A stretch of DNA of 64,000 bases from Candidatus Altimarinota bacterium (lineage in GTDB: Bacteria; Patescibacteriota; Gracilibacteria; BD1-5; UBA6164). The notes under the pieces are model-generated. The model saw only the letters and a list, made by a program, of their open reading frames with translations. It made no database searches and had not been told where the DNA came from. Below, one piece after another: positions 1 through 64,000 of the stretch. The first letter of the stretch is position 1. Every line of letters starts with the position of its first letter. The translations under genes were made by a program, and so were the position numbers. The stretch covers positions 62,001 through 126,000 of the forward strand of contig JAQTOS010000002.1 in NCBI GenBank assembly GCA_028713225.1. The letters run 5' to 3'.

Positions 1-204
1 GTAGCTTTTGGTTAGGTTTAATTTTTTGTTTCAGAAAACTTCTTGTTTTCTTGATTTGAAGTATATTTATTTATAATAATAAATCAAAATTTTTGCGATT
101 GAATAAGAAATAAATACTTATATTCTATAAAAAAACTTTTTTATTGAAAAATTTTAAACTAGAAGTATTATTTAAGAAATATTTTTAATTTATTAAATAA
201 TGTA

Positions 205-840
205 ATGATGGATGACTGAATTAGGAGAAAAGTAAAAATACAAAATACAAACTATAAATTAATAAAAAATATACATGATATTTTTGAAGATGAAGATGAT
301 GATATATATAATGAAAATAATATTATGCATAATAAAGATTATTTTATTGAATGGCATAATAAAAAAATATTTTTAAATATTCCTAATACTGAAGATACAG
401 ATTCCATTGATTTGAAGAAAAAAATAAAAATGTGACAAGTAAAAGAATCAGAATTTTGGTGGTATTATAACTGAATGAATGTTTGAGAAGAGGTTTCAAA
501 ACAATCTCCTTTTGAAAGACCTTGTTTGATATTAAATGTTAAATTATGAGCAGATTTAGTTTATATTGTTCCTATTACTTCATCTGAAGATGTAAAATAT
601 AAAAGTTTTGTAGAACCTATTGATAATCCTGCAAAATATTGATTAAAATGAGGGAAAGAATCATCTTTTATATTAAACCAAATAAAAGCTATTTCAATTA
701 GAAGACTTATAAGAAGAATAAGTTGAAAGGAAAAAAGTACAGGGGAAAAATATGTTGATTATGAAAAAGTTAAATTAAAAAATTTAAGATACAAACTTTA
801 TAAACAAGTTTTGTGAAGTAATTTTGATATTAAATTATAA
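205..840 (+). CDS. PemK/MazF-like protein, stand-alone
   Basis: Predicted 211 aa when TGA is read as Gly. The C-terminal ~135 residues resemble the PemK/MazF fold: an 'EFWWYYNGMNVGEE' strand, then 'FERPCLILN', 'YIVPITSS' and 'LNQIKAISIRRLIRRI'. MazF-type proteins are mRNA endoribonucleases. The N-terminal ~75 residues are acidic and have no recognised domain. No antitoxin-like gene lies next to it inside the window, so a toxin role is only inferred, and similar stand-alone PemK-like proteins occur in CPR bacteria. The start is the first of two consecutive ATGs after an in-frame TAG. There is no clear SD, and ATG 325 is an alternative start. Family is fairly sure, function is not. Confidence 0.62.
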
Positions 841-877
841 TTTGAAAAACTAAAATAATATACTAAAACAAAAAAAA

Positions 878-906
878 AGAGAGAACCGAAGTTACTCTCT
901 TTTTTC
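878..906. terminator. bidirectional hairpin terminator
   Basis: AGAGAG (878-883) pairs with CTCTCT (895-900) and is flanked by an A-run on the left and a T-run on the right. It can therefore end both the PemK-like gene and a transcript coming from the clpP side. Confidence 0.8.
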
Positions 907-988
907 TTATAAATCTTTTCAAATCGTCTCCAGCGAGACTCCATGATATAAATTTTACATCATGTGTTAAAGCACGGAATCTTTAAAC
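878..988 (-). ncRNA. candidate small structured RNA between clpP and pemK
   Basis: About 110 nt on the minus strand, starting just after a good promoter (995-1022) and ending in the 878-906 terminator. It holds a GTCTC/GAGAC hairpin with loop GCTG, a CATGAT/ATCATG stem and the terminal hairpin. No SD-led ORF is visible. I looked for SRP, 6S, tmRNA and tRNA hallmarks and recognised none. It could instead be a processed 3' part of the clpP mRNA. The call rests on promoter, stems and terminator only. Confidence 0.42.
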
Positions 989-994
989 GAGAAT

Positions 995-1022
995 ATTATA
1001 TTCATTTATTTTATAATTGCAA
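995..1022 (-). promoter_or_regulatory. promoter of candidate small RNA
   Basis: Reading the minus strand: TTGCAA, 16 bp, TATAAT. It lies downstream of the clpP stop and points at the structured region that ends in a terminator. Confidence 0.5.
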
Positions 1023-1085
1023 ATATTTTAGCAATTATTATTTATTTTCTTTTTGAATAAATTATCTATTTTGATAGGCATTTTC

Positions 1086-1718
1086 TTAATCTTTATTTTT
1101 TATAATCTTATCAATAAGTCCATAAGCAAGAGCATCTTCGGCAGTCATATAATTGTCTCTGTCACAATCAACTTCTACTTTTTTGATATCTTGACCTGTG
1201 TGTTTAGCTAAAATTCCATAAAGTCTAACTCAAGTTTTTAGAATATGTTCTGCTGCAATTCTGATTTCTGTAGCTTGTCATTCAGCTCATCCTAGAGGTT
1301 GGTGAATCATTATTTCTGAATTTGGAAGAGAATATCTCATTCCTTTTGTTCATCCAGCTAAGATTATAGAACCCATAGAAGCGGCAAGTCATACACAAAC
1401 TGTAGCAACTGGACATTTTACATATTGCATAACATCATAGATTGCAAGACCAGCTGTAACATGTCATCCTGGAGAATTAACATACATAGTGATTGTAGCT
1501 TTTGGATCTCGTTTTTCTAAGTAAAGAAGTTGAGCAATAACAGTATTTGCAACCATAGAATCGATAGCATCTCAAAGAAATATAATTCTATCTTCTAAAA
1601 GTCTAGAATATATATCATAAGCTCTTTCTCATTGTGGAGTTTTATCTATTACAGTAGGAATCAAAGTTCCTGTTACTGGAGTTCTTTTTTTAGCCACTTT
1701 TTTAGTTACTTTTGCCAT
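1086..1718 (-). CDS. clpP: ATP-dependent Clp protease proteolytic subunit
   Basis: Predicted 210 aa, normal for ClpP plus an N-terminal extension of about 15 basic residues. The barrel-forming serine peptidase degrades unfolded proteins handed over by a Clp ATPase. Catalytic triad is visible: Ser114 in 'GLAASMGS', His139 in 'MIHQP', Asp188 in 'DRDNYM'. The 'NSPGG' loop is present near residue 81. One glycine near residue 30 and others are TGA. The start ATG at 1718 has an A/T-rich leader without SD. No clpX/clpA is adjacent, so the partner is elsewhere. Well supported. Confidence 0.96.
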
Positions 1719-1949
1719 ATTTTTGTTATTTAAAAAAATAAGTTTTCTTCATTTTAACTTTTTTTAATTTTAACTCAAATTTATTTTGATTTTTCCTTTA
1801 CTATAAATATAATTTGAAGATATTTAGAACTTAAAAATATATTAGAAAATAAAAATACTATTTTGGAAATATAAAAAACTTGAAAATATTAGTAAAGAAG
1901 GATAAAATTCTCTTAGATAAAAACAAATTAATTAATAAACAAAACAAAT

Positions 1950-2324
1950 ATGAATTACAATGTATTTAAAAGCTTGGTAGACGTCTTGGTTAAAACTTAT
2001 AAATGTCCAAACTGTAGTGCTGAAGTAAATGAAAATTCTATAGATATAGTAGGGGCAGCAGGAACTACAATAAATGTTGATATTTCTTGTTCAAGCTGTA
2101 AACAACATAGTATTATAAAAGCTGAAGCAACTCAAATAAATGCAAATATGATGGATTTTTGAGCAAATCCTGATATAGAAACAATAAAAAAATCACTTTC
2201 AAATTTGCTTGTGAATAGAAATAGAGTAGTAAATGAAAATCCTATAAAAGATGCTGATATAGTAAGTTTAAATAAAGATTTTAAAAATCCAGAACTTAGA
2301 GTAGAGGATTTATTTGGAGAATAA
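1950..2324 (+). CDS. small zinc-ribbon protein
   Basis: Predicted 124 aa. Two Cys pairs, 'CPNC' near residue 19 and 'CSSC' near residue 47, suggest one treble-clef or ribbon zinc site. The middle contains one TGA-Gly after 'NMMDF'. The C-terminus ends in an acidic tail ending 'EDLFGE' that could be a short docking peptide. It stands alone between the divergent clpP gene and its own terminator. I do not recognise a named family; a nucleic-acid or regulatory role is only suggested by the zinc site. Confidence 0.7.
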
Positions 2325-2330
2325 TAAAAT

Positions 2331-2361
2331 AAAAAAAGAAGTACAAAAGTACTTCTTTTTT
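2331..2361 (+). terminator. rho-independent terminator
   Basis: AAGAAGTAC pairs with GTACTTCTT around a short A loop, followed by T-run, 7 bp after the zinc-ribbon gene stop. Confidence 0.85.
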
Positions 2362-2563
2362 TATTTGAATTAAATATAAAATTTGTAAAGTTAAAATTAA
2401 ATTTAATGTCCGAAATTTAATATAGATTTAATACAGTATCAGTATAATAATTTTTATTTTGTATTTATAAAAATAAAATTTAGCAAATGGCTTTGCTTGA
2501 CTTTATTTCTAAAAAATTATAATATTTAGATACAATTTTAGTATTTCTTAATTTCATAAAATT

Positions 2564-2737
2564 ATGAGAAAAGAAGCTATATTATATAAAAAAAATAATA
2601 ATGAATTAGTACAAGGTGCTTGTTGTAGTCATTATTTTACCCTCAAAAATTGATTTATTTGAATATACTGACTTAGAAAAAATATAAATATATATTTTAA
2701 TAAAATAGAAATCCAGATCTGATATAAATGCTTTTAA
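2564..2737 (+). pseudogene. remnant of AmmeMemoRadiSam radical-SAM gene
   Basis: Only 57 codons remain. Despite decay, the translated start 'MRKEAILYKKNNNELVQ' followed by '..CCSHYFTLKNGFIGIYG' tracks the N-terminus of the radical-SAM enzyme of the AmmeMemoRadiSam system, which normally reads Cys-x-x-Cys-x-H-x-Cys and then 'GxxGxCGVRxN'. Several of those cysteines are replaced here, and the catalytic radical-SAM core is absent; reading ends at TAA. The next gene downstream (2793) is the Memo-like member of the same system, which is what makes the assignment convincing. A short expressed peptide cannot be excluded, but loss of function is near certain. Confidence 0.6.
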
Positions 2738-2792
2738 TAAATATAGTGAATTTTCTAAAAATTTATATTTTATTTTTTAATCATTTTGAATT

Positions 2793-3599
2793 ATGCTTTC
2801 AAGAGAAATGAGTGTTTCAAATATGTTTTATTCAAGTGATAAATATTATTTAGAAAAAAAGTTTCGTGATTTTTTTTCTAATATAAAATCAGTTTTAATT
2901 CCTCGTAAAATAAAGGCTTTGGTTTGTCCACATGCGGGATATGTATATAGCTGACAGGTAGCTTCACATAGTTATAAGCTTTTAGAAAAAGAGTTGGAAC
3001 AAATTCCAAAAACTATAGTTTTACTTTGTCCTAGTCACTATGTGAATTTCAAATGAGTTTCTGTTTGATTATATGACAAATTGAAAACTCCTTTCTGAGA
3101 TTTGGAAGTAGATAAAATATTATGAGAAAATTTACTGGGTAATTATCCAACTTATTTTACTTTAAATTATAAGGCAAGTAATGGTGAACACTCTATGGAA
3201 GTTCAATTACCATTTTTGAAATATATAATAAAAGATAAAAAAATTAAAATTCTTCCACTTGTATTTTGAGAGATTGATTCTATAAAAATTTGAGAAATTT
3301 TAGATAATGTTTTCAAAAAATATCCAATGCTTTTTATAGTTTCTAGTGATTTAAATCATTATTTTTCTTATGATGATGCTATAAAATGTGATAAAAAAAG
3401 TATATCGGCAGTTTTATCAGAAAATACAGATAAAATAATTGCTAATGTTGAGGCTTGTTGAGTTGGTCCTTGGTTAGCATTGAATCAAATTGCAAGTAGA
3501 AATAAATGGAAACGAAAACTGTTAAAATATCAAAATTCTTGAGATACAGCTTGATGAAAAGATGAAGTTGTTGGTTATGCTAGTTTAGCTTATTTTTAG
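2793..3599 (+). CDS. amrB: Memo-family protein of AmmeMemoRadiSam system
   Basis: Predicted 268 aa, full length for the MEMO1/AmrB family, a fold related to class III ring-cleaving dioxygenases. Family blocks seen: 'CPHAGYVYSG' near residue 45, 'CPSHY', 'GEHSMEVQLPFL' and 'SSDLNHY', which supply the conserved His/Asp pocket residues. In other bacteria the gene sits with a radical-SAM partner; here that partner is only the remnant immediately upstream. Substrate is unknown for the family. ATG 2793 is chosen because 'NMFYSSDKYYLEKKF' matches the usual N-terminal helix start. Many TGA-Gly codons. Stop is TAG. Confidence 0.88.
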
Positions 3600-3676
3600 A
3601 TAAAAAATAAAATATCTGGCAAAATTTTACTAAATCTCTATAATACAGACTAATTAAATTCTAATAAAAAAGATAT

Positions 3677-3919
3677 ATGGGAGATGTTAACTATAACCAT
3701 GAACTATTACATTGAGTAAGTTTGGCTATGATTTTGGATTATTTGGTAGATTATTATGGTTATGATGAACTTGCCGAAATGGTAAGAATAAATTGTTTTA
3801 CATCAAATCCTACTAAAATGTCTTGCTTGAAATTCTTGAGAAAAACAGAATGGGCACGTTTGCAAGTGCAAGGACTTTATGTAAGAACTAAAAAAGAAGA
3901 AATGAGTAGAAAGAAATAA
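3677..3919 (+). CDS. VF530 (DUF2132) small DNA-binding-fold protein
   Basis: Predicted 80 aa, typical size. The sequence follows the VF530 pattern closely: 'HELLHG' at the start, 'LVDYYGYDELAE', 'RINCFTSNP' and 'SCLKFLRKTEWAR'. The family has a double-stranded-DNA-binding fold described from Vibrio VF530; its cellular job is unknown. One TGA-Gly lies in 'LLHGVSL'. The ATG at 3677 is required to include the family N-terminus; starting at a later Met would cut it off. It is followed within 2 bp by a terminator. Confidence 0.88.
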
Positions 3920-3941
3920 AGAGTGCAAGGCACTCTTTTTA
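3918..3941. terminator. bidirectional terminator between convergent genes
   Basis: AAAGAGTGC/GCACTCTTT with a 3-nt loop lies between the stop codons of the VF530 gene and the convergent 93-aa gene, overlapping both gene ends. Confidence 0.8.
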
Positions 3942-4220
3942 TTCACTTTGATTTAATTGTTCTAGAGCTTTTTCTCTAAAATAATTACAGGAATAACACC
4001 TTTGAGCATTTTTAGATAAATGTAGATTTCTTTCAAAATCTTCCAGATTATCAGAAAAAAGTATATCTTCTAGTCTTTCTAATATTTTTTTTACAAAATT
4101 AAAGGCTTTTTCTCATGAATAGGGACAAATAGGACTATTTATATTAATTCTCTCATCTAGAGGAAGTTTATTATCACAAGCTTTACTTGGAAAATCTGCA
4201 AAAAATTTTTCATATGTCAT
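3939..4220 (-). CDS. small Cys-containing protein, unknown
   Basis: Predicted 93 aa, starting 'MTYEKFFADFPSKACDN'. It carries scattered Cys ('ICPYS' near residue 36, 'RCYSCNYF' near residue 79) that could form one metal site. One glycine is TGA, so it is a native gene. It stands alone, convergent with the VF530 gene and sharing its terminator. I do not recognise a family. Confidence 0.6.
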
Positions 4221-4301
4221 AATCTTATAATTTATAAATTAATAAGGCTAGACATTATAAACTTCAAATATTAATTTTTCATTAATTTTTTGAAGTTTTT
4301 T

Positions 4302-4336
4302 TAAAAAAAAAGAAAATCACCCCTGGTGGGGTGATT
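4302..4336 (-). terminator. terminator of the 4345-4980 gene
   Basis: On the minus strand AATCACCCC pairs with GGGGTGATT around a 4-nt loop, then a long U-run. It is a strong, G+C-rich hairpin a few bases after the TGA codon of the foreign-looking gene. Confidence 0.88.
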
Positions 4337-4344
4337 AACGAAAG

Positions 4345-4980
4345 TCATGCCGTGTGTTTTACAAAACGCATAGTATCTTCAAGTGATACCATGTCGCTTG
4401 TAAATTCATCGAAAGCAGTCTGTAAACAATTGTTTGCTGCAGTTACCGTAATAGATTGTTCAAAATCATCCATTTCCGGAGAGATAAAAGCTTGCATTTG
4501 TTGATCTTGGTCTGCATCCAGGATTCGTTTTTCTACGCGATTTCGAGGAACTCGTCCTCCGAGATACTGTAGAGTTCGGAATGTCCCGATTCCCTTGCGA
4601 GCAAGGATATCCAGTGAAGTTTCACCTTCTTGCAGTTCAAGTAGTAGATTGCATTTTCGCTCAATGATTCGCTGTTTATCTGCTTTGCTCAGGTTGTGCA
4701 TACTTGGTTCTTTGCGTTGCAGTAAATGCATTTGCATCAAACTTTGTTGATTCATTTTTTGCAACATTCTTTTGTAGCGATTTTTGCGCAATTGTTTGAG
4801 CTCATCTGCTGCTTTCGGCATGACACATTCAGCTGTTGTATCAGCATTCTCTTTAGGAGAAGCTGATAGCTCAGGTACATTTTCCTCGATTGGCTCTTCG
4901 CCATGAGGACACTTGAGAAAGGAAGCAAAAAATTCCTCAAAATTTTTGCGTTCTTCTTCTGGAGTCACGAGTGTAGTCAT
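4345..4980 (-). CDS. foreign-looking 211-aa protein ending in TGA
   Basis: 211 aa to the first TGA. Composition differs from the surroundings: richer in G+C, all glycines are GGN, and no in-frame TGA occurs until the end. It has its own consensus promoter (5011-5038) and a clear SD (AAGGA, 4987-4991), both unlike neighbouring genes. The last codon is TGA, which this genome reads as glycine; translation here would continue 20 more codons, through the terminator, to TAA at 4282-4284. The protein is Gln/Met-rich and basic in the middle, acidic near the N-terminus, with no membrane segment. I do not recognise a family. It is probably a recent acquisition from a standard-code bacterium, or a misassembled piece. 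Confidence 0.75.
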   Translation of the reverse strand: MTTLVTPEEERKNFEEFFASFLKCPHGEEPIEENVPELSASPKENADTTAECVMPKAADELKQLRKNRYKRMLQKMNQQSLMQMHLLQRKEPSMHNLSKADKQRIIERKCNLLLELQEGETSLDILARKGIGTFRTLQYLGGRVPRNRVEKRILDADQDQQMQAFISPEMDDFEQSITVTAANNCLQTAFDEFTSDMVSLEDTMRFVKHTA

Positions 4981-5010
4981 AATATATCCTTCTTGTGTGA
5001 ATGTTTCATC

Positions 5011-5038
5011 TTTATAGTGAAATTATTTTATTTGTCAA
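5011..5038 (-). promoter_or_regulatory. promoter of the 4345-4980 gene
   Basis: Minus strand TTGACA, 16 bp, TATAAA. Same spacing and -10 as four other foreign-looking units in the window. Confidence 0.78.
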
Positions 5039-5163
5039 ATAAAATAATAAAAAAATATTATATTATAAAAAATATTATAATAATCATTCTCATTTTATAT
5101 ATTGCAATTTAGATTTTTTTTCATATAATCGGGCCTGTTATTTATAAAATAAAGTAAAAAAAT

Positions 5164-6072
5164 ATGTACGATTTGATAATAGTTTGAGCGGGAAGTGCTG
5201 GTTATCCAGCAGGGATGTATGCTTCAAGATATAAAATAAAAAATTTGATTATAGGGGCTATGCCAGGTGGTGCACTTGCTACTTCTCATAAAGTAGAAAA
5301 TTATCCAGGAACTATATCAGCTCCAGGAAAAGAAATAATGGATAGTTTCAAAGAACATGCAATGCAGTCAGGTTCTGAAATAGTTCAAGAAATAGTATCT
5401 AGTGTTGCAAAACATGAGGATCATTTTCATATAACTACTTCTAATTGAAATGAATATAAAGCAAAAAAAGTAATAATTGCAACAGGAAATAATCATAGAC
5501 ATCTTGGTGCAAAATGAGAAAATGAATTTTTAGGTAAATGAGTATCATATTGTGCTACTTGTGATGGAATGTTTTTTAGATGAAGAGATATAGTGCTGGT
5601 TGGTGGATGAAATACTGCATTAACAGAAGCTTTGTATTTATCAGATATATGTAATAAAGTTTATTTAGTTCATCGTTCAGATACTTTTAGAGCTGAAAAT
5701 ATTTGGGTAGAAAATGCACAAAAGAAAGAAAATATAGAATTTATATTAAAAGAAGAAGTAGAAGAAATAAAATGAGATTTTATGTGAGTTAATGAAATAC
5801 TTTTAAAATCTGGTAAAACTCTAAAAGCAGAATGAATATTTGTTGCTGTTGGAACTCTTCCAAATACTGCAGTTGTAGATTCTCTTAATTTAGCTAAAGA
5901 TGATGAATGATGTTTAGTAGTTGATGCTAGACAAGAAACATCAATTCCAGGTCTTTATGCAGCTGGGGATGTGACTACAAATTCAAATAAATTCAAACAA
6001 ACTATTATGTCAGCAGCGGAAGGTTGTTTGGCAGCAAATAGTGTTCATGAAGATTTACTTAGAGGAGCTTAA
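5164..6072 (+). CDS. trxB: thioredoxin reductase
   Basis: Predicted 302 aa, usual length. FAD- and NADPH-dependent enzyme that reduces thioredoxin. Seen: FAD loop 'VGAGSAG' at 7-13, redox pair 'CATC' (Cys130, Cys133), NADPH loop 'VGGGNTA' near 146, and the C-terminal FAD motif 'GLYAAGDV'. Several loop glycines are TGA, so this gene is one of the clearest proofs of UGA=Gly. The start follows an A-rich leader without SD. It stands alone, downstream of the divergent foreign gene. No thioredoxin gene is adjacent. Confidence 0.96.
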
Positions 6073-6094
6073 AAAATATACTTTTAAAAACTTT

Positions 6095-6172
6095 AAGTCC
6101 GGACTCTTTACTAAATAGTTTAATTAAAATTCAATTTTTTAATTAGTCTAAATAGATTAGAGTCCGGACTTG
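6095..6172. repeat. inverted repeat with self-palindromic ends
   Basis: The 10-bp palindrome AGTCCGGACT occurs at 6096-6105 and again at 6161-6170. The surrounding bases make the two copies arms of a larger inverted repeat about 77 bp across with an A/T-only middle. It lies between trxB and the VirB2-like gene. Lacking a T-run it is a poor terminator. It could be a paired binding site for a dimeric protein or a small mobile element. Function unknown. Confidence 0.6.
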
Positions 6173-6274
6173 TGGAAATAAAATAATATTATTTTTTCTT
6201 TAGTAAAACAATTTGATTTAATTCATACTTGTATTATAATAAGTACCAATAAATATATAATAAAAACCAAATTT

Positions 6275-6706
6275 ATGAGAATATTTTCAATATTTTTACT
6301 TAGCTTTTTTTCACTAGTTTCTTATGTTAATGCTTCTTGGTTACAAGATGTTTTCCAAGATACAAATCCTAAAACTCCTTATTGTCAGGATGGTGAATGT
6401 AGTTTGAGTAATGGTATAAAAGACATGCATGCTTGAATAAATGATATAGAAAAAGATCGTAAAGCATCAACTTATATTCAAGACATTATCAAATATTTAC
6501 TTTGATTTATAACTTTAGTTGCTGTTATATATATTATATATGCAGGTTTCCAAATTATGATTTCAGCTGGTGCTGAAGATAAAGTTAAGAAGTCAAAAAC
6601 AACTATATTTCATGTACTTATTTGAATTGTAGTTATCTGGTTGTCATATTCAATAGTAACATTTATTATGAATGTTTTGAATTCTCCAGCTTCTTGAACT
6701 CAATAA
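6275..6706 (+). CDS. TrbC/VirB2-like small membrane protein
   Basis: Predicted 143 aa. Signal peptide-like N-terminus ending near 'NASW', a short Cys-containing ectodomain ('YCQDGECS'), and two hydrophobic segments near residues 68-90 and 103-128 joined by a charged loop with 'AGAEDKVKKSK'. This layout is that of the VirB2/TrbC pilin-like proteins common in CPR genomes, often annotated as pilin. It opens the pilus gene block but has its own terminator before the PilN-like gene. A role in pili or DNA transfer is inference; the exact family is uncertain. Confidence 0.6.
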
Positions 6707-6727
6707 AAAATAGATTTCCACAAAAAA

Positions 6728-6766
6728 TAGCAAAAAGTCAATCACGATTTTTGCTATTTTTTTTTA
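6728..6766 (+). terminator. rho-independent terminator
   Basis: TAGCAAAAA (6728-6736) pairs with TTTTTGCTA (6748-6756), followed by T-run. It separates the VirB2-like gene from the PilN-like gene. Confidence 0.85.
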
Positions 6767-6812
6767 TTTATGTTAAAATTAGATAGAAATATTAATTTAT
6801 AAAATAAAAATT

Positions 6813-7352
6813 ATGGCAAACGAACAAGAAAATTTCACAAACAATACAAATAATGTGGAAAAGAAAAGAGATTTTTTATTTAGATTTAGTGTAGGACTTT
6901 TTATTGTAGTACTTATTTCTACAGCTAGTTTATATTTCTATAAATCTAGTTTAGAATGATCTCTAAATGATGTAAATTCTGAAATTTCGAATTTAAATAA
7001 ATCTATAAGTGATTTAAAAACAGATAAAGCTTTACAAGTTTATAATCTATATAATCTTAACAAAACTACAATAGATAATGAATTCAAAAAATCTAATGTT
7101 AATGTTTATGTTAATTATTTGAGACTTACAGCTTCTAAATATGGATTACAATTCAATTGATTTAATTACGATACAAAGAAATTATCTACAACTTTGACTT
7201 CTACTACAGATACAAATTTAGGGTATTTAAAACTTATTAAATTTATAGCTGATTATAGAACTACTACAAATGACTTAGTTGATTTAGAATTTATGAATTC
7301 TATAAGTGGTAGTGATAAAATAACAAGTTCTCTAGTTTTTGATGTAAAATAA
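6813..7352 (+). CDS. PilN-like type IV pilus inner-membrane protein
   Basis: Predicted 179 aa: cytosolic N-terminus of about 30 residues, one membrane segment near 31-52, a Leu/Asn-rich coiled coil near 55-85, then a periplasm-side domain. This is the PilN/PilO architecture of the alignment complex linking the cytosolic motor to the pilus. It is followed by a second protein of the same design and then by pilC, the normal order, which supports the assignment more than sequence alone. Spacing to the next gene is 33 bp. No pilM is seen upstream. Confidence 0.6.
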
Positions 7353-7385
7353 TTAAATTAATTCTTAAAAATAAACTAAAAGATT

Positions 7386-7937
7386 ATGAATAATAATGTA
7401 TTAAAAAATAAAAAAAATTCTAAACTAGTATCATATATGTTAATTGCTTTATCATTTTTATTTTTGATAATAGTTACAAAATCAATGTATTATGATGTTC
7501 AAGTAGCAGGGGATTCATTATCTCAAGCAAATACTGATTTATCTAACAAAAAACAAGATTTAGATAAAATGAATAAACTTAAAGCAAGTTTTGCAAGTAA
7601 TCAAGATATTGCTCAAACTATAAATAGATTTAATGTTTCATTATCTGAACAAGATTTGATAGAATATTTTTATTCTTATGCTTATAAAACAAATGCAGGA
7701 GTAAGTATAAATAATATGAGTATGGAAAAATGATCTAAAAATGAAATGGGTTTTATGCAATCAAATATAAATCTATCAGTTACTTTTAGAGATGAAATTG
7801 CTATGCAAGCTTTTATGAGTTTTTTAACAAGTTCTAGTTCTAAATATAGTTTTATACTACGAAATTTTGCTTATCCATTTGGAGAAAATAATAAAGATTT
7901 TCAAGTTAATATACCATTGAAATTACTTTACTACTAG
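7386..7937 (+). CDS. PilO-like type IV pilus protein
   Basis: Predicted 183 aa with one TGA-Gly near residue 116. One membrane segment (about residues 16-35), a coiled coil (about 40-65, 'LSQANTDLSNKKQDLDKM') and a C-terminal domain. PilO pairs with PilN in the membrane under the growing pilus. Position between the PilN-like gene and pilC supports this. Distances of 33 and 41 bp to its neighbours suggest one transcript. Confidence 0.58.
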
Positions 7938-7978
7938 AAAAATTTTTCAAATTCTAAATAATATTTAACAAAAAAAAT

Positions 7979-9145
7979 ATGAGCAGTGAAACAAGTACTC
8001 TTGGGGGACAAGAAAATATTTATGATAATGAAGATATGAATCTAGAACAAAAAAATGATGAAATAGATATAATAGAAAAGAAATTTTACTTATTCAAAAA
8101 AGTTTCACATATAGAAAAATCAAACTTCTATGAATTTCTTTCTGTTATGCTTGATTCAGGAGTAAATTTCATACAAGCACTTGAAAGTTTTTCAGATAGA
8201 ACTAAAAATGAATATTTCAGAGAGAAAATCTGAGAAATTAAAACTTATGTTTCTAGTTGAGAATCTCTTAGTAAAGCTATGAAAAAAATGCCAGATTTGT
8301 TTGGTGATACTGAAACTTCTATTACAGAAGCCGGAGAGAAATCAGGTTCTCTTGTAAATTCTCTGGAATCTCTAAGTAATGATTTCAAAAAAATACATAA
8401 TTTAAGAGGAAAAATAAAAGGAGCTTTAACTTATCCAATTATAATATTTTTATTTTTAATTGTAGCAGTTATCATAGTTATGACTTATGTTATTCCTATG
8501 CTTAAACCACTTTTTGATACAGCTGAAGTTGAATTACCTTTTGCAACGATTGCTCTTATCGCTACAAGTGATTTTATATCAAATTATTTATTTTATATAA
8601 TTTCAGGAATTGCAGTATTTTTTGTATGAATTCTTTTTTATAAAAATACTCCGTCTGGAAAAGAAATTTTTGATAGATTTTTCTTAGGTTTACCACTTAT
8701 TTGAAATCTTTATAGAAATTATATTATTTCAAGAGTTGCTTCAAATTTAGGAGTTTTGATTAGTGCTTGAGTACCAATTCTAAAAATACTTACACTTGTT
8801 GGTAAATCAACAAATAATGTAGTTTATGTGGCTTTATTTGATAGAATAATTACAAAAGTATCATCTGGGTCTAAAATAGTTGAATCGATGTTAGAAATTG
8901 ATCCTACTCACGAATATTTTCCATCTGATTTTATTACTATGTTGTCTGTTTGAGAAAAAACAGCAAATATTTGAAAAATAACAGAAAAAATAAATAATCA
9001 ATACACTATTGAAATAGATAATTCGCTAGCTTCAATTACTAAATGGATAGAACCTATTGCGATTGCTTCAGCTTGAATATTCGTTTTATGGTTTGCATTT
9101 GCTATTTTTGGGGCGATATTAAAACTTACTCAAACTGTAGGTTAG
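7979..9145 (+). CDS. pilC: type IV pilus platform protein PilC (GspF family)
   Basis: Predicted 388 aa. Two copies of the type II secretion F domain: first around residues 50-170 ('FLSVMLDSGVNFIQALE', 'EAGEKSGSL'), second around 250-375 ('RVASNLGVLISAGVPILKIL'), with hydrophobic segments near 148-178, 200-220 and 360-385. PilC is the polytopic platform that the PilB and PilT motors turn. Many TGA-Gly codons. Leader is A-rich without SD. Stop TAG, 19 bp before the prepilin gene. Confidence 0.9.
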
Positions 9146-9164
9146 TAAAATAAATAATAAAAAC

Positions 9165-9773
9165 ATGCAAGAAAAAAATAATTATGTAGAGACGTATTGC
9201 AATACGTCTCTACGAAATAATAAAAAAGCTTATACATTTATAGAACTTATGGTTGTTATAACAATAATAGCTATGATAACTATAATGACTTATGTACCAT
9301 ATAATTTTTATTCTAACAAAGAAAAAGTAAGAATAACCGCCAAAGAAGTATCTCAAAGTTTATGAGAAGCTAGAAATATGGCAATAAATGGCTTATCGAA
9401 CTCAAATTCTAATGTACAAATTGGATTGTATTTTGATAAAAATGCTTGAAATAAGATTAGATATTTATCTTATCCTTATGATTTTTCAGGAACATATATT
9501 ACAAATGAAGATATTTCACAAAATATTAGATTAATAAAAGATAAAACTTTAGCAGATTCTGTTAATATAACTAGTGTAAATGATAAAGAAAATATACTTT
9601 TTATATTCAAATCTATTACTTGAGATTTAGAACTAAAGACTAGTAATGCTTGAACTTTCCAAACTTATACGAGTTGAAAACTGGATATAAATTTTTGATT
9701 TAAATGAGCAAGTTCTGGACCACTTACTAAAACAGTTAAATATAATACAAAAACATTTATTACAGATTATTAA
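9165..9773 (+). CDS. prepilin-like protein with repeat-derived leader
   Basis: Predicted 202 aa. The type IV prepilin signature 'AYTFIELMVVITIIAM' begins near residue 22, so the leader is unusually long. Leader residues about 8-17 ('VETYCNTSLR') are encoded by a 28-bp perfect palindrome (9186-9213) that belongs to the window's hairpin repeat families, as if a repeat had inserted in frame. The cleavage-proximal residue is Lys-Ala rather than Gly-Phe, yet the Glu5 equivalent is present. Probably a minor pilin or pseudopilin of the pilC operon. Confidence 0.78.
9186..9213. repeat. 28-bp perfect palindrome inside prepilin ORF
   Basis: Begins GTAGAGACG and ends CGTCTCTAC, all 28 bp self-complementary. 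Same layout as the copy at 9783-9810 with a different core, so the two share ends but not middle. Confidence 0.85.
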
Positions 9774-9782
9774 AAATTTCTT

Positions 9783-9868
9783 GTAGAGATAATTCGTGAA
9801 TTATCTCTACTTTTTGTTTATTTTATTAAGTCCCCCTTAATAAGGGGGTGGCTAAAAGCCGGGGGATT
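9783..9868. repeat. two adjacent hairpin repeats after the pilus block
   Basis: First, a 28-bp near-perfect palindrome 9783-9810 (GTAGAGATAA.../...TTATCTCTAC) followed by T5, able to end the pilus operon. Second, a G/C-rich element 9830-9868: CCCCC TTAATAA GGGGG, then GGC TAAAA GCC, then GGGGG, which can pair in two alternative ways. Both look like intergenic repeat elements, the second resembling widespread CCCCCTTAATAAGGGGG-type repeats. Confidence 0.72.
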
Positions 9869-9869
9869 A

Positions 9870-10433
9870 TTATACTTTCGTTTTGTTTATAAGCTTATTT
9901 AAAATTATTTCATCTATTCAAGTTAAAAGGAAAATCTTACTAGAATTATTTTTTGATATAAAATTTAATATTTTTGTTACAGTTTGGTCTTTGTCTTCTA
10001 ATTGTAGAATTCCTAATATGTTTAATATTTTTAATTCAGCTAAAACTAATTTAGTATAGTTTATATTTACTTCTTTGTTTATATCTTTAATAGTATCAAA
10101 AATTGATGATATTTGTACTCATTCTGGAGATAATTTTATAATAGTTGATATTATTTTTAGATATTGTTCTATTATTTTGTATTCTTTGTCTTCATATAAA
10201 AAAATAGACGAGATTTTGATATTTTTGATTTTATTTATTTTAGAAGATGCTTTATTTGTTTCTATTTCAAAATCTATTATATTTCATAAATCTAGAGTTT
10301 TTTCTTTTTTACTTATTTTTGCTGAAGCTTGAATTTTCCCATAATCATAGGAAAAAATAGTATATAAAATATCAGTATTTTGCTGTGAACTTACTTTCTT
10401 TAGAACAATTCATTTTGATTTAAAAATAGACAT
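9870..10433 (-). CDS. recO: RecO-like DNA repair protein
   Basis: Predicted 187 aa, shorter than the usual 230-250. The N-terminus matches the RecO OB-fold start: 'KGIVLKKVSSQQNTDILYTI' then 'YGKIQASAKISKKEK'. RecO loads RecA on SSB-coated single strands with RecR and RecF. The Cys zinc finger present in many RecO proteins is not seen, and the C-terminal helical part is short and divergent. Two TGA-Gly. The stop lies 1-2 bp from the repeat element at 9830-9868. It is 7 bp downstream of the glycosyltransferase gene (10441), so probably co-transcribed. Confidence 0.68.
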
Positions 10434-10440
10434 AATTTAA

Positions 10441-12114
10441 TTATCTTTTAAATTTATAAATTATTAATTTTTTATCCCAATCTTGAAATTCTTTTACTTT
10501 TTCTATTCAAAAATAATTATCTTTTCATTCAAGAAGTGCTTTTAATCCTGGTCTATAAGTAGCAAAATCCATATTATCAACTATAAGCAAATCTATATTA
10601 TTATAGCTAGCATATTTAATAATATCTGGAAGATTATCAGTATATGGAGTTAGCCATCTTTCTTTGCTTCAAGCATAAAAAGTAGTTATTGGCCATCTTT
10701 CCATTATTTTTGTATCAGTATTGAAATATTTTCAGTCATTATCTTTTTTAGAATAATTCTCTTGTATCCGATTTCAAGCAACTTTTTTGATATTATAATC
10801 AGAATCAGCTCGAGAATTTTCTGAGTAAAAAATAACAAGTCATGATATATTTATTGCCAAGAAAAGTACAAAAAATACAAATTGTTTTATACTAGATTTT
10901 ATATTTTCTAGAAAATATGCGCAGAATATAAAAGCTATTGGCAAGAATATTATGAAATATCTATCAAGTACAAAAAATATAGTGAAGAAAAATGAAGCAG
11001 TTAGGAAAAAACTAAAAAATACAACAAGGAAAGTATTTCTATTATTTCTAAAAAAATAGTAAAATCATCCAAGAAATGAAAATAAAAATAATAGGGAAGT
11101 GCTTATATAAAATATTCTTAAATACAAAGAATTTGTCTTATCAAAAGCAAGTTTTAAATAATCTCACACCAAGATTTTTGGAATATTTTGACTATATAAT
11201 TTAATTTGATTTTCTTTTATACGATTTATAGTTTTGCTTGGATTTCAAATTAAGAAATCTTTTGTTGATCAAGTGCTATAAGATTTATCATATTGGAGTC
11301 ATCCAGCAAATCCAGCAATAAGATGATGTTTATCAGGAGTTAATTCTCAAACCGCTTGTTCAAATCCAGAATCATCCATCTTATCTATTCATCTCATTGT
11401 GGCTTGTCTCAAATTTGAACTTCATTTATTTGTAAGTCACCATTCTCAAGTAATAGTGTGCATATAATAAATATAAGGACTTATAAGCAAGAAAAAACTT
11501 ATAATAATAGTAGCAAAATATAAACTAAATTCCTTAAAATTTATTTTTTTTGCAAATATTAAAAATAAAAATATCAAAAAAACTGATCAAATATAGATAA
11601 AAGCTTCAGCTCTAGTAAAATACATTAGTGTAAAAATAGCTCAAATTCAAATTGATTTGATGAAATTAGGCTCTTTTGAAAATTTTTGTAAGCCGTAAAA
11701 CAAAGCTAAAAATATAGGAATATATATGTTTTCAGATAATGCTTGAATATTGAAAAAAATCAGAGAACTTGATAGGTAATACAAAACTAAAGGAATAAAA
11801 ACAAAAGTATCATTTAAATATTTTCTAGAAATTTTGTACAAGAAAAGTCATCAAATAGCAAAAAATGCTAGATTTAGCAATTTTGCCAAAACAAAAACAT
11901 CACTAAATAGGAAGCTAAAAGGAGCTATAAATAAACTGTAAAGAAATCCAAACCAACCAGTTCAAAATCATTCCAATTTGAATTGTGCTAGATTTGAAGC
12001 CATTTGTAAATATGCAAAACTATCTGCATTTTTCAAAATATCATTTAAAGGAAGGAAATAGTAATGTATTACAGTTCAGATAAAACTGATTATGATGAAG
12101 ATAAAAAATTGCAT
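10441..12114 (-). CDS. polytopic membrane glycosyltransferase (GT-C fold, PMT-like)
   Basis: Predicted 557 aa with about ten hydrophobic segments in the first 430 residues and a soluble tail of ~130 residues. The first outside loop carries 'NDILKNADSFAYLQMA', matching the acidic Asp-x-Asp/Glu type motif of GT-C enzymes that use polyprenyl-phosphate sugars. Such enzymes transfer sugar to surface proteins or lipids on the outer face. Surface pilins and sortase substrates in this window are plausible acceptors, but that is inference. Start ATG 12114 gives an uninterrupted first membrane segment. Confidence 0.68.
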
Positions 12115-12193
12115 ATTTCAAAATTGTTAAGAATTTTATTCCTCTAATTATATAAAAACTAAGTAAAAAAACTAAAAAACTATAAAAATAAAT

Positions 12194-12221
12194 TTGACAT
12201 TAGTTTTTTTTTACATATAAA
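12194..12221 (+). promoter_or_regulatory. consensus promoter of the 12.2-kb unit
   Basis: TTGACA, 16 bp, TATAAA. It has the same layout as the promoters at 5011, 33445, 34060 and 50129, all in front of foreign-looking units. Confidence 0.75.
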
Positions 12222-12260
12222 CAAGAAGTCTTTTCAAAAAAATCTTTAGAGGACGTAAAA

Positions 12261-12416
12261 ATGATTAAGAGAATTATAAATTCTCTTCTAGCTCTTGTTT
12301 CAAATCTTATGTTATTTCTCATTTCACTTTTTGTGAAAAACAATTTGTGTTTTGATGAAAAACAAAGTTTTGGACATCAGTCTTATGAAGAGAAGCTTTC
12401 ATTGTCTCCTGCTTAG
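12261..12416 (+). CDS. 51-aa hydrophobic peptide in foreign-looking unit
   Basis: Starts with ATG six bases after a clear SD (AGAGGA), unlike native genes. The N-terminal ~27 residues are hydrophobic ('LLALVSNLMLFLISLFV') with two basic residues in front, so a single membrane segment or signal peptide; the rest is polar and ends at TAG. The single glycine is GGA. It is preceded by a consensus promoter and followed by several hairpins. No family recognised. It may be a small membrane peptide, or only a leader for the structured 3' part. Confidence 0.5.
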   Translation: MIKRIINSLLALVSNLMLFLISLFVKNNLCFDEKQSFGHQSYEEKLSLSPA

Positions 12417-12568
12417 AGCCCGAAAGGGCAATAAATTATTTTCCGCCTTGCGCGGAGGTCTAATAAAATTCGACTTTTAGAAGTCTAAAAATAAATGTGG
12501 TAAATACTTGTGGAAAGGAATAATATCTATTTACCCAAATTTTCTCTGGAGCTTAGGCTCCTTTTTTT
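12417..12568 (+). ncRNA. structured 3' region and terminator of the 12.2-kb unit
   Basis: Four hairpins in 150 nt: GCCC-GAAA-GGGC (12418-12429), TCCGC-CTTGC-GCGGA (12442-12456), GACTT-TTAG-AAGTC (12472-12485), and GGAGC-TTAG-GCTCC plus T7 (12548-12568, the terminator). G+C-richer than flanks. The 90 nt before the terminator hold no ORF. Could be a riboregulator or stable RNA that carries the 51-aa ORF at its 5' end. Confidence 0.5.
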
Positions 12569-12667
12569 GTGTTAAAAAAATAATATAAAAAAACAAGTGA
12601 AATTTTGGCTTTATTCAAAAAAATATGTTAGAATTAGTTAAATATTTACTTAGATAAAAATAAATTT

Positions 12668-14203
12668 ATGGCAAGAATTACAAAAACCTATGAAATAAAT
12701 ACAGAAAACATAAGAGGGGAATTTGAAAAACTTGATTGACAAGCGGGGCTTTCGGAAAAAGAACAAAGAATGCTATCTGTTTATGGTGAAATAAAAGATG
12801 AACATGAAAAAAGGCAAATAATATTAAATATTAAGAAACTTAATGAACTTAATGCTGAATTACAATCTATAAATGGGAAAATAAATCTTATAGATACTTT
12901 AAATGATCAAGATATCGAAAAAACTAAATTTAAACAAGCTATAAAAGATATTTTAAGAGAAAAAAATAGAATTATTCAATTGGAAGTGGTTTCAAAAAAA
13001 TGAAGTGATAAATCTAGAGATATTTTGAAATGAAAAAATATTGATGCAATTTCTGCTCGTGATTTACTTTTGGCTGAAAATGAAGATACTTGATTTTTAG
13101 CTAAAACATTTGCTTATAAACTAACAAAAGATGAAACTTGAGAAGAATCAGAAACTCCAGTTATTAGAGATGATATAAAAGAAAAAGATATTATTAAAAT
13201 TGATTTTGGTAAAAATAAAAATGCCAATTATAAGATTTGAGCAGCTGATATTCTTCCAGCAAGTGTAAAGATAGTAAAAATTATTGATTATAAGGGAAAA
13301 GAAATAATTTGAACAAGAGATATTGCATGAAATAAAGTAGGTTATTATGATGAAAATAATAAATATATTCCTATTTTTAATAATTATAAGATTTATATCC
13401 CATCATCAGATGAATTAAAAAATACAGAATATTCTAAATTTGGATTAAAATCAGTTTTTGCATCTGTATCAGAATTAAAAGATTTAGAAAAAAACGAGAA
13501 AGAAGCTAAAACTAGATATATATCTGAATTAGAATTAAATGAAAAAGCAGATATAGTTAAAGATACTGTTTTTAAACTTTCTTCTGAAGTTTGAGATCTT
13601 AAACCATATAAAAATAAAATTAATGCAATGTTAAATAAGGCTTCTGAATACAAATCTAAGAAAAATTTTTCTGTTTATTCTGAAGATGCTTTAGATTTAG
13701 CTATTACTAGATTGACTAAAACAAAAGAAATAATTTGAGACAAAGACTTTGATTTTGATTGGGATAAATATAAAGAAGCAATTGCAAGTCATGAAAGTGG
13801 TGGATCTTATTTTGCTAGAAATGATAACCTAGGAAGAAAAAAAGGAATTTCTTCTGAAAAATGGGCTTTTGGAAAATATCAATTCACAACTGAAACATTA
13901 AGATGATATTGAGTAGATTTATGAGCTCCAGATGAAGATAAAATCCAAGCTTTTTTATCTAATTCTGCACTTCAAGAAGAAATAATGGATAAAAATATGT
14001 TAACACTTATTGAAAAAAAGATTTTAGTTAAACCAAATATTGTTTCTAGTATGGAATCAAAAGAACATAGTTTGAATTATTATTTAGCTTTGTGTCATAT
14101 AGGTTGACCAGGAACTTTATCAAATGCAAATAAATCTGATTGGCGAGGAACTTCTGTTACTAAATATGCTTGTTGAGTTGAAGATTTAGCATTAGCCGCT
14201 TAA
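12668..14203 (+). CDS. coiled-coil protein with lysozyme-like (SLT-type) domain
   Basis: Predicted 511 aa. The N-terminal ~130 residues are charged and helical, residues ~180-250 contain strands ('KVGYYDENNKYIPIF'), ~260-340 another helical stretch. The C-terminal ~150 residues look like a transglycosylase/lysozyme fold: 'EAIASHESGGSYFARND' with the likely catalytic Glu, then 'WAFGKYQFTTETL' and 'YYLALCHIGGPG'. No signal peptide is evident, so export is unclear. It would cut peptidoglycan, perhaps for pilus passage or host attack. Many TGA-Gly, strong terminator after the stop. Confidence 0.7.
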
Positions 14204-14250
14204 AAACCAAAAGAAAGATTTCAAAATGAAATCTTTCTTTTGGTTTTTGG
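14203..14250 (+). terminator. long perfect rho-independent terminator
   Basis: About 20-bp stem (AAAACCAAAAGAAAGATTTC and its complement) around AAAA, then TTTTT. Confidence 0.92.
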
Positions 14251-14298
14251 AGTTTTTGCAATAAAATACTTTTAAATTAATAAATAAAAATAATTTTC

Positions 14299-15420
14299 AT
14301 GTACGATTTTGCTATAATTTGATGATGAGCTGCAGGACTTTTTGCTTCTATTTCTGCTCCAAAAGAAATGAAAAAAATTGTTTTAGAAAAAACAAAATCT
14401 ATGTGAACTAAAGTACTTCTTTCTGGTTGAGAAAGAGCAAATCTTACAAATATAGATATTGAGGCTACAAGAGATTACTTCGGGCAAAATAGAAAAGCTA
14501 TGATTTCAATTTTAAAAAGATTTTCACAATATGATACTATAAGTTTATTTGAAGAAGCTTGAATTAGAACACATGAGGAAGATAGATGAAGAATTATATT
14601 GGAATCAGGAAATTCAAAAGAACTTCTTGATATACTTATGAAAAAATCAAAAGCAAATAATACAGAATTAAAAACAAATTTTGAAGTAAAATCATTAAAA
14701 AAAATTGATGATTATTTTGAAATAGTACGATTAAGTTGAGAAAAAATTAAAGCTAAAAAAGTATTAGTTCGAGCTGGTGGAAAATCTTTTTCACAAGTCT
14801 GAACAACAGGAGATTGATATAATATAGCTCAAAGTTTTTGACTTAAATTGGCTCATCCATATAGATCTCTTTCAGCTTTTGCAACAAAAAAAGATTTATC
14901 AAGTATTTCATGAGTATCTACAAATTTATCTATGACTTTGTTTGATAAAACAACTTCTAAGGAAATTTACAGCGAATTTTGACCAATTCTTTTTACTCAT
15001 TTTGGCTTATCTGGTCCTATAATATTTAATGCTTCAACAGTGCTTTGAGAATATTTAAATAAAACTTTTCAAGATAGAGAAAGTTTAAAAGATGAAGATT
15101 TTGAGAAATACATTATTGAATCAATTGCAGTAAAACTAAATTTTGATTTAGAAAACACTCCAAAAAGGCGATTACAATTTTTTGAATTGAATCCAGATAA
15201 TTTAGAAATTAGTCTTGATTTGCAAAATTGGAGGTCTTGGAAGGAAGCAAAAGCAACTTGATGAGGAATCCTTCTAAATGAACTTGATAATAATTTGCAA
15301 GCTAAAAATGTTGAAGGATTATATTTTGCCTGAGAAGTTTTGGATTTGACAGGGAAGACAGGATGATTTAATTTACAATTAGCTTGGAGTACTGGTTATA
15401 TTGTGGGGACGAATGTGTAA
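14299..15420 (+). CDS. BaiN/HI0933-family flavoprotein
   Basis: Predicted 373 aa. FAD-binding N-terminus 'IIGGGAAGLFASI' (residues 6-18, three glycines TGA), 'LLSGGERANLTNID' near 47, 'GPILFTHFGLSGP' near 230, and C-terminal '[27 protein letters not shown]'. These are the hallmarks of the HI0933-like NAD(P)/FAD-dependent oxidoreductases (BaiN family); the reaction is unknown for most members. Somewhat shorter than the usual ~400 aa. It stands alone, followed by a cluster of hairpin repeats. Confidence 0.88.
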
Positions 15421-15435
15421 AAATATAGGGAAATA

Positions 15436-15599
15436 GGAATGAAAATATTCATTCCCTACAATAGAAATGAAATAAATTCCGTAGGGAACGAATATTTTCG
15501 TTCCAAAAATATATAAAACAAAATGGTAGGGAACGAATATTTTCGTTCCAAGAAATAAATAAAATCCAATGCATTGGAACGCAGGCCTGCGTTCCTTAC
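15436..15599. repeat. cluster of four hairpin repeats
   Basis: Copies at 15436-15459 (reverse orientation, GGAATG...CATTCCCTAC), 15481-15504 and 15526-15549 (both GTAGGGAACG, A/T core, CGTTCC), and 15576-15599 (GGAACG with CAGGCCTG core, CGTTCC). A TCCAATGCATTGGA palindrome (15565-15578) overlaps the last. The stem bases change together between copies (ACG/CGT versus ATG/CAT), so the fold is kept. Located between convergent baiN and pilT. Confidence 0.85.
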
Positions 15600-15604
15600 G
15601 AGAA

Positions 15605-15640
15605 CAAAAAGACAGAATTTTTAAAATCCTGTCTTTTTGT
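15605..15640. terminator. bidirectional terminator baiN/pilT
   Basis: AAAAAGACAG (15606-15615) pairs with CTGTCTTTTT (15629-15638); inner TTTTTAAAA can extend the stem. Lies between convergent genes. Confidence 0.82.
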
Positions 15641-15642
15641 TT

Positions 15643-16725
15643 TTATTCAGCTTTTTCTTTTACAAGTTTTGGATTATTTGCATATTTAAGTCATTCTTCT
15701 AATGAAATAACTCCAGAATTTACTAAATCAATTATATCTTTTTCTAGTAGTTGCATTCATTCTCTAACTCACATTTGCATAGTAGAAGGAATTTGGTGTA
15801 ATTGGTTTTCTCTTATTAGGTTAGAAATCGCACTATTATTTACTAGTATTTCTTTTACCATTCTAACTCCAGTTCAATCTTGAGTTTTTAATAATCTTTG
15901 AGAAAATACTGCCATAAGTGCATCAGCAAGTTGTAATCTAATTTGATTTTGTTGTCCAGCTTCAAAACTATCTATTATTCTTGAAATTGTTTGGTAAGCA
16001 GATCTAGTATGAAGAGTAGAAAAAACTAAATGCCCAGTTTCAGCCAAAGTTAGAGCCATTTCTATTTCTTCAGTATTTCTCATTTCCCCAAAAAGTATAA
16101 CTTGAGGATTTTGTCTCATCGCTCAAATAAGAGCTTTGTTATAATCAGGAACATCTTTACCAATTTCTTTTTGTTCTACGATTGATTTTTTATGTTTATG
16201 TCTATATTCTACTGGATCTTCTATAGTAATTATATGTTTTGCATAGTTTGCATTTATATAATCTATCATAGCAGCCAAAGTTGTAGATTTACCAGAACCA
16301 GTTGGTCCAGTAACTAAAACAAGTCATTGTCAGATTTTAGTTATTTCACTATACACTTCAGGAAGATTTAAATCTTCTAAACTAGGAATTTTTTCTGATA
16401 ATCTTCTAAGAACTACCATATAGTTTCACATTTGAAAAGAAATGTTTCATCTGAATCTTGTTCCACTAAATTCAAAAGCAAAATCCAAATTTTTTTCTTT
16501 TAGTAAACTTTCATTTTGGATTGCTGTCATCAAAGATTCAGCAAATTGTTTTGTGTCTTCAGAACTCATTTTTTCAACTCATTCATCTATAAGTACTATT
16601 TCTCATCATATTTTTATAGCAGGGTGTTTATCTGCTGTTATATACATATCACTTCATTTATTATCTATCATTACTTGAAGCAATTGGTCTCTCAAAATAT
16701 AGTCTTTTATTATAGAATTTTCCAT
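15643..16725 (-). CDS. pilT: pilus retraction ATPase PilT
   Basis: Predicted 360 aa, standard size. Walker A '[10 protein letters not shown]' near residue 137, the His box 'STLHTRSA', Walker B region '[17 protein letters not shown]' and an Asp box 'TIEDPVE' are seen. The Walker B segment has Asn where PilT usually has Asp (GEMRD); the acidic Glu is kept. PilT is the hexameric motor that depolymerises pili for twitching and DNA uptake. It is divergent from the three-pilin array downstream at 16936. TGA-Gly present, for example in 'IWGAMRQNP'-position glycine. Start after A/T-rich leader. Confidence 0.95.
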
Positions 16726-16844
16726 TTGTTTAAAAATTAGTATTAAATCTTGTATTAATATAACATACTTTTTGTAAATATGCCAATTTTTTTACTCATT
16801 TCTTACATAGATTTAATACAAATTTAATATTTTTTGCAATTTTT

Positions 16845-16935
16845 TTGACAAGCTGAAAAAAAATGTATATAATACTTCCGCAATAACCTGAATAGTTATT
16901 GAGATATTTTTTATTTATTAACTTTTTTTAGTTTT
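16845..16935 (+). promoter_or_regulatory. promoter and hairpin leader of pilin 1
   Basis: TTGACA (16845-16850), 17 bp, TATAAT (16868-16873): a perfect sigma-70-type promoter. The leader contains CAATAAC...GTTATTG, a hairpin also present in the pilin 2 leader with a different loop, followed by an identical A/T-rich stretch up to ATG. No SD. Suggests strong expression and possible mRNA stabilisation by the 5' hairpin. Confidence 0.8.
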
Positions 16936-17508
16936 ATGATGAAACAAACAAAAAAAGCGTTTACTCTAGTTGAGTTGATTATCGTTATTACTATCTTAGC
17001 AATACTTGCTACAATCGGTTTTATGTCTTACCAATCTTATACTGCTGATGCTAGAAATAGTAAAAGAGTTAATGATATTTCTTCACTACAATCTAAATTA
17101 GAAATTAGTGTTGCTAAATCTATTGATATTTTAACTTTTGCTTCTTGAGTAACAGCTAATCAAGTAGCTGCAACATTAACTGCTGGTAGTGGTACTGTAT
17201 TATCAGGAGCTACAAATTATGTAGCTTGAGATGTTAAATATGCTACATTTGGTGTTAATGCTGCTGATTTTTCTGATCCAGATTCTTCTAAATCATATCC
17301 AGCTTATAAACTTGGTGTTGTTAAATCTACTAATAAAGGAGCTCTATACCAATTTGTTGCTACTTTAGAAGCAGTTTCTGATGATACTAAAAAATCATTA
17401 GTTAAAGGTTTATTCTTAACTGGTGCTGGTGATACAGCTGCGGGTCTTGTTAAAGGTACTACATCTACTACTTGACTTGTTGATAAATCAGCTGATACAG
17501 CTTACTAA
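16936..17508 (+). CDS. major type IV prepilin, copy 1
   Basis: Predicted 190 aa. Leader 'MMKQTKKA' then the N-methylated helix 'FTLVELIIVITILAILATIG' with Glu5. The first ~60 residues are nearly identical in copies 2 and 3; the C-terminal domain diverges but keeps 'SLVKGLFLTGAGDT'. No Cys pair. The cleavage position has Ala-Phe rather than Gly-Phe. It has its own consensus promoter and terminator, so it can be expressed independently. PilD (37383-38405) would process it. Probably a main pilus subunit. Confidence 0.92.
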
Positions 17509-17523
17509 TATTTAATTATATTT

Positions 17524-17557
17524 AAAAAAACTCTCGAGAAATCGAGAGTTTTTTTGT
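17524..17557 (+). terminator. terminator of pilin 1
   Basis: AAAAAAACTCTCGA-GAAA-TCGAGAGTTTTTTT. Almost the same hairpin follows pilins 2 and 3. Confidence 0.92.
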
Positions 17558-17596
17558 ATTTTTGTTTATGAAATTTGATAAAATTTTGATGTTTTT

Positions 17597-17625
17597 TTGA
17601 CAATTGCAAATATATCATATATAAT
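17597..17625 (+). promoter_or_regulatory. promoter of pilin 2
   Basis: TTGACA, 17 bp, TATAAT, followed by a leader hairpin CAATAAC/GTTATTG and a stretch identical to the pilin 1 leader. Confidence 0.8.
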
Positions 17626-17686
17626 GCTTTAGCAATAACTTTGTTGTTATTGAGATATTTTTTATTTATTAACTTTTTTTAGTTTT

Positions 17687-18271
17687 ATGATGAAACAAAC
17701 AAAAAAAGCGTTTACTCTAGTTGAGTTGATTATCGTTATTACTATCTTAGCAATACTTGCTACAATTGGTTTTATGTCTTACCAATCTTATACTGCTGAT
17801 GCTAGAAATTCTAAAAGAACTAATGATTTATCTTCTCTACAATCTAAATTAGAAATTAGTGTTGCCAAATCTGTGGATATTTTAAGTTTAGTTACTAATA
17901 ATCCATTACTTCAAGTTGCTACAGGAGCTACATCTACAGTTGGTAGTGGTACTATGTTATCAGGAACTACAAATTATGAAGCTTGAGATGTTAGTTATTC
18001 AGTATTTGGTGTTAATGCTGCTGATTTCAAAGATCCAGGAACAGGTACTCCATCATATAAACTAGGTGCTGTTAAATCTACTAATATGTGAGCTTTATAT
18101 CAATTTGCAGCTACTATGGAAGCTACAAGTGATCAAGCTAAACAATCTTTAGTTAAAGGTTTATTTTTAACTGGAGGAACTGATACTATTAGAGGTCTTA
18201 TTAAATCAGGTAGTGGAACTATAACTGCATCTTGATTAACTAATGCTAATACTGCAGAATTTGCTTACTAA
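17687..18271 (+). CDS. major type IV prepilin, copy 2
   Basis: Predicted 194 aa. DNA from the leader through about codon 45 is almost base-for-base identical to copy 1, while the globular part ('NNPLLQVATGATSTVGSG', 'KQSLVKGLFLTGGTDTIRG') differs. Same Ala-Phe cleavage site and Glu5. Own promoter and terminator. Two or three TGA-Gly in the C-terminal half. Tandem, separately promoted pilins can allow alternative subunits or gene conversion. Confidence 0.92.
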
Positions 18272-18286
18272 TATTTAATTATATTT

Positions 18287-18319
18287 TAAAAAAACTCTTG
18301 AGAAATCGAGAGTTTTTTT
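18287..18319 (+). terminator. terminator of pilin 2
   Basis: AAAAAAACTCTTGA-GAAA-TCGAGAGTTTTTTT; one stem pair is G-T compared with the pilin 1 copy. Confidence 0.9.
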
Positions 18320-18429
18320 GTATTTTTGTTTATAAATTTTGATATATTTTTGACGTTTATTTGACTTTTATAGGCTATAATATTTTCGCAATATTTCTTG
18401 CAGTATTTTATTCCTTTTATTTATATTTT

Positions 18430-19023
18430 ATGATGAAACAAACAAAAAAAGCGTTTACTCTAGTTGAGTTGATTATCGTTATTACTATCTTAGCAATACT
18501 TGCTACAATTGGTTTTATGTCTTACCAATCTTATACTTCTGATGCTAGAAATTCTAAAAGAACTAATGATTTAAGTGCTTTGCAGTCTAAACTTGAAATT
18601 ATTGTTGCAAAAAACGCAACCGCTATAACTTCTTTTGCTTCTTGAATAACAGCTAATCAATTAGCTAATACTTTTAGCGCTGGTAGTGGAACAGTTCTTT
18701 CTGGATCTACTGTTTATAATGCTGGTGATGTTAATTATACTGCGTTTTGAGTATCTCAAAATGATTTTTCTGATCCATCATCTACAAGTTCTTTGGCTAA
18801 AGCTTATAAATTTGCTTGAGCTGTAACATCTAAGGGAAATATTTATCAATTTGTTGCTACATTAGAAGCTACAAGTGACCAAGCTAAACAATCTTTAGTG
18901 AAAGGTGTTTTTCTAACTGGTGGAACAGATACAGCACAAGGTCTTGTTGATAGTATTACAACTGCAGGGTCTAGTTCAAATTCATGAATTGTAAATGCTG
19001 CAACTAGTGATTTTGCTTACTAA
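18430..19023 (+). CDS. major type IV prepilin, copy 3
   Basis: Predicted 197 aa. Same leader and helix as copies 1 and 2, diverging after about residue 50 ('KLEIIVAKNATAITSFAS'); C-terminal 'KQSLVKGVFLTGGTDTAQG' keeps the family pattern. I chose ATG 18430 by alignment with the other copies; an upstream TTG at 18361 would add 23 hydrophobic residues but lies in the promoter region. The promoter is weaker-looking (TATAAT at about 18384 with a poorly spaced TTGAC box), and the conserved leader hairpin of copies 1 and 2 is missing. Confidence 0.9.
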
Positions 19024-19036
19024 TATTTAATTGTAT

Positions 19037-19070
19037 TTTAAAAAACTCTTGAGAAATCGAGAGTTTTTTT
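19037..19070 (+). terminator. terminator of pilin 3
   Basis: Third copy of the AAAAACTCTTGA-GAAA-TCGAGAGTTTTTTT hairpin, directly before the PriA fragment. Confidence 0.9.
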
Positions 19071-19125
19071 GTATTTTAATTATTTTTGATTAATATAGAA
19101 AAAATCATAAATAATATACGAAATA

Positions 19126-20121
19126 ATGAAAAATATTTATACAATAAACTTAAATCTGGATAAATCAAAGATAGCTTATTTTTCTACTACTTTGCTTAAG
19201 AAAATAGAAGAAAATATAGATTTAAAAAAGAAGATAATTTTGTATTTAAACAGAAGAGGAGAATATTCTAGTTTGATATGTTGCGATTGTCAGAAAGTAT
19301 ATAAATGTCCTAAGTGTGATATTTCTCTTAGTGTTCATAAATATCCTCGAAACCTATCTTGTCATCATTGTTGATTTGAAGAATCTGTTCCTTTGAGATG
19401 TGATAATTGTCACTGCGTAAATTTGAAAAAAGTTGGAATAGGAACCGAACAACTTGAAACTAGTTTGAGAAAAATTTATCCGCACAATTCTATTTTTAGA
19501 TTTGATTTGGATTCTATGAAAAACATAAGCAGTAAAAAAGAAGCTCTTGAAAACTTGAATAATGCTGAAATTATCATAGGAACAAAGATGATTACAACTG
19601 GTTTTGATTTCGATGATGTTGGCCTTATTTGAGTAATTTTGCTTGAACAAGAATTACAAATTCCAGATTATAAAACAGAAGAAAATTTGTATTCAAATAT
19701 TAAACAACTTATCTGAAGAGGATGAAGAAAATGAACTGATACAGATATAATTCTGCAAACTTTTATTCCAGAAAATCCTCTTATACAAACTTTGACTTCT
19801 AGTAATTATAAAGAATTTTTCAAACAAATTATGGATGAGAGAAAAATATTTTCATATCCTCCTTTTGTAGAAATGGCCACAATTGAATATAGAGATAAAA
19901 ATAAGGATAAAGCTTTTGATTTTACTTCACAAATCAAATTAAAACTTGATATTCTAAATACTGAAAAATTATATGATATAGAAATGTCAGCAAAATCGAT
20001 GAAAAGAAATAATGATTATATTTATAAAATTTTTGTAAAGGGAAATAATATAAGAGAATTCTTGGAAAATATTAAAAAAGAAATATTTAGAAATTGAAAC
20101 TTAGTTATAAATTTTGAGTAG
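19126..20121 (+). CDS. priA: C-terminal half of primosomal helicase PriA
   Basis: Predicted 331 aa versus about 700 for PriA. Present: the zinc-binding region with four Cys pairs ('CCDC', 'CPKC', 'CHHC', 'CDNC', about residues 47-92), 'VGIGTEQLE', 'AEIIIGTKMITTGFDF', 'QLIGRGGRKG' (helicase motif VI; PriA usually has GRAGR) and the C-terminal domain. Missing: the 3'-DNA-binding domain and the Walker A / DEAH helicase lobe. Nothing resembling them lies upstream, where the pilin array is. Still an open frame with TGA-Gly, so either a split or reduced PriA, or an early-stage pseudogene. The stop TAG is the first TAG of a GTAGGG repeat. Confidence 0.85.
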
Positions 20122-20195
20122 GGAACGATTGCATCAATAATGTAGGGAATGAATATTTTCATTCCAATAAACGTAGGGAACGATTGCATCGTTCC
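20118..20195. repeat. hairpin repeats after priA fragment
   Basis: A left half only (20118-20135, GTAGGGAACGATTGCATC), a complete GTAGGGAATG...CATTCC copy (20142-20165) and a complete GTAGGGAACGATTGCATCGTTCC-type copy (20173-20195). The first repeat supplies the stop codon of the priA fragment. Confidence 0.85.
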
Positions 20196-20201
20196 TTATA
20201 T

Positions 20202-20237
20202 AAAAATGTTACGATTTTACATCGTAACATTTTTTTA
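20202..20237. terminator. bidirectional terminator priA fragment/corA
   Basis: AAAAATGTTACGAT (20202-20215) pairs with ATCGTAACATTTTT (20221-20234), T/A-runs on both sides; it ends on the corA stop codon. Confidence 0.88.
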
Positions 20238-21149
20238 TATTTTTCCTTTAGATTTCATATAGAAATATATTCAAACCATTCATAGAGTTAAAAGTGTGAA
20301 TAGAGTGTAGAAAAATTCTGGATTATCTTGATAGGGAAGAGTAATATTCATTCCATAAAAAGAAGTAATTAGAGTAAGCGGAAGCAAGAAAGTAGAAAAC
20401 AAAGTCAGGAATTTGATGACATTATTAGTTTTTACATTAATCAAAGAAGTAAATGCATCTTCGATTGATATAATATTTTCTTCCTGAATATTTAAGTAGT
20501 TAACTATATAATCAAGTTTATCTTCTAGATCCTCGAAATACACTTCCATTCTTCATTTAAAAAGATTGTTTATGTTTAATTCGACTAGTTTCAAAACGGA
20601 TACTTGAGGTTTGAACATATGTTTTAAATATATGATATTTCTCTTTTTTACCATTATTTTTTTTACTAGATTACTTGAAGTATTTATAAAAACTTCTTTT
20701 TCAAGTAATTTTAAATCACGGGCATTATTATCAAGAACTTTAAACATTTTTTCAAGCATTGATTGCATCATTTCATAGAGGATATATCAAGTCGTCATTT
20801 TTAGACTAGCATCATCTTCTATATCAAGTTTTGAATATTTAGCGAAAAGTTTGTCTATATGATTAGCTTCAAATGTTCTAAAAGTTATTATGAAATCTTT
20901 TCAAAGAAATACATTGAATTCATTTAGCTCATAAACTCCTGTTTTTGAATTATATTTTGGAAAATTGAAAATGATAAACAGATAATCATCATATTTATCT
21001 ACTCTGGCTCTTTGATTTTCTTCCAAACAAGCTTCTATATCAAGTTCATGAAAATCATAATCTTTTACTACTTCATAAATACTTTTTTTATCCAAGTTTA
21101 CTCAATCAATCCACGTAATTCATCTTATATCTATCTCTCTTATTGGCAT
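20235..21149 (-). CDS. corA: CorA-family magnesium/divalent cation channel
   Basis: Predicted 304 aa. Large soluble N-terminal domain, then two C-terminal membrane segments with the family signature 'SFYGMNITLPYQ' between them. CorA forms a pentameric Mg2+ channel. Length is normal. The last residues 'FYMKSKGKI' are the usual basic cytosolic tail. TGA-Gly at several places including just after the second membrane segment start. Start ATG at 21149 gives 'MPIREIDIRGITWID', a typical CorA opening strand. Confidence 0.92.
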
Positions 21150-21229
21150 AATTTATATATGTTACTAAGTATTAATTTATTTGCGCGCATTGTATCTAAA
21201 AAAGCGAAATAATCAAATTTTTGAATTTT

Positions 21230-21253
21230 AAAAAATCCCTTTCGGGATTTTTT
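21230..21253. terminator. terminator after aspS
   Basis: A-run, ATCCC-TTTC-GGGAT, T-run; directly after the aspS stop on the minus strand and usable in both directions. Confidence 0.85.
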
Positions 21254-23035
21254 CTATTCTTCATCAATTACACTTATATGTAATTCTTTTAATTGTTCAT
21301 CTTCAACGATTGCTGGAGCATTCATCATCATGTCTTGGGCTTTTCCTGATTTTGGGAAAGCGTAAACTTCTCTGATATTATCTTCGTCTTTTAAAATCAT
21401 CATAAATCTATCCATACCGATTGCGAATCATCCGTGAGGTGGAACTCAGTATTGGAAAGCTTCGTACATCGCACCAAATTTGTCTTTTACTTCTTCTTCT
21501 GTTCTTCCTACTTTTTCAAATGCTTTAACCAAAGCTGCAATGTCGTGATTTCTGATAGAACCAGAAAGTATTTCAAAACCATTACAAGCTAGGTCATATT
21601 GTACAGATTCTACTTCTAGTAAATTTTCTTTTTCAAATGCTGCAATTCATCATTTTGGCATAGAAAATGGATTGTGTCCGAAATCTACTTTTCAAGTTAT
21701 ATCATTTATTTCAAACATTGGGAAATCAGTAATCCAAGCTAGAGCTAATTCATCTTTGTTTTTTAATTCCAGTAAATCAGCTAAATGAGATCTAAATTTA
21801 CCCATATATCCTAGAACTGTATCTTTATCTCCAGCTCCAAAAAATACTACATCTCATTCTTTTAATTCAACTCTGTCCACTATTTCTTGTAAATCAGATT
21901 CTTCAAAAAATTTATTTAATGGTCATTTCAAACCATCTTCTTTCATTTGGAAATATCCAAGTCCTTTTGCTCCAAATCTTTTTACATAATCTTCAAAATT
22001 TTTCATTTGAGTTTTTGAAAAAACATTGTCTCCATTTGTTACTTTTATGGCTTTGATTCTATTGTTTACTGAATCAGATGCTATAGACGCAAATATTTCA
22101 TTTGTAGATTTTGCAAAAATATCTAGTACATCAACAAGTTTCATTTCATATCTCAAATCTGGTTTATCTGAACCATATGTTTCCATAGCTTCAGCATAAC
22201 TCATAGACATAAATTTACCAAATTTGATAGTTTTATCTGATAATTCTTTTACTGTATCAAAAATATAAGATTCAACAACAGCAAAAATGTCAGATTGTTC
22301 TACGAAACTCATTTCACAATCTATTTGATAAAATTCACAAGCATGTCTATCTGCTCTTGGATCTTCATCTCTGAAACATGGAGCAATTTGGAAATATTTA
22401 TCTATTCAACCAACCATTAAAAGTTGTTTGTATTGTTGAGGAGCTTGAGGAAGAGCATAAAATTTACCTGGATGTAATCTAGAAGGAATAAGAAAATCTC
22501 TTGCTCATTCTGGAGATGAAACAGTGAAAATAGGAGTTTGAACATCCAAGAAATCTCTAGCAGTAAACCAATTTCTAGTATAATTTAAAAATTTAGATCT
22601 AAACATAACATTGTCTAGAGCTTTTTTTCTTCTTAAATCTATATATCTATGTTTGTATCTAATTTCTTCGTTTGCAAGTTCTCCATGATTGTCTAATTCA
22701 AAAGGAGGAGTTTTTGATTTTGAAAGAATTGTAGCTTTTGTAATGATTACTTCGATTTCTCAAGTGTTCATATTTGGATTTGCTTGTCCTTCAGGTCTAG
22801 CTCTAACTTTTCCTGTAACTTGAATAACAAATTCACTTCTAAAACTATCAGCTATTTCCCAAGCCTCTTTATTGTCATTTGGATCAAAAACAACTTGAGT
22901 TAATCAATATCTATCTCTTAAATCTATAAATATAATTCATCCGTGGTCTCTTCTGTTTGATACCCAACCAGCAAGAGTAACTTCTTGTCAAACAAAAGAT
23001 GTGTTTAAATCATTACAATTTTGTGTTCTTAACAT
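21254..23035 (-). CDS. aspS: aspartyl-tRNA synthetase
   Basis: Predicted 593 aa, the bacterial AspRS length, consistent with N-terminal anticodon-binding OB domain ('[20 protein letters not shown]'), class II catalytic domain (motif 2 '[11 protein letters not shown]', 'QIDCEMSF') and the inserted GAD domain. Charges tRNA-Asp (or also tRNA-Asn in discriminating-lacking types; cannot be told here). Many TGA-Gly at conserved positions. The stop TAG touches the terminator. The start at 23035 follows an A-rich leader. Stand-alone gene. Confidence 0.96.
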
Positions 23036-23161
23036 AAAAATTAAATTATCTATTAAAATTCGCGAGAATTATATGAAAAAAGCTTTATAAATCAAAATAT
23101 TTTGAAAAAATAAAAATGCACATATAATAAATTTATATTTATTTAATTAACAAAAATATTT

Positions 23162-24103
23162 ATGAAAAAAATACTAGTTTTACTTGCTCTTAGCTTGGCT
23201 TTAGCTTCTTGTAATAATTCACCTAATACATCATCTACAGCACTTACAGAAAATAATACTATAAAAGTCTCAGCTTCTATTGCTCCGATTTCTAGTATAA
23301 TAAATTATGTTGCAGATAATACTGTTTCAGTTCATACTGTAGTTCCAGTTTGAGCAAGTCCTCATACTTTTGAATTAAAACCAAGCGATATGATAGCAAT
23401 AGGAGATTCAAAAGCCGTTTTTACTGTATGACTTTGACTTGATTCTTTTTTATTAAATGCACTTGATTGAAAATATAATGTAGATTTATCAACTTCAATT
23501 CAAGCTAGAAATGCTATGACTATAGACGAGGATGAAAAAGATAAAGCTATATGAGTAGGTGAAAAATCACCATTTGGACTTGATCCACATATGTGGCTTT
23601 CAATTAATAATGCTGAGATTATAGCTGATAGAGTAAAAGAAGAACTTATTAAATTAAATCCTTCGAAAGTTGATTTATACAAAGCAAATTCTGCAAAATT
23701 TACACAAGAATTAGAAACAATTAAATCAGGATTTGCAGATTTTAAAAAAGGGAAGACTCCACAAAATTATATAGTTTTCCATGATGCTTATAATTATTTA
23801 TTTGCAGATATGTGAATGGATTTGAATAAGAAATTTGTATTTGAAGAAACTCCTGGAATAGAACCAAGTACTCAAGCTTTTAAAAAACTTATTGATGAGA
23901 TAAAGAAAAATAATATAAAAATAATTTTCAAAGAACCACAATTATCTAGTAAATCAGTAGAAGTTTTGGAAAAGGATTACTGACTTACAGTGCTTCAATT
24001 AAATCCACTTTGAAATTCTGATGACAAGGATGAATATATAAAAAATTTAAAACAAAATTTAGAATCTTTGAAAAAAATATACGATTTATGAACAAAACTA
24101 TAA
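23162..24103 (+). CDS. znuA: zinc/manganese ABC transporter solute-binding lipoprotein
   Basis: Predicted 313 aa. Lipoprotein signal with lipobox 'LASC' (Cys17), then the cluster-9 binding-protein pattern: 'SPHTFELKPSDM', 'DPHMWLSINNAE', 'FHDAYNYLF' and 'EPQLSS', supplying the His ligands of the metal site (HTFE, HMW, HDAY). Captures Zn or Mn outside the membrane. Its 3' end overlaps the ATPase gene by 16 bp, so they are translationally linked. No permease gene follows. TGA-Gly abundant. Confidence 0.92.
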
Positions 24104-24831
24104 TACTCAAAATAAATAATCTATCACTTGAAATTTGATGAAAAATACTTCTAAAAAATTTAAGTTTAGAAGTAAAAAAGTGAGAAATTATCTCTGTTAT
24201 CTGAGCTAATTGATCTGGGAAAACAAGTTTTTTGAAAACTATACTAGGTTTAAATAAAAGTTTTGAGTGAAGCCTAGAAAAGAATTATAAAAATATCTGA
24301 TATATGCCTCAAAATATAAATTTAGATAAAACAATTCCATTAAAAGTTTCTGAATTTTTCAAGATTTATAACAAAGTAAATGACACTAAAATAAAAGAAT
24401 TTTTGGATAAATTTTGAGCTTCGAATTTGAATGAAAAAAATATAAATTCTTTGAGTTGAGGAGAATTACAAAAAGTTTTGATAATAAATTCTATACTTGA
24501 AGAACCGGAATTACTTTTACTTGATGAGCCTACAAATAATATAGATATAGAAGCTGAAGAACTTTTTTATAAGCTTGTTGATGATATAAAAACCATTTTT
24601 CCTGGAATTTCTATAATTATGGTTTCTCATAATATGAAGCTTGTTTATCATCACTCTAGTACAATAATTGCTCTTCACGGAAAATTTCATTGTCACTGAA
24701 CTATAAAAGATTTGAAAAAAGATGAGAATTTTTCTAGATATTTCTGAAATTATACAGCTTATTTTGAGCATTATCACAAGACTTCTATTGAAACTGAAAA
24801 ATTAAAAGATTTAAAAAAGATGTTTATTTAA
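24088..24831 (+). CDS. znuC: zinc/manganese ABC transporter ATPase
   Basis: Predicted 247 aa. Walker A 'GANGSGKTS', Q-loop 'YMPQN', signature 'LSGGELQK', Walker B 'LLLLDEPTNN', and the switch His in 'MVSHNMKL'. The tail 'LHGKFHCHG' is the His/Cys-bearing end common in Zn/Mn-type ATPases. Starts inside znuA (16-bp overlap). The permease partner (znuB) is not in this window: the next gene is a pseudopilin after a terminator. Confidence 0.92.
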
Positions 24832-24842
24832 ACATCTTTTTT
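24813..24842 (+). terminator. terminator of znuAC
   Basis: AAAAAAGATGTT pairs with AACATCTTTTTT around TATTTA; the znuC stop codon lies in the loop. Confidence 0.85.
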
Positions 24843-24945
24843 AGTATTAGAAAATAGCATTAATAAATGTAAATAATATTTAATTTTACATTTATTAATT
24901 TGTTTTATAATTAAGTAGTAATTTTTATATAAATCATTATAAAAT

Positions 24946-26445
24946 ATGTTTAAAAAAGTTAACAATGCCTTTACTTTAATAGAAATATTAGTAGTAATAT
25001 CAATGATTATGATATTACTTGTTTGATTATCAAAAATAGATTTATCAAAATGACAAAATCAACAAAAATCTCTGTCATTTGCTCAGAAAATTCAAAATCC
25101 AATAGACACTACTATTACAAATGCACTAATTTGAAAATGAGTAGGTTCTAATATAATAGTTCCTAAATCTTGGAAAATAGAAATTTGAAAATCTGTTTCT
25201 TCTTTATGATGAACTTGAATATTAAATATATATTATGAAACTTGATGAACTTATCGATTAAATGAATCAATAAATAGTGATAAATTTTATAATTTAAATA
25301 AAATTGAATGTTTAGATATAAATTGAACACCAATATCTAATATATTTACTTGAACAATTATAATTTCTTGAAGTGATATAAAAACTTGAGATTCTTGTCC
25401 TGATAACCGAAAATGATTAAGACTAATCACTGAATATAAAAATGAATTTCCTAATCTTGTATTATTAAATACTGTAAGCTGAGTAGTTAGTAAATGAGGA
25501 ATATCATGAATAACTTATGCTACTGCCTGAACTTGTTCATCAGGCTATCATGATGAATGATTATGATGTATTGGTGATACAGCTTCTTGTTCTATAACTA
25601 ATTGAACTTGAATTAAAACTTGGGATATTTGAACATCTTCTTGGTGATCTTGTAGTTATGTTTCTTGTAATACAAACTACACTTGGGATTGAACAATGTG
25701 TGGAGCAAATACTCAAGTATATATTTGTTCATCAAAGCCTTCTATATGAACAATATGGAATACAGTAGGAAGTTATACTCAGACATGGAATGTTTCAGCT
25801 TGGACACCAGCAGATACTTCTACAATATATAGTACGACTGCTAGTTCAACAAGTTGTAATTATAAATGTGATACAAATTATACACGGAATTGAAGTTCTT
25901 GTATAGCAAATACCCAAACTTACACTTGTACATGACTTCCTGCAAATGCTGCATGGAATACAGTATCAAATTATACACAAACATGGAATTGAAGTTCTTG
26001 GAATCCTGTTAATACTACATCTACTTATAATACTACAGCAAGTACAACAAGTTGTAGATATAAATGTAATGCTTGATATCATACAGAAAATTCTTGACTA
26101 ACATGTGTATCTGATAATCAATCTTGTGCTATAACAAATTGAATATGATCTAAAACTTGGGATAGTTGAACATCTTCTTGGTGAGCTTGTACTTTATTGT
26201 CTTGTAATGTAAACTTTTATAATTATTCATGAAGTTGTTTTAGTGCTCTTAATCGGTGTAAAACACGATATCCACTTGAGTCAAACATATATGATAATTG
26301 GAGCACTATACCATATCGTTGAGCAACTTGGTCAAGGGTAAAATGATCATGGAGTGTTAATGGTACATATTGTAAAATGTGGGCTGAACGGTGAAATCAT
26401 ACAGCTTATTGACATCGGTCAAATATGCCTTGATGAGGATGGTAG
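24946..26445 (+). CDS. Cys/Trp-rich pseudopilin with tandem repeat modules
   Basis: Predicted 499 aa. Starts with a prepilin segment 'AFTLIEILVVISMIMILLV' (Glu5 present), then a ~170-residue domain, then Cys-rich modules of about 60 residues: elements such as 'YTQTWNVSAWTP' / 'YTQTWNGSSWNP' and 'CNYKCDTNYTRNGSSC' / 'CRYKCNAGYHTENSG' recur, with 'SCSITNGTGIKTWD' / 'SCAITNGIGSKTWD' flanking. Paired Cys suggests disulfide-bonded surface modules, so probably an adhesin exposed at a pilus tip. Very rich in TGA-Gly. Stop TAG. Unrelated to znuAC upstream. Confidence 0.8.
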
Positions 26446-26450
26446 AATTT

Positions 26451-26482
26451 AAAAAAGATGTTGAATAAACATCTTTTTTATT
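26451..26482. terminator. terminator of Cys-rich pseudopilin
   Basis: AAAAAAGATGTT pairs with AACATCTTTTTT around GAATA; convergent to the coiled-coil gene stop. Confidence 0.85.
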
Positions 26483-26483
26483 T

Positions 26484-28259
26484 TTATAAAGTATTTAATT
26501 TTTCTTCTAAGTCTGAAATTAATAATTCTATTCAATTTAAGTACATTGCCTCTCTTTCATCTTCATAAACTCTTTTTGAATGAATGTTATACTGATTTAA
26601 ATAATTAATCTCTCATTTTAGAAATATTTCTTTTATCTCACTTATATGTATAGTAAAATCAACTAATATTTCATTATTTAATATATCATTATTTATAAGT
26701 CATTTAATTTCATTTATAGTTTTAATAAATTTATCAAGGATATTATATAAATTATATTCATACTCATTATATTCTGGATTAAAAGAATCTAATTTTATTA
26801 ATTCACTAATAGTTTCCTTTTTTAATTTTTTTACAAGAAAATATATTATGGGGTCAATAAAAATTCTAAAGAATTCTATCTTTTCAGCTTTATTTAATTT
26901 TTTAAGTAATTGTTTTATTTGTAATTTATTTTCTTGTAACAAATTAAAATAATCAAGTCTTTCTTTATTTAAAAATATTTTATTTAGTTCTATAAAAATA
27001 TTTTTTGTTTTATCTTTGTTTCTAAATATTTTTGAAATTTTTCATCTCATTTTAGAAAAATCTATTCTCTCAATATTTTTAAAATTTATTTCATTAAAAT
27101 TAATTTGTGATAATAGATTTGAATAATAAATATTTTTCTGTTTCAAATAGAAATTGATAAATAAATTCAAATGTTTTCAGCTTATTAATACATCTGGTGA
27201 AAATAGATTTCAAAAATTTTCTATTCATATTTCTAATTCTTTGAAAGTTTCTTCAAATGCTTTTTTCATTTGTTCATTTTTCTTTTCAAAAACAGCTTTT
27301 TTCCATTCAAACTCTGCTTTACTTTGCTCAAATTCATTATATTCATTCGCATATCTTTTTTTCTTTTCTACTAGTTCTAGTTTATCTTTTCTTAATTTAT
27401 TTTTACGTATTTGAAATATCGCATTTATCCCTTTTCTGATTATGTTATTTCTTTTTGTCTTTTTCATTAATTCTTCTTGTAGCACATCTGTTTCTTCTTT
27501 TATTTTATTAATTTCTAACATATAGGAATCGGCATTATTTTCTCTTTCATTTAGTTCCTCTTCTCTTTTTGTCACATTCTCTTCTCTTTTCTTTAATTCA
27601 ATAGCTTTATTATGTTGTGCTGTCATTGTATTACTAGTTTCTTGTCTCATTTTAGATAAAGTTTCATCTGATTTTTTATTTTCTTTTAGCCTAGAGTTTT
27701 CTAATTTTAAATTTCAACATATTTGTATTATTTCATCTATTGGTTTTGAAATTAATCCTGTCAGGAATTCAGATACTCTTTTACTTATTTTTATACTAGG
27801 ATCATTTTTATCTAAAAATTCTACATGTCTTTTATAATATATGTAAGTATTTTCATTATCATACCAATCATAATTATTTTTTCTTTCTTCTTTTCAAGTT
27901 ATTGCTTTTATAAAAGCATATGGATTTAATTCAATTAAAAAATTGTAATATTCGTCTGAAATTGAATATTTAAAATTATCTTTTTTTCTAATTACATCTC
28001 TAGATGAATTAATTATTCGAGAAATTTCGTGAACTATATCAGGACTTATATTATTATTATGTGATAATTTATCAGTATGGTATTCCTGTTGTAGGATGTG
28101 TACTATTTTTTTAAATGTAGTTTCTTGAATTAAAACATAATCAGCATAAAATTTCTGTTCAAGATTTAGACTCTCACAGCTTTCTATTATTTTTTTCTTT
28201 AATTCAGGATTTGTATTTATGAGGTCTTGTAAAGCTTCTCTGGGGTCATTGTATTGCAT
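26484..28259 (-). CDS. large coiled-coil protein of unknown function
   Basis: Predicted 591 aa, no signal peptide or membrane segment. Residues about 180-345 are a long charged coiled coil with heptad-like 'REENVTKREEELNERENN' and a Lys/Arg-rich patch 'KKTKRNNIIRKG'. Both flanks are helical and Asn/Lys/Ile-rich. It is 8 bp downstream of the metallopeptidase gene, so the two form one operon, and a partnership (protease and substrate or adaptor) is an inference. Several TGA-Gly, so native. No family recognised. Confidence 0.7.
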
Positions 28260-28267
28260 TATATTTT

Positions 28268-29866
28268 TTAAGATTCTTTTATTTTAGTTAAAATTATTTG
28301 GTATTTTTCTTTTATATTTTCTTCTATTATTTTTATGAGTTTTTCTTCAACTTCTTTTTCATTATTTTCATAAATTTTTTTCAGAAGATTTAAAGTATCT
28401 AATCATGATTCTAAAAAATCCTTAAATTTATTTTTATCATAATTTATACTTATTTCATTATTATTAAATTCAAGTACTCATAAATTTACTAAGCTAGCTA
28501 AGGCCATTTTTGCATATAATATATACTTTCTATATGATGAAATTCAGTCTCTTTTCGCTTGTTTAACTATTTCTAGAAGTAAATTTGTTATTATATATTT
28601 GAATTCTTCATCAGATATTTCTTGAGTTTGATATTTATCATAAAGTTTCAATATATATCAATAAGAAGCTTTTGCTTCTTCAAATTCACTTTTATATCAG
28701 TTTCTAAATAAACTATGAGCAAATTCATGAGCAATAGTAAAATCACAATCGTATTCAGTTAATTTTTCTTCATCAAGTAATTCTAAATTACATACTACTT
28801 TTCTAGTTAATGGATATATTTCTCAAATACTTTTTCTTATATTTGAATTATATACTGTAATTTTATTTCAAAATTCTTTTTTAGAATCTATATCATTTGG
28901 AAATGCTTGTCATTGAACTGACATAAAAGAGGCATTTCAATTAGAGAAAAACTTTTCTACATTAAATACCGAGATTTTTTTAGCAGAATAATCACTAGCA
29001 AAATACTTAGTGAATAAATCACTATAAAACTCAGGATTATTTACTCACTCAGATGTATCTTTTAGTATAAATGAAAATTCTAAATCAGTGTATCAAGCTA
29101 ATTCATAGTCTTCAAGAGGATGCATAAATCATAAGTTAGATTCTTTATCCCAAGTATTTAGTGCTTCTTTTTCTAGTGCTATAAAATCAGCATAATTAGT
29201 ATTTCCAGAAATAGAAAGATTAAAGAAATTAATTAAATATTTTCTTATATTTTCATTTGGTATTTCAGATAAATCTTTTCTTAATTTTTTGAATTTTTTA
29301 AATTTTGCTTTTGCAAAAGATATTTCATCTAGATTTAGAGTCAAAAAACCATAAACCTGTTTTTCTGGTTTTTCATATCGAGCTATTTTTTTATTTGGAT
29401 TATTTAAAAATAATTCATCTATAATTTGTAAAAAGCCTGATTTTATAATAATTTTTAGAGTTTCTATATCTTCTTTGTTCAAGATTTTTTCTAATTTATT
29501 TCCTTCCAGTAAATCTAATAAATAAGCCAAATAAATTTCTTTTTTTCTTAAAAGTATATTTTGTAATCTTTCTTTTTCTGTTGAGTCTTCTGTTTTAAAT
29601 CATTTGAAAGTATTTGAAGTGGTGCTCTGATTTACAATATTTTTAAACTCAGTAGATTCTCATTTGATTTCTTCAGCAAAAAAACTACTAATTTTAGAAT
29701 TTAGAAGTATTTGAAAATTAACAAAATTTCAAAAAGAATTTATTTGAATTTGATTTAATTCGTCTATTTCTAGTAGTGAAGATATTTTATTTTTGAAATT
29801 CTCTATTTTAGGGAAATTATGATTATTATTTTGATTTAATCTACTATTTTCTGAAATTACTTCCAT
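28268..29866 (-). CDS. HExxH metallopeptidase-like protein
   Basis: Predicted 532 aa. Zinc motif 'TIAHEFAHSLF' near residue 380 followed about 20 residues later by 'FEEAKASYGYI', giving the HExxH plus Glu arrangement of gluzincins. The 'EEAKAS' block resembles M49 (dipeptidyl-peptidase III)-like proteins. N-terminal ~270 residues are helical, with no signal peptide, so probably cytosolic. First gene of a two-gene unit with the coiled-coil protein. Divergent from dus, whose ATG is 127 bp away. Catalysis is likely from the motif; substrate unknown. Confidence 0.68.
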
Positions 29867-29992
29867 ATGCAAAAAATTAAATATAAGAAGTTTTTATAAT
29901 GAAAAAAATTAAAAAGTCAAAAAATATTTTTCTTTTGAAATAATGACTTTTTTATTATAATCAGCTCCAAATTTATAAGAAAAGAAAAAAAT

Positions 29993-30961
29993 ATGAAAGA
30001 TTTTTGGAAAAATATTGAAAAGCCAATTATAGCACTGGCTCCAATGGATGGATATACTGATAGTGCTTATAGACAAGTAGTAAAAAAAGTAGCACCAAAT
30101 GTGATGTGTTTTTCAGAGTTTTATAGTGCTGATTGACTTGTTTATTCTAAGTTTTTAGCTGACTCCGTTTTACCTCATGCTGACTCAGAAAAACCTCTTA
30201 TTATTCAAATTTTTGGAAAAGACCCAGAAATGTTTGCTAAAGCAGCTCAAATTATAGAAAGATATAATATTGCTGGAATAGATATAAATATGGGTTGTCC
30301 AGCGAAAAAAGTAGTAAAAAGCTGACATGGTTCAGGACTTATAATAAATCAAGATACAGCATTTAGAATAATTGAAACAATAAACAAAGCTACTAAATTA
30401 CCAATAAGCGTAAAGACAAGACTTAGTTTTGATGGATGAGAATGATTACTTAATTTTGCAAAATGACTAGAGTCTGCCGGAGCTAGTTTACTTACAGTTC
30501 ATTGAAGAACAGCTAAACAAGCCTATACTTGAGTTGCTGATTTTGCTCAAATTTATGAAGTAAAAAAACATTTATCAATTCCGGTTGTTTGTAATTGAGA
30601 TATTAAAAACTATGATGATTGAATCTCAAAACTTCAAAATTTAGATTGATTTATGATATGAAGAGGAAGTTTTGGTAATCCTTGGGCTTTTTTGCCGGGA
30701 AATTATAAACCAACACTTTGAGAAATTCTTGATATTATGGAATTTCATGCTGCAAAATTAATGGAAACAAAATGAGAAAGAAAGGGAAGTCTAGAAGTAA
30801 GAAAACATTTAGTTTTGTATCTTAGAGATTTTCCAGGAGTGAAACATTATAGAAAAGCTATGGTAACTGTAAATAATTTACTTGAAGTACAAGCTGTTAT
30901 AAATCAAATAAAATCAGATTATTTAAGCCAACTTGATAAAAAACCAAATGAAATAGAATAA
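29993..30961 (+). CDS. dus: tRNA-dihydrouridine synthase
   Basis: Predicted 322 aa, full length. FMN enzyme that reduces uridines in the tRNA D-loop. Seen: 'ALAPMDGYTDSAYR' at 14-27, 'GIDINMGCPAKKV' with the catalytic Cys near residue 99, 'VKTRLSFDG', 'VHGRTAKQAYTG', 'VVCNGDI' and 'FMIGRGSFGNPWAF' (phosphate-binding). Several glycines of these motifs are TGA. Which Dus subfamily (A, B or C) cannot be decided. Strong terminator after the stop. Confidence 0.95.
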
Positions 30962-30992
30962 CAAAAAAAGAGGGGAATCCCTCTTTTTTTGT
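30960..30992. terminator. bidirectional terminator dus / M23 gene
   Basis: AACAAAAAAAGAGGG-GAAT-CCCTCTTTTTTTGTT; between convergent genes. Confidence 0.92.
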
Positions 30993-33007
30993 TATTTAAC
31001 TCTACTTAAGATATATACAGCTTCTCCTCTAGTTATTTCTTTATCTGGTTGGAAATATCTAGAGCCAAATTTATCTTTCCAAGTATTATTTGTATCAAAT
31101 ATATTTCATACTTTTTTTCTTAGATCAGCATTTAAATCTAAATATTTTATGCTTTCAGAATCATGTTTAACAAAGATTAGATATTTATATATTAAATTGA
31201 AAAATTGTATTCTTGTGATATTTTTAAATTTATCATTGTTTTCTGATCTAAGTGTAAAAATAGATAATTTTATTTGTCTTATTTTATCATTATTCGGTTT
31301 TACTTTTTTATTTTCTTTATCAAGAGAATAATATAAAGTATTTCAAATAAAAGAAATAGCATCAGCTTGAGTTAAAGAGGTATCAGTAAGAAAGTAATTT
31401 TTTGATTTATTTTCTACTATTCAAGCTTGTAAGAATCTATAAATTTCATTGTAATAAGGATTTCCATTATTTACATCTTTTGCGAAACTTATTTCTAATT
31501 TTTTTTCTCAAAGTATAGCATTTGTTTTCCAATTTTGTACACTTTCTATATAAGCTTTATCACTTCAAATAACTTTGTAATCATAATAAAAAATTCATTG
31601 TAGAGTGTCGTTTATTCCAAAAACTATTGAATCTTTATAATCTTCAGCAGAACATTTTTTTGCCATAACAGAATTTATTTCATCTGTTGTTTTAGGCTGT
31701 TTTAAGCAAAAAAGAATATTTTTATTTTTAGAAGTCAGAGTGTATTTTCCAGAGTATGGAACTCATATTAACTTATAATTATCTTTATAAATAACTATTT
31801 TTGATGAATTTTTATCTCAAATTGATATTCATTTATCTCATCATATTCAGGCTTTTGTTCCATATATAACATCACTTTTTCAGAAGATAAAAAAATCAAT
31901 TTTTTTAATTGTAGTAGATCAAATTTTTATGTTTACAGATGTTGTTCATTTTTTTAATGCATTAAACACAATATCTCTTTTTCAATTTTCAAGTATAAGT
32001 ACTTTTTGAGGGAAAACTGATAAGTTTGAATTAGTTAAAGCAAAATTTATATAATCTGGAGTAACTCAATTGTACGTTTTTCCAAATCTATCTGTTATAT
32101 TCACAGTTAATTTCAAGCTATCTCAAACAGCTAAATTAGTATAAAGTTTATTGATAGAAAAATCTATTTTGTAATTTTTTAAGAAATTTTCTACTTCCAT
32201 TTTTTGGATATCAGCTCTAGATAATAAATTTATTTGAGCAATTTTTGTTTTTGCTACTTGTTTTTTATTTTCTGCAATTATTTGATCATTATTTTGAGTT
32301 TTAGTTATTATAGCTCAGTTAGTTTCTAAAAAAGCCAGAGGATCTACAGTTTTTGCAAGTAAGTCATCCCTACAATATCATTTATTTACCAAATCCATTG
32401 GATTTCAAACAGGTTGATTACAAGTTAATTTTGTAGGATAGTAAGGATGAAGAGAAGATGTATCTAAGTCTATTTGAAAATGCAAATGATTTCCATAAGA
32501 GTTTCAAGTGTGTCCAACTTTTCAAATCAAATCTCAAGCTTTTATATTTTGTCAACTAACTACTCAAATTTTTGATAAATGCGCATAGTTAGAGTATATT
32601 TTTCTACCATTTACAATGTGTTCTATGCTTATTTCTTTTCACCGACCAGTCATTTCCCAAGCTATTCTAATAACTCAATCTCAAATAGCATAAACTGGAG
32701 TTCATTCACTTGTAGCAATATCTACTCATTGATGACTACCATATCAAGTATCCCAACCATAATCATAAGTTGCTCACCAAAGTACAGTATAAACTCTTCT
32801 ATAATTATAATCATCTTTATATTTTTTATAGTCAGCTGTATGAAGTATAGGTAAATCTTTTTTACAATCAGCACTTAGAGTATCAAAAGATTGGAATCTA
32901 CAATCTGATTTTGATATTTCTTTAAATGGATAAACAAATCCAGCTTTCGCTAGATTTGGTAAGAAAAAAAGAAACATTAGGAAAATTATTTTTTTATGTA
33001 TTTTCAT
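30992..33007 (-). CDS. secreted M23 peptidase with C-terminal SLH-like repeats
   Basis: Predicted 671 aa. N-terminal signal peptide ('IIFLMFLFFLPNLAKA'). M23/LytM domain at about 75-215 with both zinc motifs, 'HQGVDIAT' and 'GNHLHFQID'; these cut peptide cross-links of peptidoglycan. Middle ~250 residues are beta-rich (Ig-like?). The C-terminal ~170 residues resemble S-layer homology modules ('YYNEIYRFLQAGIVENKS', 'LTQADAISFI', 'PDKEITRGEAVYILSRV'), which would hold it on the cell surface. Probably a cell-wall remodelling or host-wall-cutting enzyme. Single gene, rich in TGA-Gly. Confidence 0.85.
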
Positions 33008-33084
33008 TTTTTAGTTTTTTAATTTTAATTTGAGTAAATCTATTCTATACTTTTATTAAGATATTTCAAAAGAAGTTTCAAAAA

Positions 33085-33438
33085 AAAATAAAAAAAGCCC
33101 AAGCCAGAAAGGTCTTGGGTGGTAATCATAGAAATTTGTTTAAAAAATCTATGAACAGGATATCTTAGTGTAAAGGACATCTTGCGATGTTGTTAAATTT
33201 CATTAAGTGAGATTATCCTTGTTGTCTACTTATTTTTGGCAGATGCATTGAGGTCGGAGGTCTTTGCATCACCTGATAAGAGAACGGGCCATACATTCAC
33301 TAGAAATCTAGGAATGGTTCATAAGTTGTTTGTCTTGCGATGTTTCTGCGTTGCTGCTTTTTTGTCTAATGCCGGTTTGAATCTTTAAGGAGAATATTAC
33401 CGTTTTTCGTTTTTTCGCAAGCAAAACTAACTTAGAAC
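33085..33438 (-). ncRNA. candidate ~350-nt structured RNA
   Basis: Bounded by a consensus promoter (33445-33472) and a strong terminator (CCCAAG/CTTGGG at 33098-33119, U-run to 33085), both minus strand. Between them no SD-led ORF of useful length exists; the longest ATG-started frames are a few codons to about twenty. Strong local stems: ACATCGCAAGATGT, CATAGA...TCTATG, GATGCA...TGCATC, and CATTC-CTAG-ATTT-CTAG-TGAATG. G+C-richer than flanks. I looked for RNase P, tmRNA and 6S signatures and saw none. Novel RNA or decayed gene; the former is favoured by intact ends. Confidence 0.5.
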
Positions 33439-33444
33439 AATTGG

Positions 33445-33472
33445 TTTATAATGATTTTTTATTTTTAGTCAA
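33445..33472 (-). promoter_or_regulatory. promoter of the 350-nt structured unit
   Basis: Minus strand TTGACT, 16 bp, TATAAA. Confidence 0.72.
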
Positions 33473-33481
33473 TTTTTTTGC

Positions 33482-33517
33482 AAAAAAAATGTCCGTCCCT
33501 TGGTAGAGGGTACGGAC
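33482..33517 (-). terminator. terminator of the 33.5-34.1 kb unit
   Basis: Minus strand GTCCGT...ACGGAC hairpin with G/C-rich interior (ACCCT/AGGGT-like pairing), then U8. It lies immediately behind the promoter of the 350-nt unit, so the two units are in tandem. Confidence 0.82.
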
Positions 33518-33777
33518 GTAAGCGTATCTGCGCTTATCTTTTTAGTTACAAACGGTTTCGTGTAAACTTCAAAGCTAAGGCGGATGGTGGAGCAGATTTT
33601 TCATCAGAAATCCTTGTGAAACACAAATTGTTAGCAAATTTCGGTCTTTCGTGACCGAAGCGCAACTTGAGATATATAATCTCCGCAACTTCATTACGGA
33701 ATATCTCTTTCTTTTCTTACTTCATTTCCGCTCCGCTTTCGTGCGAATCGGAATCTTTTCCCCCACCGAAATTTCGG
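33518..33777 (-). other. 3' region of the 33.5-34.1 kb unit, no confident gene
   Basis: Holds several G+C-richer hairpins, among them CCGAAATTTCGG and GGTCTTTCGTGACC (both strands complementary). A minus-strand frame from about 33682 encodes 'MKLRRLYISSCASVTKD' and ends at TAG after 39 residues, but its SD is weak. Possibly structured RNA continuing behind the 46-aa ORF. Composition differs from the native genome. Confidence 0.4.
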
Positions 33778-33918
33778 TTAGGCAGATGCGCCGGCGAAAG
33801 CCGCGGCAAGATCGATTGTACCGGTCGTTTTTTTCATACTAAGTGCCGTCATCTCGGCAGTCGCTGCGATGATTCCTGGCGGCTTGTTTGAAAACATATT
33901 GCATCCAATCGGTTTCAT
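33778..33918 (-). CDS. 46-aa peptide in foreign-looking unit
   Basis: Starts with ATG after a canonical SD (GAGGAG, 5-6 nt spacing) and stops at TAA. Sequence starts 'MKPIGCNMFSNKPPG' and ends 'AAAFAGASA'; mildly hydrophobic, Ala/Thr-rich, no family recognised. All glycines GGN. About 135 nt of leader separates it from its promoter; the leader has stems such as TTTCCATTTTTGGAAA and GTTGTTGTACAAC, so expression could be controlled there. It may be a real small protein or a leader-peptide-like ORF. Confidence 0.42.
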   Translation of the reverse strand: MKPIGCNMFSNKPPGIIAATAEMTALSMKKTTGTIDLAAAFAGASA

Positions 33919-34053
33919 GGAATTCTCCTCAGAAAAAATTTTTGGTTGTACAACAACACTGACTTTGCGCTGGCTTGCTCTAGGAGCCGATACGAATTTC
34001 CAAAAATGGAAACCGCTATGCCTTGCGTGTTTTCGTTTATCAGGATGTTGACG
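33919..34053 (-). promoter_or_regulatory. long structured 5' leader of 46-aa ORF
   Basis: 135 nt between the predicted transcript start and the SD. At least two local hairpins are visible. No riboswitch class recognised. An overlapping open frame on the same strand (up to 34100) has no SD and is probably chance. Confidence 0.35.
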
Positions 34054-34059
34054 AGATGA

Positions 34060-34087
34060 GTTATAATGAAATTTATTAATATGTCAA
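34060..34087 (-). promoter_or_regulatory. promoter of the 33.5-34.1 kb unit
   Basis: Minus strand TTGACA, 16 bp, TATAAC. Confidence 0.72.
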
Positions 34088-34246
34088 AACTTTTTTGCAA
34101 AAAAAATATAAAAAATAGGATAAAAATTATTTTTCTTTTTGTTAAGCCAAAAATAAGAGAATAAAAAATTTGTAAAAACTAGAAAAATCATTAAAATTGT
34201 ATAAATAAATTATACAAGAAAACTAATATTTGTCTAGAAAATTAAA

Positions 34247-35959
34247 ATGAAACACTTAAAAATCAACATAAATAATTACGAAATTTGATGAACTCAGATA
34301 CTGAAAAATGTAAATCTTATACTAAACGAAAATGATAAGATTTCTATTGTTGGTCCAAACTGAGCAGGGAAAACAACTTTGATGAAAATAATCACCTGAG
34401 AAATCGGTGATTTTGATGGTGGAATAGAAAATATTTGAGGATTATCTATCTGATATTTGAGACAAATAAACTATGATGATGAAGCTAAAACTGTTTGGGA
34501 AGAATTAAAAGAATCATTTGTAGAAATTCAAGAAATAACTAGAAAACTAGATATTTTGGAGAAAAAAATGTCAGAGTTTCCGGATGATTTAACAGTTATG
34601 CAAGAATATTCTGATTTAATAGAACTTTTTAATAATATTGACTGATATTCTTATGAATCTGAAATTCATAATGTTGCAGGATGAATCTGAATAGAAGAAT
34701 TGTTACAAAAGAAAATTTCAGAAGTAAGCTGATGACAAAGAACAAAAATTGCTTTGGCAAAGATTTTGCTTTTAAAACCAGATTTACTTTTTCTTGATGA
34801 ACCAACGAATTTCATAGATTTGAAATGAGTTGAATGGCTGGAAAAATATTTAAATGAAAAATGGAAAAATGGGTATTTTATAATATCTCATGATAGAGAA
34901 TTTTTGGATAAAACTTGTAATAAAACTCTTGAATTGCAAGCCATTTGAAGGGAAGTGAAATTGTATCATGGTAACTATACTCATTATTTAAGTGAGAGAG
35001 AAAAATATGAAAACATAGCTGTGGAAAAGTGGCAAATGCAAGAAGAATATTTAAAAGAACAAACTACTCTAATTAACAGATTTAGAGCTGGTTCTCGTGC
35101 TGGTTGGGCAAAATCAAGGGAAAAACAATTAGAAAAAATGGAAAAATTAGAAAAACCATTTATTCCTAGGAAACCAAAATTTGCTTTTGAAGAATTTGAA
35201 ACTAGTGCTGAAAATATTCTTTATTTCAAAGAAGTATTTATTGGTAGAAAAGATCCACTTTTTTATATAAATGAACTTAGACTTCCAAAAGGAAAAAGAG
35301 TCTGAATAATCGGAGAAAACTGAGTAGGAAAATCTACTTTTATAAAAACGATTTTATGAGAATTAGATGTTTTAGAATGACAATATATTAGATGAAAATG
35401 AATGGAAATTGGTTATTATAGCCAAATGCATGAAGAACTTCAAAAAGAAAAAACAGTTTGGGAAAATTTTGAATCGCATTGACTTCACTATACATACGAA
35501 CAACTTGCTTGATTTTTGAATTATTATTTACTTGATAGGGAAGTTATACATTCAAAAGTGAAAAATCTCTCAGGATGACAAATGTCAAAACTGCTTTTTG
35601 CAATCTTATGACAAAAAGAAACAAATTTACTTGTACTTGATGAACCTACAAATCATCTAGATTATGATACTAGGGAAGCTCTAGAACAAGCATTACAAAA
35701 ATACAAAGGAACAATTATTTTTATATCTCATGATAGATATTTTATCAATAAAATGTCAGATTTTTTATGGCTTATAAAAGACTGAGAGCTAAAAGTAAAT
35801 TACTGAAATTATGAAGATTTACTTTATAAAATAGAAAAATGACTAAGTTTTGATGACAACCTAGTTGATATAGACAAAGAAATGGAACTTGTGCTTCTTG
35901 AAAAAATTTGAGAGAAAGAATTAAAGAGACTAAAAGAAAAATATCATAGGAAAAAATAA
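34247..35959 (+). CDS. ABC-F family ATPase (ribosome-associated)
   Basis: Predicted 570 aa with two ABC domains and no membrane segments. Domain 1: Walker A 'GPNGAGKTT' near residue 37, signature 'VSGGQRTK', Walker B '[12 protein letters not shown]'. Linker with charged '[20 protein letters not shown]' (P-site tRNA interaction motif region). Domain 2: 'GENGVGKST', 'LSGGQMSK', '[12 protein letters not shown]'. ABC-F proteins act on the ribosome (translation factors or antibiotic protection); which subtype cannot be assigned. TGA-Gly lie in both Walker A and signature motifs. Stop is in a long hairpin. Confidence 0.92.
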
Positions 35960-35998
35960 AAAAGTAGTGAATGCGGGCCCGCATTCACTACTTTTTTA
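35958..35998. repeat. 28-bp hairpin repeat acting as bidirectional terminator
   Basis: Perfect palindrome 35964-35991 (GTAGTGAATGCGGG and its complement), flanked by A-run and T-run. It is a relative of the GTAGGGAACG family with compensated changes, here placed as the terminator between ABC-F and marC; its 3' side overlaps the marC stop codon. Confidence 0.85.
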
Positions 35999-36640
35999 AA
36001 CTCCAGGAAAATTTATTTTAAATACTAGTATAATATTTTGTAATACTATTTGTATACCAAGACTTAGTAATATTATTCATATAAATCTTGTTACTACCTT
36101 TATCCCTAAATCTCATAAAACAGCTTTTATTTGTATTGCAGATCTAAGTACTATGTAAACAAATAGTGAAGCTATAGTAATTCAGGCAAATAATTCTATT
36201 GCATTATGTGCAACACTATGACTTATTACATAGGCAATACTTCCTGGTCAGCTTGTTATTGGCATAGCTAGTGGTACTATTAATCATCTTTGTAGATATC
36301 TTTCTGTAATATTTTGTTCATCAGTTTCATCATATTTGATTTTTCATATTTTTCATTGCATCATTGAAACTGACATTATTATAAGCAGTACTCATCCAGC
36401 AATCTTAAAATATTCTATTTCAAGTCAGAAAAATCCTAGAACATATTTCCCAACTAACATAGAAAAAAGTAATATGGCAAATGAAGCTAATGCTATAATT
36501 TTTGTATCCATTTTAACATCTTTTCTACTAGCATTTGGATGAAGTAGCATATAATATGGAATAGTAGAAAATGGGTTTAGTATAGCAAAAACAGCAATTG
36601 CAAAAGATGCTATTAAATATAGATTTACATCAAAAAACAT
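35996..36640 (-). CDS. MarC/UPF0056 family membrane protein
   Basis: Predicted 214 aa with about six membrane segments. Typical MarC features: 'FAILNPFSTIPYYM' early, 'LEIEYFKIAGG' in segment 2-3, and 'VPLAMPITSGPGSIAYVI' in the middle. The family's transport substrate is unknown despite the old multiple-antibiotic-resistance name. TGA-Gly in the 'TSGPGS' loop. Stand-alone gene. Confidence 0.88.
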
Positions 36641-36705
36641 AAATTTTATAAAATTGTTAGGAAATATTTTTGTTAACTATACTAAATGCATTTTAGAATA
36701 GTGTT

Positions 36706-36746
36706 AAAAAAAGGCTAAAGTTTATTTATAAATCTTTAGTCTTTTT
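36706..36746. terminator. terminator after the 181-aa gene
   Basis: AAAAAAGGCTAAAG pairs (one mismatch) with CTTTAGTCTTTTT around an A/T loop; works for the minus-strand gene ending at 36752. Confidence 0.75.
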
Positions 36747-36751
36747 AATTT

Positions 36752-37297
36752 TTATTTTGATTCTTTTGGAACAATTGCTTCAATTGCTGCAAAAGTTGCT
36801 TGTTTTCCTTCTGGAATTGTGATTGTGATTGTATCTCATACTTCACATTTGAAGTGAGTAACAGCAGCAGTAAGTAAATTGTAAGTTTTTCCTTCAACTA
36901 ATGCTTGATATTTTCCATTTTCTTTTGTAAGAAGTCAGATTTTGTTTTCTCTTGCAATTGGAAGAATTTGTTTATAAGTCATTCTACCACTTCCATCAAT
37001 AGTTAATTTCAATTTATCTCATTGAACTAATTTTGATTTTGATGCATAATTTGCAGGAACTGGATAGTTATTTCCATCAATTCCAAGCATATCTTCACCT
37101 GTGAAAACTCATTCTATGATTTTTGATTCCTCAGATGAATATGAACTTAAACCATTAGTATCATAATCCATATCTAGATTTACATCTTTGATACCACTTT
37201 CTATTAATATATCTTTTAAGATTTTTTTAGCACTTTTTATAGACTTTTCTGAAGAAATTATAAAATCTTTCAGAGCAAGGATTTTTTTATGGTCCAT
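36752..37297 (-). CDS. conserved hypothetical, helical N-terminus plus beta domain
   Basis: Predicted 181 aa, no signal peptide. The first ~50 residues form a charged helix ('DFIISSEKSIKSAKKILKDI'), followed by an acidic linker and a compact beta-like domain: 'GDKLKLTIDGSGRMTYKQI', 'LVEGKTYNLLTAAVTHFKCEVGDTITITIPEGKQA'-region. I recognise a pattern seen in CPR hypothetical proteins but cannot name a function. Single gene with own terminator; TGA-Gly present. Confidence 0.65.
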
Positions 37298-37382
37298 ATT
37301 TGTTTTTATTTTTAAATAATAATTAGAGATATTTTACTTATTTTTTTCGCATTTGTAAAATAAATTGCTTTTACAAATGGGC

Positions 37383-38405
37383 TTATTTATTTATAATCAT
37401 ATTAAATACTTTTTCTAAATCTGCTTGAAAATATAAAGTAAGCATTAATCAAATAGCTAAAAAAGGTCAAAAAGGAACAGCTAATTGGCTTGTTTGTCAT
37501 CATTTTAACTTACTGGCTATCATTATAAGTATACCAATTACACTTCAAATTAGATAAGTTAAAAATCCTCAAATAAGAGTATAAAATCCTCATAAAATAA
37601 GTCACATAAAAATTGCAATTCTCAGGTCTCAAGCTCACATCCAAGCTCCCTTAGATACAAAAATTTGTAAAAAGAAGAAAATAAATAAACCAAGAGCTCA
37701 CATAGTTCACCATAAAATAGGGAAATCAGAGAAATTTATATTGAAGCATATTTTGAATAATAGAGCAATTCATATAGCCAAAGCTACAAGTCATAAGTCG
37801 TAGATTTCTTTAAGTCAGGCAAAAATGATAGTGTAAAGTATTCAGATTATAGCACTTGATACAATAATTGCATAAATACTTAAGTTTAGTGGATTTTCTA
37901 GGAAATTCATAGTAGAGAAAAAAGCTAGATTTGGGTTTATAGTTTGAGCAATTAAAGCTATAAAAACTATGGCTATTCAAACTCACATTATTCAGTCATG
38001 AATTTCTAAATATAAAATATCATAAACAGTTAATACAAAAGCTATGAAACTGATAAATAAAACTAAAACTAATTTTAATATTTCAAATAAACTTCAATTA
38101 ATTATTAGATTTAAATCTATCAAGAAATAAGTACTCAAAAAAAATAGAAGTCACATAACTATCTCTAAAAAAGGGTAGAGAATAGATATTTTTTCTTTGC
38201 AATATTTACATTTTCCAGCTGAAAATAAATATGAAAAAACAGGTATTAAATCAAGTCATCCAAGAACATGATTACATTTTGGACAATGACTTCTTCAATT
38301 CATTATTCATCCTTCACCAGTTTTTAGTCTACTTATAAGTACAGAAGAAAAACTTCAAAACATTAGTCCTAGTATGAAAATTATTATATATATTGCGGTA
38401 GTCAT
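37383..38405 (-). CDS. pilD: prepilin peptidase / N-methyltransferase PilD
   Basis: Predicted 340 aa, long for the family. N-terminal cytosolic domain with the zinc Cys quartet 'CPKC' and 'CKYC' (about residues 44-47 and 71-74), 'GSFSSVLISRL' at the start, and eight or so membrane segments. The two catalytic Asp are in 'VYDILYLEIHDG' and 'GAGDLRIA' (GxGD peptidase motif). Cleaves and methylates all pilins and pseudopilins of this window. Very rich in TGA-Gly. Starts 10 bp after the sbcD stop, so co-transcribed with it. Confidence 0.93.
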
Positions 38406-38415
38406 TCTTATTTTT

Positions 38416-39534
38416 TTATTTATTAAACATTTCTTTAAGCTCTGCTTTTAACTTAATTTTATCTATATTTTCATCATTTATTTGATAATCATTTATAAAA
38501 TCATCAAATATATTTTTTATAAAATCATCATTCGATATATCTATTTCATAATTTTGATTTTCATTTCTATCTTCTCTGTAAAAATCCTTCTTGTATTCGA
38601 AGTAAAAAGCATTTTTAAATATTTTTGAAAGTTTGTTATCATCAAATTCAAGTGCTAATTTATTTTTGATATTATAAAAAAATATTTTTACTATAGCATC
38701 AGATATGCTCTCTTTAGTTTTATTTTCTTCAAGTAAATTTAGAAGCTCATCCATAGAGTAAATGTTTTCACAATTTATTTTTCATAAATCTAGCATTTTT
38801 CTAGTTTCTAGTGCTTTAAACTCGACTTTTAATTCTGGCTCAAATGAAACAATATTATATCAGATTTTATAATCTTTTTGGTTGAAACTTGTTTTTTCAA
38901 TACTTCCGGAATAACAGATGTTTTTTCCTATACAGAAATTTTTGTGATAGTGTCCAAGAGCAACATAATCAAAAGTCTTTATTTTTTCTAGGTCTTGCAT
39001 AAGGATATTTACTCCAGAAATTTCATCTGTATATTCGTCATATTCTTTTGATTGTAATCAGAAATGACTTATTAAAATATTTAGTTTATTTTCCTTTTTT
39101 AGATTAGTAGAATTTCATAATTCTTCTCTAAATAATTCTTCATTATAAATATGAGGCAAACAAACAAAATTGATATTTTTAAATTCTATATTATCTAACT
39201 TTTGTTCATAAAAAGTATATAGATTTGGAATTTTTTCCAAAATACTGAAAGGGTGAGTTGTACTTAGAAGTCTCGGAGTTGAGTGATTTCCAGCGATAAT
39301 TATAGTTTTTATTCAAGCTTCATTTAGTTTTAAAAATCATTCTATAGCAACGCTTAGTGCTTTATTTCCAGGTTTTGAATAATGAAACAAATCTCCAGAA
39401 TGAATAACAAAATCAGGACGAAAAAAAATGATATCATCTATCACTTTTTTAAAATTATCATAAAAATCATTTTCGCGACTTGTATTTTCGATACTTATTC
39501 CAAGATGAGTATCTGAAAAATGTATTATTTTCAT
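38416..39534 (-). CDS. sbcD: SbcD-like nuclease (metallophosphoesterase)
   Basis: Predicted 372 aa. Calcineurin-like motifs in order: 'FSDTHLG' at 6-12, 'FVIHSGDLFH' near 43, 'IIAGNHS' near 78, 'ISHFG', and 'VALGHYHK'. In SbcCD/Mre11-type complexes it trims hairpins and blocked DNA ends with the SMC-like SbcC. No sbcC is next to it; pilD follows instead. A nuclease acting on hairpins is notable given the many palindromic repeats here, but this link is speculation. Confidence 0.88.
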
Positions 39535-39537
39535 CTT

Positions 39538-40080
39538 TTATAATTCTGTTCAAGAAGTACTCAAATAGTAAGTATTGTTTTTGCTATCAGTAAAATTTGT
39601 ATTTAATAGATTTAGATTTTCTAGTTTATTTGAAGTTTTTTCTAAAAATATAGTAGCAATAGAATCTCAAGCTTTTATGTTTTTTGCTGAACTTGAACTA
39701 ATAGAAATAGTTTTACTACCATTTGTATCAACTAATTTCAAAACATCAGTATTTGCTATATCAGAAACTACGTCTTTTACTTTAATAGAATTAGATTCAT
39801 AAAAAAAAGATAATCAGATATTTTTAACTTCACTTATGTCTTTTGAAGATTTTATATGAACTACTCTGTTAGATCAATTTTTTTCCAGTTCCATATATAA
39901 ATCAGCAGAATTATTTGCTGTTTTATTTGATTCTTGTAAATTTGTTTTCAAACTATTTCCAATTTTTGTATCACTTAGTACAAAATTTATAGAAATAGCT
40001 AAAGCCAAACTCAAAGCTATTAAAGATATATTTGAAGTTATTTTTTGTAATCTATATTTTTTTATTATGTCTTTATTCAT
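39538..40080 (-). CDS. membrane-anchored protein with cohesin-like domain
   Basis: Predicted 180 aa. One hydrophobic segment at about 18-38 after a basic start, then an extracellular beta-type domain: 'ADLYMELEKNGSNRVVHIK', 'SFFYESNSIKVKDVV', 'KTISISSSSAKNIKAGDSIATI'. This order of strands and the 'AGDSIATIFLEK' block resembles cohesin-type domains, which bind dockerins or other surface partners. Assignment is by pattern only. It is 4 bp before sbcD, in the same direction, so likely in one transcript with sbcD-pilD. Confidence 0.5.
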
Positions 40081-40167
40081 AAGTTTTTAATTTAAATTTT
40101 ATTTTTTAATTATCCTAGGTGGATATTTATTTTTTGTATTATAATATGTTTGCGGGCAAAAACAAAT

Positions 40168-41076
40168 TTATTTATTTCTTTTAATTAAATTTATAAATTC
40201 TAAGAAAAATCATAATAAAATAAATAGTATTGCTAAGAATATTGCTTCATGATTTTTTAAAAAATTTGTTACTATATCTCAAATAGCCAATAATATTATA
40301 GTTGAAATAATAAATCACATAAATACTTTTATATAGTGTTTGTCTAAAAAATTTTTTATTTTTACTTCTTCAAGTACTACTATTTTCTTTTGATAAAGCA
40401 CTATAAATAGTGAAGAAATAATAAATATTACAAAGGGAAGTAAATTTGATATTGATATGCTTTTTTCTAATTGCTCTGTTCCAGTTATCATCATTTCTAT
40501 TGCTACAAATAAAATAACTAGTAATCAAACCCATTGTATTTGAGGATATTTATTTAAATTTTTTGCTATATAATTTGAAGCAAAAGCCATAAGTATAATA
40601 GAAATAACAAGTCATATTCAAAGAGTAAGTATATTTCAATGAGCCGCTCAAGCAACAGCAAGCACATTATCTAAACTCATAGATAAATCCGCTATTATTA
40701 TAGTATATATAGCTGACATAAATCATATATCTGTTTTTGATATTCACTGCTCATTATGTTCGTAATTTCCATTTCTAAGTTCGCTGTAAAATTTCCATAC
40801 TACATATAGAAGTAGAACTCATCCAGCTAATTTAAGACCTATTATTCCAAGTAAATATACAGCAAAAAATGCTAATACTATTCTCATTATGGTAGCTAGA
40901 AGAATTCAAATCATTATTGCTTTTTTTCTGATTTTTAATGGTAGATTTCTGGTAGCCATTCAGATAATTATAGCATTATCTCAGCTCATAACTATATCAA
41001 TTATTATTATGTTCAATAAAGCTAGTAATCAAGATACACTAAGTAAGTTTCCAAGTCAGTTTATTATATTATCCAT
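40168..41076 (-). CDS. TerC-family integral membrane protein
   Basis: Predicted 302 aa with seven or more membrane segments. TerC signature pieces: 'IVMSGDNAIIIGMATRNLP' near residue 26 and 'AIIIADLSMSLDNVLAVAGAA' near the middle, each bearing the conserved acidic residues. Members are linked to metal (Mn2+/Ca2+) handling or tellurite resistance. TGA-Gly frequent. Monocistronic. Confidence 0.88.
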
Positions 41077-41130
41077 ATTTTTTTATTAGTTTTAAGATCT
41101 TTCTTATTATATGAAAAATTATTTTTAATC

Positions 41131-41162
41131 AAATAAATCCCTGACTTATCAGGGATTTATAG
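41131..41162. terminator. hairpin between convergent-facing gene ends
   Basis: ATAAATCCCTGA (41133-41144) pairs with TCAGGGATTTAT (41149-41160). No long T-run, so it is a weak terminator; it follows the 103-aa gene on the minus strand. Confidence 0.6.
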
Positions 41163-41166
41163 AATA

Positions 41167-41478
41167 TTAGTCATTTATTTGTTTTATTCTTTCTTCAATT
41201 TCTTTTCTATCTTCTGCTTCAAACTCAGCTTCTATTTTAGTTTGTATTTCATTTTGTACACTTAGGTATTTTAATTTATCCTTTCTTCTTTTTTTCTCTT
41301 TTTCTTGTGCCTTGGTTTTTAAAATTATTTTTAGTTTTGGTATAGCATAGAATATAATAAATATTGTTAGTATAATAACTACTAGCATTATAATATAATC
41401 ATTAATAGAATTTTCTTGCAGGCTACTTAATATATTATTTATACTATTATATTTATATTGAAATCAGATATTTATCAT
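41167..41478 (-). CDS. small single-pass membrane protein with charged tail
   Basis: Predicted 103 aa from ATG 41478 (one TGA-Gly in 'NIGFQ'); a shorter start at an internal Met would give 73 aa. A hydrophobic segment at about 31-50 is followed by a strongly charged helix ('KAQEKEKKRRKDKLKYL', then 'KIEAEFEAEDRKEIEER'). It lies 30 bp downstream of the sortase gene on the same strand, probably in the same transcript. Function unknown. Confidence 0.55.
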
Positions 41479-41508
41479 ATTAGATATATTTAAAGATTAA
41501 TGTTGAAA

Positions 41509-42567
41509 TTATTCATTTGGAACAAGTTCTCAGATAACAACAAGTCTATTTATAGATGTTCAAACAGGGTAACAAGTCATAAGTGAAATTTCAGATTTTC
41601 ATTCATCTCTTTTCAAAATAGCAACTTCACCTGGTTTGATTACTTTTTTTTCTCTGATTTTATAAGTATATTTTTTTTGATTATAATAAACTATTATTTT
41701 ATCATTGAAAACTACTTTATCAAGAGTTGCAAAAACATCATTATAATCTCATTTTATCCAAGGAAAATTTGAAGAATGTCCAAATATAAACATATTTCCG
41801 TTTTCCCCAGGAGTTCAGCTACCAGGGTATCTAACAACTCAGTGAACAAGTTCTTCCATAAATACATCTTCAAGTTCTTTTACATTTGTAACTTGTTTAT
41901 TTTCTACATTTACTAGAGGAATATTCTTACCAATTTTTGGAATTATGATTCTATTTTCATAAGGAGTAATATCTATATCAATTCAAATATTTTCATTATT
42001 AGCTTCATAAACTAATTTTGTCATAGAATGATAATTTTTATTTTCAGTTTCTTCTGCTTTTGTTGCACTATTTAAATCTATAGCATCAGGATCAGCTAAT
42101 TTAGTTTGAGCTAAACTTTTAGCCATTTCAGCATTTTGTTTAGCTATTGCATCAGCATTTAAGTATGATGCGGCTATATCAAAATAAGCACTATAATTTG
42201 TAGCAGCAAGTAATAAAACAAATATTGCTCCAGAAGTAGTTATATAACTTAGAATAAATTTAAAAAATTCTTTGATTTTACTTGTTTTTATTTCATCAGT
42301 TGTTTCATTATTTAGACTTGCTATACTATTTTCATAATCAGCTATTATATCAGCTTCTACTAAATTCATAGATAAAACATCAGCTTCAATATTATTAATA
42401 TCAGTCGTTTCTAAACTATCTAATAAATCGAAATTTTCTGTACTATTTTTTTGTACTTCATCTATTTCAATAGATTCAAGTAAATCTATATTTGTATCTT
42501 CTATAAGTTCTTCATTAGCTAAGATATCTAATATATCTATATTTGTATTTTTGTTTTTGTTTTCCAT
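41509..42567 (-). CDS. sortase-family transpeptidase
   Basis: Predicted 352 aa. Long acidic Asp/Glu-rich cytosolic N-terminus (~100 residues), one membrane segment at about 107-130, then the sortase domain: 'GHSSNFPWIKGDYN' with the catalytic His and 'ISLMTCYPVGTSINRLVV' with catalytic Cys and Arg. Sortases join surface proteins to the envelope or assemble pilin-like polymers. No LPxTG substrate was recognised in the window. The acidic N-terminal tail is unusual. TGA-Gly present. Confidence 0.88.
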
Positions 42568-42728
42568 TTTGTTTTTATTTAATATTTATTTTTGTTTTTG
42601 TTAATTACAGGATTATTTTATCATTTATTTTTTTATAAATCAAAAATCTGAGAGAAAAAGCTTTTGACAATTAGTTAAATTTATTTTTATTTTAAAGAAT
42701 TTTAACATATAAATTAAGTGTATGCAAG

Positions 42729-42754
42729 AAAAAATCCCCTTTTTAGGGGGATTA
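42729..42754 (-). terminator. terminator of the DHH gene
   Basis: Minus strand AATCCCCCT-AAAA-AGGGGATT then U-run; overlaps the gene's stop codon. Confidence 0.85.
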
Positions 42755-43750
42755 AACTAATTCACTCAATTTATTTATTACTTCTTGTTCTATTTCATAG
42801 ATATTTCACTGAAGTCTGATGAAACCTGCAGCTTGTTTGTGTCATCCTCATCATAACATAGTACAAAAATCTGCTAAATCTACTCCATTTTCTTTGCTTC
42901 TGAAAGTAGCTTTTATTGTTCCATTTTCTAGTTCATATATTATAAAAACCACTAAACTTCAAGTTACTGTGCTCAAAAATTCATCAAGTAAACCTGTAAT
43001 ATCTTTATCAGAACTTCAAGTTTCGATGAAATAACTTTTAGGAACAATATTCCAAACTATTTTATTTTCTTTTATACTTTTAAGTCATTCAAGTACTTTT
43101 CACCAAAGTTTTATTTTGGAATATGATTTTTTCTTGAACAGATTTATAATTATATCTTGATGTCTAGCTCAAAGCTCAATTAATTCGCTTGCCACAAGTA
43201 GGGAATTGGCTGAAGAATTTGTGTTGAAGAAACTATTTGTATCAGTTATAACTCACATAAGCAAGCTAGTTGCCATATCACGAGTTATTATATTTTTCCC
43301 AAAAAACTCTTTTATGATTTCATAAGTGATTTCACAAGTAGAAGAAGAATTTACATCTATCAAATTTATATTTCAAATTCCTGGATTTGTTTTGTGGTGG
43401 TCTATACAAATAGTAGGAGTTCAAAGAAAAATATCTAAATAATCTGTATATCTTGCACCAAATTGTTCTATTCCAGCAACATCAAAATATATTATTAGAT
43501 CTGGTTTAAATGCTCTAATATCTAGATTTTCATCTATTACTCTATCCTCAGTCAAAAAATAATAAGTATCAGGAATTGGGTCTTCACTAGTTGCAGCAAT
43601 AGTTTTGTCAGAATTTTCCAAAGCTTTATAAAAAGCGTACAAACTACCATAAGCATCTCAATCCATTCTTCTATGATTTATTAGAAGTATTCTTTCACTT
43701 TTTTCTAGTAAGTGTCTAAATTTTTCTAAATCGTCTTTATTTATGTTCAT
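42752..43750 (-). CDS. DHH/DHHA1 phosphoesterase (NrnA-like)
   Basis: Predicted 332 aa. DHH-domain motifs: 'LINHRRMDGDAYGS' near 25, 'IIYFDVAGIEQ', 'CIDHHKTNP' near 125, and the C-terminal DHHA1 signature 'LGGGGHKQAAGF' near 305. Size and spacing fit NrnA-type enzymes that degrade very short oligonucleotides or pAp, or cyclic dinucleotides. Active-site Asp and His are present. TGA-Gly at the first motif and the GGGG loop. Confidence 0.88.
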
Positions 43751-43815
43751 ATTTTTTATATTTTTAGTTATTAATGAGTCATTATATATAAAATTTAAAA
43801 TATCAAAATTATTTT

Positions 43816-43844
43816 TTGACAAAGCTATTAAAAAGACTTAAACT
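43816..43844 (+). promoter_or_regulatory. promoter of the giant pseudopilin
   Basis: TTGACA, 17 bp, TAAACT. The bases around the -35 (TTGACAAAGCTATT) are repeated exactly in front of the pseudopilin gene at 62961. Confidence 0.6.
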
Positions 43845-43874
43845 CTACTTGTTTTATTTATTAAATTTTTATTT

Positions 43875-46298
43875 ATGAAAACAAGAAATAAAGCCTTTAC
43901 ATTTGTAGAGCTAATCGTATCTATTTGAATATTTTTACTTGTTACTACTATAGGATATGTTTCATATAGTTGAAGCGTAGAAACGAAAGATAATGCAAAA
44001 GTTAGCTCTGACTTGGCTACAATAGATAATTCATTTAAATCATATTTTGCAGAAAATAAATCACTTCCAGAAGCAAATGGAAATCAAAGCTTCTACAAAG
44101 ATGATTGATCTTATGCTCATGATGCATCTGATTCAGCTTATGGAGTCAGTTCTTTTATTTCAGAAAAAACTCTTCCAGCTAAATATTTAAATTCTATTCC
44201 ACTAGATCCAAGAACTAAATATTATTATGCTTATGCTAAAACTATAGATAATAAATATTATGAAATAGCCTGAGTGATAAAAAAAGATAATAATTATAAA
44301 TCTATTGTTTCATGATATTATCCAACAAAATGAAATGAACTTTCAAATTTGATTAGAGAATATAATTGACCAGAATTTGTAGCTAATAATTCAACAATTC
44401 ACTTTCCATATAATCCTGAAGAAAAAATATTAACAGCACAAGTAAATGACTATTCTTGAATAATCACAATAACACATAAATGAAATACAATAACTCAAAC
44501 TGATTGAACTTGAATACTTGATACAGCTTTAGTTACATGAGATAAAATAGTAGTGTGAGTTGCTTCAACAGCATCAATATTTTTTTCAGATGGTTCTAAG
44601 GCATATTTATGAGATAAAAACACTGCAAGTGAATTGAATTTATCAGATATGTCATATAAGGAAGATTCAAATTTATTCACAAAAGTAAAACTAGTTTTAA
44701 ATATATGAACACTCTGGACAAGTGCTTCAAAAATGAGTGATAACAGTAATTTTGAAGTAGATTCAAGTAATACAGTAGCTGCAGTAAGATGAACAATTTT
44801 CTGAGTTAGTGTTGATGCTGCATCAAATACAAATGTAGTTCTAGCTAAATGAAAAATATCAGTAAGTAAAATAGATACTGCTTGAATAATTACTCCATTC
44901 TATTTTCCATATCTTACTGATGCTTCAGGTATAATAAGTGTAACTTGAAGCGAAGCTCCAAAGTGAATACAAGTTCCAAGTACTGCTACATCACCAAGTT
45001 CATCAACTTGAGCAATAAATGAAATTCCAGGAAATCAAGATAATATAAATAATGTAATAAGTTGAGATACAAATATAAGTTTATCAGATTATAAAATCAA
45101 ACTTATAAATGTAACAAATTCAGGGACAACTACTCCATATCAAAATTTCCAAGCAAAGATATGAGTAGATAAAAAACTACTAAATAATTTTCAATATTTT
45201 AAATTGGATGATACTTATATTAGAAAATTTGATTGAATAGGAACTTGAACTTATACTTTCACTTGATATACTACTTTCGCTTCTTGAAATACTAATCTTG
45301 TTTGAATTAATAATACAGCTAATGGTACTTTACAAATGCAAGGTTCCATTTCATCTCCACTTCAATATATTCTTTCAAATTCAAATATTAATTGAAAATT
45401 TGAATTAAGAGCGTGTAAAATTAATCAAAAATGAGAGGAAATATGTAGCAAATCTTTGAATCTAAAAGTTCCAAATGGACTTATGAACTATAGTCCAAAA
45501 TGTCAAAAAGAAATAGTTACTTTTGGGACAGAGCAAGTAGATGATTCACTTTGTGATGATTGATATGAACTTGTTGGATATGCAGGGTATAATTATAATA
45601 ATTGAAATTATCATAATTTAGATTTAAATACTTATATTAATTCTACTAATTCTGTAATATATTCTAGTGGTGCTTCTATTAATAATACTAAACTTGTGCA
45701 ATCTTGAAGTTTATTTTACACAAGTTGAGATTTAACTAATTCTTTATCTTGAACAATGGATTGAGTCTATTATAATTTTCTAGATAATGGAATTTTCGAT
45801 TTTTGAGGTAATAAGTGAATATTCTTAGATAATTGGAATCCTACTAATGATTTCTTGCAATATAATATTTGAGATTTAAACTTAAATTCTTGAAGTTGAT
45901 TTGCTATAGAAATGAGTGTGAGAGGGGCTGCTTTGAAGAGGAATGATGGGCATGCTTATAATTTATTTACATTAGGTAATTATACGATGTATATTAATAC
46001 AAATTTATATGATGCTATATGAACTACGATGATTAGAACAACACCTTCGGGAACTGATAGGAGTTCTTATGAATGAAATATTTCTGATAATAAATTTTAT
46101 AAAGTAATTTCTATTTATAATAATTGAACATTAAGTATATATATTTATGATGAAAATAATTGAATAATTGTAAAAAGAGAAAATATTTCAATATCATCAA
46201 CTTTATTAATTGGAGATACTTTATATGTTTGAAGTACTAAGGATAAATTATCACAATGGAACGATATAATTGATTATGTTAAGGTTTATAAGAGATAA
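43875..46298 (+). CDS. giant pseudopilin with FecR-like and LamG-like domains
   Basis: Predicted 807 aa. N-terminal prepilin segment 'AFTFVELIVSIGIFLLVTTIG' split by TGA-Gly, Glu5 present. Residues about 240-330 resemble a FecR-type domain: 'KVKLVLNIGTLWTSASKM' then 'SNTVAAVRGTIFGVSVDA'. Around 460-560 are Cys-containing segments ('RACKINQKGEEICSKS'-like). The C-terminal ~200 residues look like a concanavalin/LamG jelly-roll ('FAIEMSVRGAALK', 'LYDAIGTTMIRT', 'IDYVKVYKR'). Such a pilin-anchored, multi-domain protein is probably a surface adhesin, perhaps at a pilus tip. Domain names are by pattern. Confidence 0.72.
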
Positions 46299-46308
46299 AT
46301 TTTGATAA

Positions 46309-46839
46309 TTGATAAAAAGCTATAAGATAATAAAAAATTATTTTATAGCTTTTTTATTTTGATTTTTTCAAAAAATTGCTGATTGACATGATGAACATTG
46401 ATTGAATTGGTTTAAATGAGCTTGAATATTTTTTTGAATTATTTGGTGAATTATATGATTTTTCTTAGTATTATCAAATAATTTAATAATGATAACTCAT
46501 TTAGCTATAGTCTTATACTGGATTTATAAGCTAAAAATAGATTATGTTAATCATGCTATTTCTATTATAATAATATTGTTCTGAGTTTTTTTATCTTGAT
46601 ATGAAATATCTAATTATTACTATGTTTTTGTGCTTTTAGTATCTTATATTATTTTTGATTTTATTAAGTTGAAATTAAAAAATAAATTTAAATATTTAGA
46701 TTTATTTTTTAAAAATAGATTACAATTTTTTCTTATTCCTATTATTTTTTCTATTTATGTATGAAATATATTATGAGTGGTTATAATATTTAATTTATTT
46801 TGAGTATATTTTGCAAATAAAATCTTTAAAATTAAGTAA
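46309..46839 (+). CDS. small polytopic membrane protein, unusual start
   Basis: Reading frame of 176 codons ending TAA 46837-46839; no ATG near its start. TTG 46309 is the first possible start and lies inside the terminator hairpin of the giant pseudopilin; TTG 46402 is another choice. The protein has about five hydrophobic segments and 'FQKIADGHDEHGLNWFKG' between the first two. Almost all glycines are TGA. No family recognised. The start is uncertain, the gene probable because the frame is long and coherent. Confidence 0.5.
46314..46356 (+). terminator. terminator of giant pseudopilin
   Basis: AAAAAGCTATAA pairs with TTATAGCTTTTT around an A/T loop. It overlaps the start of the next reading frame. 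Confidence 0.78.
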
Positions 46840-46868
46840 AATCTAATGTAAAAATTAGATTTTATTTT
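46838..46868 (+). terminator. terminator after membrane protein gene
   Basis: AAAATCTAAT pairs with ATTAGATTT, then T-rich. An extended -10 (TGTTATAAT, 46876-46884) follows and may start the next operon. Confidence 0.72.
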
Positions 46869-46915
46869 TGTTTTGTGTTATAATAGAAGTAAATAAATAC
46901 AAAAATAAAAAATAT

Positions 46916-47989
46916 ATGGCAGAAATACAGTATCAAAATTATGAAAATTGATATAATCAGAAGTCTAGTGAATATAATGATAATCACGAAACAATTGATT
47001 ATAATGAACTTCACAGAATATTGAATGAAAATAAGAAAAATGAATTATTAGAAAATGCTTGATTAAATGATTTTGATGAAAGTTTAGATGTGATATATAC
47101 TCAAAATAACGATTCTAAAATCAAGAAGTTTAAAATTCAGGATTTACCATTAGAAGATAATTCTGATTTAGCACTACCATTATTAAAAATATGATGAATT
47201 TGAACAGGAATATTATGAAAATATTTTGGAAAATTTTATGATTATATTAAAAATATTTTTGTAAAAAATGAAAAAGTTACTAAAGTAGAAAAAACTAATC
47301 TGAATAAATTAGAAAATAATGAATTAGCTTGAAAAATGCAAGAAACAGTAGGATGAACATATTCTAGTGAAAAGATGAAAAATTTTGTAAAAGAATTAGA
47401 TAAACTATGATTATCAACAAAAGAAAAAGCTAATTATGAAATTTTGCTGAAAAGTAAAATTGAAACAGCAAGTTTAAAACTAAAAGACAAATGAAAATTA
47501 ATAGAAACTGATAAAATAATAATAAACTGACTTGAATTTACTGCTGAAAATTGAAAAAACTGATTATTTGATATATTTGCCAAACTTGATTGAACTAAAA
47601 GAAAAGAAATTCTTGAAGCATTAGATAAATCTTGACTTGATAAGAAAATATATACAATACTTTCTTTGGATAGTTTGAAATATTGAATGGATGATATATT
47701 ACAAAATTGAAGTTTATCTCAAGCTAAAATACTATTTCGATGAAATAATATATGAAATTTAGATAAAAAAATATTAAATGATATAACTAGGGACAAAATA
47801 GGACAACAAAAATTAGATAATATTCTTGATATATTTGATGATTTAGTTGAAAAAACTAGAAATAAACAAGAATTAATAGATGTAAGAGATTGATTATATC
47901 AATTGAATAAATCTATTAAAAATAATCCGTTATATTATAATAAGACTAATAATATAATAAATAATATAAATTTAAAATTAAATAAATAA
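46916..47989 (+). CDS. hypothetical protein, first gene of a three-gene unit
   Basis: Predicted 357 aa, with one short Gly-rich hydrophobic stretch near residue 85-100 ('LLKIGGIGTGILGKYFGKF', all glycines TGA or GGA) that might insert in a membrane; the rest is charged and helical. No family recognised. Starts a tight unit: 3 bp to the 151-aa gene and 5 bp from there to the broken fic gene, so the products may once have acted together (toxin-like enzyme plus partners). That is inference. Confidence 0.62.
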
Positions 47990-47992
47990 AAT

Positions 47993-48448
47993 ATGTCTAA
48001 AGAAAATAAATTAAAATATTTTGATAATACTCCACAATCTAGCGAAGATTGAATGGGGATAATGGAGAGAATTGTTGAAGCTAGTCAATGATTTAAAAAT
48101 GATACTAATGATATAATAAATAATCTTGAACAAAGACTACACAATTATCAGATTGAATTAATAAGTAAAATTATAGATGATTTAAAAGTTAAATTATGAA
48201 ATAATTCTGAAAATAAATTAGAAATTCAAGAATTTGTAGATAAATTTATTAGCTATAAACTGTATTTAGAAAAGAAAATAGATTACTATAATTTTTGCAG
48301 GAAGAATTATAATATGAAATCAATAGAACAAGAAAATCAGTTTTTTTGAAATAGAGAAGAATGCCATAAATTTTATGATGATTATCAAAAATTAGAAGAC
48401 GAATTAGTAGATATGGTATTATTTTACGAAAATAAATTTAACACTTAA
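47993..48448 (+). CDS. hypothetical helical protein
   Basis: Predicted 151 aa, charged, helical, soluble, with two Cys in 'YNFCRKNYN' and 'REECHKF'. Starts 3 bp after the preceding stop and ends 5 bp before the fic reading frame. The place next to a Fic gene would suit an antitoxin or chaperone, but the usual Fic inhibitory motif is not evident. No family recognised. TGA-Gly present. Confidence 0.6.
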
Positions 48449-48453
48449 AAACT

Positions 48454-49161
48454 ATGTTAGAAAAAATTAAAAATACTATTAAATTAACAACAGATATTTA
48501 TCTAGAAAAACATTTACCAAGAATCCCCGAAGATAAAAAGCAACTTGCTATAAATGCTTATGAAAAAGATATAGAAAGATTGGCTTTATTTATCTATAAT
48601 TCTTGATTTTTGAATGCTGATTTCATATTATCAGAAGATTTTATAAAATGAATTCATAAATCATTTTATCCTGAAAATTTTACTCAAAAATGAATAGATG
48701 AAAATGGGAAAGAAATTATTTGGATGATACCGGGAGAATATAAAAAAATAGATAACTTTGCAAATACAAAGGAAAAAATAAGCTTTTTTTCCGATTTACC
48801 ATGATGGACTGAAGAAAAAGCTCAATATACAAAAAAGGAATTAGTAGAAGAAGAAATAAAAAAATTAGTTAATGATTTCAATTTTTCATATAATAATTCG
48901 AGTAATTTACAAACTAAAAAAGATTTAGTATTTTAACTTATTCTTGATATAGTTCGCATTCATCCATTTTCAGATTGAAATGGTAGAGTCGCTTGAATTT
49001 TACTTGATTTATATTTAGTTAAATTAGGATTTTCTGGAATTTGATTAAAAACAATTGTTTCAAAAGATAAATTAGAGTGAGACAGAACTATTTTTTTAGT
49101 ACAAAACCAAAGAAATCCAAAATATATCTATGATTTTATTGAGGCTCATAGAAACAGCTAG
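48454..49161 (+). pseudogene. fic: Fic-domain protein broken by an in-frame TAA
   Basis: The frame encodes about 235 residues and keeps the Fic active-site loop 'HPFSDGNGRVAGILL' (His and the phosphate-binding GNGR). A TAA at 48934-48936 interrupts it about 12 residues before that loop ('LVF' stop 'LILDIVRIHPF'), without a shift of frame. Fic proteins move AMP or other groups onto protein hydroxyls. With TAA as a true stop, no active protein is made unless an unusual internal start is used. Either a recent nonsense mutation or a sequencing error of one base. Confidence 0.78.
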
Positions 49162-49184
49162 CACGAAGTGCCAGCTGTTTCTTA
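49151..49184 (+). terminator. hairpin at the fic gene end
   Basis: GAAACAGCT-GCAC pairs with GTGC-AGCTGTTTC (one bulge on each side) around GAA. The T-run is short, so a weak terminator; it includes the fic stop codon. Confidence 0.62.
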
Positions 49185-49241
49185 ATTATATAATATATTC
49201 TTGTTAAATATTTATTTACTTTTATTTTCTAGACAAAAGAA

Positions 49242-49266
49242 AACAGCCTCATTCTGAGGCTGTTAT
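49242..49266 (-). terminator. terminator of the HDOD gene
   Basis: Minus strand AACAGCCTC...GAGGCTGTT followed by TTCTTTT; the gene's TGA codon sits in the loop region. Confidence 0.85.
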
Positions 49267-50094
49267 TTTGTTGAGCACTTGCATAATATTTTTTCTGTTG
49301 AAACCGAATGATTCAGCTTTTACTAGAATATCATTTAACTCTTCATCACTTAAGATTTTTAGAGAAAAGATGTTTTTTACTATGTGCAGTACTTTTGCTA
49401 TTTTTCCTAGCTGTTTTGCTAGTTTTTGATTATCAAATTTTAACGAAAGTTCTTCTTCCGCTATTTCAGGACAGTCAATAAATTTCATTACATTTACAAG
49501 TTCATTGTCCATATTCCACTTTTCAAAAAGTAAATATGAAAATTCATAGCTTGTTATATCGGCAAATTCTTTTTCAATGATAGCTATTTCACTTTGTTTA
49601 GCTTCTTTGAATTTTGAAAAGAATTCGATATCTTTATTGTTTGTTTTTAATAGTATGGAAAAAGGAATTTTTCCTAGTTCCATCATAAAGGCAAAAAAGC
49701 CTATTTTATCCTTAAAATCAGGAAACTCAATATTAGCCCATTGTATCGCAAAAGCAGTTTGCTTTTTGGATAATTCAGAAAGAATTTCTGTATCAATCTC
49801 ATATGCAGATATATTTTTATCAAATACAGCTTTCATAATGGTTTGATAAACCCATGCCTTTATTAAACTTTTCCCAAATAATGCAATAGCTCTATGTACT
49901 GAATTAATTTCATTTTTGAAACCATATAATGGGGAATTTGCAGACTTTAAAACATAGCTAATAAGTCCTTGATCTTCGTTAATTATTGCAGCCATTTTGG
50001 ATACTTCAAAATCGGAGCTATTTAGGATAGCTTCAATCTTAATAATACTTGTAGGCAGAGATGGTATTTCTATTTTATCAAGAATCTGCTTCAT
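49249..50094 (-). CDS. HDOD-domain protein, foreign-looking, ends in TGA
   Basis: 281 aa to the first TGA. An HDOD domain fills most of the length: 'IPSLPTSIIKIEAILNSSDF', 'IINEDQGLISYVLKSANSPLYG', 'SVH RAIALFGKSL' and 'FMMELGKIPFSILL'. HDOD proteins are signal-output modules without the metal HD pair. All glycines are GGN, no internal TGA, canonical SD (AAGGAG, about 6 nt before ATG) and own TTGACT-N16-TATAAA promoter. The final TGA would be read as Gly in this genome, adding 9 residues before TAA. Likely acquired recently from a standard-code bacterium, or misassembly. Confidence 0.85.
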   Translation of the reverse strand: MKQILDKIEIPSLPTSIIKIEAILNSSDFEVSKMAAIINEDQGLISYVLKSANSPLYGFKNEINSVHRAIALFGKSLIKAWVYQTIMKAVFDKNISAYEIDTEILSELSKKQTAFAIQWANIEFPDFKDKIGFFAFMMELGKIPFSILLKTNNKDIEFFSKFKEAKQSEIAIIEKEFADITSYEFSYLLFEKWNMDNELVNVMKFIDCPEIAEEELSLKFDNQKLAKQLGKIAKVLHIVKNIFSLKILSDEELNDILVKAESFGFNRKNIMQVLNKITASE

Positions 50095-50128
50095 GATATC
50101 TCCTTTTTTGTGTTTTTATTTGTTATAT

Positions 50129-50156
50129 TTTATACAAAATATTAGACTTGAGTCAA
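50129..50156 (-). promoter_or_regulatory. promoter of the HDOD gene
   Basis: Minus strand TTGACT, 16 bp, TATAAA. Confidence 0.78.
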
Positions 50157-50254
50157 GTTTTTTATCATTTTTCTTTTTTGAAAAAGTTATTTGGATTTTT
50201 CTGTATTTTTATTAATATGTCATGCGTATATATTAAATCTTGAATAGTATTTTT

Positions 50255-51508
50255 ATGGCAAACAAACAAGTTGATTACAAATTATTTTTTACAGTTTTTT
50301 CTCTTATTATTTTCTGAATGATAATGATAAGCTCAGTTTCTGTTTATTCTTCTTATAAAGTAACTAGTCTTATGGCTAAGGCTTGAAGTATAACAGATGC
50401 TTATAATTATTTTTATGTATTTAGAAGTATAATTCATGTAAGTATTTCACTTTTCTTACTTGCGATATTTGTAAAAGTTCCATATAAATATTATGAAAAA
50501 CATGCAAAATGACTTTTTGTATGAAGTTTAGCTTTACTGATTATAGTTTTGGTAATGTGAGCAACTTGGAATTGAGCTAGAGGTTGGATAGATTTACCAT
50601 TTTTGCCTTTTGCAATACAGCCCACGGAATTTTTGAAAATCACGCTTATTATATATTTAGCCTATTTTTTCAAGATGAATCATAAAAATATAACATCTTT
50701 TCAAAATAGTTTTATGCCATTTTCTGCTATTGTAGTTTTTGTTGTTTTTCTTATTGCATTGCAACCAGATTTCTGAACTATATTACTTCTTGTTCCATTA
50801 TCAGTTATTATATTTTTCTCAGCCGGTGCAAATGTTAAATATCTAGGAATTCTTTTTGTTACTTGAATGCTATTTGCTACTATGATTTATCATATATGAA
50901 AATATGATACGACCCATCCAGAATCTAGAAATAAATTGTCTTATATAACAGATAGGATAGATAATTTTTTGAGTAATAGTGAAGATTCTATAAAAAATAA
51001 AACTATAAATTATCAAACTGAGCAAGGTCTTATTGCTATTTGAAGTGGTTGATTTTCAGGACTTTGATTTGGTTCATCTGTACAAAAATTTTGATATTTA
51101 CCAGAAGTGCAATGAGATTTTATATTTTCAGTAATAATTGAAGAATTAGGTTTCCTTTGAGCTTTAGTTTTGATTTCATTATATATATTTATATGATATA
51201 GATGATTTTATATAGCATTTCATTCGCCAGATTTATTTGCTAGATATGTGGCTATTGGTATAACTTCACGGTTACTTTTACAAGCTTTTATAAATATGTG
51301 AGTAAATTTGAATGTTATTCCTCTGACTTGAGTAACTTTACCTTTTGTAAGTTATGGTTGATCTAGTTTGATGTCATCTGTTATTTGACTTGCAATTTTG
51401 CTGAATATTTCAAGAGATATAGATTTGACTAAATCATCAAGATGAATAATTTTTAAATGAATTTTTCCAAAAAATAGAATTTTTATAAGAAATCATAATC
51501 AAAATTAA
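50255..51508 (+). CDS. ftsW: FtsW/RodA/SpoVE-family cell-wall polymerase
   Basis: Predicted 417 aa with about ten membrane segments. SEDS-family motifs: 'GARGWIDL' near 112, 'QPTEFLKI' near 124, 'ALQPDFGTILLL' (conserved Asp) near 170, and 'GVTLPFVSYGGSSL' near 355. SEDS proteins polymerise glycan strands with a class B PBP; FtsW (division) versus RodA (elongation) cannot be fixed. Starts 161 bp after the divergent foreign HDOD gene. Three bases separate its stop from the mutS ATG, so they are co-transcribed. Confidence 0.9.
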
Positions 51509-51511
51509 AAT

Positions 51512-52720
51512 ATGTCAGAAGTAGAAAATTTAACACCTGCAATGCAACAATTTTATGAAATAAAAAAAGAGTACAATGATTCTATTTTATTTTTTAGAAT
51601 GGGTGATTTTTATGAAATGTTCGGGCCTGATGCTGAAATCGCTCATAGTGTTCTTGGTATTGCTATAACTTCAAGAAATAAAAATGCAGCAAATCCAGAA
51701 AAATTAGCAGGATTTCCATATCATGCTCGTGATAAATATTTACCAAAATTACTTGAAGCTGGTTACAAAGTTGCGATTGCTGAACAAGTTTCAGATCCAA
51801 AAGCTAAATGAATAGTAAAAAGGGAAGTAGTGAGAGTAGTTACTCCTGCAACTCTTGATTTGGAAAGCGAAATTTTGGAGTGAAAAAATTTTTCAAATAA
51901 TTCAATTGTTTCAATATTTGAAGAAAAATGAAAATACTGATTTTCTATTATAGATTTGAGTACAAATGCTTGGAAAGTGTGAGAATTTTCTGATTTTAAT
52001 TCTCTTTCAAAAGAGCTTTACAAAGTTTCTCCTAAAGAAGTAATTTTAGAAAAAAGTCTTTTTTGAAACACTCAAATAGAAAATATTTTAACTAAAAAAT
52101 ATTCACTAAATATCTATTTTTTCTCTGCAAAAAATGAAGCGAAAACATATTTGCAAAATCATTTTAAAACAAAGAATTTAGAATGATTTGGAATAGAAAA
52201 TAAAGCACTCGCAACAAAAGCTTGAGCGATGTTACTGGAATATATAGAATCAAACCAAAAAACTAGTTTAGGATTTCTTAGAGATTTATCTTTTGATTCA
52301 TTTTCTTGAGTTTTAGACTTAGATGAATCAACTATTAGAAACTTAGATTTGATATATAATTTTGCGACAAGAAGTTCAAAAAATGGTACATTATTTGGTG
52401 TAATGGATGAAACAAATACTTCAGCTTGAGCAAGACTTTTGAGACAAAATATACTAAATCCATTAAAAGATGAAAAATGAATTGAGACTAGATATGATAT
52501 AATTGAAGAATTTCTAGCTAATCCTATTCTATTATCAAAAGTAGAAGATAAATTGAAGTGAGTTTCAGATATTGATGCAATATTGAATAGAGTAGTATTA
52601 GAAAGAGTAAATCCTAGAGAATTACTAAATCTAAAAAGGTCACTAGTTTCTATACTTGAAGCTTTTGACTTGATTAAATCAGATTGATCAGAAAAACTAA
52701 AAAAACTCCTAAATTTGTAA
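51512..52720 (+). CDS. mutS: N-terminal fragment of mismatch-repair protein MutS
   Basis: Predicted 402 aa versus about 850 for MutS. Present: domain I with the mismatch-reading Phe-x-Glu in '[12 protein letters not shown]' (near 30-41), connector domain, and the start of the core lever ('[11 protein letters not shown]', '[16 protein letters not shown]', '[19 protein letters not shown]'). Missing: clamp, the Walker A/B ATPase domain and the dimerisation tail. The reading frame ends at TAA inside a terminator hairpin, and the other half is not found downstream, where a convergent gene begins. A fragment of MutS could still bind mismatches but not signal. May be a decayed gene. Confidence 0.88.
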
Positions 52721-52736
52721 ATTTAGGAGTTTTTTA
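52699..52736. terminator. terminator that ends the mutS fragment
   Basis: AAAAAACTCCTAAATTT-GTA-AATTTAGGAGTTTTTT, perfect 17-bp arms; the stop codon TAA starts in the loop. Bidirectional; the convergent transglycosylase gene ends right after it. Confidence 0.9.
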
Positions 52737-52738
52737 AA

Positions 52739-53845
52739 TTAAGTTGTTTGATCTTTTCATTTTGCTATAGCAACTGCATACAGATATTTATGAGCAATTC
52801 ACGATTGTTTTGTATTATCTCAATTATAGTTTATATAACTAACAAAATTTTTATAGTATTCTGGATTTTGATGCAATTTATTAATTATATCATCTATATC
52901 TTTATTACTTATAGGAGCTTTGTTTTTTGCTATAAGTAATTGATTAACTTCTTTTAATCATTTATTTTCTACTTTTTTTAGATTTGCTATAACTTGTTTT
53001 TTTTCAGCAATATCATGTGGATTTGCTTCTTCTTTTAGCTTAGCTAGATGTATACATCCAACTATAAAATTACAATAGGGGTCATTTTTCGCTCTTGAAG
53101 TTATTTCTTTTATTTCTCTATTATATACTTTTTCATCTCAATCTTTTATTCTTTCAAAAGCTATTTTCACCCATTTGTTTTTTATAGAATTGATTGCAGT
53201 GTCTGGAATTTTTTTGATTATATGTAGATAATTTGCAGCTCATATTTCTTTACTTTCCATATCTTGAAGAGGAGCTCAAGTTAATTGCATTATTCATTTA
53301 GCTCAAGTTGGAGATTTAGCATTTTTATCTCATCCTGATTCTCTATCTATAAGTCTTTCTAGTCAAATTGCTGAAAATCACATTGCAATAGACATTTCTC
53401 ACATTGTTTTTCATATATATTGGTCAAAGTTTTTTGGATTATCTTGATTTTCTTCTTTTTTTACTTCTTTTATATTTATCTCAGGTTTTTCTATTTTTTT
53501 CTCTATTTTATCTAGTAGAGTGTGATTATTTTTTTTACCGTTATCAATTAAATCATCTTGCTTTTTACTATATATAACATCACTTTCAGATTCAATACAT
53601 TTTTCATTTGGTTTTGTATGTCATATAAATCAAATTAATTCTTTTTTCAAAGCATTTTTTTGTATTTTTATTCATTCTTTATAAATTTTTTCTGGAATTT
53701 CTTTTTTCTTCTTAGTTTCTTTTATTTCATTTTCTTGTTTCTCATTTTTAGGATGTTTTTTAACAAGATTATTTTCATCATGTTTATGAGCTTTTTCATG
53801 CTTTTCTTTTCAAGTATTTTCAAATAAATCCATTATTTCTGACAT
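52739..53845 (-). CDS. SLT-type lytic transglycosylase-like protein
   Basis: Predicted 368 aa. The N-terminal ~150 residues are Lys/Glu-rich and disordered ('KHEKAHKHDENNLVKKHPKN'), the C-terminal part holds the SLT domain: 'GLERLIDRESGGDKNAKSP' (catalytic Glu in ESGG) followed by 'GAKGIMQLTG' and later 'IHLAKLKEEANP'. Such enzymes cleave the glycan strand. No signal peptide is evident, as in the other transglycosylase-like gene at 12668. TGA-Gly at conserved positions. Confidence 0.78.
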
Positions 53846-53982
53846 ATATTTTTGATTTTATTAATTACTTTTTTATAGTGTATCATTTATTCGCACAAAA
53901 AACAAAAATTAAGACGCTTTCTTTTACTTGTTTTATTTTAAATTTTTATATAATGAATTTAAATATTCTTTATTAAATTTAA

Positions 53983-56175
53983 ATGGAAGAAGAGATAGAA
54001 GATTTTAGAGAGAAAAAAATTATAGATATTGAATCTCCATCTGATGAATCAGAACTTGGAGATTTGGATGTACATGATTTTTATAATCCAAATTACAAGA
54101 TAAAAATTGATAATCTGCATAAAAAAATGACAGATACTTTTTATGTTTCTCTAAAAACTCATATTAATCTTAGTTTATTTCCAAAAATTAGACTTCACAA
54201 GCTGGCAAAAAAACAAAATTCAAATGATATTAAAGTAGATAAGAAAATAAAAGAAATAAATTTAGAAACATTTTCTCCAAAAATTGATGAAAATACTCTA
54301 GATTTTAGAGAGAAACAAGAACGCGTAGAATATAATCAAAATAATCTAGCTTTTGACATTTATAGACCAAATAGGCCAATAACTTACTATTTATTGAAAA
54401 AAATAAAGAGGAATTTATTTAATATTTGAAAAATTTGAATTTATTTAGCTATATTTCTGGTTTCAGTTTTTGCTTATAAATCACTAATTTTGCATTTTAC
54501 AGAAAGTGGATATAAAAATATATATTCTATTACTGATGCTAAAAATCTAAATTCTGTTTCTCAAAATATAAATAATGCAAAATTTGATTTCATTCTTTCA
54601 TATTATTTATTTGTTCCAATAGATGTGATTTTTAATAATTCATTATTTTCTTATGAGCCAGTTAAAAATGTATCAAATTTGATAAATTGATGAAAATATT
54701 TGGCTAAGTGACTTGATAAATGAGCTTTTGTTTTTGATAGTTTACTTTCTATTATAGAAAAAAAATGAGCAGAAAATATTTATTATACAGAATTTCTACT
54801 TGATGCTAAACCTGATTTGGATGAGCTAAATTCTAATTTAACAAAAGCTTTGACTTATTACTGACAAGTTGATGATTTATGAGATGCTAAATTAAATGAG
54901 AGTTTTTATAAAGCATTTTGATCGCTAGAATCTTTTTCTAAAAATACTGATTATATTTTGGCTAATTATGATAAATTATTAGAAATGTTGGCTTATAATC
55001 ATGAAAAAAGATATTTGATAATTTTCCAAAATTCTGATGAAATTAGACCAACTTGAGGTTTTATGGGAAGTATGTGAGTTTTATCTATATTTAAATGAAA
55101 AGTAAAAGACTTCACTAAAAAAGATGTTTATGCTTATGAGTGGGATATAAAACCATATACTGAAACTCCACCAGAATGAATAAATAAAATTACAGATAGT
55201 TTTGGACTTAGAGATTCAAATTATTATGTAGATTTTAGAGATTCTTCTGCAAAAATTAGATTTTTTATGAAAAAAGCTGGAGAAAATATAGATTGAATAG
55301 TTTATTTAAATAATAATTTAATTTTAGATTATTTAGATTTACTTGGTTCTGTTAATTTTAAAAAAATCAACAAAAATATAGATTCATCAAATTTTGATTT
55401 TACTATGTCTACATTGGTTGAATCAAAGATATTTAAAGAGGGAAAACTGGATACTCCAAAACAAGTATTATTTGATTTTATGCAGGATTTTTATACTAAA
55501 TTAAAAGAAGAAAAAAAGTACAAAGATTATTTCAAGATTTTTTTCGATGATATTTTGAAAAGAGATATAGTTTTTTATACTTTTTCACCAAAAGTAAACA
55601 GATTTTTGGATAATTATAATTTGAATTGAAGCTTAGATTATGCAAATCATTTGGATTTTGCTTATCCAATATTTACTTCTATTTGATGAAATAAATCAGA
55701 TAGATATATGAAAAGAAGTTTTGAACTAGATTCAAGTTCTTCAGGTTGTAGTCTAGAAAATTCATTTACAATTAAACAAACTCATTTATTTTCTTCAAGT
55801 GATGAAATAAAAGCTATAGATTATTTTAATGAGTTAAAAATAGCTAATTATAAAGATTTATTAAATATACAATGAGAATGAGAAAATAAACAATTTGTTA
55901 GAGTTGTTTTACCAAAAAAAGCTATAATAAAAGATGATTCTATCAAAGTTATAGAGGAAGAAAATAGAAAAATTGCATATTTTTATATGAATACTAAACC
56001 AGGAGAAACTAGTACTTACAAGATAAATTATTCACTTGAAAATAAAAGTTGTAGTAAATATGATTTCAAATTTTTCAGACAATCAGGACTGAGAAATTAT
56101 GATTTGATTATAAATTCAGCTGATGGAAAAAATATAAATCAAACAAATTTAAATTCTGATTATGAGATAAAATAG
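53983..56175 (+). CDS. DUF4012 surface-exposed membrane protein
   Basis: Predicted 730 aa. A ~145-residue cytosolic N-terminus, one membrane segment at about 150-170, then the DUF4012 domain, recognised from 'LIIFQNSDEIRPTGGFMGSMG' in the middle. DUF4012 proteins occur in many CPR and Gram-positive bacteria, and their function is unknown, perhaps envelope assembly. Two or more Cys in the C-terminal part ('GCSLENS', 'NKSCSKYD'). Stop TAG overlaps the first base of a GTAGGG repeat. TGA-Gly frequent. Confidence 0.85.
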
Positions 56176-56242
56176 TAGGGAATAATTGTATTGTTCCAAC
56201 AAATAATATATACGCATTGTAAGGAACGAATATTTTCGTTCC
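56175..56242. repeat. hairpin repeats after the DUF4012 gene
   Basis: GTAGGGAATAATTGTATTGTTCC at 56175-56198 (G-T pair tolerated in the stem) and GTAAGGAACG...CGTTCC at 56219-56242 followed by T5, which can serve as terminator. Confidence 0.82.
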
Positions 56243-56374
56243 TTTTTATTTGACTTTTTTAACAAAATCCATAAATTACCTACCAATCGTTAGGTAATAA
56301 TTTTATATTATTTGACTAAAATTAAAAAATACTTATAAATTAGGTAAATATTATTTTATAAAATTAAAAAATAT

Positions 56375-58297
56375 ATGAAAAAGACTTTCTTTTTAGCTCT
56401 TATTTTATCTTCATTTTTGCTTTCATCTTGCGGACAAAAAGAAGAACTAGTAAAAAAATACTTCAACACAGTAGCGGTTGAATCAGGTTCTATATCTGAG
56501 GGGAATTCTTATGTATGATATACAGATAGTTTTGATACTATAATGCTTTCAGCTAAAATGTGATGAAAAGTGGTTTCTATAAACAAAGAAGTCGGAGATA
56601 AAGTTGTTCCTAGTGAGGAAGTAGCTATGCTAGACTGATCTGAAGCAAAAACTTGATATAACTCACGAGAAAATATTATTACTCAACTTCAAATTTTGAA
56701 ATCATCAACTTCAGATACTTTTGATAAACAAATAATGGCAGCTGGAGAAAAAGTAAAACAAGTTCAAAATGGTATAGATATGGCTTCTATAGGAATATCT
56801 TGAACAACTACTTGATTATTGGATGTACAAAACATTACTCGTGAACAATTAAAAACAGTTCAAACTCAAATTGCTCAGGCAAAAACTGGACTTGAAACAG
56901 CTAAATTAAATTTGGCTAATAATCAAGATAGTTTAGATCAAAAAAAATCAGATATTTATAATAATTCAAAAAATGCTATTTCAAATGCTAATAATTTAGC
57001 TGTATGACTTATAGATTTTTTAGATAATTTTTATTGAGTTACGACAGCTAATAAATATAAAAATGATTCTTTTGAAGTTTATATTTGAGCAAAAAATACT
57101 CAAACGAAAACAGATGCTGAAAATGAACTTAGAACTCTTATTTCAAAATATAATTCAGCAAAAAATCTTCCACTTGATACAAATGAAAATATTGAAAAAG
57201 CTTTAAATACTTATAATTCATTATTTTCGTGAGACATAAGAACTTTACTGAAAAACACATATTCAGTTTTGGAAAATTCTATTTCTAGTTCAAGTTTTCC
57301 AGATTCAGCAATAAATGCTTACAAAACTCAAACAAATACTCTTCAAGCTAATTTGGAACAAGTTATTTTAACTGTACAATGAAATTATTTTCTTGGACTT
57401 AAATGAAGTATAGATTCTATTTCATCATTTAAAAAAGAATCAAAAAATGGAATTGATATGCTTCAAAAACAAGTTGCATTAGCTGAAAAATGAATTGATA
57501 CTTTAAATCAAACTTATAAGCAATACGAAGCTATGCGAGCTGGACAAATTACAGATATTTCAACAAAGAAGCAAGTAAGTAATTCTCAAAAAAGTTTAGC
57601 TCAAAATCAATTATGAGAAGCATTAGCTTCAATTGAAGCACTTAAACAACAAAAAATATCTTCTCTAAAACAAATTGATGCTCAAATAGCACAAGTACAA
57701 TGAGGTCAAAATGATGCTTCTGTTATGATAGATAATGCAAAAGTTATATCTCCTATTAATTGAGTAGTTATTAAAAAAATGGCAGAAGTTGGGCAAGTTG
57801 TTGGATGAGGTATGCCACTACTTGTAGTTGCAACTGACTCAGATATTAAAATAATGATTTCTATTCCAGATGATGTAAAGCAAAATACTTTTATTTGAGA
57901 TAAAGTAAAAGTAGAAATAGAATGACACGATAAACAAGTGGATTGAATTATTACAAATATTTTACCTACTCTAGACCCAGTTACTAAAAAAACTCAAGTA
58001 GAGATAAAAGTTCTAAATCCAGAAAATAAAATCAAAATCTGATCTTATGCAAAAGTATATCTAGCTGATTCTAAAGCCTCTGAAAAAACAGGACTTGTAA
58101 TTCCAAACAAAGCCATAGTTTCAGATATGCTTATTCCAGGAGTTTATATACTGACTGCAGATAAAAAAGCTAAATTTACAAATATAAAAATACTAAAACA
58201 AAATGATAATTTTTCTCTAATTGAATGATTAAAACTTTGAGATAAGATTATAACAGACTGAAAAGAAAACGTGTTTGATGGAGAAATTTTGCAATAA
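56375..58297 (+). CDS. HlyD-type membrane-fusion lipoprotein of an RND efflux pump
   Basis: Predicted 640 aa, long for the family. Lipobox 'LLSSC' (Cys19). Biotinyl-lipoyl-like halves at about 50-80 ('KMGGKVVSINKEVGDKVV') and about 465-500 ('VISPINGVVIKKMAEVGQVV') enclose a very long coiled hairpin. The beta-barrel and 'MP' domains follow ('MISIPDDVKQNTFIG', 'TLDPVTKKTQVEI'). Connects an RND pump to the outer layer. The RND gene follows 314 bp downstream, with a small divergent gene in between. Confidence 0.88.
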
Positions 58298-58326
58298 AAA
58301 AAGAGAGAGCCGCATAGCGAACTCTC
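58296..58326 (-). terminator. terminator of the 57-aa membrane gene
   Basis: Minus strand GAGAG...CGC/GCG...CTCTC stem followed by U-run; lies next to the hlyD stop and may stop both strands. Confidence 0.78.
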
Positions 58327-58362
58327 AGAATTTGGAAGGAAAAAAGACTTTTAAGCCTAGTC

Positions 58363-58536
58363 CTAATAGATAAAGGCAATACCTATGATGCAGAATATGA
58401 GACTTGATAATGTATCGCGGATACTTAATGCAATATTAGTATTAATTACATTAATAACTTCGTCTACAATATGATATCCACCTCCAATAAGTATCCCTAT
58501 ACCAAAGCAAAACAGCAAAAAAGCTATATTTTTCAT
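58363..58536 (-). CDS. 57-aa small membrane protein, foreign-looking
   Basis: Two hydrophobic segments ('IAFLLFCFGIGILIGGG' and 'LIFCIIGIAFIY') separated by a short polar loop. All glycines GGN; SD AGGTAGGA upstream of ATG, unlike native genes; stop TAG; own terminator. A plausible promoter (TTGCAA, 17 bp, TAAAAT) lies in the start of the RND gene on the opposite strand, and a CTTAG...CTAAG stem lies in the leader. It sits between hlyD and its RND partner on the opposite strand. No family recognised. Confidence 0.55.
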   Translation of the reverse strand: MKNIAFLLFCFGIGILIGGGYHIVDEVINVINTNIALSIRDTLSSLIFCIIGIAFIY

Positions 58537-58611
58537 CTTTTCCTACCTTTCTGTAAGCCATTAAATTTCTTAGCTTTCACTAAGTTAAGACTTACTTCTT
58601 AATTTTACTAT

Positions 58612-61600
58612 ATGTACTCAAAATTTGCAAATTTCTTTATACAGAATTCTAAATTGACAAGTGTACTTGTAATTATTACAGTATTTGCTTGAATAGGTTC
58701 TTATGTAATTATACCAAAACAGTATAATCCTACTATTGTTGTACCAGCTTTTTCTATTATGGTAGAAGCTCCAAGCTTGTCTTCTGACGAAGTGAAAAAA
58801 CTAGTTACAGATGAATTAGAAAACAAGATAATGGAACTTGAATGAATAGATGAAACTTATTGAGTTTCTTGAGATAATTATGCTTGAGTAATGGTAAAAT
58901 TCAAAGTTTGAGAAGACAAAGAAAAAGCAAAAATCAGACTGAATCAAAAATTAAGTGAAAATATGGATTTAAAACCTATGTGAGTTGGAAATCCTATTAT
59001 TACGACTATAGACCCAGATGAACTTAGTCAAATAACTTATGCAATTAGTTATAAATGAGATAAAAGTCTCTCTCAAGAAGAACAATCTATTTATCTTCGC
59101 CAAACTGCAAATATCATAAAAAATAAATTAAAAACTTTAAAAAATGTAACAACTTTAGATATAGTTTGAGGAGCTAAAAAAAATATAGTTGTAGATTTGG
59201 ATTTGGATAAAATTGAGGCTAGAAATACTGATATTATGCAAATCTATCAAGCTCTACAAAAGAATAATTTGAGTATGCCAGCTGGAAATATCAACCTAGA
59301 AAATGGTGATAGAATTTTTGTAGAAACAAATGGTAAAATAGATAGTATTGAAAAATTGAAAAAACTTGTTGTTGCAAAAGTAGCAGATACTCCACTTTAT
59401 TTGGAAGATGTTGCGGATATTAGATATTGAGAACAAAGAACTTCAAAATATTCTCTTATTTCAACTAAAGCAAATTTATGAGAAAATGCTGTATTTTTAG
59501 GAGTTGGTAAACAAGCTGGAACAAATTGAGTTTTTGTTACTGAAGCTGTAAAAGAAAAAATGGATGAAATCAAAAAAACTCTTCCAGCAAATATTGAAGT
59601 TTCAGTTATTCAAGATGAATGAGAACTTGCAAAAGAAGCTACAAATGACTTGATAAAGGATTTGATAGAATCAATAATCATAGTTGTAGTTATACTTATT
59701 ATTTTTCTTGGATTTAAAGATGCTATGAATATGGCAGTTTCTATTCCACTTGTACTTTTATTGGTATTTTTATACTCTTATATAGTTTGATACAATATTA
59801 ATAGAATTTCACTTTTTGCACTAATTCTTGTTATCTGAATGCTTGTTGATAACTCAATAATCGTTGTAGAAAATATTCATAGACATTTACATGAAAGAGC
59901 AGATACTGGTAAAAATAAATTACAGGCTATTTTAGAAGCTGTTGATGAAGTTGGTGTTTGAGTTGTGATGTCTACTATTACAAAAGTTTTTGCATTTGCT
60001 GCGATGTTCGCGGTAACTTGAATGATGTGAGAATATATGTGACCAATCCCAAAATTCGCGATTGTTGCTCTACTTTTATCTATAATTGTAGCATTTTCTA
60101 TAAATCCTTGGATTTCATATTTGACTGCAAAAGATGCAACAGAGTGAGATCATGAACATAAAGTAAAGAAAAAATCAAAATATGATGTAAGAGTATTTTA
60201 TGTGAAAATTATGGAAGCATTTATAAGTGTTAAACCAAATTTTGGGAAAAGAAGAAAATTATTCAAAATAGTTTTTTGGACAAGTCTTTTTGTGGTAATT
60301 ATTGCACCAATTTATATGGGGATATTTAAAGCAAGAATGCTTCCAAAATCAAATCAAAATCAAGTTTATCTTTGGGTTGATGGACCTAGGTGAACAAATG
60401 CACGAGAAATGCTAAAAGTAGAAAATGATATAGAAAAATTCTTTTTGAAAAATGATAAATTACCAAAAGATTTAGATATTGTAGATTCTGTTTCTTCTAC
60501 TGTTTGAACTCCATTTACTGCTGATTTTGCAAATCTTTTCAGAGGATGAAGCCAAAGAATGCAAGAATTTCAAATATCATCTAGAATAAATCTAATTCCA
60601 AAAGAAACAAATGACAATAGATTGAAATCAGAAATTTTCGCTTTCCAAATTAGACCACTTCTTAGAGAATATTTACTAGAAAAATATCCAGATCTGAATA
60701 TGAGATTACTAGAAGATCCTCCAGGGCCTCCAGTGAGAGCTACATTTATGATGAAATTGAAAACTGAAGGAGAAGCCGCAAGTTTAAATAATTTTACAAA
60801 AAAAGTTTACGCAGAAGTTCAAAAAATATCACCTGAACAAAAACTAGTAGATTTGTGAAATTCTCTTGCAACTACTTATAAAAAAGTATCAATAGATTTG
60901 GACCATGAATCACTTTCTAGAGCAGGATTAACAGTAGAACAAATTGCTTATACTCTGGCTATAGCAAAAAACTCTATGCCGATAAGTCTTATCAAAGATT
61001 CTTCTAGTCTAGAAGCTACAAATATAATTTTGTGAGTGAAATGAAATCAAACAGAAACTACTGATTTGCTGAAAAATATTAGTTTTACAAATGCTCAGGG
61101 GCAAAAAATATTTTTAACTTCTATAGCTAAAATAGATTATTCTTTTGTCTCATCAGAAATAGATACTGACTGAAGACAAGAAACCAATTATGTTTATGCT
61201 GAAATGTGAGATAATTCTGTTATTTATCCAATTATTAAATTATATTCTATTTTGAAATCTCCAGAATTTTTAGGAAAAGATTTTAAATTCTTATGATGGG
61301 ATTTCTATGGATTACATTATTTATGATTAAATGATGGAAAAAAATATGATATAGAATGGGATTGAGAATGGAAACTTACAATGGATACATTTAGAGATTT
61401 AGGAACTGCGATGATTATTGCAATTCTCGCAATTTACTTTTTGATTGTTGGACAATTTAGAAGTTTTGCAGTTGCTTGAGTAGTTATGCTTCCATTTTTA
61501 CTTGGTTTCTTTGGTATATTTCCAGGATTTTCTATACTATATTTACTGAAAAATGAATATTTCAATGCAACAGCTATGATATGAATAATATCTCTAGCCT

Positions 61601-61911
61601 GAATAGTTGTTTGAAATGCGATACTTTTGATAGATTATGTAAATATTTTGAAATCAAGATGATGGACTATAGAAAAAGCTATTATAGAAGCTTGATATAT
61701 CAGATTTATGCCGATAATGCTTACTTCTATGGCTGCGATATTTGGTGCTATTAAAATCACATCTGATCCAGTTTGGTCAGGACTTGCTCGGAGTATAGTT
61801 TGGTGACTTGCAACAAGTGCAATTCTTACTCTTATAGCAATACCAATTTTCTACTATGATAGTCAGAAAAAATCTTGGGATGAAGATATGATGAAAGATA
61901 AAATGAGATAA
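58612..61911 (+). CDS. RND-family efflux transporter (AcrB/MMPL type)
   Basis: Predicted 1099 aa, normal for an AcrB-type pump. Twelve membrane segments in two sixes (after residue ~1-30 and near 360-520, and again 910-1080), with two large extracytoplasmic loops. Motifs: 'LVDNSIIVVENIHRHLHER' in the central proton-relay helix (Asp-Asn; AcrB has two Asp) and 'MLTSMAAIFGAI' in the second half. Drives proton-coupled export with the HlyD protein. No outer-membrane TolC is seen, and CPR cells lack an outer membrane, so the route is unclear. Starts after an A/T-rich leader. Confidence 0.93.
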
Positions 61912-61918
61912 GTTTAAT

Positions 61919-62039
61919 GTAGGGAATGAATATTTTCATTTAAATAAGTGTAGGGAACGAATATTTTCGTTCCAAATCTCTGTAGGGAACGATTGCATCA
62001 TTCCAAAAAATGTAGGGAACGCGGGTCCGCGTTCCCTAC
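61919..62039. repeat. four hairpin repeats between RND and ruvC
   Basis: 61919-61941 (GTAGGGAATG, right end degenerate), 61950-61973 (GTAGGGAACG, CGTTCC), 61982-62004 (ATTGCAT core, one mismatch) and 62012-62039 (perfect 28-bp palindrome, CGGGTCCG core). Same family as the clusters at 15.4 kb and 20.1 kb. Confidence 0.88.
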
Positions 62040-62042
62040 ATT

Positions 62043-62077
62043 AAAAAGAGATGTTTTTTTAAAAACATCTCTTTTTA
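62043..62077. terminator. bidirectional terminator before ruvC
   Basis: AAAAAGAGATGTTTTT pairs with AAAAACATCTCTTTTT; ends on the ruvC stop codon. Confidence 0.88.
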
Positions 62078-62551
62078 TTTCTTTAAATTCAAAGCTCCAA
62101 TATAAGCAAGGCATACAGCATCAGCTGCATCATCTGGTTTTGGAATAGTTTCCAGTTTCATTATTATTTTTATTGCATTCTGAACTTGTTTTTTATCAGC
62201 TTTTCCATATCAAGTTATAGCATGTTTCAGCTCAAGGGGGGTGAATTCTAGTATTTCTATTCATCTTTTTATTGCTTCATACATTATTACTCATCTAGCA
62301 TGTGATACATCTATTCAAGTTTTGATATTAGTTGTAAAAAATAGTTTTTCAATTGATACTAAATCAGGTTTATGAATATCAAGTAATTCTCAAATATCAG
62401 TTCAGATTTCAAGTAATTTATATTTTAATTCCATTTTTGGAGGAGTTTCAACTATTCAATAATCTAGTAATTCTAAATTATTTTTACTTTTTTCTATCAA
62501 AGCGAATCAAATTGTAGTTGTTCCTGGGTCTACTCAAAGGATTATTGACAT
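62075..62551 (-). CDS. ruvC: Holliday-junction resolvase RuvC
   Basis: Predicted 158 aa, usual length. Opens with 'ILGVDPGTTTIGFALI' carrying the first catalytic Asp near residue 7; 'SIEKLFFTTNIKT' holds the second (Glu); 'KPDDAADAVCLAY' near the C-terminus holds the last acidic pair. Cuts four-way junctions for RuvAB. No ruvA or ruvB next to it. TGA-Gly in several places. Confidence 0.93.
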
Positions 62552-62679
62552 TTTGTTAAAATATTTTACAAATAAGAATTTTTATGTTAAACTAGTTTTC
62601 GTAAAGTTAAATATAACATTACCTCAAGTGATTTTTTGTTTTTGTTTTTAAAAGAAATTTAATATTAATATAATTCAAA

Positions 62680-62829
62680 ATGTGAAAAAGTAAAATGATA
62701 ATTGAACCTACAGTCAGAGAGAGGATTGCAAACTCAAGTGAACTCAAAAAAGAAGAAAAAGAAAATTTCTTGAGATTTGTTGCTTATCTTACAATAGAGG
62801 AAACCGAAGAACTTATGATGATAATTTAA
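62680..62829 (+). CDS. small protein, unknown
   Basis: Predicted 49 aa starting with 'MGKSKMIIEPTVRERIAN' (second codon TGA) and Glu-rich to the end ('EEKENFLRFVAYLTIEETEE'). Helical, acidic, no recognised family. Has its own strong terminator immediately after the stop, which supports it being real. Leader is A-rich without SD. Confidence 0.5.
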
Positions 62830-62846
62830 TTATCATCTTTTTTTTG
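62812..62846 (+). terminator. terminator of the 49-aa gene
   Basis: GATGATAATT pairs with AATTATCATC and overlaps the stop codon; T8 follows. Confidence 0.88.
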
Positions 62847-62900
62847 CAAAAAATTAGGAAATATAATTTATATAGGTCAACTTATATAAACTGATTTATT

Positions 62901-62928
62901 TTGACAAAGCTATTTTATAAATTAAAAT
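62901..62928 (+). promoter_or_regulatory. promoter of the edge pseudopilin
   Basis: TTGACA, 16 bp, TAAAAT; the -35 context TTGACAAAGCTATT is the same as at 43816. Confidence 0.6.
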
Positions 62929-62960
62929 CAATAAGTATTAAAATATAAATTTTTCATTTT

Positions 62961-64000
62961 ATGAACTCACATAAAACAAAAGCCTTCACATTAGTTGAAT
63001 TAATCATAGTAATTACTATTCTAGCAATACTAACTACAATATGATTTATGTCATATCAATCATATACAGCTGATGCTAGAGATTCATCAAGAATAACTAG
63101 TCTAAAAACAGTTTATGATTGACTAACAATCTCATATGTAAAAAAACAAATATATCCAACACCAGATGACTATATAGATATAGTGTGAGTATCAAAACAA
63201 TGATATGTTTGAGATACAGTTACAAGATTAATTAGATGAGATTTATTTAAAGATCCAAAAGATAATACTAGATTTTTGTATAGCCTAGATTATACTTGAA
63301 AAAATATAGAATTATCATGATATTTAGAAAACAAAAGTAAAATATTAATCTCACAAAATAATAATCCATTTGTAAATCAAGCATTTGCAGGAAATATAGA
63401 TTATACAAGTAGATATATCTATACTATTTGAGATAAAGTATGAATACTTCTAGATTCAACTACTAATTCTCCCGTAAATGAAAGAATATCAACTTGAAAT
63501 ATAGATTTAAGTACAGATGCCTCAAATTATATAGCTGTATTTTCAAATAATAGTACAAATTCATGAACAATAACAGGTTCAGGACAAGCTTTGTTAAATG
63601 CTATAGCTATAATACAAAATTCATGTGTTTTATGAAATACAGTAGTAACAAACTGATGACAAATAAGTGCATATAATACAACTAGTGTAGCATATAATCA
63701 AATATGTACACCAATACAAAGAACATGTAATGCTTGAACTTTAGATGGAGATACTAGTTATAAATATGATACTTGTTATACAGCTTGTAATACCTGATAT
63801 ACATTAGTATGAAATTCTTGTTTATTAACATGTAATTCATCATCAACTTGTTATGCATCAACAGATACTTATGTTTATCATTCAACAAAATGAAAATTAA
63901 CAAAAGTAAGTGGAATCTGGCAATCAAGTGATTGAACATATCTTTGAGCTCATTATGATGCTTGGTTTGCAGATAATAATTATGCTACAAATACATATTA
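62961..64000 (+). CDS. pseudopilin with Cys-rich C-terminal domain, cut by the window edge
   Basis: At least 346 aa and continuing past the end. Starts 'MNSHKTKAFTLVELIIVITI', almost the same helix as the three tandem pilins (here 'TTIGFMSYQSYTADARDSS', the Gly being TGA), then diverges: a ~170-residue domain and a Cys-rich region ('RTCNAGTLDGD', 'CYTACNTGYTLVGNSC', 'TCNSSSTCYAS') akin to the one at 24946. The Ala-Phe cleavage site and Glu5 are present. Probably a surface adhesin or minor pilin. Promoter at 62901-62928. Confidence 0.85.

Follow-up and report, generated by a model that had tools for sequence, protein, structure and literature searches.

In the intergenic stretch that separates genes for an M23 peptidase and an ABC-F ATPase, a Gracilibacterium carries on its minus strand a structured, well-delimited orphan transcription unit, which we call E1 and regard as an unproven sRNA candidate. 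Our main reading, to which we give a probability of about 0.45, is that E1 specifies a discrete, lineage-restricted, structured non-coding RNA whose likeliest mode of action would be that of a base-pairing sRNA covering SDs. The source genome (G000, 1.24 Mb in 19 contigs) uses code 25 (TGA=Gly), an assignment made because its genes read through only with TGA as glycine. The window is the whole stretch of 64,000 nucleotides that was analyzed (G000:C7:62001-126000), and positions given without a contig name refer to it (Table 1). When the flanking M23 protein was scanned against genome contigs, it led only to Candidatus Gracilibacteria STF1_204 (G001), the sole same-genus relative of G000 among the genomes compared.

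E1 is delimited by its own promoter and terminator

A sequence-only reading had described this region as a discrete unit of about 350 nt with a promoter and a terminator, giving no strand. All of the signals in E1 agree with the minus strand, with a predicted start at about 33438, and the unit has both a promoter and an intrinsic terminator of its own, as expected of an independent small-RNA gene. The description is borne out in that both motifs occur far more often than in shuffles. The pattern TTGAC-N15..17-TATAA is present 39 times in 451 kb of G000, compared to 10 to 12 times in shuffled sequence, and strong terminator hairpins with a U-run are present 108 times in the same 451 kb, compared to one or two, which indicates that the E1 terminator is not due to chance. 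In a DNA search of 288 genomes of the class, the promoter segment found matches in 30, including its own genome; the sequence downstream of the matches elsewhere, where read, mostly consisted of ordinary genes.

A composition unlike that of the surroundings had also been noted. The GC content is indeed raised, at 32-39% relative to about 25% in the flanks, but this is not a property of E1 alone, as it reaches to about 34070 through a second unit, E2. The two units are in tandem on the minus strand with E2 first and E1 second, an arrangement that had been missed, as had the many GC-richer intergenic islands in G000 with similar signals, most of which encode proteins.

Table 1 Features of the E1/E2 stretch and of SD-led islands in the window
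Feature	Position	Strand	Basis and remarks
M23 peptidase gene	33007-30992	minus	name from reading of translation; one flank of the E1/E2 stretch
E1 intrinsic terminator hairpin CCCAAGACCTTTCTGGCTTGGG	33098..33119	minus	followed by U-run 33096-33080
E1 hairpin CATAGA...TCTATG	33127..33153	minus	folding
E1 candidate 12-aa ORF MKFNNIARCPLH	33165..33203	minus	AAGGA 12 nt 5' of ATG at 33203; weak
E1 hairpin	33190-33177	minus	folding
E1 hairpin GATGCA...TGCATC, loop ACCUCCGACCUC	33242..33270	minus	folding, accessibility; canonical anti-SD CCUCC, unpaired
E1 hairpin CATTC CTAG ATTT CTAG T GAATG	33294..33316	minus	folding
E1 5' domain: long closing stem, A-rich interior, CGGU...ACCG hairpin	33317..33438	minus	folding, accessibility
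UUCUCCUUAA, displayed by the CGGU...ACCG hairpin of E1	33394-33385	minus	folding, accessibility
E1 promoter TTGACT-16-TATAAA	33445..33472	minus	sequence; TTGACT 33472-33467, TATAAA 33450-33445, 16-nt spacer
E2 unit	34087-33482	minus	own promoter, SD-led ORF, terminator; tandem, upstream of E1
E2 terminator hairpin and U-run	33491..33517	minus	sequence, folding
E2 46-aa orphan ORF	33778..33918	minus	SD GAGGAG, 7-nt spacing
E2 5' structured domain	33948..34052	minus	folding; fold common to unit M of G001
E2 promoter TTGACA-16-TATAAC	34060..34087	minus	sequence; orthologous promoter in G001
ABC-F ATPase gene	34247-35959	plus	name from reading of translation; other flank of the E1/E2 stretch
Island: promoter, SD-led 211-aa ORF, terminator	5010-4290 (4980-4331)	minus	no Pfam match above cut-off
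Island: promoter, SD-led 51-aa ORF, terminator	12190-12570 (12261-12416)	plus	no Pfam match above cut-off
Island: promoter, SD-led 57-aa ORF, terminator	58611-58298	minus	no Pfam match above cut-off

The predicted fold of E1 depends on a long-range stem

Without its terminator, the body of E1 (33443-33121, minus) folds at -66.4 kcal/mol (z -3.65), and none of 150 dinucleotide shuffles was as low. Such stability beyond composition is expected of an independent small-RNA gene; in the same shuffle test the tmRNA of G000 gave a z of -1.91 and its RNase P RNA -2.31. The domain formed by the long-range closing stem (33438-33317) gave -2.95, and 120-nt local windows of E1 alone were mostly near zero, so the fold signal rests on the long-range stem and the hairpins jointly. 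Four such hairpins fold besides the closing stem; the earlier reading, which had at least four, is supported in that the fold is significant.

E1 also contains an exact 12-nt direct repeat, AACATCGCAAGA, at 33344-33333 and 33191-33180 (minus), a length equaled in 12 of 2000 shuffles. One copy is inside the closing stem, and the other is a hairpin with a GCAA tetraloop. A bistable switch operating through these copies was rejected, since the alternative pairing is less stable by 16 kcal/mol.

E1 belongs to no recognized RNA family and is so far confined to one genome

The Rfam scan asked for by the sequence-only reading was run on the window, where no family reached its gathering score. In a cmscan with lax filters the only model matching E1 was VrrA (RF01456), at 33219-33089, largely because of the 3' terminator hairpin and flanking helices; at 26.6 bits this is far under the gathering score of 50, and the assignment was rejected. 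The view that E1 is neither tmRNA nor RNase P RNA also holds, as neither model (RF00023, with its tRNA-like ends and tag frame, and RF00010, respectively) matched it and the genuine genes are on other contigs (G000:C9:32421-32885 for tmRNA and G000:C16:41950-42365 for RNase P RNA). It is extremely improbable that E1 is a divergent housekeeping RNA of these kinds or an SRP or 6S RNA. Its size is in the right range and the RF00169 model found no small bacterial SRP RNA in G000, which has 97% completeness, but the substandard VrrA match, the location of tmRNA and RNase P RNA elsewhere, and relatives without the E1 counterpart that would be expected of a housekeeping RNA all argue against it.

DNA searches of 60 relatives and 288 genomes of the class found no homologue of the E1 body, with essentially only promoters matched. 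A DNA search of plasmids and phages gave no match, and no exact 20-mer of E1 was present in viral contigs. The covariance-model check proposed earlier could be followed in part: a single-sequence model of the E1 5' domain was run against the 60 relatives without a convincing match (best E 0.06, taken as chance), and no homologues to align, hence no covariation, were found for E1. At the corresponding sites, a further genome (G015) has the same divergent gene pair, about 145 bp apart and with no unit in between, and G001 has a dCache-like, standard-code-type gene and no E1, so E1 is so far confined to G000. The dCache-type gene (L057:705-1, minus) has no in-frame TGA and matches dCache_1 with an E value of 9e-11, slightly under the Pfam cut-off; it is either a gene of standard-code type within a genome that uses code 25 or part of a chimeric contig.

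The absence of E1 from the sites in G001 and G015, its foreign-like GC content, and the lack of a homologue or an ORF are what would be seen if E1 were the decaying, now functionless remainder of a foreign gene island in which the promoter and terminator have survived. We consider this unlikely, as the fold of E1 is clearly better than that of shuffles and both the promoter and the terminator are intact.

The neighboring unit E2 shares a leader fold with a unit in STF1_204

E2 has a counterpart in G001, unit M, which lies on the same side of the ABC-F gene and has a promoter and 5' end that are clearly orthologous to those of E2. Unit M encodes SD-led mini-ORFs and contains no ORF resembling that of E2; the dCache-type gene lies downstream of it. 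The 5' domain of E2 (34052-33948) and that of M (L057:1168-1056, minus) have the same three-way-junction fold with low sequence identity. Their tree-edit distance is 34, compared to a mean of 66 when the interior of E2 was shuffled with the closing stem fixed (0 of 1000 as close), and in the reverse test, with M shuffled, 2 of 1000 were as close. From our reading of the folds, four of the six pairs of helix P2 (CAG-C-CGG/CCG-A-CTG in M, CGC-AA-GGC/GCC-A-GCG in E2) differ by double compensatory changes. When a covariance model built from M was run on the local 1.3 kb, its best match was the E2 domain over its full length (E 0.028, 11 bits). This line of evidence is weak alone because chance hairpins in AT-rich DNA can score as high and a larger filtered search did not find the E2 domain. 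The domain had no match in Rfam and may be a leader RNA of the genus that is new. E1 was rejected as a relative of it, as the tree distances were not under those of interior-shuffled controls (152 and 397 of 1000).

Two classes of genes are evident in G000

In order to count gene classes, we considered non-overlapping ORFs of at least 90 codons in about 453 kb of contigs C7, C9, and C16 (the window and L076-L095). Among native ORFs, which have at least three in-frame TGA codons, 1 of 325 had an SD, compared to 11 of 17 TGA-free ORFs with at least four GGN codons (Fisher p 9e-16). Genes of the second class form islands that are interspersed with native genes and often have the same type of promoter, terminators, and raised GC content. 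The few island proteins that were scanned are mostly without a recognized family, with none above Pfam cut-offs and no convincing match in PHROGs. We infer that they were most likely acquired horizontally from bacteria or elements with the standard code. Standard-code-compatible phages have been linked to these lineages, in which the integrated prophages are all alternatively coded (PMC10746230). A C-terminal alanine is found in 5 of the 17 TGA-free ORFs and 18 of the 325 native ORFs, and several TGA-free ORFs end in -ASA.

The sharp separation of these two populations makes the expression of foreign genes in a recoded, nearly SD-free host testable. Both the two gene classes and the 5' domain shared by E2 and M merit more attention than E1 itself.

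E1 encodes at most a very short peptide

E1 has no long ORF. The sequence-only reading saw no SD-led ORF at all, which stands insofar as there is no strong one, but the weak 12-aa candidate MKFNNIARCPLH lies behind an AAGGA and is the best SD-led ORF in E1, with 37 of 1000 shuffles (3.7%) as good. It has no glycine codon, and E1 does not show the combination of an SD-led ORF, GGN glycines, and no in-frame TGA that is characteristic of the islands. On balance, we think it slightly more probable than not that E1 is non-coding. E1 could instead be an mRNA in which a long structured leader precedes the ORF of this very short peptide, like other SD-led units here, which we think is rather unlikely. 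Mini-ORF units of this kind do exist (G000:C7:162847-163310, unit M of G001 with MLKVVK, and E2, which has MKNLLHHPP in its 3' part), and AAGGA does precede an ATG in E1, but the 12-nt spacing is long compared to the 6 to 9 nt of other units, and the proportion of shuffles that do equally well also argues against it. The first of these units (L080:16847-17310, minus) has three SD-led mini-ORFs, MKRRFSIFA, MMKIISA, and MKTMINEGGNA, with one promoter and one terminator. The sRNA reading has its own difficulty in that the island class resembling E1 is mostly protein-coding.

E1 loops may cover SDs

If E1 is a base-pairing sRNA, transcription of the minus strand would produce a structured RNA of about 340-360 nt whose loops UUCUCCUUAA and ACCUCCGACCUC could cover the SDs of the few SD-led mRNAs in G000, the first target being the neighboring E2 mRNA, and ribosome entry would thereby be blocked. 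The 16S rRNA of G000 ends in ...GGACTATCTCCTTATAAATTC, from which the anti-SD is UCUCCUU rather than the canonical CCUCCUU, and UCUCCUUA is common to this tail and the E1 loop UUCUCCUUAA. The tail has GGACTATCTCCTTA in place of GGATCACCTCCTTT (L124, G000:C16:242573-244050), and the same change is found in G001 and G004.

Both E1 loops are predicted to be largely unpaired, with opening energies of 2.9 (UUCUCCUUAA) and 1.3 (ACCUCCGACCUC) kcal/mol compared to a median of 5.3 for 10-mers, and AUUCUCCUUA of E1 can pair with UGAGGAGAAU of the E2 SD over 10 bp with one G-U. E1 therefore has what would be looked for in an anti-SD sRNA, an unpaired CU-rich loop that could pair with an SD. Against the 17 island starts, the mean duplex energy of E1 was -12.5 compared to -13.3 for shuffles, of which 84 of 100 did equally well or better; with the E2 SD, 36 of 100 shuffles paired at least equally well. 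The duplex-energy test gave no support in either case, so the anti-SD mechanism is one that we infer, and we hold it to be doubtful. In a broader version, E1 would carry a copy of the anti-SD tail in its loops and selectively silence SD-led, standard-code-like (probably foreign) mRNAs, acting as a translational self/non-self discriminator. This idea draws on a host whose own genes almost all lack an SD and is very improbable.

Comparison with known systems

The literature searched yielded no work on non-coding RNAs from Gracilibacteria, and E1, if transcribed, would be an sRNA candidate in a recoded candidate phylum. Its closest likeness within G000 is to the SD-led islands, with which it shares the promoter type, an intrinsic terminator, raised GC content, and an intergenic position; the islands differ in having SD-led ORFs with GGN glycines, whereas E1 has at most the weak 12-aa ORF. 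VrrA is a Vibrio family, of which E1 is not a homologue. C-rich hairpin loops (UCCC/anti-SD) are known from RNAIII of Staphylococcus aureus and other sRNAs (PMC2837412). E1 is unrelated to RNAIII by sequence or Rfam, has an ORF of at most 12 aa, and is known from sequence alone, with SD targeting unsupported by shuffles. What E1 has in common with RNAIII is its architecture, that of a long structured RNA with its own promoter and terminator and unpaired CU-rich loops (PMC2837412).
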